A program made the position numbers and the translations under genes. From Paragonimus westermani (Eukaryota > Platyhelminthes > Trematoda > Plagiorchiida > Troglotrematidae), in contig QNGE01002398.1 of assembly GCA_008508345.1 (NCBI GenBank), positions 1-64,000 of the forward strand: DNA of 64,000 nt. The letters run 5' to 3'. The notes below the pieces were generated by a model. It was not told the origin of the DNA. It ran no database searches and worked only from the letters and a program-made list of their open reading frames with translations. Every line of letters starts with the position of its first letter. The first letter of the stretch is position 1. Shown piece after piece: positions 1-64,000 of this stretch.

Positions 1-3000
1 TGATGTATTGCGATATATGACCATCAGTCGTTGAGTGCCCCTCTTTCTGTCAAGAGTTACGGAGGCGCTCTTTGATGACGCTTTCATCCCTAAGGATGAT
101 GCCACATCAATTTTTCTATTGTGGGTTTTCAGAACTGACACCTGCATGACAACGGATGATAATTGAATCGACCCGAGATTATGAGCTCCCAGCCTCGCAT
201 CCACGTGTCAATCACTGAATTCACGTTCACGAAGTTCGCGAAGCTGGTGGAGTTGCAAAACTCAGACCTGCCCGATTAAGACACACGCGGCGTCCAATTA
301 CATTGAAATGCACCTTTGATCCACAGTCGAGATAATCGAAATATCCAGCTAACTTCATAACTGTCCTGTATGCATTTCAGTTCATCAACGGACTGATTAT
401 CGTACCTTGGGGTCTTTAAGAAAGAAACGTGTGAAGCGGCAGATAATTCCCAGTCACCCAAAGTAATACATATGACATATAGCTAGATGTACTGATGGCC
501 ACACGTACCCTACTACGGACTGTGATCTAAGACTAGGCCAAACTAATTTTAACAATGTAGTGTCTACAGTACATAGTATTTTGCAATCCATTTCGAACAT
601 ATTTTGTGTATACCGTTTCGTCAATTTCATCGGCACACTTAATAGAAAGCAACAATATCATTTTTTAAATTCGGTTGTCTTCACGAATAAACGGGAGTTA
701 CCGCGCCGCGGCTGTCTTCCTCATTTGCGTGGATGTTTGGGCTGGTGAAACACTCGCGGGGCGATATTTTTTAGCACCGCGTATTGGTTGGTCTATCGAC
801 GCCGAACGTCCGTCATTCTACGTCGTGTATGAAATTACCTATCAGTCGTCGTCCGAATTTACCCTATGCCGCTGTCCTTCTCTCGAGTGGTGGCCTATCC
901 AATTCAACGGATTTTGACTTCTCAGTGGGTCATTCCATTTTTTTACACGCCTTCCTTTTAAGTGAGTATAATTTTTGTACACGCCCGTTACCGTTACAGC
1001 TTTTTTTAGTGTTACCATACTTTGGTTACCACTTGGTTGGTCATAATCAATCATTGAGGTGTTGTAGGGGCTAAATTACGCCACTACAACACCCGCGTGG
1101 GAGATATGCAGTTGAGCCCAAAATGAACCTGCCTGGAGGCAAACATTTAAGATTTATGCGGCAACAGACTAAAATAAAGAAACCAAGAGGAGCCAAGTGC
1201 AAGACCGTCTTTGTAAGGTTTCACTCTGAGAACAACAAAAATCAACTCAAACTACTCAACAGGTATGGTATACCTTTGCGAATTCGATCGACCATGAATA
1301 GTATAGAACAAGAACTGTTACAAAGGACATTTAAATAAATGATAATGAACGACATCTCAAGTAAACTTACGACCACTACACCGGAGATAAAGCGCCGTAT
1401 AAACTTGAAAGTACCGCGCTACCCTCGATAACGAACCGGCGATTCCGCGATTGATATACAGGTTCGAGACAAGGGCCCAAGGTTCTCGGATCCAGTTGGT
1501 TTTCCTCGCTCAGTGGCAGCGAGTGTCTATAGATCTGGAAGGCAATAATCGAAAACAATGTGTGGCACCGCTCTTGGGAATTGCAGTGAATACCAAGAAC
1601 AGAGTAAGGTTATTTACATAATGAAATTCTTGGTAAATGGGAACCAGTCAAAGCCTGGAAGCGCTGCTGACGACTCGGGAAGGGGGGCTGTTCCAAATTT
1701 GATAACCCTGTAAGAAACGAATCGTTGTCTGAAGAAGGTCCTGTTATGACCTCGCCGGCCGCCATCATTCGATAAAGTGAATAACTGTTCTACGAAACCT
1801 ACTCTGAAGAAAAGTATATGTGATTATTAGATTACCCTGGGGTCTTCTAAATTCATTACGAGCATATCAAGAATTTCAAGTCGAGATTCGTACGCGACAT
1901 TTCGTAGGCTTGCCTGCAGCTTCGAAGATGCTTTTCAAGCTTTTCTTCACTTGAATGAGAGTTAAACCACTGCGGATATGTCAGAATTAATGCGGATACC
2001 GATCAAGAATTTTAAGTGAGGACTCAGATATGCTACTTCTTGAGCATGTGACCGGTTTATTAACCACGCACTGTACACTTCCAACAGGGAGTATGCCTTT
2101 CACCAGTTCAGTATAGGCGACCCGACTAGCATATGTAAACCCGTAAAGCGTTTGGAACGCTCCATTGTCTCTGCAGGAGAAGTGCACTGTATCATCCCAA
2201 GATCGACAGGTTCGCTTTTCACCGCTACCTCGTAAACAATCGAAAGACGAGTTGGACAACATCCAAGTGTCCAGACCTCCCTCCAGATCGAGTTTTGCGA
2301 TGCGTACTGTGCCGAACGTACTGTGAATCGTGAATGCACCGTCAGAGCCTTCACCAGGCGACATGGGTGCAGAATTATTTTCATCTAGTGGAAAGCTCTA
2401 ACTCTCTGACGGACGTATAATTGCGTCAGGATCAGTCTGTGGTGCATTGTGGTCACTAGCATTTCAGATTTTTAAGCCAGTGACTATAGAAAAGCGCTGC
2501 TGAATATAATGCTCGGAAGGTCGTAACTACAGACAAAAAGCCAAGGAAGAACTGACATTGATCCCCGAGGAGCCCTCGCATGAGGCGGAGAGGGAGACGA
2601 CAGTTCTGATCCGATTTTGACTCTAAACGTTTTATTTTCTTCCAGACAGACTCACCTTGTAAACCATAAGTCCTTTGTTCGTGTCGATGGTGGCCACATT
2701 GGGCGAGGTTGAATGCACTGGCGAAACAAAAGAAAACGGCATTTCAGATCAAGCCAGGTTCGTCTGCTTTCGTCAGACTGTCCATGAAGGTAAGCGCACT
2801 TATTATGCATCACCGGCTAGGAAGAAAGCCAAGTTGGGAGAAGGAGAAGAAATCGTTGAAGAAGTTTCTGGGGACGGCATTTCCTGACGAAAGCTCAACC
2901 AGCTCATGCGAAGTGCTATTAGAGCTGACTGGTCGATAACCGGACGAGGAATACTGGCTACCCGTTTTTGAATGGGTGTGACCGTGGCTTCTCTGTAGGC

Positions 3001-5605
3001 ACTGTGGAAGGTGTCAGTCCCGAATATCTGTTCAAGCAGTTTTCGATGGAGCTATGTCAGTTGGCCAGATGCCCCTTTGAGAGTTTTGGGCTGGTTCTTG
3101 TCAAAACCTACCGCACTGTGTGACTTGACCATATGGAAAATACCACCAATATACAGTTTAGAAGACTCAGCGGCAGCATGTGGCTGGCGTTACCGCAGTT
3201 CGAAACCGTTGTTTTTCAGAGCACCGTCTCCTGACGAAGCGTGACAAATAAGATCACTAGAACACCAAGCGACATTTGGATGACTTAGCGCGCAGCCTGC
3301 TGGTAAGCAAGAAATTTGTGAAATCCTGAAAGAAATAAGATCCTAGGACTGTCTTGTCTTTCTTAGTTGGTGAAGAGGGTGTCAGGAGGCGACCCATAAA
3401 TAACTGTTCAGTCTTCAAGAGCCTTCCGTCTAATGTTCATCGCGGCCTCCTCCTTGTGTACAGTTGAGAAGTTAACTGCCTTCTTCTTAGTTACAACATC
3501 AAGCGCAATACCTTCATTCATGACCACAGTTCCATTTTCAGTTCAGGCATTGTTTATTAGAACCCGTCCGTTCTATTTCTTGTGGAATAAACTGAAGAAA
3601 ATACAGGGTACCGAAGAATCCGGCATTTGTAGTCGCAGGTTTTCTGCATCTGATAATCTCCCATGATGCGCTCGTAAACAGCCAGTAGCAAACGGGTTCT
3701 CTTTCAGCCATTAACTTTACAGTTCATGTGGACAAAAGAGAAAGATGAAGAAGTAAGCTGCTTGTAGGGATCTTTGCTGGGGCCAGCACGCTTGGAGTGG
3801 TGTCGATGTTCGCACTGTTAGCACCACAGACCGTTTTGAACGTATATTTCGCACCCACAACTGCTGCAGGTGCTGGCTGCCTCGGTGAATGTGTGTTAAG
3901 TCCCAGAACCGCTAGACCTGACAGAAATAATTGCCATTAGGAACGAACAGAGCTTCTATTAAATCAAAATACGGATACTGCCGAACTTAAATAGTAAAAC
4001 GCAATAAATTAGTGCGTCACTCGTTATCAAACAACAGTGAGCGTTTGTAATTTCTGATGCACAGGGCACCAACGTAGCCGACGTGTCGATAAACAATGAC
4101 AACAAGGGAATTGGAATAAAAGTTTTAGTTACTAGTACGAGGAAATTAACTACCAGAAATTTCACTAACAAACGTGAGCAAAGTAAGGAGGTCGACAACA
4201 GTTATTACCCTGGAAGCTGACATCTCACTGAGAGTATAATAATTCAGTTCGAGTAACTTTTGCTCGAGTTCCGATGGATGGACGGACGCTGGTGAGAACG
4301 TCATGAATATGCGGTGATAGTGGAGTTGGCGACTGTAACTACACTCATTTCTTTGTGAAAGATTGTACTGAACAAGTAGGTAAATGGAAGTAGGATGGGG
4401 ACATGAGATGTTCACATGTTTATTGCACACTGCCCAAGATTTCCCACTAACAACTGCGGACAATCCTTATCAGACTGTCTGTGGCGAGGAAGCCAGTGTT
4501 GGTATTCAATTTATTCTGTGGGGATCCACTTGTAAATGGTGATGAATACCTTAAGGACGATGTAGTTTAGTTTTGTCCATTCATGGCTCTCACGGAAACG
4601 TTGTTTTTGATTTCATCATCGTCCTTCAGATAGGCGAGGAACCACACTAAGCATAGTTCGTGTAAGAAGCGTAACGCTCGCGGTGTGCACATAGACAAGG
4701 TAGTGATACCCCTGTGACTGCCATATAGGGCGAAAACGTACAGGGATTTTGGATGCAGGCAAAAATCAGTATAACGCACTGGTGTTCCACCAGCTCTACT
4801 CTCGAACACAGACATCTTCGTAGGTTTTCTTCTTGATCACACGCACATGGTTTGCTTGCGCATGACAACATGCCTCAGTGAACCGCCACAAGTAAACACT
4901 TACTTAGGATTCACTGTGGTTGAGAAGCCTAGCAGTGGAACCATCCTCATCCCTGCAGCATTGTCACAGAATCCAGGCTGTTTTCACCTTACATCTGATG
5001 GTTGCACTGAAAGATTTAGTCAAGCAAGAGGCCTTCAAAAGCCTTGTGAATTTCTCCATCAGTCTACAAACTATACAATGTGGAGTCTAGTCGACATCAC
5101 ATTGCCTTCGCTGTGTTTTTGATAAAAAAATTCACTGGCAAAAGTTGCAGCGATATTTGGCGAGTGAAAGATTGTGTTCGACTTCTATTGTACTAGCCAC
5201 CTGTGGGTTGACGTGTGTCTGTATGACACACTTGACTCACACACAGCATTTCCGTTTGACTGGATATTGCAAACGCTGCGTAGGTTTTTGCGCACTCGCA
5301 TAGTTTGCTGTCCCCCAAGAATTTTTGTCGAATGATGAAAAGAATATCCGGCCCCGGCGTACGTTCTGAAATTACAGTCGTGGATGACGTCCATCGTTCT
5401 ACCGTGCGAGTGGCGTCTGAGCAATGCTCGAAATTTTCTTCCAGAAATCCACTCCACGGTGAAGAAAAGTCCAAGAAAGCAGTACTAGCTAGAGGCTTAC
5501 TTGTTACTGTGACCACCGAAAAAGGAAAAAACCGCGATTCAAAGATTTGCAGGTTGCCCAGATTGTTTTGATAGTTGCTAACCGTGATTACGATTGCATA
5601 CTTAC
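1..5605. other. No recognised gene
   Basis: I see no RNA gene or recognisable protein domain on either strand here. The open frames are short (at most about 125 codons), overlap one another on both strands, and show no family motif. The most protein-like is a charged frame at 2675-2887 (+) containing a basic ARKKAK patch and an acidic run; it could be a host exon or chance. The frame at 4847-5122 (+) is also unplaced. Nothing here resembles the retroelement families found further along. Confidence 0.5.
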
Positions 5606-5947
5606 ATTTCAGTGGGTTCGATATGTTAGTGATGGAGGAAAAAAGCGTGACTTTTGACTAGCATGAACCTCAAAACAATGGATCACGTGACAGGGGACAA
5701 TAAACTGTCAACTATAAACTCAGACCGTCTCACCACTGCAAAGGGATTCCAGGCCCACGTTGAATGTAGACGTGCGGACATAATTCCTGGCATACACTGG
5801 GATGGATAGCAGCCGTCATTGGCCCTCAACTCTGGGAAATTTGACGCCCACAAGACACGGGAAGGGAGGGAGGAACGGCTCGTGACCTTTGAAGAAGTTT
5901 ATTTTTAAGTTTCATTTTTCAAACGTCAATTGTGTGTGCGCAGTTGG
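5606..5947 (+). repeat. Left arm of 342-bp long inverted repeat
   Basis: This 342-bp block is repeated in reverse complement at 8176-8517, also 342 bp. I count 11 differences by eye (about 97% identity), and roughly the central 230 bp match exactly. The differences cluster in the outer 70 bp and inner 40 bp. The outer end reads ATTTCAGTGGGTTCGATA and the inner end reads TGTGTGCGCAGTTGG. I see no clear target-site duplication outside the arms and no coding potential inside them. It could be one terminus of a foldback-type DNA element, one of two inverted copies of a dispersed repeat, or a recent inverted duplication. Confidence 0.85.
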
Positions 5948-8175
5948 AAAAAATATGATGCGAATTACACCAAAGTTCGTAAAATCCAAAATGCCGTGAA
6001 AACCTTCTACTTAACAAGAGTTCAGCAGTGCACGTGGCCGGTGATTTTGTTGTCCACTTCTTCGGACTTCATTTATTCTGCTTAAGGTTCCATGCATTGT
6101 TCGGAAATACCTGCGGTAACTCCTTCTTTAATACAAGAGGTGTATAAATGGTTTATTTTGTGTCAATTTCAGCGCACCTCAAAACTTGTATTATTGTGTT
6201 GCCCTTATCGAATTACAAGTTTTAGTTTGGTTGATTGACTACCTCCGATAGACATTGCCGAAGGGATTCTACATCGTTGCGAGAAAGATAGAAGTCTTGT
6301 CAAGTTCAACTTGAAATTTTTATTATTATCACCAGTGCCAGTGCCCGTTCAACATTGTGCTACTGAAGTAGATAGAATTGCTAAGTTTCCATTCGACGCA
6401 TATTACTGGATTGCCTCGATTCTTGGTTTCCACTTTTGTATTTAAAAGTGGATCGGGCCTTTAATCTCCCTCGTCACTTTATGTGGTCAGTGCTAGGTCC
6501 TCGATCATTTCATACTTACACTAATGGCATTCCGTACAATGTTACTTTTTCAAGGTGATTGTACAAAACTATAAAATGCTGGTGATCCCCGTGCAACACA
6601 GATTGGTCCCACTCACTTCTGTACTCTTCTGAGGACTCCACCGTCTGAAATTGGGTAGTGCCTAAATATATCATCCGGTGGGGACTCCGGAAGTTCCCCC
6701 GTGGTTCTCAGTCAGTTCAGTATAGTTAATAATAAAAATATGGATGTTTTGTAACTTTCCTTCTGAGTGCTACCACGATATGATAGCAAGAAGAGACTTC
6801 CCACTGTCAGAACTATTGAGCACATGCTTTCTTGCGTTGATTAAAAGGCGTTTCAAATGGTTATCCAAATTTGTATGACCGCTGTTTGAGCATTTCACTC
6901 TGACCATGTATACCCGCTCGAAAGAGAATGTGATTGCCGTCGAGTGTGTTTAGCTTGAGGTCGCTGGGTTGGTCATGTGAGTTGTCATTCTTGGCTTCGA
7001 ATTCTTCAGCTACGTCCACCTGAACTTTGGTGGTCACTCAGTGAATAAACTTCCGTAATTTTCTTCAGCCCAGGTTCTCAATAGAAGATGTCAACCGTTG
7101 ATGAATACATGCCGCCGCGCTCTACCATCCTCGGTTCTAAACCCTCCACATACAAAAATGTTATTTTCATAGGGCTATCAACCATCGAAGCAGCCTTCCG
7201 TATGAGATTGTTAGCTGCGCTCCTACAGATCGTTTTAACACATTGCTGGACTCTCGCCTACTTAGAGCTTAGATTGACGCACAGTATATCTGCGTTCTTG
7301 GTAATCGCTGTAATCGCCAGAAACATCACAGCACTCTCTTCCACTGGGATGTTTAGACCATTACACGCTAGCAGGATACCGGATAAGAAAAACTGAATGG
7401 ACATGGTTAACCTGAACACCTAGCCTCGAGCCCGTGTGTCGATCGTTAAAGAGGCTACTCACACAGGATCGAGCAAACCGAAGACGACAGGTCTAGAACA
7501 ACGTAACGGACAAACCAAGAGCATATCGCAAGCACACAAAGCTGACGTGCAAACGGGCAGGTAATAAGGTGGAAGGATATTGCAGCGAGAAGGCGGGTGA
7601 ACCTGTGGAGTGAGTCGTGCATTCGAGTGTGCAGGTCACCTCTCACTGTGTCTGCTTGTTTGAAGAAATATTTCAGCACGTAGGGAAGTTTGCCTCAAAG
7701 AGTGTGCAAAGTTTGTTTGGAGCTCTGACATTGTCATCAGTCAGTATTTCTGTATTTTCTGTATTTTAACATGAGGAATGGGGAATTAAAAAACCGGGTA
7801 TAAGGATGCTCATCTTCGACTAGCTTCTGTGTCCTTACCCAATTTTTGGGTGGTTTGGACAATAAATAAGCTCCTGTACTGCCCAAATCCCAGCGGAGGT
7901 GAAGCAACAAGGAGATGTCTTGACACTGTATGTAAATATATACCTGGAATTACAACTTAAGTTGACGCATAAAAACTACGCATCAGAACTGAAGTCAGCA
8001 TGCGAGTATTGGTATATATTTGTAAAACAGGTTTTCTCGCCAAACTGTGTTTTCAGCTTGCCTGGGTTTTAAATTCCTTGAACTGACATCAAAGGCATAC
8101 TGAAGCAGTTTACCAGTGTGACGTCTACGGGGGGTATAGTTTCAAGCTTTCAGTTTCTCGCATGTCATCCTTCGC
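5948..8175. other. Spacer inside the long inverted repeat; no transposase seen
   Basis: These 2.2 kb lie between the inverted arms. Open frames are short; the longest is about 102 codons at 7088-7396 (+). It is hydrophobic in its middle and shows no DDE, helicase or RT motif. If the arms are termini of a mobile element, this copy is non-autonomous. Confidence 0.5.
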
Positions 8176-8517
8176 CCAACTGCGCACACACAATTGACGT
8201 TTGAAAAATGTAACTTAAAAATATACTTCTTCAAAGGTCTCGAGCCGTTCCTCCCTCCCTTCCCGTGTCTTGTGGGCGTCAAATTTCCCAGAGTTGAGGG
8301 CCAATGACGGCTGCTATCCATCCCAGTGTATGCCAGGAATTATGTCCGCACGTCTACATTCAACGTGGGCCTGGAATCCCTTTGCAGTGGTGAGACGGTC
8401 TGAGTTTATAGTTGACAGTTTATTGTCCCCTGTCACGTGATCCATTGTTTTGAAGTTCATGCCAGCCAAAAGTCACGCTTTCTTCCTCTATCATCAACCT
8501 ATCGAACCCACTGAAAT
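8176..8517 (-). repeat. Right arm of 342-bp long inverted repeat
   Basis: Reverse complement of 5606-5947 over its full length with about 11 substitutions and no indels. Equal arm lengths and sharp outer ends (the outer seven bases read CTGAAAT on the plus strand) suggest a single defined repeat unit. Similarity beyond the inner ends falls off within about 20 bases. Confidence 0.85.
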
Positions 8518-8768
8518 CCACTGACAACTGATGTAGACTGTACATGGAACAAAAGTGTATTGAATTCCCTGCAATAAGTTTCAAACTTTGCTTTGTATTG
8601 TTTAACTTTGGACTGTGGCGCGCGTACCTTTCTGACTTGCGGTGCATCAGTTATTGGTGTTTCTACCACTCTTCGTTAACCCGTTCTTCTGTTGTATAAT
8701 TTACTGCACATAGCTGTCTGATCATATACATTGAGTAGTACGCCTGTTAGTTTGTTGGGCGTTTTCCT

Positions 8769-9460
8769 GTGTGCATAATTTGCTACTGTTTTAATTGCAA
8801 GTTCAGGACTCCGGAATTTCCAGCGTTTGGTCCATCCAGGTGGGTGAACTTTTCTTATTTTTATGACCCCCTTTTGGCTCATCGTGCTGTTCTACAAATA
8901 ACCACGGAACTCGCCCATGAGTCACCTGGTATCTTCGACCTGACGATAGACGAGTCCCAAAACCACGAGTTGAAGAAAGCAGTGCTAAATCGTACAATAG
9001 CATTATGCGACTTCTTTCTCCAGCAGTCACCTTCTGCTTTCAAGCTAGACGACTGCACTATCTGGCAGCTGCGTCAGAACACAACCTCGCCGGCAGGTGG
9101 TGACAATGTTGGGAACCGTATCATCAAAAAGCAGTGGACCAAGTTTTCTTCTCTTCTTCTTTTCGCCCAAAACCATGTTTTTTCAATCAGTGTGAATCCA
9201 CATCATTCTATTAAAAATGCTTGCGAAGATGGTCAACACCTCTCATGAGCGTTTCTTTGAACTTTCACTCAGTCATGCATACGACCCTTTCACCTTCCCT
9301 GGTTCATCACATGATGCGCTGTAGAACCTTCGATAACATTGTGGACGAGTAGTCTGGGCGCCTGATGAAACACCGTAACACTGTGTTGTAAGACGCGTTT
9401 TTGCCGTTGGTTTTCTACACGTAAGGCCCCAACAGGGCCATTTCATCAACGCCGTTTATT
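8769..9460 (+). pseudogene. Decayed Gag-like region of a CsRn1-type Gypsy relic
   Basis: The plus strand here carries short protein stretches resembling Gag of the CsRn1 clade: a start near 8805 reading FRTPEFPAFGPSRW, like the LPEF-x-DP-x-W opening of such Gags, and ELKKAVLNRT near 8970, like the conserved YD-x-LK-x-x-L-x-x-RT segment. Frames are broken and no clear zinc box survives. Its position, just upstream of a protease-like relic at 9483-9958, supports the call. The similarity is by eye and weak; it could be chance. Confidence 0.35.
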
Positions 9461-9482
9461 CATACACCATCTCGTATTCAAA

Positions 9483-9958
9483 GTGCAAATCGGACTGGAA
9501 AAATCGCCTGTCCTGCAAGCACTGGTGATTGTCGCCGCAGACCGGACCAACGGTCACCTGTTTTTCAGCTACAACAGCTGTGCCAAGCTTCGCTTTCTCA
9601 GTCACAGTTGCGCGGGGGCCCTTCAACCGAATATGATCTCAAACCCATGGTATGTGCCCTACAACCTGCCAACAATTCAAAAATTGCGGCCCACGATCGG
9701 CGACTCTTGACACTTAGGCTCGGACCGCGTTGAAGTTTCCCTTTGGCCTTTATCATTACGGATTCTCGAAACCCAATTACTGGCGAAGATTTTCTTGCCA
9801 AATATAATCCAACCGCTGATCTCGGCCACTGGAAACCTGTAGACAGTACCACTGGCCTATGCAGACTGCATGAAATAATCACAATCAACGTGAATAGATT
9901 TGGAAGGGTTTTATCCGAGGGAAAACATTGTACGGCAGCGTTGAGTTCTCACGGGTGA
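9483..9958 (+). pseudogene. Decayed Gypsy (CsRn1-like) protease region
   Basis: Two stretches match the protease region of CsRn1-like Pol. Near 9560, LFFSYNSCAKLRFLSHSCAG lines up with the family's SRLFF...LRFLVDTGAE, with the catalytic DTG replaced. From 9743, FIITDSRNPITGEDFLAKY lines up with the F-x-x-AD-x-x-x-PI-x-G-x-DFL block, as in [17 protein letters not shown] of the intact element in this window. Frame breaks separate the two. No RT follows, so this is an old, truncated copy on the plus strand. Confidence rests on the second block. Confidence 0.55.
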
Positions 9959-11200
9959 ATAATTGAGGTATATGTTGCGATATGTTAAGACTTTGTCCAC
10001 TCCGATCACTTGCACACGCAAACCATGCAAATTATACATGACAGATAATTAGAGATAACAGGGTACGGATACGCACGCATTCACACCAAGTATTATGTCA
10101 TCGGCAATATGGGGCTGGCAATATCTTCAGTTCTGCAGCTTTGCCCGAACAGCATACAAGCCTGGCTTAGTCAGGGGCCCATATTCTACCGGAAGGCGGA
10201 TTTGAATCTGCGATAAGCTGCCGACAAAACAAGATATGCTGAAAGAAATTCACTGGCAAATAGATGTTCCCAAAATGTCACAAGGACTCACAGAGGGACA
10301 AACAGTTGCGATGTCAGTTAAACCAGCCCAAAAGAAAGATCTACTCGTGCTTCTGTAATTTGAAGGGGATCATTTGGCCAATGATATCAAGCATAAGTTG
10401 ATGCCTGCTCATCCTGAATGTATGCGGCTGCCCAGTTACGTCTAGTTCAAACCACTCAAAGACCAGCTTCTTAACATCGCGGAGGCGTTTTTTGTAACTA
10501 TTTTGTTTCTCACGTTAACTGCCAGTTCACTTCCGGTTGCGGTGACTTTCATATCGATAGAACCAGTCGGCGGCTGTCGGCGAGTGGCGGAACACTTCTC
10601 GAGGTGGTTGAAACAACTCACGATACAACGATCTCAAACCGGTGTACTCCTTGCTCGAAATCTCGCATCGTCGACTGTTAAACACCTCACGATAACGGAT
10701 CACCAAGTTGACCCACTTGGCTGGTTCAAATATTGCCACACAATCAAAACCTGAAGATACTGGCCCCTCGGGAAGCCATTTTGATCAGAGCTCACCAGCC
10801 GGCACTGTTTGCACGAAAGTGGCTGATGCAACCCATTGGGTTGACGTGGGCTTGACCACAATATTTGACTGGGATGTATGCTTGTCCATACCCTATTCAT
10901 CTCTAACTCTAGACATTTTCTGCTACCTTGGTGTGGTGTGTTTTGATCCGACGGGCTGGTCTGACTAGGGCTTCTGCCTTCGGAGGTTCAACCTTGTCAG
11001 TTTGGCCAAAGGGGAGCAGCCAGACAAAAAACAGATGCGTTGGTTATGCGTGGTGACCGTGTGTTGTGACTTCGTTGGGCAAGATTCTCGATTTGCGTGG
11101 ACTGGCTATCTGTCTGTCTGCTAAGATCGTCTGTACAGCATTACTGTTCCTGTGAGTGTGTGCTGGATCTCTTTTGATATGGCTGTCGATCCTCTCCTGA
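9959..11200. other. No recognised gene
   Basis: I found no RT, integrase, tRNA or repeat signal here. Short open frames at 10503-10754 (+) and 10708-10968 (+) have no recognisable domain. The last part may be the 5' untranslated part of the RTE-like element that follows, but nothing fixes its start. Confidence 0.4.
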
Positions 11201-11560
11201 ATGTTTGATGCCGTCGCGTCTGCGTGTGTGTGTGAGTCACCTGCTGCCTTGCGGTACGGGTTTTTTAGCCAAAGACTTTGGTTGAGGACCCTAATAGCTC
11301 TCCTACACAGGTCTGGGCGTCATGACAGCATCCAAAGTCATACAAACAACGATCACAGAAAATTAGGCAAATACCATATTGCATCGACCGTCGAGAAGGA
11401 TAAACCAGGTTGCCTCATCTGCTGCACATGGCAGGGTTGATTGGAGAAAATGTGCTACAGACAGACACCCTCGAACTTCCTCTCAACCACGAACCCCCGA
11501 GCAGACTATGCACAGTTAGGTTTCAGTGCTTCAAAGACCGACTTGAGACAGGACCAGAGA

Positions 11561-12450
11561 CGCAAGACGCTTACCATTGGAACGTGGAACGTGCGCACGC
11601 TGCTGGGTTGATGCAGCACTCTGATCGCGATGGAACTGCACCGATATGGAATAGACGTTGCAGACTTGAGTGAGATGAGGCTTGCAGACAAAGGTAAGGC
11701 GCCGGAATCAGGTGCTGGGTACACGTTCTACTGGATGGGTTGTCCGGCAGACAGTGTTCGAAAGCATGGTGTCTGTCTTGCAGTTGCTGATTGCATCAAT
11801 GCTTTGATGACAGGCGACCCGCACGGCATCAGCCCTCGAATGTTGTCCATGCGCCCGCGAATCGGTCAGTGTAAGTGTGCTACATTTATTAGTGTTTATG
11901 GTCAAACTATGTATCACACTGATGATACAAAGGACCAGTTCTAGAATCAGCTGTCTGACTGTTTGTTCTGGGCGACTTAAACGCTCGAGTTGGGTTCGAC
12001 TAGGTAACTTGGCCGGGAGTCCTCGGACCCTGCGGCATTGGTTTAGTCAACCAGAACGGTGATCGTCTGCACTTGCGTGCTACTCACGAGTTGGCTATCA
12101 CAAACACCCGATTCCAGCTGGATGCGAGCGACCTCACAACATGGACTCATCCACGAAGCGGTCACCATCACTTGCTTGACTACGTGATTGTGCGGCTGCG
12201 CGACATTCCTGAAGTGCGCGTCACGCTTCTCAGGACAAACTTGTTTTTTCATTTACGCAAGCCTGTTCACTATGGATCTTCGGAACAGCGGCAGAAGTTG
12301 GATATCAGACATTTGGATAACTGGGAGGCGAAGACTGCCTTCGAACGTGCAGTCGTCGCTCGTCTTCAAAACGCTCCTGAACCCACCACCCCCGAGGGTA
12401 TGTGGCAACAACTCAAAAGATTACGGCAACAGCCACTGAGATGATCGGTG
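11561..12450 (+). pseudogene. RTE-like endonuclease (EEP/APE) domain, broken
   Basis: The domain nicks target DNA for target-primed reverse transcription. It starts near 11,564 with TLTIGTWNVRTLLG, the typical N-terminal strand carrying the metal-binding Asn. A TGA follows, then the same frame resumes with MELHRYGIDVADLSEMRL, where the catalytic Glu sits in LSE-x-R, and GAGYTFYWMG. After a stop at 11,942 the next frame gives GDLNARVG near 11,971 (the GD-F/L-N motif) and SGHHHLLDYVIV near 12,158 (the S-x-x-H-x-x-LDYV block). The domain is complete in outline but needs at least two frame changes and several stop suppressions. Confidence 0.75.
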
Positions 12451-12849
12451 TGGAGCGCGACAAACGTGGCTATCTCCAAGTTGGTACGTGAGAGAAATGC
12501 CGCGTTCGCCACATCCACAATGGACCCAGAAAACAAGGCGGAGAAGGTCAAATTCCAGAGTTTTCGCCGCCTACTGGCCGAGCATGCTCGCGAAATTAAG
12601 GACAACTGGTGAAGGAAACAAAGCGAGCGCATGCAGTGTCTCGCAGATCGTCGGCAACACAAGGAATTCTACGATTTGCATAAGGTGGTCTTCGGTCCAT
12701 CTATCCAATCCACTAAAGCACTGGTAGACTTGGACACTGGTTATTCTTGCACCCAGCTGGAGGATATCATAGGAATATGGAGCCAACACTTCGGAAGCCT
12801 GATAAGCCAACCTGCTACACTTGATTAGATGAATGTGAACAGCCTGCTG

Positions 12850-13988
12850 CAAAAAGGTATCGAATACTCACTTGATCTCCACCCAGGTTTGCTGGAGTTG
12901 CAGAGGGCGATTGGCCAACTGCGCAACGGGAAGGCTGCAGGCGAGGACGGGCTGCCAGGTGAGATCGTGGAGAATGGCGGACCGGCGTTGAGACGCTCTT
13001 AGCTCTGGCTGGTTCACTTCACGGGGCGATGCCCCAAGACTTCAAGGATGCCCTTATCGCACCCTTGTTCGAAGGCAAGGGTAGCAAGCGGTGCGTCGAC
13101 ATCTACCATGCTTCCAGTTTTTTGAATCGTGCAGGCAAGGTGCTTGCCAAAATCCTTCTGAACCGGCTGAAGGTGAACGTTTTGGAGGTGAATGTTCTCG
13201 AGGAGCAGTGTGGAGTCTGGGCGTGTCGGAACACTATCGACCTGGTGTTTGCTGCTGGAGAGCTTTGGGGGAAGTACCGGGGGCTTTTCAGAACGCCGGA
13301 GAGGATGGTGTTGGAGTTGAGTACCGGACTAACGGGCGGCTGTTTAATATATCCGAATTTTCGGCGCCCCAGCCCGGCTGCAAACCTCAAAGATGCTCAT
13401 GTTTCTGTTCACCGATGACAGCGCATTGTTGGCACACAGTGAGGAAGAACTGCAACATCTGGCTACAGCGTTCGCTTCGTCAGCATCAAAGTTTCGATTG
13501 AACAACAACACAGGTAAGACGTTTTCTTTCGTTCAGCCTTCGTCTGTTGGGATGCTGCTTATGTACCTTCACCCCAAATTCACATTACTGGAGACAATGT
13601 GAATTGCTGCGGGGATTTTTGCTACTTGGGTAGCAAATCGTCGACAGATTTGTCCGTGGACCACGAGCTGAGAGCGCGTGTAGCGAAGGCTAATGCTGCT
13701 TTCGGACGTCTTGAGAAGCGTGTCCGGAAGAATCATAGTCTGAAGATGCCCACCAAGCTGTGTGTTCACCGCTCAATTATGCTGTCTATACTGCTGTATG
13801 GCAGTGAGGCGTGGACATTGTACCAGTGGAACGTGAGCTATCTGAGCCGCTTCCATGTGCAATGTCTGAGGCGCATCTTGAATATTTGGTGGTCGGACAT
13901 GATTCCGAAAACTGAGGTGCTTCGGCGAGCGGACATGGACGGGATGGAGGCCATGTCGATGCTGAATGAGCTTCGTTTGCTAGGATGA
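12850..13988 (+). pseudogene. RTE-like reverse transcriptase, internally deleted
   Basis: LRNGKAAGEDGLPGEI near 12,918 is the RT entry motif. Next comes MPQDFKDALIAPLFEGKGSK at 13,029, then AGKVLAKILLNRLK and EEQCGVWACRNTIDLVFAAGEL. The sequence then jumps directly to EYRTNGRLFN near 13,318, so the palm blocks carrying the first catalytic Asp and the QGC motif are missing. FTDDSALLAHSEEELQHL at about 13,402 is the FADD box with Ala changed to Thr. FCYLGSKSS and ILLYGSEAWTLY (13,599-13,988) are the usual post-palm blocks. It is a dead fragment. The deletion point near 13,285 is inferred from family layout. Confidence 0.8.
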
Positions 13989-14000
13989 CAGTATTGCGGA

Positions 14001-14083
14001 GACAAGTGGAACCAGATGAAAGGAAGCCCGGTGGTCAGAAGNGACAAGTGGAACCAGATGAAAGGAAGCCCGGTGGTCAGAAG
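14001..14083 (+). repeat. 41-bp perfect direct duplication around an N (assembly scar)
   Basis: Bases 14,001-14,041 are repeated exactly at 14,043-14,083, separated only by the ambiguous base at 14,042. Two identical copies joined by a single N are what is left when overlapping contig ends are placed side by side without merging. The true sequence probably has one copy. It lies in the RT 3' part of the RTE-like relic. Confidence 0.85.
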
Positions 14084-14139
14084 CAGAGATACCGGGACGT
14101 TGTGCAGATAAGTCTTTCACGTTGTAACATTGATTTCAA

Positions 14140-14398
14140 ATGTTGAAAAGATTTGGCGTTGAACCGGTTTACCTAGAGAAATACGGTCCAGACAGGCGTT
14201 CGAAAGTTCAACGAGTTGTTGCGCGGCCGAGAGCAAACGTGTGCGGTAAGCAAGGGAACCATCGGTGTCATAGTCCGCGGTTACGTGACTATATGGCGGT
14301 GCGATGTGTGCGACCGCGAATGCGCTGACCGTTTGGGATTAGTAGGCCACCAACCTACTCATAGTACACTGCCGGCAGAGAGGCGACAGGTACGTTAG
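14140..14398 (+). pseudogene. RTE-like C-terminal tail with C2H2 finger
   Basis: This is the terminal segment of the RTE-like protein. The frame 14,216-14,398 contains CDVCDRECADRLGLVGHQPT followed by H, with exact C-x2-C-x12-H-x3-H spacing and the hydrophobic GLVGH core usual at the end of these flatworm RT proteins. Just upstream, RSKVQRVVARPRA in the overlapping frame 14,140-14,328 matches the arginine-rich linker of the family, so one frame shift separates linker from finger. Confidence 0.65.
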
Positions 14399-14400
14399 GC

Positions 14401-16102
14401 GCAGGTAGGTCATACAAGCGTATCCATTCTACCCTTGTTAACGAGTGCATCGGCCAACAGCCTGGTCGCTGACAATTAATCCGCTCTTCTTTCCGAAGAC
14501 TTCAGTGTTTGCGGTCCTCTATCCAATCTTTTCTTCGACTTTGTTGGTGTATTTTATGAGGAATGGTTTGCCTGGCTTCTCATAGTTCAACGGGACTGTT
14601 GTTTTTCATCCTCATCTTCTCTGGGATGCACCAACCTGCACTCATATACTGCAATGCTTCTTGTATTTCGCTTCACAAATCTTTCGTTTCAGTGTAGATC
14701 TCGTCATTGCAGCCTCTCTCTGTTTAGTTTCCGAGAGATAAGAGTTTCCCTTCCTTAATAGCCAATCAACTGGCCAACCAGCATTGGCCGGCTGGACAGA
14801 AAGGCCCCACTGGCATACCTACTGGTCTTATTCTTCCGGGTTTACACTGGATATGTGGTGTTTAGGTGGAACTGCAATTGGTGCAGCGCAAGCTAATTGC
14901 AGTATTGGTTAAGCGCAGGCGTCCTTTGGCCTCAGTCACTGTGAAAGGCTAATCTGGATCCGATGCTGTCAGCCAGCCATCTCTAACTGCCTGTCGTACA
15001 TGATCCGCGTTTTTACGCGTGTGACCGGTGAGTGTAGACGGAACGTTAGCATAGCAAAGCTTATGATTTCCTTTTGCGACGACAAATCTGTTAAGGGAAC
15101 CCATCGTTCCAGATGTTGAAGCCGTCTCCGAAAATCTGTCGACCGAATGCCATAGCGCCAGCACGCGTTATAACTTATTGTTTTTCAACAGTAAATCAAT
15201 AACAGCTACACATTCTCGTCGATCACCCGAAAAAGCTGTGGGCTGGTAACACCCAGTCCACTGAGATAACATGTGTGGGCTTCATTTACGTTTCTAACAT
15301 CCGCTGATCATCTACTTTGCACATGATCCTCGAGAAAACCGTCAAAGACTGGAGACAATCAGGCGATCTTCGATCAATGAACAAGGCAACCGTACAGAGC
15401 AGACACATAATTCCACACTTCTATAACTTCTATAGAACAGTATGGAAGGAAAACACTTTGTAATATGCACTTGCTGGTGGCATAACACTAAATTTCAGTG
15501 GTTCTCGATGGCCCAGAAACACTTTTAGTTACCGTTGCGGTCATTCTGTAGACTGGCCCAGTCATCGGAACTGCGACATCTGCTGAAACAAAGAACGAAA
15601 ATGTAGCTGAAATAAAAGAGTCGTTTATTTATGTGGCAGGTTAAAGCGCGCCCAGACAGAACCATGGAAAGCACAAATGTAAATTGTTGATAAACCGGAA
15701 AGTGTGGATCGCTTGCACGATCCACGTCGCCGTTTGGTGAAATAATATTCAATCTATCACAGTTATCTCGCTCCACAACCCATGAGGGGGAGCGGCAAGG
15801 ACAAAGACGGAACCTAACGAGCAACATCATGATCACGTAGGAAGGGTGCGATAGCACAGCGAGCTGTGAAACCCCGAACACCTGTAGATGAACGCAAATC
15901 GTGCAACTTAGAACTTCCAGCATTTAAGCAAAAGGACGTCTGTTAAGATAATTTTCTATTCGCCGGTCAGCATGATAGTTAAATCTCGTTATGCGGTCGC
16001 CACACTTGCAGGTTTTATTGGCTCTGCGGATGGATTACTTAACGGATGGGTTAACTGCTTAGATAACACTAAATGGTCTACCAAACTTGGTGGTATTTAG
16101 TG
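14401..16102. other. No recognised gene
   Basis: No domain, tRNA or repeat was recognised. The longest frame is 132 codons at 15,525-15,923 (-), cysteine-rich with hydrophobic stretches, and shows no family signature. Some of the first 500 bases may be the 3' tail of the RTE-like element. Confidence 0.4.
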
Positions 16103-16320
16103 TGAGGTTACTGGCCCTCTGTTTACCGGGCTAGTGTGACACACATGGAAGTCGGTGTGCGAATTCCGGCTCGAACGAGGATGTGTGCCACTAATGAGCT
16201 CAAATGGGAGCAAACCTCGAGTTTAGTGCTTTCTTATCAAGTGGGCCGGTAAAAGGGCTCATCTGAACGCAACAACGACAATCGAAAGTAAGCGATGTTC
16301 ATTTAAAAAGTTGAGAAATC
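16103..16320 (+). mobile_element. tRNA-derived SINE with hammerhead-like motif, copy A
   Basis: A plus-strand copy of a SINE family with four members in this window. The tRNA-like head starts TGAGGTTACTGGCC, and its B-box region reads GTGCGAATTCCGGCTC; both are more decayed than in copies B and D. The hammerhead-like block is at 16,187-16,229. The body that follows matches the family up to about 16,315. This is the most diverged copy. The 3' limit is approximate and no target-site duplication was found. Confidence 0.7.
16187..16229 (+). ncRNA. Degenerate type I hammerhead ribozyme motif, SINE copy A
   Basis: Core box CTAATGA at 16,191-16,197 has the invariant G changed to A. Stem II is GCTC (16,198-16,201) with GAGC (16,208-16,211). 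The GAAA box has lost its G (AAA at 16,212). Stem III and the cleavage triplet end in GTT at 16,221-16,223. The 3' stem I strand TAGTGC (16,224-16,229) is the exact complement of the family's 5' strand GCACTA, which is itself damaged in this copy. It is predicted inactive. Confidence 0.6.
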
Positions 16321-16574
16321 TAACTTTTCTAGCAAATAAACCAAGAAATTCTGCTGGAATCTCTTGTTCTAACACCGCTCTACACAACTGTCTTGACAGT
16401 CTGGTCCAGGCGCGGATTCGTAGTGCACGAACGTTATTCTTTCCTCTGCAGGAGAAGCAACAAAATGAAATACAGTTAAGATGTATGTCGTACAGTATTG
16501 CTTCTAGTAGCTCATGGACTTTTACTTGATAATCGTCTGGAAGTCCTGAACTACCGGTAATACTGGGTTTAATT

Positions 16575-16779
16575 TCGAATTGACCATCACTCACATTCGA
16601 TCGCAGCCTTCGCATCCAGGTAGACCTTGCAGCCAGCCTCTTTCGAAAAGAAGCATTAGACTCAAGTTTAACTCTGATTAGAGCTCGTCAGTAGTGCATA
16701 TTCTTACCACGGCCGGGATTTGAACTCCGGCCATTCCAATCATGAGGCAACCGTGTTAACCGCTGCGCCATTGACCTCA
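16575..16779 (-). mobile_element. tRNA-derived SINE with hammerhead-like motif, copy B
   Basis: Reads right to left. The tRNA-like head begins at 16,779 and has a good RNA polymerase III A box (TGGCGCAGCGGTTAAC, about 16,756-16,771) and B box (GGAGTTCAAATCCC, about 16,716-16,729). The hammerhead-like block follows at 16,653-16,697, then a body ending near 16,575. The plan resembles schistosome Sm-alpha repeats, which also pair a polymerase III promoter with a hammerhead. The head abuts the N at 16,788, and copy C lies inverted on the other side. Similarity to other sequence beyond 16,575 was not seen. Confidence 0.85.
16653..16697 (-). ncRNA. Degenerate type I hammerhead ribozyme motif, SINE copy B
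   Basis: On the minus strand, from 16,697 downward: stem I strand GCACTA, core CTGACGA, stem II GCTC with GAGT around the six-base loop TAATCA, then TAAA in place of GAAA, stem III C and G around a TTGA loop, cleavage triplet GTC, and stem I strand TAATGC (one C-A mismatch). The total is 45 nt, with every element in hammerhead order. Loss of the invariant G in GAAA predicts an inactive copy. Confidence 0.7.
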
Positions 16780-16788
16780 TATCAGGCN

Positions 16789-16935
16789 CGTGGCAAGAAT
16801 ATGCACTACTGATGAGCTCCAATGAGAGCGTAACTCGAGTCTAATGCTTCTTTTCAAGATAAGCTGGCTGTAAAGTCTGTCTGAATGCGAATGCTGCAAT
16901 GGAAAGAGTGATGGTCAACTTTAAAAAAAGACTAA
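16789..16935 (+). mobile_element. tRNA-derived SINE, copy C, head missing at the N
   Basis: The copy begins at the tail of the tRNA-like head (GTGGCAAGAATATGCACTAC) directly after the N at 16,788. It continues through the hammerhead-like block (16,803-16,847) and the full body to about 16,930, ending in an A-rich stretch at 16,923-16,929. It is inverted relative to copy B, so the two form a near-palindrome about the N. The missing head may be an assembly effect rather than a real 5' truncation. Confidence 0.8.
16803..16847 (+). ncRNA. Degenerate type I hammerhead ribozyme motif, SINE copy C
   Basis: The best preserved copy. Stem I GCACTA (16,803-16,808) pairs with TAATGC (16,842-16,847), five pairs and one C-A mismatch. 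Core CTGATGA is intact (16,809-16,815). Stem II is GCTC (16,816-16,819) with GAGC (16,826-16,829), loop CAATGA. Then GTAA (16,830-16,833) stands where GAAA is required. Stem III is A-T plus C-G around loop TCGA (16,835-16,838), and the cleavage triplet GTC ends at 16,841. A single core change (second base of GAAA) separates it from a complete minimal hammerhead. This tiny-stem-III form is known from retroelement-associated ribozymes. Confidence 0.75.
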
Positions 16936-17605
16936 ATCTCCGACTTATCATCAATAATCTAGTATACTGGGTTTCACGAGATAACTTTTTGCGTGAAGAT
17001 GTGCAACCCACACATTTACCTCAAAAATACATACAACGCCTTGTACAATAACGATATTACAACTCTCAAGCTGGTATAACACACGAGGGTATAAGCAGGT
17101 AATTTCAATTTTCAAACCGGCTTGTCACTGCCAGTTCAACAGTCTTAGTAGGCTCGTTGCACGTCCAGGTAGCCGCTGATTGTCAGACGACTTGATTCTA
17201 CGTCTTTCAGGCGTGAGAATGAAATTATGCACTCACATCTGGGAACACTCTGAAGGTAAATTCATGTGAGAATTAGTTGTATGCTGGGCAAAACGGAACT
17301 GAACATGAATGTAAATAATGTGTGTAGATGTAGCTCTGCGTGCATATCGTTTTTTCCATTATAAACTCATCAGGTGTGTGATATGGGAGGGAAATATTTG
17401 AAGCAACCACGGTGCTCCACAGCAGTCGCGACCCCAGAAAACTGGCAGAACTGCAAAATTCAACACATACATGAGACGCGCAATACACTCGCCATGCAGT
17501 TTGTGAGAATGTGAAAAAGTGCAGACAAATATGATACAACCGCGGAAGTGCGTTTCGACGGAGGTGTATGTGCACTGTGGAGCACTTTGATCACGCCCAT
17601 CTTAC
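16936..17605. other. No recognised gene
   Basis: No motif was recognised. A frame of 100 codons at 17,273-17,575 (-) is rich in His, Cys and aromatic residues and lies downstream of the speculative exon on that strand, where it would be intron. Confidence 0.4.
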
Positions 17606-17956
17606 TGCGTCTCCCTCAGCATAGTATTCCTCCAACGGCAGCTCCCACAGAGACGGGCGTTTCGACGACAGTTTGCTACTTCCATTGTCAAGTTTAATTG
17701 TCTTTTCTTCGGCTAGTCTTGCTGTTGGGTTGCAGGAAACGTGCACTAGAATGAGGGTGATTGATCTGGAATATCGGAGATCATTACTGTGTCGATGCAA
17801 AGGCGAAGGCGCTTGAAAATTAACACGTAAAACTGCTTCAGTATCATGGCGAATGGCGGTCCCTACAGTCTTACTGCTCGTCTTGTGGCTCCTGTTTGAA
17901 CGTATCCAAATAGTCCGCTGTACTGGCGCAGGTGCAGGGAAAGTGCTCATGTTCAG
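17606..17956 (-). CDS. Speculative host exon, unknown product
   Basis: The minus-strand frame 17,950-17,591 (119 codons, first Met at 17,950) has a composition unlike the surrounding shadows. It includes RLAEEKTIKLDNGSSKLSS and PLEEYYAEGDA. Reading right to left, a strong acceptor-like tract (TTTTTCATTCTAG) ends at 17,957 and a donor-like GTAAGA begins at 17,605, framing exactly 351 bp (117 codons, phase 0 at both ends). I do not recognise the protein, and there is no flanking exon I can pair with it. It could equally be chance. Confidence 0.2.
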
Positions 17957-19401
17957 CTAGAATGAAAAATGTATAGGGGAGATGTGATGAAGCGACCTAG
18001 TAATCTTTCGATTAAGCAAACTCTTCATTTTGCTCTGCAAACCATCGTGGATACGTTGCAAGAATTCCGCAAATTTTCTTATCAAATTTTCGAGTCAAAA
18101 CTGCTGTGACAGAGGCAGCAGAGAGGCAACAGCCAAGGGACCCGTACTTTTGATACCTTAGTGACCGCACCGGGATACATTTCATAAAGCTAAATGACAG
18201 CCGGTTTCCAGCCGACCATTCACAGATTTTGCTAAAGTAGGACTAAAGTCGGTAGCCATCCAGAGTGTCAGTTACGGAAGATTAAATTTTCGTCTCACTA
18301 GCGAGTATCAAATAACCAAAATGCATGATGTGAGCGAAGTCGCTAAGGAGCATGGGGGAACGTAACAGGTGTTACCTCGGGTCTCGTGACGCAATACCAG
18401 ACGCTAGACGAATGTTGGAATGTTCACTGGGAACGCCGGCAGTTCACGACATACCACAAAAATCGTCTCCCCGATGTTCGCATCTACACTGAACGAACAT
18501 TCAAGTTCGAATTACGTCTTCGCCATGATCAATCTACTTTACCACACCACAAGATATGTATATCTCAAATGACAAGCTGCTACGTTTTCTTTGTTCAGTG
18601 AATGGTGATGACCGTTTCTTGGGTGAACATATGTGGTGAATTTACTTGCATGGATCCGAAACGGAGGTTTTGTGGTGGAAAATTGGTGGCAACACACAGG
18701 CGGCTCAAACAATCTCTGTTCTGACCGACCTCATCAATACTGTGAAGCCCCTAAACTCCCAACCACCCTAATGAATCGAGTCCAACCGGACCGTTGAGAT
18801 CACCTAACAGTAACAGTCGGTCAGTCACACATGTTTAGTGGACTGTGGTAAACAGATAAACAGAGAATCGACTCGAAACATCGGTCCTCAGTGATAAATT
18901 TGAAAATGATTACAGTAGCACGGCGATAGTCCGTTTGCGTCTCGTCGATTGCTTTTGTGAAGTTAACACACACGTTGTATAGCGGGGAGCAAGCAGCCAG
19001 GCGAAGTCGACCTAGTCGTGTCTGAGGCAGTCACTTGGGTGACTGAAGCGGAAACGGCAAGATGCAGCTGAAGCATACCCAACAGCAAGGAACGTGAATT
19101 GCTGTGAGTCGAAAGGGTAATGGGAGACCCTGAAGAGGGATGCTGTTAAAATCTATCCGGACCGGATGAAGGGGATAAGGTATGATTGGAAAATCTATGC
19201 AAATCCACCAGGATTTAAAATAACTTACGTCGGTTTACGTTGGTTGGAGGGATAAGGCAAAAAGGATCAAGAAATGATGGAGGAGTTCATCGGTTGTCAA
19301 ATTTTATGACAGAAATACAGCGGTCTCAAAACTCGGGAGTTTAGGAAATACGATGGTCAAAGAATACCGCTTACGTTCACACCGGCATAGCGATAGGTTA
19401 G
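17957..19401. other. No recognised gene
   Basis: Nothing recognised apart from a perfect 7-bp hairpin CAGTCAC/GTGACTG with a TTGG loop at 19,028-19,045. It is too small to interpret. Confidence 0.4.
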
Positions 19402-20110
19402 TCACCAGCTGTTTCTGGGCACACGAAGTGAGATTCCGCCCATGTATCGAGATAGGTTCCTCAACATTGAGAACCTGCTTTCATTTGGGTCTGAAGGACA
19501 ATGAAGGCGGTTTTTGAGCCCACTGCGCGCCCAGTCTGTAGAAGGTATCTTGTAGTGAAGCCGACGGCACAACCGACCTCTGGATTCGAAAGCCATTTCG
19601 GTGTGTCCGTCAATATGTGTCGACGTACCTCTTAGTTCTGCCTACATATCTACTTCCACAGACACAATCAAACTTGTAGATTACCCGGAAGACTTCATCT
19701 GGCTGAATTTGATGACCGGTGTCAGTTAAGTGAGAGCCGGTTGTAGATTCCTCAAGCCCACTCCAGAGCTGTCAGGTTGCAACTTCTGTCTCAATCAAAC
19801 ATGTACACAATATCCGATTGAGTTAATGGGGGCATCACACCTTTTTTAAGTATGATTGGAACACGAGCAGTCCATTCAAGTAGACCGACCAGGCGGCGTT
19901 GTATGTGCGTTTGAGCGCTGCATATAAACATCGTTTCATCAGGGCTGGAACATTGTTAATTCTAAAGGGCAGAGTTAGACAGGCAAGCTTGCGAGGAATA
20001 TTAGTAGGCGTGACTCGCTTAGGTTGTGGAGTATAACACTTTTGGACAAACGTTGTGGGTTGACCGTTTCCTACCAGAGCCCAATGCAGTAACATCACTT
20101 CATTTTCCAA
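19402..20110 (-). mobile_element. Penelope-like element 3' end with broken GIY-YIG endonuclease
   Basis: On the minus strand, the frame 20,110-19,835 matches the segment between RT and endonuclease of Penelope-like elements: NGQPTTFVQKC, then LACLTLPFRINNVPALMKRC and LKRTYNAAW, like the conserved LPF/Y...L...LK-x-TYNAA stretch. After stops and shifts, YKFDCVCGSRYVGRTKR (around 19,619-19,672) is the signature start of the linked GIY-YIG nuclease (C-x-C-G...Y-x-GRT-x-R). Then comes THILTDTPKWL with a downstream TGRAVGSKTAF, matching the EH-x-P-x-WL...TGH...AF blocks. The frame is broken between these pieces. No RT palm was found upstream, so the copy is 5' truncated. Confidence 0.75.
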
Positions 20111-23100
20111 CTTGTCCTATTTCAAAATAGTCCAACTCTCTGAAACGGAGTTCTAAAGAAGCCAAGTTTTTAATAACAGTGCATATTTCTTAACGCATAC
20201 GTGAGAAGCAACCTGGCATGCGCGCGTTCGATACAGATAATCACGGGCGCTACAAAACGTTAAGTGCTTAAATAGTACTACAACTGTGAAGTATGCTATC
20301 AAAAAAGGTGTGATCAGAAAAAAGATGACTGTGGTTCACGGAACTTCAACGCACGCGGCAGTGAAGAGTAAACTTTGCTGGTTCTATTGGTCGAAAATTA
20401 TCCATAGGGAGTAAATGCTGTCGTTGGTAGACCGTTAATATGTGAGTTTGGAATATCGTCTAAATGGTAAGGGTAGAATATTATGGAAATTATGAAATGT
20501 GTATATTGCGCTGTGAAAAATATTTTTGTTTCGGCGTGTAAAAGACCTTTATCAAGGGAATTGAGAAATCACGCTGGCTTACTAGTGAAATGGGTTGACG
20601 AGGTAGATGAATTTTCGTGGTTTGTTAAACAGAAGGAGTTAGCAATGATTTACCAATTAGCGTGCACAGTATAATTGTAAACAACTTTCCGTAAACGGGT
20701 GCGTTCGATACTTCGTGAGGCAGGTGTCGACAGTTGATTAGTGCGAGTGTTTGTGATCATCCTCACGTGTAACTAAAGACCACTGCATTTTTCGAGGCCC
20801 TGTGGGTAAGTAGATCAGGCGGCAGATGGAGATCCCTAAACATAATGCGGGTGTAAGTCAGTGTTATCTGCTTGCCGTATATACTACGTACTGCAGTCGG
20901 ATGTGAGTTGATTTGGTATTATGGTAACAAAGAATTTAGCAAGTTTTTGAGGTTACAAAAGGTAGAACTTCATGTTTTCCAAACGACAAATTGGTTAAAC
21001 GGTAGACGAAGCATGCTACCGCATTGAGCCATTCGGGGTAACCCGCTGACATATACGCTTGACGGTCAGCCCATGCACACTCTATAGTCAAAAGGTCACG
21101 AAGTGAAAATGATATTTAAGTGTCGGAATACATTTATTATATGTCCATCATTATCCGGAATATTCCGTCCCAATTTCTGCAACCCCTTTGCTTTCGGTTC
21201 TCTTTCAGTAGAAGTCCCCTTGCTGCGTAAGCGGCACGTAACATGATAGGTGGGGCGTAACTTGCCGTTGGCAGTGAGGTCCGTGCAGTCAGTTGCCGAC
21301 ACGTTCACTCGGACTTGCTTGCATAGAGGTACAACACAAAACTCATCTTATGAGTTATGCGGGTCATCAATCATCAATGGTTCTGCATACGGTTTCCTTT
21401 TATGTTTCACCGTCGAGAGTGGCATAGTTTTTTTGTTCGATGTAACTGAACCAGCATAGTTAATGAAATCATGACGTGCCTGGCGGGGGCGGGGGTGAAA
21501 CTGCTCTGTACACACGGGCAGTGTGATATATCAGCATTATCCCTGTACTCCATATGGAAAGGTAGCTGGTCTTTATCGCGCCGAAAACCATTAATATTAA
21601 CAGGGTCGCCACACTATCCACAGGGCACCGCCAGGTGAAAATTATCACAAGCGTTGTCAGCCGAGAGAGTATATTCTTAACGTACACGTCTACGCTGACC
21701 ACCACCCGGCGGTCACAACCGTGGGTACGCTGCATCTCAAAATCCCAAATGAGCCACTCGCTGTGGGACCAAATTTTACTGATGGCCGTGGCTAATTGGT
21801 CTTTGGGATTAGTGCGCTTCTGTTGTTTACTATTCGCATTCTCCAGACGGTTGTTTTTCGATTTCCGAAGTGAGCAACTGCACATAAGTTAGTTCATGAA
21901 ACTCATTTCTTTCTATCTGATTACTGCAACATCTCGGTTGAACTTTCAAAATTAGTAGACAAAGGTGTTCGCTCACTCTTCTCAGTTAAACAGGTGACGA
22001 TCCAAGTATGGGCTTCTGAATGAATTCCACTGAATGGTGATTATAAGGGGAATCACTTCAAATCACGTGTTTCCTCACGGCACCTAGAACATGGAAATAA
22101 CATAACATTATGTCATATCCAAAGATCACTCGTGCTGCTCGCATTTGGGCTGCCACTTTATCCATCACAAAACGTTCTGACATGTATATGCTTCCCCATC
22201 ACCACCTAGGAAGCTTTGAATAAATGGCGCAGGGAAGTATGCGGGTCGTTCATGACCCATCCCTTATGCAATCAGAGACTGAAGTAGCTTCAGGCTAAAG
22301 CGGCGAATGTGTGGCGGATGAGGATTTACTTGTGGCGTTTGCTCCCTTGCGTGGCATCGACGTTTACCAATTCAAGAAACCGTCTGGATAACTGCACTTG
22401 CTGCCTCCGTGCGTAATATATATGTGTGTCTATTATTGTCATCTTTGATTACACGCAGTACGCCGTTTTCTCTATATGAGTCAGAATTTGTGGCAAATTT
22501 TCTGCTAGCACACTCACTTGTTGCTTGGGGGTTCAACCAATGACGGATGTTGCAAATATTCATGGTCGTCATATAGTTGCCATAAACATCAACCCAGCAA
22601 TTGGTGTGTTTTACTCGAAAAGATGCCTTGAATCGTTTACCTCACTTTCCGTGAGCCGACGATTCGCTGGGTTCGCGTCGTACAGGAAGGCAGTTGTGTC
22701 GTGGTTGTGCTCTGATGTGAAACATTCAACAACCAATCTTGTTTATCTCCCAACCACGTGACAGCATTTATCGCGGGAACTGTTTAGCAGGAAGCGTGTG
22801 AACTTAACTTACTATACAGTGGTGATCCACGGCTCTCGCTTTTACGTCGCTCGCTATTTTTTGCACCGGAACGCCATCCACCAAGTAAGCTCAGCAACGA
22901 TCACACTCACATTATCACATTTCAAGCGCTCACTGTCTGATTTTTGCTTGAACCAAGCACGTACAAAATACTGTAATCCTCCATGTATTTAACCAACCAA
23001 CCCCTAAACTCGCTGAAGCTCAAAAATTCCTGATCCTCGACAACAGCTTTGAACCCCTATAAATAATCCACCACCTAAATGTGCACGCGGGATTAAATCG

Positions 23101-24354
23101 AATTCTCCTGCATCAGGCCGACAGAACATGTATCGAAACGTCTCCCATCAGAATGACATATCACGCATCATTCAACAACAAGCAACAGTCAAATATTAAT
23201 CACACATGAAAAATTCCTCCACAGGAAAACTCAATTATACCGTAACAACACCGATCATTGGTAATTTCGATCTCAAGGCCAAATGAAGCACAGATTGATT
23301 TACGGTCGACTAAAACAAAACATTTCCAACTCTCGTCATCCCTTTCTCCATGAAAATCAATAATTTTCAAAGTCCAGTGCGATACCTTGTAAATATTATC
23401 CAATACTTGATTATGTCTCTTTTTAATGTTGTCAAACGGCAGGTTTTACGTCCTAAGGATAATACCCATCTTTACAAGGTTGTGGGTCAGTCAATGAATC
23501 AAACGACTCAAAGCTACTCCGGAAAATACGTCCAAGTGTATCCTGAGAGTGATTCGCCATTATGTGATACAACTAGCGTCGAAGAAGTGTTAAAATAAGT
23601 CCCCTTCGACGAGGGAGGACTGAAATTCCCAAAAATCGGTCAATTATTGGGCGGACTTCAGCGCGGAAATTCGTCGATTGCTGGTAACCATTGAAAAGTT
23701 GAAATTCTGGACGATATTCTGTTCGTCCCCTCGTCAGAAAACATTTCCACGCAAAAGGTATCTTCATGGAATTAATAAAATGAACGCAGTGTCATGTTTC
23801 AAGTGAGAAACTTACTATTGATTATATTTACTATGACGACTATCGTGTATGCAACATTTTCCAACGAAATCCCCATGGGGTGTCAATACTTTTGCTTTCC
23901 TAAATTAAATACATAACTCTGTCAACTAGTTGTTGTGACATTCAGCGACTTACTGATTATTTACTTAGGCGACCGGAGTATTGAGTTGACGGGTTGGAAG
24001 GTCCCTCAAAATGCGCGTGTTCCAAGTATAGCCCACTGAAGGTTATTCTGCCGGATTTACCAATAAGCGCTAATTTTACATTTACTAGCAATCTCGGTAG
24101 CGCATTCAAATGAATGAATACACAGGAATGGAATGATGTTCATTTTACAGCGCCTTCGTGAGAAAGCGGTAACTCAAGTACTAGTGGGTGTGTGATGAAA
24201 TGACAAAACGAACCGATTTTCAGCAAGCTGTTTTCTACAGGAGTGCGATAGCGGAGACCAGTATGTACAGTACATGCAGCCGACAGCTGAAAGTTTCCCG
24301 TACCACACTCAAAAAGTCACCAGAGAATACACATATTTGGAGATAGATATTGGT
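20111..24354. other. No recognised gene
   Basis: Only short frames. The longest is 138 codons at 21,469-21,885 (-), with two hydrophobic stretches and a Pro run encoded by a G-rich tract at 21,482-21,495; I do not recognise it. A few bases on the minus strand near 21,617 (TGTGGCGACCCTGTTA) resemble the start of the LTR found at 49,891, but the match stops there. No RT motif was found. Confidence 0.4.
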
Positions 24355-25055
24355 TTACAGCGTGAGATGGATGTGCAGGCCTTTTTTGATACGCTGAATG
24401 TTGTTACTGGCTCTTACTTCCTCTGGGAAAGTATTCCAGCTATAGGAATATTTTACAACAGAGACGTTCACACGTATCTCTGTCAGAGATGGTAGGGTTG
24501 ACAAGGTGAAGCCTGTATTTCTCAGACCACACAGTGAACCGCATTGTAAGTGAACAGCAAACGCTGTGATGATGGCGTCCATATTTACCAGTTTATACAG
24601 AAGTGTAAGGTTCACTTTCAGTCTGCGCAACCAGAGTGGATGGATACCAAGGTTTTGGCAGCGTTACTCGTGAATGAATGAAGAAGAGTACCCCAAGAAG
24701 CTTTTGGTGAATGATCGTTGAATGTTTTCTAACACAAGCTCATCTGAAGTGCATAGGTGACAGCAAATAAATGTGCAATACTCAAGCTGAGGCCAAGCAC
24801 ACACTTTGAAAGGCGTCAACCTTGCACCGGGCAGTCTGAACGTTTCCTTGATACAGCCTATTGTCCTTTTAGTTTTCGCTAGCTGAAAACATACTCTTCC
24901 GGAGAAAGTAAAGCGACTTGAATACCGTAATTCTAAGCCTCCGACGGGAAGGGCGGTATCGACATTTCAAATACCTAGTGAGGTAGAAGCATTGGGTAGA
25001 TTACAACCGTAATTAGCTATGTTGAGTTTGCTCAATCAGAACATCACCAGCCATG
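24355..25055 (-). pseudogene. CR1-like non-LTR reverse transcriptase, C-terminal part
   Basis: Reading from 25,055 downward, the translated pieces align with the plus-strand relic starting at the same point: AKTKRTIGCIKETFRLPGAR, then PQLEYCTFICCHL, LGYSSSF and LWLRRLKVNLTLLYKLV. The final part (24,630-24,355) ends with SYSWNTFPEEVRASNNIQRIKK, the usual W-N-x-LP...F...L C-terminal block of CR1-like RTs. It includes stops and at least one shift. The copy is 5' truncated right at the junction with the other copy. Confidence 0.75.
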
Positions 25056-26330
25056 TTTTGCACAACGGCTGCAATTACTTTAGGTCCCTCCGTAAAATTT
25101 GTGGACAGAGAGCGATTTTACTGGGCTGGTGGAACGTGTAAAAGGTCTCGCTATCATCAACAGGCAGAAATGGCTTGCACATGTCATATGTACATACATG
25201 TGTCAGAATCTATTGACGCCGGTGAGGCGATTATCATTATACTGTTGGACATGGCAAAGGCTTTTGATCGAGTGACTCATACGCGTCATCTGCTCAAAAT
25301 AGCATCCTTTGGTATACGTGATCCATTGCTTAGCTGGTGCTCTTCATACCTTACAGGCCGCACACAAACGGTGAAATTAGGTGACAATAGCTCAACGCTC
25401 AGACCAGTTACTAATGGGGTGATACAAGGGAGTGTTCTCTGACAGTTACTCTTTCCCAAATATATAAACGCTATATGTGGAGTTATCGAGCATGGCAAAC
25501 TAGTCCTATTCGATGATGATATCAAACTCGTTTACAGCCTCCCTTCTGGCAATCTAAATCCATGTTTAGAAAATATACGGAAGGACCTCATGTCATTAGA
25601 AATTTGGTGTCAAACTTGGCTGATGAAATTTTCAGCCAATAAATTTACTATCGTTGTTTATGGTTGCCGCGTACCAGATGGCTCTATAAAGCTAGACGGT
25701 AACAGCATATCAACCGCCAACTCAGTATGCGACCTGAGTTTACGTTACTCAAAGTCAGACAACTTCGCAGAAAATACGTCGTTTCTAGTCGCTAAGACCA
25801 GAAGGACGATAGGTCACATTAAACACTCTATATTCCTACCTGATGCACGATTACACCTCTATAAACTATGTGTACGACCCCAGTTTGAGTACTGCACGTT
25901 CAAAAATGGCCACCTGCGCAAGTCTGATATGCTAACTCTGGACAGCTTCGAACGTACATACACGAGAGGTATATTGGGTTATCCATCTTCTCTGAGCTAC
26001 AGAGAACGCTGCCGGAAGCCTGCACTCAATCATCTCTGGTTACGCCGACTCAATCTTAACATTTTACTCATGTATAATCTGCTCTATGGCAGTAAACCCA
26101 CCGTCAGCTTCGCGACTAGCGTACACCACAGGCCAAAGTATAACCTCAGAAACTAGGAATTCAACATGGCAGCTCTTAAATACCGGAAAAAACTGCGTTC
26201 AAATTTTTCCCAGTAAAATATTCCTACATTTGGAACAAACTCTCGCATGCAATTAGGTCCAGTGAGAATGTACACTAATTCAAACAAAACCCAGAAGCTT
26301 CTCCAACAATGACGAACGTCATGTCCATTT
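25056..26330 (+). pseudogene. CR1-like non-LTR reverse transcriptase, catalytically dead
   Basis: The plus-strand frames 25,053-25,442 and 25,590-26,156 give LLDMAKAFDRVTH (first catalytic Asp), LLSWCSSYLTGRTQTVKLG, and VTNGVIQGSVL followed by a TGA where a Gly codon is expected. Next comes VLFDDDIKLVYS, the FADD box with Ala changed to Asp. Post-palm blocks SANKFTIVVYGCRVPDG, LYKLCVRPQFEYC and LWLRRLNLNILL follow. The end near 26,330 is approximate. One stop, one frame change and the altered box make it inactive. It starts head to head with the minus-strand copy. Confidence 0.85.
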
Positions 26331-29300
26331 TCAATCTCTACTTGCCTGAGGACGTTATCTTTGGAAACGGACTTGATAAAGTCTGACGAAAAAACCCCGT
26401 TTTGCGTGATGTTAAGTCACACACCCCTTGAACGGATCAAAATTACCTCTTTCAGGATAGATGTTTCACCTTTAGACTTGCCAGTGTACAAGAAATCATG
26501 TCTAGAGTCAACACGTATAGGTGTCAATATACCTGCCCGTCAGTAACAACTCAAACATCCTGGTACACCCTTACCCTATACTTATTGATAGCTTGTGTGT
26601 CTGAGTTGTAAACCATCATGCAGAAACAGAGCATGCTAAAATTGTTTAGAAAAATCTCAACCTCTTCGTCTCATGACTGCATAATAACCTAGAGTCGCAA
26701 CTCTTCCTTTTTTCCCTAATAGACCACCCCGCAACCTCTCGGTATTGTCAGACATACTTCTCATTCTACATACCGCCTGTACAAAGATAATTGACATCGG
26801 AATTTGTCAATAATCGTATACTAGGAATAGCTGATAATCGATCTCCTTTCGCGCTATTCAATAGCACGTGCTCGCATTTGGTATATATAATCAATTAACA
26901 GAATGTTATTAACGCCACATAGAAGGTTATGCCAGAATACCATATGTTCCATTGTTCGTCATAGCACACAGAGTCATTTTTACGTTCTCCGGTTTATCGC
27001 ATGATTATGCTCTCCATTCTTGGTTGCACTGATATATCCCGCGCGAGGAAACATCCCACCCCGCCCGGACACACAAAATTACGTAGTGGTTTGGCACACT
27101 GCGAGCTCCTCGAAATTCTTAGGAAGTTGAGCGAAGGATGACGTTCGGTCTAGAGGTATGTGCGTTCTCCGCGGAAGTATGTGTCCGCACTTCGTCCACA
27201 TCATGAAAAATGTTCTGCACATTTTTTCGGGACTATCTACGTGGAATATTGACCAAATTCTTCGCCAATACACCAACTCCATACCCAAACCACCCATTTT
27301 TTGGCACGACCTCGAGCATTAGGCCAGCGATCACCCTGTGGAGTCCAAATTGATGTAACAAATCAATTATTTCATCGGATTGTGCAGACCCTAAGTACTA
27401 TCGTCTCAGAACTATAAAGCTCAAAGTTTTCTCTCTAAACTTGAATTTTCCCTTCATATAGCGTCCGTTTTCGTTTGTTTTGTTGCTTTACTCACATAGC
27501 TGACTCGTTGTACAATTGTCAAATTTGGTGTTTAACTATCATATGCTTGAAAACTATTACGTTGATCATGCGCTCTTGAGTGTGTTTCTCACAAATGCGT
27601 CGAGAAATATGCCATTATTATCATATATGAGAAAAAACAACGACCACAGAACGCTTCCTCATGTCACCTCACTGGTCACTGGTTTTCATGTTAATCGGTA
27701 TTCCCCTAATTTGATCGTTTGGGCGCTCCTCCAAGAGATGAAGAAAGCCAGTCAGATGGGGGTCTTCTGTGTAAAAGGTGCTATTCTGGTGAAGAGGCCG
27801 TCATGAGACACTCAATCAGAAGTCTTTTGCATGCTCGAGAGCATGGTAAACACCGCATTCCCTGCGTCGACGGACATCGGTGTGCGGTTTAAGAATCCCA
27901 GCTAGCATGCCATAAAATGGAAGCCCACTACGGAAACTGTGTTTTGCAAGGTTTATGAGGTTTTGTGGCCTAAACAGTTCGAAAATATTCACTTTTATCA
28001 TCCTTTTGAACACTCCTCAGCAAAGCGATGTGTGGTTGGTAAAACGATAGCTACTAACGGTCTACCTTGGACCACTTCTGTGGCGGGGTACAATGGTTGA
28101 CCTTCTCCCCCGAGAATGAAAGTTACCGATAAAAGTGATAGAGTAAACAAATTAAGTGAAAGGATTCATTACTGGTGCGAATTTCCTAAAGTGCAGACAT
28201 TGTCTTATTCGCCTCGATTTGTGATACGTTCCCTGTTGATGAGTGTGCTTCGGTTGTACCTTGATGTCTCCGCTTCAGTCCCCTTGATGTCCTTCTCAAA
28301 CATGATTGAGCCGATTCCGCCTGGCTGATTGATCCCTCAATATGTGACCTGTACGGCAAGTTCACAAGGCAGCGGATAAGATGCAGACAGAACGTCACTG
28401 CACAGGGCACCTTACGCGCCAGAGTTGACATTCATCACACAGAAATTGGTCTTGATATAGCCAGTACGCATACCCTTGTAAAACAAGTGTTACAAATTGG
28501 CTAATTTGAATGGATCAGATGGCGGGCGTATGAATAGGCTCCGAGATTGTGTGTTCAGAAAGTCGCCTCTCACTCAAGAACTGGTGCCACTTTTGATTGT
28601 GAAACCGAAACCGTGGTTTCATATGGATAACTGGTTGGATGGACCATGTGCGTCACGTCCGCTCCCGGAAACTCACAGTAGTCTTCAAGCTTTGTCCTAC
28701 TTAAGAATGTGATGGTGATGTTGCAACTTCTTAATTCCATCATAGCCTGTGCAGTGTGAACTTCTGACCACCCGTTATAGCATCGATTCAGCAGCGCACG
28801 ATCGTCACGTGAGGAACCGTACAACGTATTGTCCCATCGGCATTTTCCGGAGTGACACGTGTGTTTTAAGCTGTAGTCTGCGTTACAGAAGCCTAAACTA
28901 CGGGCAACAGAATGCAGGGTTTCCTAAGGGTGAACCCGAGGTCAGTGAAAGGAGGTTCCACTTAACTGCTTATACAGAACTAGTCCAGCCCGAATGCAGT
29001 AGTTAAGAAATTAACGTCTCATTCTGATCAGTCCCGGACGCAGTAGACGTATTCATAGCCGCATTCAGCCTCTGAGGAATGGTGGATGGTTCCGACTGCA
29101 AACGGCACTACACCTCGCTTCAAGGTGATTTGTTGGAGTATAACGTCGTTCGTCGCCTAAGAGCAGGTTTTTTACGCATTGAAAATGGAATGTGTAGCCA
29201 ATAAGTCACTCAGTCTCACCATATGCTCACGAAGTTGTGCCTTGCCACCAAAGGACCCCGCTATCAGTAGCGCAGCAGAACACTGCGATCGCGACAGCTT

Positions 29301-32300
29301 TTCGTCCGGTTGCAATTGAGTGTGATACTAGATTCTAGGAAAAGAATCGAGAAGTCGTAATCAGCCTAACTCTCTTGATCAAAAAGGCCGATAACCGCAT
29401 TGAGGTAAAGAAAGTAGCTGGATCAAGTTAGCGCTAAATTCACACGTACCACACGACCCATTAATCCTGTGAAATCCCTGAACCACATGTAACCAAGCTT
29501 GCAAGCGACTAAACGAACACGATCTGCAAATTTGCGCATTTCAGAAAATGAACTTTCTCGTCAAACATCGAGACAGCAGAAGTGAGAGTAAGGGCTGCAC
29601 CAGAACCACACCATGTCAAAGCTATCGTGTCCCTTCGACAATTTTGATGCATATGTATCCCTGGAGTATTGCGGCAACCAGTTTTGTCGTCGCGGATGTT
29701 ATTTTACGTAATGCTGGAAAACTCCAAGTTATTTGCCCATTTCTATTTTTATTATGGTTGGACAGTAAACCACATGCATAAACCATATCATTTCTTCTCC
29801 ATTCACCCTAACATAGACCACTGCTCAAGCATAGCACTTTTACATTTACCGCCATACAGTCACCCACTGGAACACTTCAGTTAAGCAACAGGTAGTCAAC
29901 GGGCGTAGGATCCCACCAAGTCGTGAAGTTAAAGTCCAGGTAGAATTGAATAATCTAAAGTTCATTTACTTGACCAATTAATTATGTAATGCCTGCCGTT
30001 GCTGAATGTTGGTGGTACTGCTCGAAGCTGTTCAACTTGAAAACAATGGACTTGTAGATACGGCGCTTTCAGTAGCCGTTCCACCACCGTAGATACATGT
30101 AATTTTATTGAGCCCGACACTTTCGTAACCTGCGACGCTGTATTTGAACTACATGGCCCCGGCATATGAAGTAACCAGGGAAGCCTTCAAACGAAGTTTC
30201 CGTTCTTCGGCTTCTGGCAATATGAAGCCACGCAACCGGCTGTTTCGAAAGCTCAAGTTGTTTGCCTGACTTGTCCACTGCAGACGGGGTATTGGCGAAC
30301 GAAGTATTGACGCCATCCAAAGCACGTTCATAGCAAAAACAAGGTGGGATAATACATATATCTGCCCCCTGGTCGGGACCTGCCTAAACACTTACAACAT
30401 GCCTTTGCTCATGCTCCGTCCACCAAAACGGCTCACACGCAATCCATTTCTCCCCGGTCAGCTTCAAATCTGTGCTTTGATTCGGCTTCTAGCTGTGAAG
30501 CGCTATCCGATTCTCATATTCTTTCACAACTTCTGCTTATAAACGCATTGTCAGCAGCCATCATTTAGTGCTGGTTCTGTGGTCATGGTTGGCAGCCACG
30601 TTTCATGTTTTTGCCAGAGGCGCGGTGCGCCAAGGATACGGTGTAGAAACCACAACCAAAAATGCGTGCTAGCCACCGATGGAGTGCAAACCCAGAGAAT
30701 CCTTTGGCAACTTCGTGTAGGTTCCGTTTTAAGTGCAAAAGTTATGGGACGTCGGCCGTCAATTGGTTGTTTTCATTAAGGACTCAAGCGGTAATCTTCT
30801 TCTGCGTCTTGAACGCCTTTAATAAAATATGAGCAAGATGAACACCCCCACAGTGTGCTTTTGTCACTGAGAGCTGTAACGATTACATTTTTAGTTACAT
30901 CTCTCGGAGCCAGATTCAAAGCTGTACATTGGGGCCTCTATGGCTTTATCCCCACCAACCAACCACACACAAAGTCACTGTTGTGTTAGTCTACCTCACA
31001 TAACCCGCTGTTGTCGCCAAACAGAGCTTTTTCTCATGACTAAAACTTGTGAAAATACTTTCCTCAGTTGCGGCTATCGCAAACATTCAGCAAAAAGGCT
31101 ACCGTAGCAACCGATCGTGAGAAGCGGTTGCTTTCCTCACGTGGTTTGCCTGCAACGTATGTCATCGCACTGGATTGCGGGCTAGCGTCAACCAGAGTGC
31201 AACGTCACTTGACTTGCAGCGAATGTTCTTTTGATCTGGAGTGGGGGCACTTATGAGGTGTAGTATATTTTCACGGTTGTTTTGTCATTATGGTGCCAAA
31301 AGTTTGGTAACTTCGACGTAGTGGTGCGGGAATGAACGTTCGTGAAGTACAGCCATGACAATAATTTATAAACCAGCCCAAAGCCAAGTCGTCGCTATGG
31401 ACTGACGAGACGTACGTGAAAATCCGTCATCATCCTCTTTTGAAAGCACAAGATTCACAGAGCTTTTACCATCAACAAGCCATCAGGGTTCAGGAGTAAC
31501 CGTGCACTGTCCCAGGATGTCACGGTGACCCCTACTAATTGTGACATATATCGTTTGGAGTGACCAACGGTTTTACATGCACCCAAGGTGTCATGAACAC
31601 ACTTGTTGAGAGTGAAAAATCGCGCGTCACATTTTTCTCTGTGACCACTTTGACCAAGTGCCACGCGAACACGAAGGTTCGCGGGGGACCTTCACTGGAT
31701 TCCTTGGCGTTGCCGAAACGCACGACTTAAAAGTCAACTAGAATGACAGTGGCATGGCTGCTGGAGAAACAGGTCTTTGATGTCTGACCTACCGCATTTG
31801 CCGTTCAAGCCAAACCAAGACAGATCACGGCTGCTCAGCGATTTGCTACTGTCTAGGGACATCTAATCAGAACAAGACGTGTGTGCATCCCCACTGGCTA
31901 CAAGTGAGGACCTCTCACATTTTCGGCGGTTACCTGCCTTCCAGTGTTCGACCAACCCCTGTGCCATTGAATATCACAGAACCACCTATAGATGGTTCAA
32001 GTCACCACTGTCGACCATCAGCTACTTTCACTCTTTTGACATGACACATCTGAAACTTATATCTTAGATGTTCTACCGGGGAAGGTGGGGGCGGGAAGTT
32101 TAGCCCCGCAACTCTGTCATCATGCCTGTGACAATACCCACACGTCCAAAATGGTGCCCAGGCTGCTATGGGAACCATCGGAAACTGGAGGCATTACTGA
32201 CCAGAAATTCCGAGCAGACTGAGTACTGCTTAAAATCAAGTTGCTTTGACGTATGGCGTTGGTTGCCAACGGTGGCGTTTCGAACCTTCATGATGATACT

Positions 32301-35300
32301 TTCTCACCTGGGGTAAAACTAAGTATTATTTATATTCTCTCAAACGCATAATGTACGATCGGCCCGGTGATTTGTTTTCAACCTAATTTCGGTAACCTGT
32401 TGAATTCCATACGTTCAAGAAACCTTACCTCATCCCGTCAGAGAGATGAAACCCGTAATTTTACACTGCTAAACTTGTGCGGAGTGGACAGTAGGAGGGA
32501 GCAATCAATCAAACAGAGTAACTCCTGGAGCGACCATAACTTTTGACTGTCTATTTGCCAATTTTGAAGACATCCAACTTGCTACGGAATACTGAAGGGT
32601 ATACAAGACTCTTGTTTTACACTTACCTATGTGGGAATTAAGATAATCACTGTTACCGAATGTTTCTGCCATATGTTTCCGGTATTCAAGCCCTCCTTCT
32701 GCTTTTAGTCATGAGGCACTTCACCCTCACCTTTGAAGAACTGAAGAGTTCCTCGAAGTGTAAATATAATGCGTCAACCGAACCAATGACCACAAACCTC
32801 ATGCAAATGGAAAGGTCAATATGTTTCATTGTAAAGGGTGTTCAGTAAATTCACTCACAGCAAGTTCAAGACGTGTGAGAAACAGGCGTTGGAGCCTTCT
32901 ACTGCCAAACGCCTTAAATTTCACGCGGTTTTTCCAGCACAGAGCGGCAAACGAAGCCCTACATAAACGGCAAACTACCTACAACTGAAACGCAGCTTCC
33001 TTTTGCAGGCTGGCTGGTATTTCGGGGACCAGTCTTGATGCGATATCATTCAAGATCCTGAAGGTACCACCGGTTGGGTAATAAAGTTAAACAGCTGAAA
33101 TGAAGATCACAATGAGTTCGCGTCCGCCAACCAAAAAACAAAAGTTGAATGATGACTGTTCGACACTTTGGAAAACTTCTGTTTTCCCCGGAGACTGTTT
33201 ACTTATCGGGATAATTTCGTAAGGTGAGCCACCACTGAAGCCACCGTTTCTGTTACATTATTCTAAGCGTACCACTGAATCGCGCGTTAAAACTTGACGG
33301 ATTCAATTTTTGCGGCACAGACGAGTGTCACAATTTATTCGTAAATACCACCGCTTGATACTCATATATTGTTTCTGGTTTGAGTACTGGTGAACTACCT
33401 TCCAGCGGGTTGCGTGCTTCTTGTTGGTTAGGTTCTGGTCAATGTGATACTGTAGGCGTATTAGAGTTAGCGTTGCTTGGCGTTATTTACTGTTTCACTT
33501 CAGCCCACCACACGGCCACAATAAACACCCAACTGGATGCTGTTTATTGGCGCGTGGGCGTTGTCATCCCTTGTGGTGAACTACATTGGGTGATCGCGGC
33601 CAAATATAGGCCTAGAACCAAAAAATCTTGACAGGTAATTTACATTAAGCAACTACCACATTTTGTTCCTCTACACCAAGTCAAAACACCCAAATGTCAT
33701 ATGAAAGTCTCACGAGTTTAGTAGTGACGGTCGCCGAGATATTTTGGTGGGACTGTAGAGGTATCATTATTTTCTCAGAATGTCACACATCTTGGAAGAC
33801 TTGAAAGCGGTAAGTACGTCTTTTTTTCTGTTACTTATCACCTGACTGGTATACCTGAAACATGCATCAGACACTCCGAAGCAACGACACGCGTATGCAC
33901 GGCCTCCGGGAGTGATACCGAAGAAGTCAGTAGTCTCAAGTTGTAACAGCAGCTTTCTTGCCAGCGCTGATGGGAGGTTGGAGCAGGTAGCGTTGCACTT
34001 TACAACGACTCATCTTAAAAACTATCACTAAAATCCCAACGCTCATGTTTCTACCGTACTGAAAGGTGACAGATGTTATGAGGGCAACACGGGGACGTAT
34101 GGTGTTCACGTAGCAATCGTCCACCCATTATTTGAGGTATAATCCACTGCATTTACGAAGCTAACAAATCTATCAAAGGAGTTAAGACAAGCCGACAGAG
34201 GCAAATGTCTAGTGTACAGGCGCTCCACTGGGTAGAGTAGAACAATCGATAAATAAACGGTGACCTCTCGGTCTCACTCTGGTTAACGTATGCAAAGCCG
34301 TCGCTGCAGAAGAATTTGCAGAGCGCCTGAAAAACAACTTGGTGGTCACAAGCCAAAGTGGATATATAGGGAAAACGTTCCGTTTACCCACACTGCTGTC
34401 ATTTCTGGATGAAACATTACCATGCTTGGAGAAGGACCAGCGGTAGAATGCTATCTAGACAGTCAGAGAATTTGGTCCGGCTAATCACAGCCCGCTGTTG
34501 ACGAGGCCAGGTTATTGCGAACCAAATCGGTTATACTGGGTTGTGTTATCCACTTACGTTTCAAGTGTACTAGAAATTGAAGCTGGAGAACACAACACTA
34601 AAGAATATCCTCCTTCCAGCGGGTTCCCATGAGAGCCGATTTGGAAGCATCTGTTAGTCTTCATTTACGTAGATGAACCAACAATTTCAGTGGCTTCTCT
34701 GTATTCTGCTTGCTGTCGAGGCAAAACGCATTTCCCATCCAAACGCGGACTTCATTCTATCTGAATTGGTGACGATATCAGGTAACTCAACAAAGTAGGG
34801 TCCATTCATCAAGCCGGGAGAAATGTTGTATCTCATCAAAGATTACGACATGAAACATTTCACTGAGCGCGGCCAAAAGCCGCCAGTTGACTTCAAGCGA
34901 GTTGCACCGTGGTACTAAAGCTCAGAGAAATTTTCAACACTAACTGTTCTGTGTTTTAGGTCACGGAGATCATCAAATCCTGATAGCCAGTTGTAGGTGA
35001 ACAGTAGGATAGGATCTTTTTGGAATACTGTCTCTAGGCCTTTAACAGGAGTGTGGTGGAAAGTGAACAATTTCGCAAGTTTACACATTTGTTAGCTAGT
35101 GTGTTGGTTCGATCTAAAAGAACCTCAGTGTTCAAGTAAGCAGAAGTTCCTTAAGTTTTTCTCTTCTGAACGAACTGTGCGTGAATAGACGACATCGCTC
35201 GGTTGAGATGCCCTTCAATTAAACCAGTTAACTTGCTGGATCGCGGGTTGCTGCACTGATAATTCACCCATGTTTCTTTCTCCTGCACATCTACGCCTGG

Positions 35301-36079
35301 GCTTGAAAGCCCGATCTTTCCACGTCTGCGTTCTTTCTATCTTTTCTAGTTAGCCGCGGAACAGCTGAAAAGAAATTCGAATTTGGGCATTTGCATTCGA
35401 AGAGTCGGAAGCTTTTTCATATACTGAAAGTAAACCTTCCATCAGACTACCAAGCGACATGTCGCGAGAAGTGAACCAAGTTCGGCCGAACCGAAATCGC
35501 TGAAACTAACAAAAGGTTCAAGCCAAACCCATGAAGTTTGCCCCGATTTCTAAACAGCTACTAATCTTTCTGGTGAACCAAACGTTGATAGGAAATTGTG
35601 TTACGTCTAAAAGTTTCTGTGACCGAATATTGGAGAACAGAAAAAACCTTAATTTAGACCATCATATAATTGTTTTGTTTCCCCGAAAATGGGAAACAAA
35701 AAACGTTCAAAAACTATGGTAGCTTAATAGCCGGAAAGAGCAGCAAAATCAACCGGAGATGAAAACTTGGTTAATATACACAATCATTATTAAATCGTCA
35801 GGAAAGGTGCGTGAGTTGAACACAAAATTCGTTTCACGCTGACTCAGTTATTTCAAAGTTCATGGAGAACTGTCGCAGTAACTTAGGCGCGTGGCTTAGC
35901 AGCAAAATGGGACGGTTGACTGTCCTCTGTGTATACTACGATCGCCTTAGGTTACACACATGAGACAATCATTGAAAAACTGTGTAATTTACAGTAGGTT
36001 ACTGGAAGAATTCCCTTGGAGGCACAACTGCTTGCTTACATGGCGACACGTTTCAACAGCGCGGATTTTATGCTTGGCC
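26331..36079. other. Long stretch with no recognised gene
   Basis: Nearly 10 kb in which no frame exceeds about 96 codons and I see no transposon, RNA-gene or repeat signature. Frames looked at and left unassigned include 27,516-27,806 (+), 28,749-29,006 (+), 29,962-30,391 (several, -), 31,455-31,723 (-) and 33,380-33,631 (+). Host exons shorter than about 60 codons could be present and would not be visible by reading alone. Confidence 0.4.
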
Positions 36080-36288
36080 AATTCAAGTTAAGCTTACATA
36101 CATTTGATTGTAGCCTTCACATTCAGATAGGCTTTCTAGCCGGCCAGTGTCTTTCGAAAGTAGCAATAAACTGGAGTTTTGCTTTTACTAGAGCTCGTCA
36201 GTAGTGCGTATCCTTGCTACTACCGGGATTTGGACTCCAGTCACGCTTTCACGAGGCAGTCGTATTGACCACTGCGCCATTCATCTCA
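36080..36288 (-). mobile_element. tRNA-derived SINE with hammerhead-like motif, copy D
   Basis: A solitary minus-strand copy 20 kb from the others. The head starts at 36,288 with A box TGGCGCAGTGGTCAA and B-box region GGAGTCCAAATCCC. The hammerhead-like block is at 36,163-36,207 and the body runs to about 36,080. Having a copy away from the cluster shows that the family is dispersed, and that the head-hammerhead-body order is its regular structure. End points are by comparison with copies B and C. Confidence 0.85.
36163..36207 (-). ncRNA. Degenerate type I hammerhead ribozyme motif, SINE copy D
   Basis: On the minus strand from 36,207: stem I GCACTA, intact core CTGACGA, stem II GCTC with AAGC (three pairs, one C-A mismatch), AAAA for GAAA, stem III C and G around a TCCA loop, cleavage triplet GTT, and stem I TATTGC. 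The length is again 45 nt with no indels relative to copies B and C. Change of the invariant G in GAAA predicts inactivity. Confidence 0.65.
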
Positions 36289-37652
36289 CATTGAGTACGA
36301 CCAAATTATGAAATATGAATGCACAACCACGGTCGTTTGTGAACAACGATCGGCTACTTCCAGGCAATATAGGGTTAGCTGTATCCTCAAAGGAAGGAGG
36401 GCAGACACCTGGATAGTTCTTCGTTCTGATTTCTGTCGAACGATCGCACAAATTACGGCGAATACGTTGAGGGTTTAGCGTTAGTCGTCTTTCAGAAAAC
36501 TCGGATGATAGCACTGGCCCGAACTACTGAAAGTTTTCACCGAAAATCCTGTGGCCAATCACACAGCACAGACTAATTATTGGTCAAACTCTGAAGCTCC
36601 GTTAGGTTCCATTTGAGTATACCGATCGCTGTGTTCCATATATTGATCGAGATATCAAAATTTCCTATCGGATTTCTGGGATCCAGTTTAAAAATATTTG
36701 TTAACAGCGCGTGAAAAAATTTGGGGCTTTTTCGTTTCTTCCATTTGTTATTTTCACATCTCTGCGGACTTGTCCAATAAAGATCAGTCCATCCGCAAAC
36801 TATATCACTGCACTGAAACTCGAGTGATGACGCTTGTAACCACCCTAGAGTCCATTATTGTCTCAGTCAGCTGACCAACAGACTTTGCCCGAAGGAAGAC
36901 GGTCGTGTAGGCAAGGTCGTTGTCATCGAGTTGTGGAATTGTGAAAGCCATTATAAAAGTAGAGGTAAGGGAAAGCAACAAGACTCAATATTGGACCTAT
37001 GTGTAGACAGATAGCAAGGATTCAAGCCAACACAGCTAAACGCAACCAAGTAGGTGATAGCGGAGTGGTGAATCGTAAGTGAAACCAGGGGTATAGATGG
37101 ACAACTTTTCATCACTAGAGAATAGAAACGCACTGAAGGCGCAGAGACAACGTTTGACGATCAAGCAGTGCTGCGCAATAATACTACGTCGAAAATAACG
37201 TTAGCTAGAGTGACACTTCCTCACGCACATTGTCGATGCACGTAGAAGAGAACGAATTAACAAGGGTAGAATGAAGAAAGGTAAGTAGCGCGATACTCAG
37301 CCTCTGTCGTACACCCTATCGTCGACATGCCACTGTGTCTCATGTAACGGACAAAGCGCGATGGAAGAACATCGGCCATTTATCATACAGATAAAACGAT
37401 TCTTAAAACGTGTGAGCCATTGTATCGCAACAAGTAGGACATATCATTGAGAACACCGTGAAACAATCTCCACGAACCGTTGAGCCTTACCAACGCAGGC
37501 TACTTTAGGCAACTCCCTCACTTCCACTTTCTTAGCCTGACGCCTTGTAGAAGTTTCGGGACATTCAGTCAAGTGTGTATATTTTTAGGGCAAGCATCGC
37601 AGTTACCTCGCGAGTTCTTGTCCGTCAGGTTTGACTCTGGCGAAATCTGCTG
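36289..37652. other. No recognised gene
   Basis: No recognised domain. This is where the 3' part (integrase, LTR) of the BEL/Pao relic would be expected on the minus strand, but I could not identify either. Confidence 0.35.
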
Positions 37653-38040
37653 TTACTGACAGCTCTGATTATGGGCAAACATCAGTCGGATGCGCCGGCC
37701 ACAAATAAGACAGAGCGACGAAGAGTGTCCGTCGAATACTTTGACGTGATAGCGAAGTCCGTCAAAAATTGTGCTGTTTTTGAAGGCTAGCTCGAGATAG
37801 TTCACCATGCACCTCAAGTTGGACGGACAGCACCGCTGTTGCAAGTTTTCCTTCGAGGCAGAAGAAGAGTTAAACTATGCAACCCCGGAGGTAGCCGACA
37901 GCCCCATAGTCTGTATCGGGTACGTCAGTCAAAATGTAACTCCGAGCGCGCTGGCGCTTTCACATGGGGTATGATGCAACGTGGGACAACAAGTGAATCT
38001 ATCGTCGCTGCGCCCCACGGCAAAATTTCCCATTCCCTCG
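37653..38040 (-). pseudogene. BEL/Pao RT-RNase H region remnant
   Basis: From 38,040 downward, LVVPRCIIPH and then SELHFD resemble the IPR-C...ELHxFxDAS segment that begins the BEL/Pao RNase H, and a later NYLELAFKNSTIFDGLRYHV resembles the PRLELxAA helix. A stop interrupts directly after LHFD. The assignment relies on position and partial motifs; it is weaker than the upstream parts. Confidence 0.45.
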
Positions 38041-38041
38041 G

Positions 38042-38482
38042 TCAGTTTTGTCTGAAGGTGTGTGTCGTCTGATAATCGCGCCACAGAGGCACCGATATAA
38101 ATTTCGACCACAGAGGAAACGAATCAGCGAACCCCAAATAGTCGTTCACTGGCGCGGCACAGGCTGATAAATCTCTCAGTGAATGGCATCCAGCGTAGAG
38201 GCGCGAGACCGGAAAGTCTTCCCACACGTGCCATTGGATCCCTAGTGCCTCCTGGTGACTGCTCTTCTCTGGGCCCTTTGTTGTTGACACTGATGTTCTC
38301 ACGTTCGAGGGTGTATTTGCCAGCCCAGCGGCTCTATGAGATATACGCTTTACCAGCTCAAATACGTCTGAAAGAAAAACTGCTCGTGAATCAGACACGA
38401 CACGTCTAACATCCTCAATTGTATCCGCTGATATCAAGTAGCCGTCAACGTGGAGATTCTCTCCCAAAAGTCGATTGACCAC
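38042..38482 (-). pseudogene. BEL/Pao reverse transcriptase palm and connection, altered YVDD
   Basis: The 146-codon frame opens MVNRLLGENLHVDGYLISAD; HVDG stands where BEL/Pao RTs have YVDD, so one catalytic Asp is lost. TIEDVRRVVSDSRAV and FELVKRISHRAA match the helix after the box (the usual F-x-L-x-KW-x-SN). EALGIQWHVWED is the conserved LG-x-x-W block, and LRDLSACAAPVNDYLGFADS is the R-x-LS...DPLGF-x-x-P block with substitutions. The frame is long and uninterrupted, yet inactive by residue changes. Confidence 0.8.
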
Positions 38483-38877
38483 CTTGTTAAATCGTGTGCG
38501 CTATCGACTGCGATCTTCTGGGATGCACACACTACACAACAGAGCAAAGGAGTAGCTCCTAAAGGGTGGACCATAGTCTCGTACGTGTCTGTGACTCATC
38601 GCCTCATCAAACGAAGCTCAATGCCAGCCCGTCTCCCTCTGGAGCTTCCGCCCGTAAAAATATTCTCTATATACCCGAAAACAAGACAACTGAACCCTTG
38701 TAGAACCGCAACAAAACACTCAAGTTTTTCTTCAGAAATAGTCCTCACAGAAAGCATTTGTCTCAAGTGATATATTTGTACTTCGCCGCGCAGATCAGAA
38801 CAATTTGCACTTTCCCAGGCTCATTCGGGTTCGACACCGAGCACTGGGATAGGTACCACGGACAAATCGTCTTATCC

Positions 38878-39138
38878 TTACTGGTGTCGATCCCGATAAA
38901 TAACTTCCGGCAAGATGTGTAACACTAATCTTTTCGCACCCAGGTGCAAATCCGGTGTCAAGAGAATTTTCTCACCAAGTAAAATCAGAATTATTTTAGC
39001 CATCCATTGGTTGCGGGGAAGCTTCACACTGTCAGACCGCCGTGGCGGGCCAATCTCGTACGGACCATCCTTGGGCGTAAATGCGGGCTCACTGATCCTG
39101 ACAGAAATTAGTTGCTCCATCGAACAACCCGTCCTCAA
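38878..39138 (-). pseudogene. BEL/Pao RT N-terminal entry region
   Basis: Contains KDGPYEIGPPRRSDSVKLPR and then NQWMAK, followed by LTPDLHLGAKRLV. This is the segment just before the BEL/Pao fingers: GHYEVGLLWR-x-x-x-x-LP-x-NR...A..RL...L...DP-x-L-x-x-Y. It lies about 400 bp upstream of the palm frame on the same strand, at the expected distance, but the intervening fingers are frame-broken. Confidence 0.65.
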
Positions 39139-39494
39139 AAACTTCCATGCCGAATGTGCTCCGGAACAAACGCTCTAGCTGAGAATCTTTTAAGCGGCAA
39201 ACTTTGGCCCTGCTCTTCGTTGACATTGAAGTGGAGCTTCGCAAAGTACAACCCACGGCGGTTCTGATAGAGTATGACTGACTTCCACCTCCCGCCCGCT
39301 ACTCTACTACACAATGCTCCCCCGACAGTTTACAACTTATTAGTAAACCGACTACCTTACCCCAGTGCGATTACAAAAAGACCAGTCGGGTGAGGCCAAC
39401 GCTGAACATTCTACTGGGCTGTGGATTCCGCTGGTTCAACGGAGTTTAGGCCTGAAGACGTCAGGCCTGCGCGTGTTAGGGTGTGATGTCGCTC

Positions 39495-40348
39495 TCACCA
39501 CACAGAAGACGTGAACACTATACGAGGACTCTGAAATAATTGGCTGTGATTTCGCAAGAGACAGAAAAAGCAATGTTGACACTTCTTCACAACTGCACGT
39601 CGTCCTTTTTGTAGCATGCTATCAGGTCTCCGGCATGTCAGCGAATCATGATCTTCACCAGACGCTGCACTTTGGTGGGGGTTATTTGAGGCTGACGCAC
39701 GAGATATCCTCTGACAATCCTTGCGGGTTAGCGCGATGTCGTCTGCGCCAATGCAGCCCTGAAATGACTGTGCGATGAGCTGATCATACAGGTTACTGGA
39801 AACCAAAGCTCTTCCGTTTAGAAATTCAAGCAAGTCGCTAAGACAAAGATCTCGACAAGTGTTCTAGACAACGTTTACTTCCTCCGCCCACCTCTCTTGC
39901 ATGAGGTGAGGAAGTCTGTCTGCGACATGCAGAAGGTTGGATGGGCACTTCAAGCCAGATGGATGGTCATTTTGGGACAACGTCAATTAACATCCTCCAT
40001 CTGATTGGCTAAACTTCGACAGCCCTCTGTGTCTCCGGTGGCAAGCCTCCGGCAGTTAAACACAGACCTGGTGACAACCTGAATAATTTCATACGCTCTC
40101 ACAAATAGTTTCCCAAACATTTGGCTGGTTAAGTAATTCCTACTTCGCTGGGCAGCACTAAGCAATGTTCGACAACCGCCCTGGCTGGACCTCCACAACA
40201 ATAAATCATGTGGGACAACCGCTATCTTTTGTTGTTTAATCTGAAAAGCCACGTTAGGCCCGAAAGTCCGCATAAAGCTATGGAATTCCATGTGCAACCC
40301 TTTGCTTTGTTCTGGAGCGATTAGTAGCAGGCCCACATTGATAAACAA
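39495..40348 (-). pseudogene. BEL/Pao Gag, broken
   Basis: The frame 40,348-39,983 contains MEFHSFMRTFGPNVA (the family's F-x-SF-x-R-x-FE-x-NVA), then CRTLLSAAQRSRNYLTSQMF followed by GKLFVRAYEI, like the GY-x-x-AR-x-x-L-x-x-xFG segment, and ANQMEDV. The downstream frame 39,833-39,495 ends with GRRAVVKKCQHCFFCLLRNH, the R-x-x-x-VK...LCFNCL...H zinc-knuckle region. The first Cys of the knuckle and the terminal Cys are changed. Confidence 0.7.
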
Positions 40349-43300
40349 GTTTCGCAGGTATTTCTTTGTAGGAATTCCTCACAACTCATAAAAATGATAT
40401 GTATATCACGGGCTAGTCCGGCAAACATTCGCATGAGTCCTCTCAGATGGCTTCTCAAACTTATTAAACACACCTTTCAACCTACCTCTTTCGAAGCTCT
40501 AGATGATTCGTCAAAACCTCTAGCTTCTGTTCCCTCAGAAGCGTTCCTCCATTTGGGAGCCCGTCACCTATCACCAGATTTAACCCAGGTGAACACCGAG
40601 TTCTATATGGAGAGAGGCAGAACAGTCTAGATACAAGCTCCGTCTTTTGCGGCAATGAAGCGTGACAAACGAGTCAAGCAAAGTCTCAGTAGCGGACGAA
40701 GTTACAACAATACAATATATAAGCGGAAACGATCAAAGTAGACGCAACCTCAACGCTCCCACCTGAATATTTGCTCAGTTGCATTTATTTGGGACATGGT
40801 TGACTACAACCGGTTCAGTTTCCGCCTACTGTGGAATGAACACGCGCTGCCAGTCATTACTCCGACTAGCCACACTGTTCGGACTAAAGAGTATTCGCTC
40901 ACAGCTTGCTTTCATCAGCCCATCACTGCAAATCTCTGGAAGGTATTGATTGCGCCCAATTTTCCCTTGTCTTCTTTGTTCCTACTGACTGTTTGATCCC
41001 GACCGTTCATCTGAAACTTCCGAGTTTTACATCTGCGAGCGGTGGTTTGGGAGTTTGAGTGCTTCTATTACGTTTGTATATCGTTCACTTCACTTAGCCC
41101 GTGGCATCGCACCGAGATGCACCTGGCTCGAATTATCCTTTGAGACTTTGGTCGAAAAATGCGAAAACAGACTGCTTGCTTATCACAAATAATTCATTTG
41201 AGACCTTTGTTCAACTAACTCACGTTTACTCCAAGACAGCCCCTGCTATCAGCAACTGTGCCACGGACGTTCGCGCTTCTAGGCCTTCACACCACAGCTT
41301 CGCCGTTATAACGGTGGTGGCGAATCCGCATCGTTTGTCAAATCACTGACTGTCTTAGTTAACACTACTTTGCTAGGTCGACCGACCGACTCACTGAAAC
41401 AGAATCCTTCATGAGACGGGAGAAACTTGCACTGACCATCTCAGGCAATTAGTGACCAGTCGATATACATATTTATGCACTGTCCAGCGTTCTCTGTTCG
41501 ATTGCCACGCACGCTTTTAACGGAAAAATACTGCCAGTTTAGGTGCCATCAGTTTACCCATCAACAAGCTATTATACCATATTTACCTTTTTGCAAATAC
41601 AGCGAAAACGACTATCTGCACCGGTGTCGGTAATTCATTTTATATACCCCGTTAATCTATTATATATACCATTTTCGCCACTGCCCCACGATGAGGATGG
41701 GTTCGATTTATGCGGCGTGTCTGTGGAACGATACCGGTCTCACGAAAAGTAACTTGCGTGTTGCTCGTAACGCCCAACGTCGAACGAGCAGACCTTTCAA
41801 AGTGACGCTAGCAGCGTGTGCAGAATAGACCCCCAAAGAAGTGAGAACGTGGGTACACTACAAGCTGTACCATTGAGGGTTGTGCTCGCGAGGAATCCAC
41901 TCGCCCGTGATCTGGTGTTCAGGTGAAAACGCATATCTTCCGCACCCAAGGCAAACTGCTGCAGAAAACTCTGCGTCCTTGGGTTTTCTCGGCTGAATCC
42001 TAGTACATCCTTTCACTTTGTATTGCTGGGTGCTGTTTGCAGTTAATTAGGACTCGACCTGGTTTGGCGAGGCCACTTCAGGAATGGTGGCCTGAGAGGT
42101 ATGGAAACGTCACCGAGGGGCATTAGAGGGATCGCCTGAGTTTGTCCATTGTTTTCAAACAAAGTTCGGTTGGGTCGTCTGTTTTGCAGATGTTCGTACT
42201 TTGGTGGGGCTGTACAGGTGGCCAGGTCCACAATGAATGCTGGCGCCTCTTCTATATCGGAGAGTCGGGCGGCATTGAATTACTCAAGAATTTGGAAGAA
42301 AATAGTAGTATATTTGGTGTGAATTGGCCTAACCTGTTGAGGTAAGTTTCCTGGGATATCGAGGGGCCGATTTCATTGAATACTGGCAGTCTGGATGATC
42401 CGAAGTGAGCTCTCCTCGGTATGTCGAGTGTAAGAGCGGAATTCTGGATGGAGATCTTGACGACACGATCTCACCTTTAGGTAACTAAAAATTCATTTTG
42501 CTCAAAATCAGCGATGATAAGCGAAAGACCTACCGTAATACCCGCATAATTGACGGTACTCGTCAGCGTACATCCCACGGTGAAGTGACAGTTGCTGGTT
42601 CAACACTATCGATCGACCCTATGGGATCCTCTGTTACTCTGGATCACCATTGAAGGCACCATGGTGGTGTCAGAGGACAGCTCCCGATAGATAGTTCCGT
42701 GCGATCAGGTTCACTGAAGGATGGTCGGGGCTTGGATTGTGGCTGCCGAAATCTGGTCCCGATCTTGTGCTCGTGATATGTTGGAAAATACCGCTGACTC
42801 TTTCAGCGGCTTTCCAAGGACCAATACCCCCGTTAATGCCTTGCCGCTAAATTGAGCGATGCGTAGCCGCCACGTTGATGTTTCGCCGGATTTCTTCCGC
42901 CGCAGACTTCAGAAAACAGCCGTCACACCACTTGCTGTCACGTCAAATCAACCGCTGCTACAAACTGCCAAAGAATGCTGGGTCCAGCTCCTGGATTTCT
43001 TGCAGTGAGGTTATAAACATCATCGACATACCCTGGCGCGCACCACTGTGTGAGAACGTCGATTAGCAATGGGATCCAAAATTTTTTAATGCTTGAAGTA
43101 ATTTAGATGAGATTCGCACTCGGTTTCACGTTTTTCAGGGGACGCTTGGCACACTGGTCGCAGCAACAGCAGCATATCTCAAGTAATCGTCACCCGGATA
43201 GTGGCGCCGTCATCCATGATAATCCCTCTCGTGTTCATGGGCCCTCCAGAGTGGAAGATGCGGAGGCATTGGACAGGCGCTTTGGTAGTCCTGTCCGTCA

Positions 43301-45430
43301 GCCATCCAATCAAGTCGACAATCCCATCTTGCACAATTCAGTAATGACAATGGTGAACAGACTGTATCTGTCCAAACGGCCTTGATATCAAGGCCTTCAT
43401 CTCTATCACTTCAGCGTGGCGTTTACACGTGCTTCGTCGAGCGGGAGTCAGTACGAAGAATTGCGAGACGCGACTGTCATTGTGTCAAACGCAACGGAAT
43501 TTCTCTGAACAGCCACGTTCAGAGCGAGTTCTAATAAGTAGCAGGAAGAGTTTCATGCACCTCAGGTTTGGCATGTGAATTACACATATTTCCCGTCCGC
43601 GATTTTTTATCTCCTTTACTTATATAGTTATACAACTTGAACTAACTTGTTCCCGACATTGGCCAAATCAGTATTTCCTTGATCTGACTATTCAAACGTT
43701 GGCGAGAAGGCTCCAGTTGGGTTACGATGACGTCAAATTGGTGATCTTTTGAAATCCGCCCTTGCCACCAACAAATATATTTCGGTCTTCCGGTCAACGC
43801 CAACAAAGGACTGACATCTCTTTTGGTGCTGGTATGTTTGCCGAACCGGGCATCTGGGTTGTAACAAAGCCTATACCAGAACCATCAGCCGGAGAATAGA
43901 ACAACGCCACCTCTGCTCCTAACTATCAGAGACTGGCATCTCGTTTATCCGTAGGTCCTTGTTCAGATACAGCGACTGGAACGCGAAACTTAACACTACC
44001 TGATGCGGTCGTAAACCTGCCAGCTTATCACACCTTTACTGGACGCCCAAGTACGTATGCGATTGTGGGTTCCGGCGGCACAGCGAAACTGCCGAAGGTC
44101 GACGCCATGTAAGTCGAACGACTCAGGTGCCTTTGAATCCTTGGCTGACTCGAAATATCTCCAAGAGGCAGCTTATCAAATCAAAAGTAAGTGGCACGGT
44201 AAAATGCTTTGGAGAAAGACAACGCCTGAAACACCACCTACCAAATTATCGCTCTTTGTCCAATCCTGTAGCAAGTTTCCACCCACTATTTTAGTGATTT
44301 GACGCACAAATCAATTTCCGTGGTTTGAATTGTCCCAGGTTTCATTGATTGATCGGATAGGAGGGAACTGTCAGTGTGGTACGATAACCTTCACTCACAC
44401 CAGTGGCGCTCCTATGATATAAACCACACTTGGAATAACCGGAATGCGCAGATCAAATTTGAAAATCGCGAAACTCGAATTTTCAGTTGAGTTGTTGCCG
44501 TGCTTTTTCCATTTCTGTACGAGTCCCACAGTCAGATAAAAACATTTAAATTCTTTTGTTACAGCTGGATTCTTGTATTTTTATGGCGAGCTGTCAATTT
44601 CCAGAGACGTGAAAATTGGACATTGCTACACCTTAATTCATTAAATCTGGCTGCGTGACTCGAGGCACGATTGCTTACAGTGCACAATAGTCAGACGGTA
44701 GTGGTGGTTTGTAATAACTTTGTCCATGCGGAGCACAATATGTTATCACGTATAGCTCCGTTTCGATGGAAGCCAAAGTGGGCTGTACTCAAATAAACTG
44801 TGATAGCTGTCGACCTTCAGCACTCATTTCGTGGTACGGTAGGCACTGCCGGCGATTCAATGGCCGTAGCTGGCGAGCCATCATGCAACCGCAGCACGGA
44901 TAAGAATGTTGTTGCCAACATCAGTCAGCACCCCCCTATTGTTGGTCTGGTAACCTTGCCTGAGCATTAATCAAGCAGCATAAAAGCGCCATATTTGTCT
45001 GTTGCGGCTGGAGTTCTGTCGCCGACTCGTTCAATAGATGTCAGCATGCCTGGCGTTGAGACTGAACATTTTGCTGCCTAATCGGACTACGTGGCAGCAC
45101 GAGACCTCCCGAAGTGCTCTGATTCTTCTCTTCAACTGAGCTGTGGGCGCGAACATAAACTTTGGCTCGCTCTATGTGTACAGACGCACGTGGAACCTCT
45201 CTGCCCCAATTCCGTGACTCGTCCTGCAAGAAAACCTAGTGCAACAGATGCGATTGAACCGGGACTGGTATGCGTCGTTCGCAAGCGCTTTAAAAACTGA
45301 GGAAGCTCCCTCGGCACCCTTGAACTGTGTCCCACTGGTGGTTACTCAGTTTATCCCGACACACCACGGCTCATAAAAATTGCCATGGCTGCCACAGAAG
45401 AAGCTGTATGCATGCTTGAATATATCCGCC
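40349..45430. other. No recognised gene
   Basis: Short frames only, none over about 92 codons. Frames at 41,101-41,349 (+), 42,043-42,231 (-) and 43,107-43,385 (+) were examined and match no family I know. No long repeat or RNA gene was seen. Confidence 0.4.
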
Positions 45431-45434
45431 ATAA

Positions 45435-45850
45435 GTGCCGTCAACTCTCAAAAGTTACAAACTTCCAGCCGATTATCCCAGAGATGGTATTGTAAGGTTA
45501 AAATTTGATTACCTGGCACGAGCCGCTCGGTTAGTAGTTCCTCTGATGTACCTGCAGTCTCAAATTGACACACCCCACATGGCCCAGTCAAAGTCTTCGA
45601 TAACCCCCGCAGTGTGTCCAGCCCCCTCAGGGGGTACCAGCCCGCGTACAACGTCAGCAACGTACGATCTCGGAGTAAACTCTACGTATATTAACGCACA
45701 AAGTTTGACCAATAAACTAAGGGAACTCCTCGTGCATCGCCTAGCTAAAGACTTCCTAATAATCGAGGGTACTAAATCATGACTTCCACCTAATCAGGCA
45801 TCCCTCTCTTTTAGAATGACGGAACAGCAAACAAAGGTGGCAGTGTTGCT
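45435..45850 (+). pseudogene. CR1-like endonuclease, N-terminal fragment
   Basis: The 115-codon frame ends STYINAQSLTNKLRELLVHR, then LAKDFLIIEGTKS and a TGA. This matches the start of CR1/jockey-type APE endonucleases: Y-x-NA-x-SL-x-x-K-x-x-EL...P-x-x-x-x-x-TETWL, with the Trp codon replaced by TGA and LPPN following in the same frame. The upstream 80 codons would be the linker after the small first ORF. It is broken within 30 codons of the start of the domain. It may belong with the RT pieces at 48.6-49.5 kb on the same strand. Confidence 0.6.
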
Positions 45851-48640
45851 CTTTATTTCCGCAACTCTCTCAGCTAGTCTCACCCAATGTTCACTGTCAT
45901 TCCCAAATCACCATGGTGCTCCATTGCACTGTTCACGCCTGACGGATTGTTGGCTGTCATAATATGTTGACTCACTCGCCCTCACAGTAAATACGACGAG
46001 GCAATACTGACCGGGCCAAAGTGTACCCATCTCCCTAGTATACTGATATATCCTACTAGTAGGCGAATTTCTCCTTCTACAAATTTTATTTCAATCCTGT
46101 TCGTACAAAACCGCTGTCGATGTGGTGTCTGCAACAATTCCAGCCGCAGTTGAGGCCGTGTACCTTACCGATCATGCAACCTACAATAAAGGATGGCGTG
46201 AGGACCGCACTTATTCCAGTGTGGACTGTCTTCACTAATAAGGAATTGCTTGTGGACAACCTATCAGTGAAAGCTCTTCTCGGTTTGAGCCATCCCTCCG
46301 CAGTAGCCTGGGACTCCATCTGTAGTGCAGAGTTTACCTCCAAAGCAACCTGCGTCAAAATAGTCCTACAGATTTTGAGCGGAAATACCTAGTGCTTACG
46401 TAGATGTTGCATCATGAGATAAATTTAGTTCATCAATCTGTGTCGATCGAATATGAGAGTACTTCACCAATAAAATCCGCAAAGCAACAGGTTGTTTAAC
46501 ACCTTAATAACCCACGACCTGCCGGAAACCGCGAAAGCAACTGAGGATCTGAACGTTAAATACAAATCGAGCTAAAACTGCAGTATCAGCCGGAGTCAAA
46601 CTATCAATAGACTTCGGTGTTCATCGCCCTTATCAGCGACCTCGAGTTTGCTGCAACAAACCAGTCAACGAAAGTCGGCTGCATCCACAGCGGTGTACAT
46701 ACAACGTTTTGTCGGTTATCCCAAAGGCTGAAAAAATTTGTCTCGAAAAAGCGTGAAGCTAACCTAGTGTGCCCCAGCTAACCGGCCCGCAAGGGCCTAC
46801 GTGCTCAGATGCTGAAGATCCTGGAGCGCTGACTGACATTTACAGCAGTATTTACAAACAGCATGTCGAAGAGTTTCACGGCAAATAATGTCGACATTTT
46901 AGTGGAAACTTCACGGCAGATATCACAGCGGGTGCGGTGCTAATGAAACTTTATAAGGCCACGCTCACACCTCCTGGATCCGACTATATATGGCCAATAG
47001 TTTTCGTTTATTGAGGTACGCAGCTAGCTGTTTCTTAAAGCATCTTGAATACACAATATATACATTTTTACGTATCAGTTTCCATTTTAGTTACAGGATT
47101 TTTCGTGACATGCCAAAGCAAGATGACACAAAACGCAAATGGTGTGGTTCGATTGATCTCGACCATGAATATTTTAGTTTTCGAACCGTTACAACGTTAC
47201 AAAGTAGTATGAACTTTGTTCGATGACACCCGTCACCCCATGGTTGTCAGGTGGGATTGAGAAGGATGCCTGTATCATCGCCCAGTAACACACATCAATT
47301 GGTCCCCTGGAAACTCAGTCTAATTTTTGGTTGACCCAACTTGAAGTTGGCATCTGAACTCAACGAACCCAAAACGAGCTTGTTCGCTACACCAAATTCC
47401 CGATCAACACCATTCAACAATCCGGACCTTAGGATCAGTCAGAACAGTGCTGGGCTGGCCGTTGTGCGCAAAAGAAGACAGTTTCGAAAGAATTGTCAAG
47501 ACAATGCGCCTTTCGTTTCATTACGCTTCCTCAGTTGTACACTGTAAGACAAAAAGAGGGACAAGGTGATTTCCAGCACTCATGCAGCGTGGTACAAATA
47601 TTACACTGGGCATCCTAGTAACAGGAACAATTAGTCAGAGCCACTTTGCACAGACTAGCCGGCTCAGACCCGATAATAAAAAGAGAATGGCTTTGACAGT
47701 CGATGAGCTGCATCATTATGGATAAGCACAGGGTTCACGTGGTCGACTGGGTTGCAGTGTCATTGGAGGAGTGCTCGACTACTGTAGAAGGCCGGCGTAC
47801 CACGATATGCTAACAGTTCATTCACAAATTCTCCCTCGAGTTCATGCTAACGGATACTCCGCATAGATTCTTGACGGTGACACACCAGCTTTCCAAGTAT
47901 CAACTGATCGTTGTGGTCAATAACTTCTTAAACTCAGCCTTGACGCACACTACCAAAAATTGCAGTGTAATCGTTGGACCACGGGAATCTCCCCCCAACA
48001 ACTTATCGATTTCTGGCCTTGTCAGAAACTTGCTTATGTGTCCTCCGCGAGGCTAAGCTTCTTAATTGATGTAATCCACATGAAGCCACTTGTAAGCGGT
48101 ATTACACTTGACTCTGTTCAGAAGATCAAACTTACGCAAGTCATCGTTCCTTCCGGATGCCCTGATAATAGATCTGCGTGTTTTGGGGCTGGTACGAGTG
48201 TATTTGCGTCCGCCAGCCGTGTGTGCGATAGAAATAATGAAAATGCTCCCACTAACTGACTGACTTCCAAATTACAGATCAGAGTCTACCACGACCCTGA
48301 AGCTCACCACTATTGGACGTGGGATTCACAGACACCCCCTAACCACTTGAAAACTTTCGCCTGCCAAAGAAACCAATACGGCCAGTTTATTGAAGAATCA
48401 ATAGGAACAGGGTAGGATTGCCCGTTCTCCAGTTTGACCGCTAAACCCCTTCTCATTAAGCAAATTCGCTGACACCCCTCGAATAACCCAAATCACTCCC
48501 TCTATAAAAGTATCCAATGCAAAGCGCTCTGAACAGGATTGGTCGTCCCTTAAGGTTTGTCGGGCTAATCGCGTTCTTGCTGTCTTGTCCAATATTCTGA
48601 GGTAGAAATTCTGATGCAGTGAAGTGATTTGTTTAGCATG
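45851..48640. other. Unassigned stretch between CR1-like endonuclease and RT pieces
   Basis: If the two CR1-like pieces are one element, the rest of the endonuclease and the linker should lie here, but I could not align them. Frames at 46,120-46,392 (+), 47,844-48,056 (+) and 48,398-48,676 (-) carry no motif I recognise. Confidence 0.35.
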
Positions 48641-49530
48641 TAATGGAAAATCTTGTGCCCAAAACAGATATGTCAAAAAGGTATATTGCTATAGAATGTG
48701 AGCGTGAAATCCCTTCGTCAGCGTACATCATTGTTGCGCCTAAAAGCAGACTGCTCAACCAGCCATGCAACTATTGTCCGACTGCCCTCCTATCCTATAT
48801 GTTTAAGATCCTCAAGGTGTTGTTCTCTATCCAAATATTTGGTGTCATGAGCTTTAAACGGTGACGAGTAACATACCTTCTTCTATGGCTGCTCAGGCCC
48901 TAGAAAGCTTCTGATTACTGTGTGAACAATGAAATTATGCTGCCGATAGAGAAGCTGGTGCCTTTTACTTTGACTTCGACAAACCGACTGATCGTGTGGC
49001 TCATTCTCTTTTACTCGCCAAGTTCCGCTGTTGCTGTGTCAGGTGTAGTCATCGCAGCGTGCTCGAATCCTATAGGTCAAGCTGCTGCCGTCTTGTGCGA
49101 ATGAGTACCTCCCTATCCTCCGTCGTAGTCAGCCTCAGCGGAATCTCACAGGGTTTCACCTTGGAGGCACTAATTTTCTCTATCCCCATCAACCACTTGT
49201 CGTTGGCAGCATTATCTTCTCCCATGCTGTTTGTCAGCGACATTAAAATCTGGCATCCATTTCGCAATAGCCTTGGCACTAACAATTTGCAGACTGCTTT
49301 TGCTACCCTTTATCAATGGTCACAAGCAAACCTTATGGAGTTGAACATCAGCAAGCGCAACGTTACGTGTATCAGGCTCATGCACCAGGCCCCCTATTCC
49401 CTCGGCGGAATACCGCTCTATTTTACGGAAAGAGAAGAAAACTCGGCACTATTCTGTCGCACAACCTGTCAAGTTCTGATATTGGGGCTAAAGCCAAATA
49501 AGACAATATTTAACTAGTTGTTTCAGAGCG
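48641..49530 (+). pseudogene. CR1-like reverse transcriptase, broken
   Basis: Plus-strand pieces in order: SSAYIIVAPKSRLLNQPCNY and CPTALLSYMFKILK (48,700-48,864) are the fingers block P-x-PK...NYRPISLLS-x-x-KILE. YFDFDKPTDRVAHSLLLAKF (48,966-49,025) is the first catalytic Asp region. VVSLSGISQGFTLEALIFSI stands for GVPQGSVLGPLLF. SPMLFVSDIKIWHPF is the FADD box with its first Asp changed. WSQANLMELNISKRN and LGTILSHNLSSSD are the post-palm blocks. Frame changes and the altered box show a dead copy. It is cut off about 360 bp before the LTR element. Confidence 0.8.
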
Positions 49531-49886
49531 CTTGTTTGGAAAGTCCAAGTCACTGTGTTTTAAAAACTCATATAACTGGCTTCTCGGTACTGAACGTGTT
49601 TTTGACTTTCCAATTAGAATATCCCAAAGGTTCCATATATCAATACACACAGCCTACCCTTGATGGAACAATCATGATCTTGCTAAACTGAGCTTCCAAG
49701 AATGGCACAACGTTCGCCGTGATAACTTTGAGAATAATTTTCAAGACGGCTGCCAGCTTTCGCCGTCACGGACGTCACACAGTAACTAATGTTATGACGC
49801 ATTTTGATTGTATTTCATATTTATATTGTTATAAACAGCGTCACGATGAAAAAGAACACAGCATACAGTCACAAACGTAGCTGCTT

Positions 49887-49890
49887 CTTC
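49887..49890 (+). repeat. Target-site duplication (left), CTTC
   Basis: CTTC directly before the 5' LTR matches CTTC at 55,209-55,212 directly after the 3' LTR. A 4-bp duplication is within the range made by Gypsy integrases. Confidence 0.75.
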
Positions 49891-50191
49891 CGTAGCGACC
49901 CTATTTGTTTATGGCTAACTGTGTTGAAGTTACAGTTAGCATTTGTACTCTCTCCCTTCCACCACATTTTGTATGCGTTTAAACTTTTGTTTGAATGAGT
50001 ATGGTTACCGGCAGACCACCCGTGCACTCGAACGTTTCTGCTCCTGTGCCTGCTTGCGTGACGTTTTGCTGTGTTGACGTTTCATCTCGCTCTTCGCTCG
50101 CTCTCGTCGATTTTACGTGTCGACAATATATTTCTCGTCTACTCGTTGCGTTGTTCGTAATTGATCGACCATAGCCCGTCTGAACTCTACA
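49891..50191 (+). repeat. 5' LTR, 301 bp
   Basis: Identical in length to the 3' LTR with seven substitutions. The canonical end is TGTAG...CTACA, a 5-bp inverted repeat; here the first base is C rather than T, so TG has become CG. An AATATATT stretch near 50,127 could serve as a TATA element. The LTR would drive transcription and carry the R region. A perfect 9-bp stem lies at 49,914-49,940. Confidence 0.95.
49914..49940 (+). repeat. Perfect 9-bp inverted repeat in LTR U3
   Basis: GCTAACTGT (49,914-49,922) and ACAGTTAGC (49,932-49,940) are exact complements around the 9-base loop GTTGAAGTT. The same structure is unchanged in the 3' LTR at 54,931-54,957. It may be a binding site or an RNA stem near the 5' end; the role is unknown. 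Confidence 0.7.
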
Positions 50192-50194
50192 AAT

Positions 50195-50205
50195 TGGTGA
50201 GCCCG
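50195..50205 (+). promoter_or_regulatory. Primer-binding site, tRNA-Trp-like
   Basis: TGGTGAGCCCG begins 3 bases after the 5' LTR. It pairs with the CCA end and acceptor stem of a tRNA, and is one mismatch from TGGTGACCCCG expected for tRNA-Trp as I recall that tRNA. tRNA-Trp priming is reported for CsRn1-clade elements. The match is by eye. Confidence 0.65.
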
Positions 50206-50343
50206 TTTAGGATATATATATATATATCAGTGTATACCTGAGTTCATTTTTTTTCTCCCATCCTCTCATCACTTTTTGGGTGCGTAAATTGTATATATAT
50301 AGTTCATATATATATTTATATCATTTCCATTCGCTCGGTCGCT
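50206..50343 (+). other. Leader with TA-rich tracts, no upstream ATG
   Basis: Contains TATATA tracts at about 50,212-50,227 and 50,291-50,320 and a T8 tract near 50,248. There is no ATG before the gag start, so scanning ribosomes would reach gag first. The gag ATG has G at -3 and +4, a favourable context. Confidence 0.6.
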
Positions 50344-51210
50344 ATGGCCACTAAGGAGGTGAAGTCCGAATTCTCGTCTTCGGTGTCGTTGATCACACTA
50401 GCTGTTCCCGCTTTTGGGGATCTCGACCCAGAGCTGTGGTTCGCTGTGTTGGAAATAGAGTTCGGCAACCGGCGCATAACAAATGACTCAGATAAGTTCT
50501 CGCAGCTTATACCGCGTCTTCCCCGAGATATGCTAACCCTGATTAGTGATATTTTACTGGGGTCGACGACCGATCGTTATGAGTCCGCTAAGCAGACGAT
50601 TCTTAAGGAAACACAGTCATCCGATAAAATGCGTTTGGAACAACTGTTCCAACGACTACAGTTGGGGGACAAGAAGCCGTCGGTTCTCCTTCGGGAGATG
50701 AGACATGTAGCAGGTAAATCGCAGTTGCCTGAGTCATTTTTGCAAGAGTTGTGGATTCAAAGATTGCCTGAGTACACGCAGGGGCTACTTTCCGTGTTAC
50801 CCTCACGTTCGTTAGGCGACCTTGCGGTTTCGGCCGACGCAATACATGAGCGTTTCCGAGGCACAGGGCAGCCAGCAGTAGTTGGGCAAATAGTTAACGC
50901 GAACAGTCCGGCGGATCATTTGTTGGCCACGAAGGACGCCGAAATAGCAAACCTGCGGAAATCACTGGAATGCCGTGAACACAACCCCTCAGAAACAAAC
51001 GCCGAGATAGCTCAGTTGCGGCGTGAACTGGCTGATCTTCGCGCCAGCATTCAGCGCAATAGGTCACCGTCTAGACTTCCTCCAACGCGCGCCCGATCAC
51101 CGCCCGGACTAAAAACTGGCAGTGTTTGTTGGTATCATGAGACGTATGGCGAAAACGCTAGGCGATGTCGATCGCCATGTAGCCATCGTGGTAAAAAGCG
51201 TTTAAACTAG
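50344..51210 (+). CDS. gag: Gag polyprotein
   Basis: A 288-residue Gag that would form the virus-like particle and bind element RNA. The N-terminal two thirds is the capsid-like region: [20 protein letters not shown] at about 19-38, then [34 protein letters not shown] and [17 protein letters not shown], the conserved order for this clade. Residues about 200-240 are charged and heptad-like, and about 238-255 are Arg/Ser/Pro rich. The C-terminus has the Cys-His-Cys-Cys box C262-x2-H265-x9-C275-x3-C279, in place of the usual CCHC knuckle and typical of CsRn1 Gags. The ORF ends at a TAG directly after the slip site. The start is the first ATG after the LTR. Confidence 0.93.
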
Positions 51211-51246
51211 CAGGCCGGCGTGTTCTAGCGACGACAGCCACAGGCC
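51201..51246 (+). promoter_or_regulatory. Programmed -1 ribosomal frameshift site (TTTAAAC + stem)
   Basis: TTTAAAC at 51,201-51,207 is in the phase required for -1 slippage: gag reads T TTA AAC and then TAG, and pol reads TTT AAA C. UUUAAAC is among the most efficient known slippery heptamers. Five bases further on, GGCCGGC (51,213-51,219) can pair with GCC (51,237-51,239) and GGCC (51,243-51,246) with a 3-base bulge, giving a possible stimulatory stem. Pol is in the -1 frame relative to gag, and its open frame reaches back to 51,195. The stem is inference; a pseudoknot could also form. Confidence 0.75.
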
Positions 51247-54200
51247 AGTCAAACAGCAGTCGCCTTTTCTTTCTGAAAGATTTAACCTCCAAAATGCAAT
51301 TCTTAATAGACACAGGGGCAGAGGTCAGTGTCATCCCGCATTCAGTAATGGATGCGCGTTCAGAATCCGGCACTACTCTCCGAGCTGCAAACGGTACGCC
51401 CATTAAAACCTTCGGTCGTCGACTGATGAATTTAAACTTTGGCCTTAGACGCGATTTTCCCTGGGTTTTTCTCGTGGCCGATATTCCTTTCCCTATCGTT
51501 GGTATCGACTTCCTCCGACATTTCGATTTACTGGTCGACGCACGTCGATCACGTCTGATCGATACCTCGACAAAGCTAAACGTTCAGGGTAAGCCATCAC
51601 ACGCGGCTGTGATCAGTCCTATGCTAGCCAATCCTCTAGTTTGCGAGCCTTACGGGAAACTTTTATCCGAATTCCCTCAACTGATCCGCCCCGCTAACGA
51701 ACTGCCGGCCGTGACAACCGACGTTGCGCATCACATTGTCACACGAGGGCCGCCAGTTCGATGTCGTCCACGCCGTTTAGCTCCTGAAAAGCTCAAAATT
51801 GCCCGAGCCGAATTCGAGCATATGCTCCAACTCGGCATTATCCGTCCGTCCAATAGCCCGTGGGCTTCGCCATTGCACATGGTGCCTAAAAAGACTGACA
51901 ACGACTGGCGTCCGTGCGGCGACTATCGAGCGTTGAACAACGCAACCACTCCCGATAGGTATCCAATTCCCCACATTCAGGACTTGACGGCAAACCTGTC
52001 AGGGAAACAGATATTCACAAAAATCGACCTAGTGCGCGCTTACAATCAGATTCCTGTAGCCCCAGAAGACGTCCCAAAGACAGCAGTCATAACACCGTTC
52101 GGGCTTTTCGAATTCTTACGCATGCCGTTTGGTCTGGGCAACGCCGCTCAGACTTTCCAACGTTTTATTCACGACGTGTGTCGCGGGCTGGACGGTGTTT
52201 ATCCGTACTTAGATGATATCTTGGTGGCCAGCTCATCGCAGGAGGAACATTGCGTACACTTGCGTTCATTATTCACCCGGCTGTCGCATCATGGCGTTAC
52301 CATACACCTGGCTAAATGCTCTTTCGGAGCGTCCCGCGTAGCCTTCCTGGGTCATAGTATATCCGCGAGCGGGATAGAACCTCTCCCCGACAAAGTACAG
52401 GCAATAGTGGACTACCCGGAGCCCACATCGTTCAAGCAACTTCGCCGTTTTGATGGTTTAGTGAATTTTTACCGTCGTTTCATCCCTAACTGTGCCTGTC
52501 TAATGCAACCGCTCACCGACCTACTCAGAGGTAAGACACGTTCATTCTTATTCCCAACGGCCGCAAAAATGGCCTTCATTAATTTAAAAAGGGCCATCGC
52601 CAATATAGCATCGCTGTCGCATCACCATCCGTCTGCTCCCTTGGCGCTAAGCGTGGATGCATCAGACGTGGCTGTAGGGGCGGTTCTGCAACAGCAACTC
52701 GGTGCCCATTGGTGCCCGCTAGCCTTTTTCTCTAAACGGTTACAACCTACTGAGTCGCGGTATAGTGCTTTTGGGAAGGAGCTGTTAGCGGTATACCTCG
52801 GCATCCGCCATTTTCGACATGTCCTTGAAGGCAGGGACTTTATCGTATTCACAGACCATAAGCCTCTAACGTATGCGTTACGCTCGACAACGGACAGGTA
52901 TTCCCCCAGAGAGACGAGACATCTGGATTATGTCGCTCAGTTCACGACCAATATTCGTCATATTTCAGGTACTGCGAACCCAGTCGCCGATGCTCTCTCG
53001 CGCATTAATGCTACACTGAGCACGACGGAAAGCTCAGTCGATCTGACGGCAATCGCAGCCGCACAGGACAACGACCCGGAGATAGAACAACTCCGCCGGT
53101 CCAGTTCCCTTAAGTTAGAAAGAGTCCCCATGAATTCCTCCGGTGGTCTGATTATTTGTGACACTTCACAAGGCATTCCTCGTCCGGTTATTCCATTGGC
53201 CTTCCGCCGCCGAATTTTCGATACGTTGCACAACATGTCTCACCCTGGCATACGTTCAACAGTCAAACTGGTCACGCAGCGCTTCGTCTGGCGCAACGTC
53301 AATCGCGACGTCCGCACATGGGCGAAAGCGTGCATACACTGCCAGCGGTCTAAGATCCACCGTCACACGCGTACCCCAGTGGGAACTTTTGCAGCCCCCG
53401 ATGAACGCTTCTATCACGTGCATGTCGACCTGGTCGGACCCCTGCCACCCTCGGATGGGTATACTTACATCCTGACATGCGTAGACAGGTTTACACGTTG
53501 GCCAGAGGCTATACCAATTCCGAATTGCTCGTCGGAAACCGTCGCACGAGCATTCTTAGAACGTTGGGTCGCTCAGTTTGGTTGCCCTGCTGTAGTGACT
53601 ACCGATCGCGGGTCACATTTTGACTTAGCCTTCACTTCACTCCTCAACGCACTAGGCTGTAGTAGAATTCGCACAACAGCTTACCACCCGGCAGCCAACG
53701 GGTTGGTTGAGCGTTTTCATCGGCAGTTGAAAAGTTCACTATCCGCTAGCAACAACCCCTCATGGCACGAGGTTCTGCCACTAGTCTTGTTAGGTATCCG
53801 TAACACGCTGAAGGCTGACCTGCATACCACCCCCGCCCAGTTAGTGTATGGGTGCTCCTTACGTTTACCCGGCGAGTTGGTTGCCCCACGCGCAACGGGA
53901 CCTATCAACTTCGCAGATTACGGCGAGCGGCTAGCCCAACACATGAGGCGACTCCGACCACATCCACCGAGAGAACAGACGACGCCAACGTACGTACACC
54001 CTCGTCTGTCAACTTGTTCTCATGTTTTGGTTCGTGCGGTTACTCCTAGACGACCTTTGCACCCGCCGTATACCGGACCGTTTCGCGTCCTCGCACGCTA
54101 TGCTAAGACTTTCGTGCTGGAACGCAATGGTAAACGCGAGGTGATCTCTATCGATAGACTGAAGCCAGCGTTTATAGAGGTACCCGATAAGGAAACTGGT

Positions 54201-54371
54201 TCGCAAGCAGCAACGCCCTCTTCGGTCGGTACATTACCTAGCGTTGGTACAGATTCGCTTTCAGTGGCGACTCCGCCTGCCTCGACGGGGCCAAGCCCCC
54301 AGAGCAGACGCGGGCGAGATTTGCGGAGGCCAGTGCGATTCGCAGATTACGTGGACGTCCGCCGTATCTAA
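51207..54371 (+). CDS. pol: Pol polyprotein: protease, RT, RNase H, integrase
   Basis: The first ATG is at 51,294 (1025 residues from there), but the family motif [22 protein letters not shown] runs upstream of it, so the start is by frameshift from gag. Numbering from that Met: protease D6-T-G8; RT with [28 protein letters not shown] and YLDD at 305-308; RNase H with [27 protein letters not shown] and NPVADALSR; integrase zinc site H646, H650, C680, C683 and catalytic D712, D771, E806; a GPF-type module near 927; tail ending [15 protein letters not shown]. No internal stop. Oddities: the RT reads [12 protein letters not shown] (usually FLG) and FGLGNAA (usually R or K before NAA); the last integrase gap (34 residues) is one shorter than usual. 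These may reduce activity. Confidence 0.95.
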
Positions 54372-54897
54372 TTTTTGTTGTCACTTCCTTAACAAGTTGA
54401 TTTTAGATGGCCTAACCTACAACAGACTGTCGACGAGACGTTTTCTTTGGAAAAGCAAAAGAAAGCCTTATTTTGTCGGACGCCATGGAGTCAGAAAACC
54501 CGGTGAGGTTATCGTTTTCAGTTTATGAGCACTGTACATTCTAGATACCTGAAATTAACCATCCATCATCTACATGGGGCACTGAGGGCGTGCATTGCGA
54601 GAAGACGCTAGAAAGCTCGAATTCCGATGACGATCGCCCGCGATGGACGTGAACAAGGCTACGGCCCTAGTAGGCCGACCACAACGTGTCTGTTCCCAAT
54701 TCCCCTTCTGCCCACAACCATTAACCTCCCCAACAGTGCCCCCCAACCATTTTCAATTGTTTCCCTCACCTTTCCACCGGACGTGGACGCGAGCTGTGTG
54801 GCAGGAGTAAATTGGACCATTCATGCTCGAGTCAACGGTTCCGGTTAACTGAAAAACTCCTACATTATCGAAGTCAACACTCTGGTTGTCTTCTAGC
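54372..54897 (+). other. Non-coding segment between pol and the polypurine tract
   Basis: About 526 bp with no envelope-like frame or signal peptide. The overlapping 94-codon frame at 54,244-54,528 is a shadow running out of pol. There is a C/T-rich run of short repeats (CCCC, TTCC) at about 54,690-54,780. CsRn1-type elements generally have a short 3' untranslated part, so this is longer than I would expect. Confidence 0.55.
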
Positions 54898-54907
54898 GGG
54901 GGAGCTC
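54898..54907 (+). promoter_or_regulatory. Polypurine tract
   Basis: GGGGGAG at 54,898-54,904 followed by CTC lies directly before the 3' LTR and would prime plus-strand synthesis. The three-base gap before TGTAG is unusual but the tract is otherwise well formed. Confidence 0.7.
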
Positions 54908-55208
54908 TGTAGCGACCCTATTTGTTTATGGCTAACTGTGTTGAAGTTACAGTTAGCATTTGTACTCTCTCCCTTCCACCACATTTTGTATGCGTTTAAA
55001 CTTTTGTTTGAATGAGTATGGTTACCGGCAGACCACCCGCGCACTCGAACGTTTCTGCTCCGGTGCCTGCTTGCGTGACGTTTTGCTGTGTTGACGTTTC
55101 ATCTCGCTCTTCGCCCGTTCTCGTCGATTTTACGTGTCGACAATATATTTCTCGTCTACTCGTTGCGTTGTTCGTAATTGATCGGCCATAGCCCGTCTGA
55201 ATTCTACA
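54908..55208 (+). repeat. 3' LTR, 301 bp
   Basis: Starts TGTAGCGACC and ends TTCTACA, the canonical TG...CA form with a 5-bp inverted repeat. It differs from the 5' LTR at seven positions by my count (six transitions, one transversion). It retains the 9-bp stem at 54,931-54,957. Followed by CTTC, the right copy of the target duplication. Confidence 0.95.
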
Positions 55209-55213
55209 CTTCT

Positions 55214-55424
55214 AGCTGACTCAAGCTATGAACAATGTTTGGGTGTGCAGCGCATTTTCACACTGACAACTGCTCCATTCAGCTGACTTAAGTTATGGGC
55301 AACGTCTAGTTGTGCGACGTGCGTTCACAGTGATAACTGTTCCGTGTAGTTGGTCTGAGCTGTGAACAACTCCTGCGTCCTCAGTATTTGTTAACGCCAT
55401 CGGCCGTTCCATCCAGTTGACTTT
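55214..55424 (+). repeat. 67-bp tandem repeat, three copies plus a start
   Basis: Units at 55,214-55,280, 55,281-55,347 and 55,348-55,414 each span exactly 67 bp, with a fourth beginning AGTTGACTTT at 55,415. Each unit opens AGYTGRCTYAAGYTATGRRC or a close variant and shows GACAACTGCTCC-like text near its end. The third copy is most diverged. The array starts six bases after the LTR, so the LTR element may have inserted at its edge or within it. Confidence 0.75.
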
Positions 55425-56817
55425 TCTCATGAACATATAGGACAATCACGCAGATATGATGATGAACGTGTATTTTAAAAATTTGGGATAAATTCCAGTC
55501 GTCTAACTCTCTTATACTAAATGTAACAAAAATTTTCTGCACCACGAAAATTGTGCTGAACACCGAGTAGTGACTGGCTGAAAAATATGGCTTCCAGTGA
55601 CCGGCAGGTAGCACGGGTTAATCAGTTCCATATAGTGTGTCTTATCAACGTCACGCGTCTTCAACCGGGTAAGAAACAATATAGTGGAGCAAAGGGAGTT
55701 AACTACCGGAGAATATCGATGATAAAAGACAATATAACACCCGTTCTTTCGACACTCTTGTGCACCGCGAGTAGAAACAACCATATGATGATGATGTCAT
55801 TTGCAGCCCTTGCTAAGAACAACGCTTTGTTTGCAAATATCCACCTGAAATCCTATAAAAAATGATAAGGATAGATTTCGTTCTGACCAGGAGGCTGGGA
55901 ACCTTGTCATACATGTTAAACTGCCAAATATGTTGGTCTTCTTGTTAAGGTGCAATGCCAACATTTTATGGTCATATTTCGGCATTTTGATGGTATCCAC
56001 AAAACGTCGCAAAACTTGACACCTTCAGGTTATCATATGATGTATTTCACGAGGAAAATTGCAATTAACTTACCTACAGGACTTCAAAAATTGTGCTAAA
56101 TCCTGTGATCGATTGCTCTTGCGGGAACAGTGGAAAATGCTTCATCACCAAACTAGTACTTCTGACACTTATTTGATGCATTCGAGTTTTATCCTCAACG
56201 TTGTTTATTTGGGATTATTGAGCTGAAGATACTTTGCTTGGAAGTTCGCTCTCAATGCTCCCAAAAATAATAGAGTTCGCGACAAATTGACCGGTTTTCC
56301 TTTACAACCACTTTCAGACCCACTACGTGCAAACACCATAATTTCCACCTAGTCAGATAAGGTTATGAGGTACTAGGCCGCCCCTTATACTATCACATTT
56401 CATTCGGTGCTCCATACCATATGAACTGATGTGGACTCTAATTCTTAATTTCCCATTATCGACTCTTTGTTGGCATCATTTTCCTACCCTGTTGCAGTGC
56501 GATCACTCTACTTAGATTGCTTCCCCACGCAGTCTCTTATCAAGGCCTGCTGACCATTATTGGTTTCCTGAAAATCCATGGTACATTTGTGCGGGAAACC
56601 TGGCAGTGATTATTGCAACCCTTTGACGGTTGACTGACGATAAAAAACGTTCTCCCATCCTAAGAAGTGAGCGTTGACTATGACAGCACTCTTGTATCCC
56701 AAAGAGCTTTTGGTTTTGAGAATCTTTTTCCACATAGTTTTCTGTTTTTGCTATATTACGCGGTCTCTTTCTCGTTACTGGGGCTACAGACGTGTTCTGC
56801 TTTCGTGCAAGGTCAAG
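55425..56817. other. No recognised gene
   Basis: Short frames only (at most 92 codons, at 55,587-55,865 +). No domain, RNA gene or repeat recognised. Confidence 0.45.
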
Positions 56818-57600
56818 CTAATGGTTGAGCGTTGATATTTGGGCAGCTTGAGGTAAATTTCCATTTTTCCAATTTCTGTTAGTTACTTTGGTGTCGCCGT
56901 TTGTTTTTTCTTTTAGAGAAAATTGCGCAAGTCGCTCTTCAAAATAAACTATAATACATAGTTGTGACAATGGCAAACGTCTGCCTACCAGAGGGAATCG
57001 AAGTACGGAATGAATGGACTCTGTCGGACTATCAGCCGCGTATTTGAGGATCTCAGGACAGATCTTATTTTGGTCCCACGTTCTGTATGTGTTCATCTCG
57101 AATAAGTGCTCTCCAAAGTTTAACACAGTGGTGTCAGCAATATGGGGCTGTTGCCAAACATCTCTTTGAGGCGGAGCAGGATGCAAATTAGGCGTGCAAT
57201 ATAATATGCCTGGAATGCAACGGCCGATTACTTCTTGGATGGAGAAAGTTTCTTGGTCGGACAGTCGCGGAGAACAGGCAGAAAACTTCCTACTGCCAAC
57301 GGCTTTGTACATTGAACTAAGAAAATTTTGCCCCCACGAGACCTGGGTGAGACCTTTCCACACGAGCTTAGCGAGTTAACAGATTGTCTTCTTGCACCTA
57401 CTTTGAATAGCATGCTATTTGTTCGGATCACCTGACTCGCCAGTCGGTATTTGCCCCATATATAAATGAGAGAGCACATCAACAGGACGACCAATTTCAC
57501 GCGGAAGATGCGAGCGAGAAGAGGAATTACACAGTGAATACTGTATGGATGAAGCATTTACGTTCCGAGCTGCGTTCTGAAGTGCGTGGCAGTTCAAGTC
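56818..57600 (-). pseudogene. Non-LTR RT fragment (linker and RT entry), minus strand
   Basis: The 181-codon frame 57,363-56,818 is the longest open frame outside the LTR element. Its middle reads DQNKICPEILKYAADSPTES followed by IHSVLR, like the RT entry segment of flatworm non-LTR RTs (P-E/A-I-x-K...DSL...IHxVI...W...VP-x-x-W), and LPLSQLCIIVYFEE then stands where these have VPEDW...VIxPLFKK. Upstream, MYKAVGSRKF resembles the linker L-x-KA-x-GS/GKK. The text after YFEE does not continue into RT, so the fragment is cut or frame-broken. The similarity is partial; an unrelated gene is possible. Confidence 0.45.
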
Positions 57601-59800
57601 CACACAGTCAGCCAAAAAAGGAGTGAAACATGATGGCTTGTCAGTCCGTTAAACGCAGTCTTTTCAAAGTTTCCGGCTGTGCATTTTCTTGTTGGCTGTT
57701 GAAACCAGTAGGAGATAAGACCGAAAGTCAACTGTGTCCAGGTGGCTGTTTGAGGACTGATGTGTCCACCATTCCTTACCCGGCCAAACGGATGGGATAA
57801 CTCAACACTACCCAGCGAATACACCGCAGCCGATTGGAAAGAGGCCCTTCAAGTTGAAGGCCAACTGATAATGGACAGAAGTACTGCCAAGACGTTTTAG
57901 GCTCACGGTTGGCTTCTTGGCTCCCTACAAAATGCCACGTAGGATCCCCGGCACGCCGTATATCACCGCACCACAAAATAGTTTCACTCGTTCGCTCGGG
58001 GGCCCATATGCCCCCGGATGAAGTGCTATCCACTACTATGCCGTCCATACCGTATGCGTACATCGCAAGCTCCCACCACACAGTGAAGAAACCCCGAAGG
58101 AAGTGTAGGAACCGCTATGGTGGCCGCCGGTCCAAACGATTTTTAAAGTGCTCGGGTCGCCCTGGTTGGCCTGACTGCATTTGAAGGGCCCGTGAACCGA
58201 TCTAGTCACCAACTTTCGACTACAAAAGGCATCCATTGCAACATCACTTTCAGTCTTGGACTCCCTGAATGAACAGATACCACACCAGGTCTACTCTCCT
58301 TGTTGAATCTTCGAACTCCTGCGTTGTTTCGGTTGAAACCTCCAGCAGGGCGTATTAGAAATCTTGAATACAGGAGCTTTATTCAAAAAGCGTAAGAACC
58401 AAGCCCCTGTCGGCCATTGGATCACGGTGGACTGCGGAATTCTTGCTTTACTCTGCCACCGTGCGAATTGGGCTCCTTTTGAACCAGAGTCTTTGAGTAG
58501 AACACGACAAAGCCGACCACTATGTTCGACCAAGGCACCCAAGGAGTATTCTGCCCTCACAACTGTGGATCCGTAAACGAATAATGAATATGTATTCTGT
58601 CCCTCGCTTCAATCTTGACAATTTGGTCGCTGCGCCGGCGGTTGCCTTCGCTTCCATGTCACATTCTTTTGCGCTGAACCAATAAATCTTAGTTTGCCTA
58701 ATTTCGTTGAGTAAGTTTATTTGGTGATCCTAAATCTCACTCTAGAACCGAACGGAAACCTACCTGAATTTTTGTTCGCGATGGAAATCGTAGACAGGAG
58801 GAAAATGTGCCAGAACCAAGGTGTTGTCCTCGCCTAATAAACATCAACGCTTACCATTCTCCCGGACGCCATTCAAATATGCCACCCTGAACGTTCAAAC
58901 AACTATGCAGGGAGGTTGACAGGTAGCTCTTCAGATATCATCGGTATCATTATCTACTGTCTCGCGGAAATGCGGCTTCATCATCCTATTTCCATGTTAC
59001 AAGTTTAATTAGTCAGTGGCCTCAATATTCGTGTACAATGTTCGCTCCTGTGGGAACCTTGTGGTTCGAGCCATTGGCCAGTCGGGTGATAGGGTTGCTC
59101 AAACACACATGCGCGGGAGTAGCTACTTGACGGAGTGCTCGTCAACAACTGTCTTTGCACTTTAAGACTCGAACGTATGGTCGAAGAATCCAGGGGTGCT
59201 CCATTACAAATGCCGTGCCCCTTGTTGCGGCACATATTTACACGGGCTGTAGATCAGATTCAGTCTTTTTTCTACTAACAGTTCACCAGTTTGCACGTCG
59301 CGCAGGTCATGGATTTGAACCATGAGGAAGACAAATCACGTGCTGTTGGCGTGCCTTTGATGGTCCACGTTGTTACGGTACTCGTTACACAGAAAGTGGT
59401 TGAAGTTTATTGTAACACTGTGTTGGTAACCGTCTGATTCTAGCGATTACCAACGTCCGGCGTTCAAGATATCAGTGCTATGTGAGAAGGCCTTACTCAT
59501 CACCGTTGATCACGGACGCAGGTTGACGACATAGAGGGCAGATATCAGTGGCGTATCTGTTTCCAAGACTGCAGGTGGATTCAGCGTGTGTGTGAATGTG
59601 TATTCTAGTGGTTCGCTGGCATGCCTCAAGTCCAGTCTGCGCCTTGTTGGGAGGCCGTTCGCTCATCAAGCGCCAACCGACCTACTTCACCTAACGGGGG
59701 CATGATCGTCCTACAAATTTCCGCGCGCGTTTGACTTCGCTCACTGTCTCCACCCAGCGGACGAAAATGGAGCACATTCGGCACATATACAACATGTAAT
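57601..59800. other. No recognised gene
   Basis: Frames at 57,776-58,081 (-) and 58,291-58,560 (-) were examined and carry no motif I recognise. A B-box-like GGTTCAAATCC on the minus strand at about 59,313-59,323 has no A box partner. Confidence 0.4.
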
Positions 59801-59808
59801 GCATAAGC

Positions 59809-61158
59809 GTGATACTGTTCCCCGTAGTACCCTGGTCGGTAGATTTGGAACCACCCACTGAGACTGATATCCGCAATTGCATCGCGGCTCTCAAGCGTAA
59901 TAAGCCTGCTGGTCCAGATGATCTCGTGCTGACTCTTTTCAAACAAGGGGGAGAGGCGTCAGTGGAAGCTTCAACTCATTTGTTTCAACTTGTGTAGACG
60001 ACGGAAACTATCCCTCCGAGTTGGGGTTACTCGATAATAGATCCTTTGTATAAGAAAAGTATCAGGGGCTCTTGCGAAGACCATAGAGAAATTAGTTTGA
60101 TCCCAGTTATTTCTAGGTTTCTAGAATCCATTATACTTCGCCGACTCACGGCAGCTCGGGAGGTAAACATTAGGGAAGAACAGGCGGGGTTTCGCCCTCG
60201 GGCGGGGATGTATAGGTCACATTTTTACTCTTCGTCAAATTCTGGAGCAGCGTCATGTATATCGCCGGTCAACAACTGTTGTATTTCTCGACTACAAAGG
60301 TGCGTTGGATTCAGTGGATCGATCTACACTTTTAGAGTCGCTCAAACGCAGAGGTGTGCCGACTAATTACGTAACCATACTGTCGATGCTTTAGTCCCAT
60401 ACTTCAGCTCATATAAGGGTTTACGGTGAATTGTCTGACAGTTTCAGCACCATAAGCGGCGTACGTCAAGGCTGTCGACTCTCGCTAATTTTGTTTAATT
60501 TCGTCATGGACGAACTAATGGAGGATTGTCTCCGTCATTCAGAAGATGCTAACGTAGACATCCTACTCGGTTGAAGACTGACTGATCTTGGTTAGAACAG
60601 CATTTGCTGATCTGGGGCACCTCCAGCGACAGAGAGGTATTTTGCTGAAGCTTAAAAATCGCGTTTATAAGACAACGGCGAGGGCCTATTACTTTACGGC
60701 GGCGAAACCCGGCCGCTCATGGTAGAAAACGTGAACCGTCTTCAAGTATTTGAGCACCAATCCTCACGTTCAGTCGCTCGTATCGGGTGGCACGGGCGTG
60801 TAAGTAACGAAGAGGTTAGAAAGCGAGTGTTTGGTAGTGATTGTCAAACGAGTTCTTCTCTCAAGCCCATACGTTTGCACAGGCTTAGATGATCAGGTCA
60901 CGAATTAAGGATTCCAGAGCACGGTTCGCTGAAACTGCGACCGACTCGTGTGAAGTGCGGGGTGGACAGATAAGGACCTGGCGTAGGGAAATGAAGTCGT
61001 TCACCAAGGGGTTGGCCGCTGTGGGTCGTGTTCGTCTCCCGGGCTGGGGCCCTCGCGACTCACAGAGTCGGTGGTTGGAGACTCTAGGTGAGATGGCGGC
61101 TAATCGAGCTCAGTGGCGTGAATGTTGTCGTTGTTTGTCCGAGTTGTCTGTGAAGTGA
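59809..61158 (+). pseudogene. Non-LTR reverse transcriptase relic lacking the YADD palm
   Basis: Plus-strand pieces in order: LKRNKPAGPDDLVLTLFKQG (59,893-59,952), SWGYSIIDPLYKK then ISLIPVISRFLESIILRRLT, and REEQAGFRPRAGMYR. Next, in another frame, LDYKGALDSVDRSTLLESLK carries the first catalytic Asp, then VYGELSDSF, ISGVRQGCRL and FNFVMDELME. Near 60,570 the text jumps to TAFADLGHLQRQRG, skipping the YADD box, and continues with the post-palm blocks LYGGETRPLMVENVNRLQVF and VRKRVFG. The C-terminal frame 60,889-61,158 ends GLAAVGRVRLPGWGPRDSQS...MAANRAQWRECC, a typical tail of this flatworm RT family. At least four frame changes or stops. Inactive. Confidence 0.85.
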
Positions 61159-64000
61159 GTGCATTTAATGGCGCGGGGCAGTGAAAGCCGTAAGGAAGCT
61201 GTCTCGCTGATGACGCCTTACTCTCACATGCAGCTCGGTTGTTAGTTTGCAAGATGTGGGCACCTCGATGTTGTATATTTGAATACAGGAGTTGTTATTT
61301 CCAGTTGTTAAGCCCCTTCCCATCGCCTTCTTTATTTCTTTATTCCTCTATGGGGTTCACTTTTACTTAGCGGTTTTGTGGCAGTTAAGCATTAGCGTGA
61401 ATCAACGGTACATTACTGCTTATTAGAATGATGAGCACTTTTGTTATTGTAGCTACCAACCACCGTTTCTTTCTCTTACCACCGGAAGTCCTTGGCTTCA
61501 TTATATATATTTCATTCAGAAGCGAGCACAATCCAGGTCACACACACTCGCTTTGAAGTCCGGGAAGATCTTGAGGCCTGACGAACAAAGCGTGTTGCCA
61601 ACATAGAGCGGACGACTTTTACTTGGACCTCTTGAAAGCTTCCCCATTTCATCAGTTTAGCGAGTGATCGGAGACAAAATATCAATCGGTCAACTTGCGC
61701 AGTCTGCGATGAGCCTAATTGTAATCCAAAACGACGCTTGGGACACTCAAATGAGCGTTTCAACCAGAGATCAACGGGTTGTTTGCGCCAGCAATGACGC
61801 CTCAATGCTCTGCTTTTGCTCATCTATCTGTTGGTGTCTTTCTGTCGTCAGAAATTGTTGGGGAAATTCTGTTTTCCCCGAACGAGGTTTATTTTTTCAA
61901 AATATCTTTGAAAAACAATTTGTACTTTTGAGTTCCATCTTTTCGTGCCATAACCTGCCAAAACTTAGGTTTGGCGCACGTTTCTCCTTCTTCTGTGAAT
62001 GACTCATTCCACATTTTATGCACCGATTCAGGTGAGATTCTTCAGGGTATTTCAACGACTCACAGATGGACAGGGAGTAACACAAACTTACTTCAGACAC
62101 CTCGGGTGGCCTTTCTCAGGAATGTTGTAATAGAAATCATATGAATGTGAGTTCAAAGAAGGCCACTCGAGGTGGCTGAAGCGTAGAGTTCCACAGTTCG
62201 CTCATAACTTTTGTTATTCCCAACACATTTATCAGTGGCATGCTGGCCACGACGGCCGATCTGTTTGATTTCCTTTGCGCTGAATTTTGTGCGTGTTTCT
62301 TGCAACTATTCGAAGACTATATGTACGCGAACGTTGGTCCACCATGTTACCATTGATGTGAAAGCAAGTATGTCCTTTTGTGAAGGTCAAGGTCTCCTGT
62401 GTTTTTCTGAAGTTTTGCGTATCGTTACCTTCTGTGCTACATGTTCGTGCTCTGCGTAGGCGTGCGCTAGCTGTTTTTCGTTATTGTTAGCCAGCTGGCT
62501 TTGACAAAAGTAGATGTATCGCTTAAGATCAAGTTCCTGGGACATCATGATGCTATCAATGTATACTAATTTCTTCCTGGCCATTTTCTTAGATGAGGGT
62601 ACGGCCCTGGCCAAAGAGCTAACAGCCGTAGTGCAGTAAATCTAGACTGGCGAAGTCGTCCAAATCGATGGGTTGGGCTAATCGTGTCCACAACTTTTGA
62701 AGAGCTCGTTCACTTCGTGCACAAGTTACAAGGGTATCAACTCGATTCAAGTTGCATCATAGTCGCCTGCAGCCATTGCATTCCGCAGGCTGAGCAGAGC
62801 ACGTGAAATGCATATTTATGGGAAGCAACCTGGTTCTCGCCGTGGCTGTTGCTAAATTGATCAAACCTTAACATTGCGTCTCTAGCTACATACGAGGGCG
62901 ACAATTGTTATTTTTCACTTTGTAGAAGCTTTCAATGTAGCTGGCAAGGATGCACTCGTCAAAAGGTGTGCCCAAGAGGTGTATGAACATCTTGAAAATA
63001 ACTTACTTTCAAACCTTTGGCGTGGCTATCGCCTGTGACAGCTTACCGCTTACTTTAAAAATTTCAAGTGGGATGCAACGAGTTTTTCCAAGCCCCCTTT
63101 AGTAAATAGGTGATCCGTAAAACCAAAAGTGGAACGCTTGCCAGAAAACTTGGAACGTTTCGAACGAAAGCTCAGTATCCAATTTTGCACCAGCCTTGGG
63201 GAGGTTTGTGCGCAACGTCTCCAACGTTCAGCTAGACAGAACTGGTGGAAGCCTTGTCGGTGCGTCTGAAATTTTGCGTTTTCCCATCCTGTATCAACTT
63301 GTTGAAACCATTCCAACAGAATACCACTCAGCCAGTGCTCACTACGAAAACCAGTCGACAACGAAAAACCAAGATCACGCGCGCTGACCCCCGTGTATTG
63401 ATAGTGACCTTCGAAAATAGAGTGCACAGGGAAACAAGTCAAGCCAGTGAGACGTGGGGTGAGTTATGATTCTAGCCCCGGGGCGGATTTCTCAAAATGG
63501 TCAGCTTGACTGAACCAAAGGTGGGATGAAAAATCAATATCGTCGCTAACGTAACAGAATATGGCTACAAAAATTTTATAGGATGTAGTTGCCACGTGCT
63601 CTAGGGGGGTCGGAGCTCAGCCTAGATACTTACTTGACTTTTTCAGCAGCTATCCTAGAAATACAACATACCACTCTGGGAAAATCAAAGAGGATAGTAC
63701 ACCGATCAGTTAAATCAAACGCCCATTAGTCTTTGCTAAATGGGTGACAATTAGGATCCTAGTTGAACTGCTACGAATTTACTGTAGTTAGAATTGAACA
63801 ATGTAGGATAAGGATCGAACGTATAAGAAATGTAATGCACCATCAGGCACAGCAAAACAGGACGAATATTGTTGAATCGTACGTTTTCCACCTGTGCAAG
63901 ATAGTAGCGTAATAAAACAATTGCATAACAAAAGGGGACAAGGCACATCATTCATTTTCACCATATTCACCACACCTTGAATGAGCGTGCGGATATCTGT
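61159..64000. other. No recognised gene
   Basis: Apart from the hairpin at 62,091-62,181, nothing was recognised. Frames at 61,512-61,823 (-), 63,050-63,442 (-, 130 codons) and 62,211-62,459 (+) have no family signature. The first of these, basic with VRSMLATRFVRQ, has a faint Gag-like look that I could not support. Confidence 0.4.
62091..62181 (+). repeat. 27-bp imperfect inverted repeat (91-bp hairpin)
   Basis: The left arm at 62,091-62,117 and the right arm at 62,155-62,181 are complementary at 22 of 27 positions by my count, around a 37-base loop. The outer six bases CTTCAG/CTGAAG and the core CACCTCG/CGAGGTG pair perfectly. No target-site duplication is visible. It may be a small foldback element or the fused ends of a deleted DNA transposon. 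Confidence 0.55.

Follow-up and report, generated by a model that had tools for sequence, protein, structure and literature searches.

A short repeat in Paragonimus westermani appears to be a non-autonomous, retrozyme-like element, a unit of 431 bp that joins a tRNA-like head to a type I hammerhead and is copied in trans by the enzyme of a Penelope-like element (PLE). We give this reading a probability of roughly four in five. The case is drawn from genomic DNA, in which we found an intact ribozyme motif in thousands of copies, a tandem period, two end sites, inverted pairs with one site per arm, target duplications, and PLEs in the same genome.

The starting point was a window of 64,000 nt (contig QNGE01002398.1, positions 1 to 64,000), in which an earlier note had described hammerhead-bearing stretches at four places. 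All four were confirmed. These copies, termed A, B, C, and D, are approximately 72-75% alike, and all are damaged in the hammerhead block; the GAAA-box changes reported for B, C, and D were as described, and A is damaged too. The three separate copies claimed at 16103..16935 were reduced to two insertions. Copy A stands alone, but B and C are two head-to-head arms of one inverted insertion, since a single target duplication (10 bases by script, 11 by eye) surrounds both of them, which rules them out as independent copies. The assembly has an N at 16788, the inner junction of this insertion, and copy C starts at about unit position 87-90. A shared head with polymerase III A and B boxes had been claimed for every copy. 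By strict box patterns B was found to have both boxes and D the A box only, while neither was found in A or in the headless C. A PLE remnant is located approximately 2.4 kb from the B-C insertion.

Features of the window that bear on the 431-bp unit. Unit positions refer to the natural copy L039:591-1021.
Feature	Position	Strand	Details	Basis
Copy A, old copy	16089..16308	+	unit 8-229, 3' end at site a	local alignment to L039:591-1021
Hammerhead block of A	16185-16229	+	decayed	
Left target-site duplication of the B-C insertion	16560..16570	.	ATACTGGGTTT; shares a few bases with the end of arm B	
Copy B, minus-strand arm of the B-C insertion	16566..16790	-	unit 11-235, ends at site a, head present	
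Hammerhead block of B	16653..16697	-	GAAA box is TAAA	cmscan HH9, 21.9 bits, E 0.72
tRNA-like head, copy B only	16717..16770	-	A box 16760-16770, B box 16717-16725	pattern match
Copy C, plus-strand arm of the B-C insertion	16789..16961	+	unit 90-263, ends at site b, headless	
Hammerhead block of C	16803..16847	+	GAAA box is GTAA, CTGATGA intact	cmscan HH9, 30.1 bits, E 0.0016
Right target-site duplication of the B-C insertion	16964..16974	.	ATACTGGGTTT	script and by eye
Penelope-like element remnant	19345..20171	-	C-terminal protein part	nucleotide and translated matches to PLE loci
Copy D, old copy	36082..36351	-	unit 390-431 and on through 1-227, 3' end at site a	
Hammerhead block of D	36163-36207	-	GAAA box is AAAA	cmscan HH9, 26.8 bits, E 0.019

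The tandem unit, which is longer than the repeat described in the earlier note, the arrangement as inverted arms, and the pair of fixed end sites all go beyond that description. Young copies have a unit of 431 bp. The tandem dimers that the note had envisaged were found as exact 431-bp head-to-tail arrays: L039 contains about 3.2 units with 92-99% identity, C1766 six units in 431-bp steps (one of them partial), C2415 three full units, and C223 four full units and one partial. Exact steps of 431 bp were present at several loci in a genome search in which the best 40 of 1,765 candidates were scored. Along the unit the A box is located at position 31 and the B box at 76 (45 bp apart), followed by the hammerhead at 104-148, with a stem III of two pairs and expected cleavage after 142, then TTTT at 152 and an A/C-rich stretch at about 225-262. 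The TTTT just past the ribozyme might terminate polymerase III there. Whereas autonomous PLEs encode a reverse transcriptase and an endonuclease, the unit codes for neither. The boxes prove little alone, because the window held three A-to-B box pairs compared to 1.0 in shuffles. As ARAGORN also called no tRNA, either in the window or in six young-copy loci, we regard the polymerase III head as a putative one, proposed at the level of motifs.

Insertion ends were mapped onto the repeated unit in 51 sources (the window, L002-L040, L064, L066, L069, and L072-L079). Arm matches below 78% identity were discarded, which drops copy D and leaves a piece of copy A, classed as elsewhere; a more tolerant alignment placed the ends of A and D at 229 and 227, respectively. 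Two sites accounted for 78 of the 88 mapped arms, 33 ending at 223-240 and 45 at 244-270, with 10 elsewhere. The modal ends at about 230 (site a) and 260 (site b) are separated by about 30 bp, at distances of 88 and 118 nt downstream of the cleavage site, while the 5' starts are scattered across the unit. Judged by eye, the flanks of 28 3' ends, one of which (L007) stops at unit 425, were mutually unrelated.

The cleavage point was crossed by 72 of the 78 site-ended arms, and a single arm of 87 starts within 140-146, which argues that the template was rarely a linear RNA cut by the ribozyme. Judged from these arms, the copied RNA is either a multimer that was never cut or a circle formed after cleavage. 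The same numbers would be expected if the hammerhead were a relic, so that uncut multimeric RNA is copied and the ribozyme has no part in movement, and ribozyme mutants of PAc, a PLE protein, showed unchanged insertion in vitro (PMC11167929). We consider a relic possible but rather unlikely, since the core has stayed intact in thousands of copies. A circle closed after cleavage would moreover also be copied through its junction, and the data fit multimers and circles alike.

Inverted pairs were found head to head in 31 cases and tail to tail in none. Both ends could be classified in 26 pairs, and 23 of these had one site per arm (13 as 260/230 and 10 as 230/260); 23 or more discordant pairs would have a probability of about 4e-5 if the sites were chosen evenly and independently. 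The three concordant pairs are L036 and L076 (260/260) and L010 (230/230), although L076, concordant by script, has an extra plus-strand piece that ends at 229. Five further pairs (L007, L032, L040, L073, and L075) have one end outside both site classes. The frequency of pairs is biased, as most loci (L002-L040) were drawn using the inverted pair of the window as query. Such a bias would not yield both end orders about equally, as was observed. Among the first places listed by an unbiased pattern search, seven opposite-strand neighbours were seen by eye within less than 600 bp, all minus then plus and thus head to head, together with two same-strand neighbours exactly 431 apart. Eight loci taken from this list contained two pairs that could be classed at both ends, L079 (discordant) and L076 (concordant), and the pair at L066, a locus fetched for its PLE, was discordant. 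In 18 of the 31 pairs the arms overlap at the inner junction by 2-7 bases. Because the positions of these junctions differ between pairs, the pairs look like separate events.

The outer flanks of 22 insertions shared a string of 8.7 bases on average, compared to 4.8 between different loci (maximum 8 in 300), with the boundaries set by hand and the observed search extending inward by 3-4 bases more than the null. The B-C insertion of the window belongs to these 22, its arms reaching 235 and 263 within a single duplication. The shared string was at least 9 bases in 13 of the 22 and at least 8 in 14 (duplications of 8-13 bases), and below 8 in the other 8.

These observations bear on whether the repeat is an ordinary SINE with a tRNA head that owes its copies to a LINE and target-primed reverse transcription, in which case the pairs would result from twin priming or from adjacent SINE insertions. 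Fixed 3' ends and scattered 5' starts do suit target-primed reverse transcription in general, the head has A and B boxes, and reverse transcriptase fragments that we take to be LINE-like are present in the window. However, there are two 3' end sites and not one, both outer ends of a pair are 3' ends of the element at different sites, a single duplication surrounds the pair, and no common, A-rich or repeat tail was seen by eye in the 28 3' flanks. Copying by a LINE is therefore improbable in our view.

The hammerhead was followed through the genome sequence (823,446,929 bases in 9,701 contigs), of which only the best candidates were scored, so that all lists of loci are lower bounds. The earlier note had proposed a genome-wide search for intact cores. 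The core pattern CTGANGAGCTC-N6-GAGCGAAAC-N4-GT gave 2,517 forward and 2,574 reverse exact matches, 5,091 in all, while the same pattern read backwards gave none on either strand. Young copies, found with the window query, read GCACTA-CTGAYGA-GCTC-TAATGA-GAGC-GAAA-C-TCGA-G-TC-TAGTGC with the core intact. Stem I is perfectly paired in them, which is not so in the window copies. They have the core and stems I-III of a type I hammerhead that is open at stem I, and are predicted ribozymes. The consensus of 48 distinct copies retains GAAA, and the suggestion that the window copies, as members of a SINE-like family, decayed independently from a working ancestor is supported by the existence of core-intact young copies.

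In the alignment of the 48 copies 96.5% of 576 stem cells were paired, a figure favoured by design as the structure was derived from the same sequences; 8 of 500 shuffles were as high. Pairing fell to 11-54% when the partners were slid by 1-3 columns. Of 67 columns, N7 alone had a conservation below 70%, and N7 is the core base that is left free in hammerheads. Compensatory changes in the stems, which the note had looked to as a sign of a real structure, were not above chance: one of the 576 cells had changed on both sides, and 267 of 500 shuffles were as high. The covariation score of the stems was likewise equalled by 40 of 500 shuffles. This test is weak because the sampled copies are young, with a mean column identity of 94%. 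Rfam gave no match anywhere in the window at gathering scores. At a permissive threshold its hammerhead matches there were B, C, and D only, all to RF02275 Hammerhead_HH9, with 21.9-30.1 bits compared to a gathering score of 52; A was unmatched. A coincidental match within a SINE body, for which one might cite the damage in every window copy, the lack of Rfam matches at gathering scores and the lack of excess compensatory change, has next to no probability, as chance likeness is ruled out by 5,091 intact cores against 0 in the control and is further contradicted by the perfect stem I of the young copies, unlike that of the window copies, and by tandem repeats of retrozyme size.

The enzyme class assigned to the proposed copying in trans, PLE, is supported by the insertion scars, which resemble those of PLEs described in the literature. 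With PAc, both strands of the target are cut and extended, and reverse transcription begins within the RNA at two neighbouring sites, usually 111-118 into the ORF, in a stem loop rich in A and C; its hammerhead cut lies 26 into the ORF, and the sequence between the start sites corresponds to the genomic tail of 30-40 bp (PMC11167929). By subtraction the PAc start is 85-92 nt past the hammerhead cut, compared to 88 for the first site of the unit, and both are A/C-rich. The A/C-rich hairpin at the first site of the unit was not significant (z 0.26 for 61 nt and -0.93 for 120 nt); a PLE counterpart had a z of -2.29 (110 nt). Rotifer Penelope copies are described as having a 31-bp tail that is optional on one inverted repeat and as lying most commonly head to head; their duplications measure 8-10 bp, and in one case Penelope repeats enclose a copied host gene (PMC3846280). 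The 431-bp unit shows the same insertion product, with about 30 bp between the sites, a tail on one of the head-to-head arms and short duplications, and it shares tandem units and head-to-head inverted arms with the PLEs of the literature.

PLEs are abundant in the same genome. With a query assembled from Penelope-type motifs, all 106 scored candidates (of 8,979) matched, the best with an E-value of 1.7e-56, and the PLE reading frames flagged at 18 loci are 610-962 codons long. Eight PLE ORFs could be aligned, with 26-42% identity to the first, and contain reverse transcriptase motifs and a C-terminal motif, Y..C.C...Y.G.T.R.L..R..EH, which we take to be GIY-YIG. Pfam RVT_1 was above the cut-off in four of four PLE proteins, and GIY-YIG was matched in one of the four, below the cut-off (E 0.023). 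A genome-wide Pfam search for GIY-YIG (best 150 of 281 candidates scored) returned one match, presumably host SLX1, and was discarded as a PLE lead.

One PLE family, that of L069, appears from its match ends to follow the same end grammar as the unit. Among the best 40 of 2,520 candidates, its matches ended (by eye) at about ORF +107 to +122 and +164 to +174. In L057, L068, and L069 alike, one outer end falls at +114-119 and the opposite one at +167-170, and the flanks share strings of 14, 12, and 16 bases, respectively. One site per side was also seen by eye in seven loci (C910, C510, C917, C3567, C4801, C5088, and C2605), of which C3567 is L068 and some are short PLE-derived arrays; C910 and C510 appear to be duplicates of a single locus. 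In the L069 family about 50 bp separate the two sites, compared to about 30 in the unit. Outside this family, a convincing duplication was absent at four PLE loci (L059, L060, L062, and L065).

A sampled PLE as the sequence parent of the unit was rejected, as no similarity beyond noise was found. Among 18 PLE loci, representing few families, 15 were not above the best of 20 shuffles; L059 (26 vs. 24) and L063 (21 vs. 18) were barely above, and L064 scored because a copy of the unit adjoins its PLE. No canonical hammerhead was found by pattern in 12 + 18 PLE loci, the two matches in L066 being copies of the unit, or by Rfam in 8 + 8 PLE loci. Near the start of the PLE frame in L057 and L069, CTGATGA, a 5-bp hairpin, and GAAAC were seen by eye in hammerhead order. 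This motif was rejected as a hammerhead because the hairpin is surrounded by extra bases and stem I lacks a partner strand; it is perhaps a decayed or variant ribozyme.

Other elements were observed alongside the unit. The 5' region of the L069-type PLE has given rise to short tandem arrays of about 458 bp, with inverted pieces between the units, at C483:208278-209801, C4801:33226-35501, and elsewhere; these are apparently a second non-autonomous, PLE-derived repeat family. L070 (C5671) has two PLE reading frames head to head in a 2.3-kb inverted repeat, given as 100% identical. A hairpin at 62085-62304 of the window has a weak miRNA-family match on both strands; it is probably a PLE-derived palindrome and not a miRNA, since 62092-62304 matches the PLE loci L042, L054, L062, and L063. 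The window also contains a Ty3/Gypsy-like element at 50242-54371, with a 322-aa frame followed by an open 1058-aa frame. Among the 120 matches listed for the Gypsy ORF the named relatives were mostly from flatworms, a few carrying bacterial labels; Dicrocoelium matched with 67% and Sparganum with 53% over 82% of the query, and further matches were to Schistosoma, Trichobilharzia, Spirometra, and Clonorchis. Reverse transcriptase-like reading-frame fragments seen by eye at 12963-13988, 25443-26156, and 48933-49517 are probably LINEs.

The combination of a hammerhead and a tRNA head is already known from flatworms. The accessible text on the schistosome repeats Sm-alpha and Sj-alpha describes them as SINE-like, with a hammerhead and a tRNA head (PMC2770079, PMC8490949, PMC4918200), and the tandem satellite repeat of Sm-alpha as 335 bp (PMC8490949). 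As far as these descriptions go, the unit resembles them in having a type I hammerhead in a short flatworm repeat, a tRNA-like head, a high copy number, and a tandem form. It differs in length (431 bp compared to 335 bp), the comparison being one of architecture alone. The two-site ends and inverted arms of the unit are absent from the Sm-alpha descriptions in the available parts of these three papers. The earlier note had proposed a related SINE/ribozyme family. The relationship holds for the architecture and not by sequence, and the label SINE is only partly apt, since the polymerase III head is recognised by motif, and the ends resemble those of Penelope-like elements.

Metazoan non-LTR retrozymes are presented, in the accessible text of PMC7229834, as non-coding tandem repeats of 150-450 bp with a type I hammerhead and target duplications of more than 4 bp; platyhelminths are named among the hosts of retrozyme-like repeats, small circular RNA is given as a hallmark, and circles are the favoured form for published retrozymes. 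To the extent of that text, the unit agrees in its type I hammerhead, in a tandem length that falls within this range, and in duplications of more than 4 bp (at least 8 bases in 14 of 22 insertions), and adds a tRNA-like head and PLE-type insertion ends. Hammerhead retrozymes have been described in numerous animal genomes. PLEs or LINEs have been proposed as the copiers of retrozymes, and not demonstrated, according to the parts available of PMC7229834, PMC7761336, and PMC11722881. Among the matches listed from the open-licence literature, no title or abstract, as far as these were available, described PLE-type ends on a retrozyme or a SINE. What appears to be new is a retrozyme-like or Sm-alpha-like element with the insertion grammar of a PLE.

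Altogether, these observations are compatible with the following course of events. Units would be transcribed, perhaps by polymerase III or by read-through, and the multimeric RNA would cleave itself, after which a host ligase may close circles. The reverse transcriptase-endonuclease of a PLE would act in trans and open both target strands, with reverse transcription beginning inside the RNA near unit 230 or near unit 260. A pair of cDNA arms, as a rule with one arm per site, would then be joined head to head, in many cases where they have a few bases in common. What remains would be two inverted arms, one of them with a 30-base tail, and a short duplication of the target.

A broader proposal, on which we would put even odds, is that a tRNA-headed SINE is mobilised by a PLE instead of a LINE and carries its own two-site PLE start region beside the hammerhead, that the same may hold for Sm-alpha and the metazoan retrozymes, and that, as the near-strict rule of one site per arm suggests, both target strands are primed by a dimer of the PLE protein whose subunits use different start sites in the RNA. 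SINEs as a rule depend on LINEs, and a tRNA-headed short element copied by a PLE would fall outside this dependence. The one-site-per-arm pattern would at the same time constrain how PLEs integrate. Insertion scars record the enzyme that made them, and a PLE-type scar makes the proposed mobilisation by PLEs testable in any genome with retrozymes, e.g., that of S. mansoni. If the PLE reading were true for Sm-alpha and the metazoan retrozymes, it would settle who copies them.
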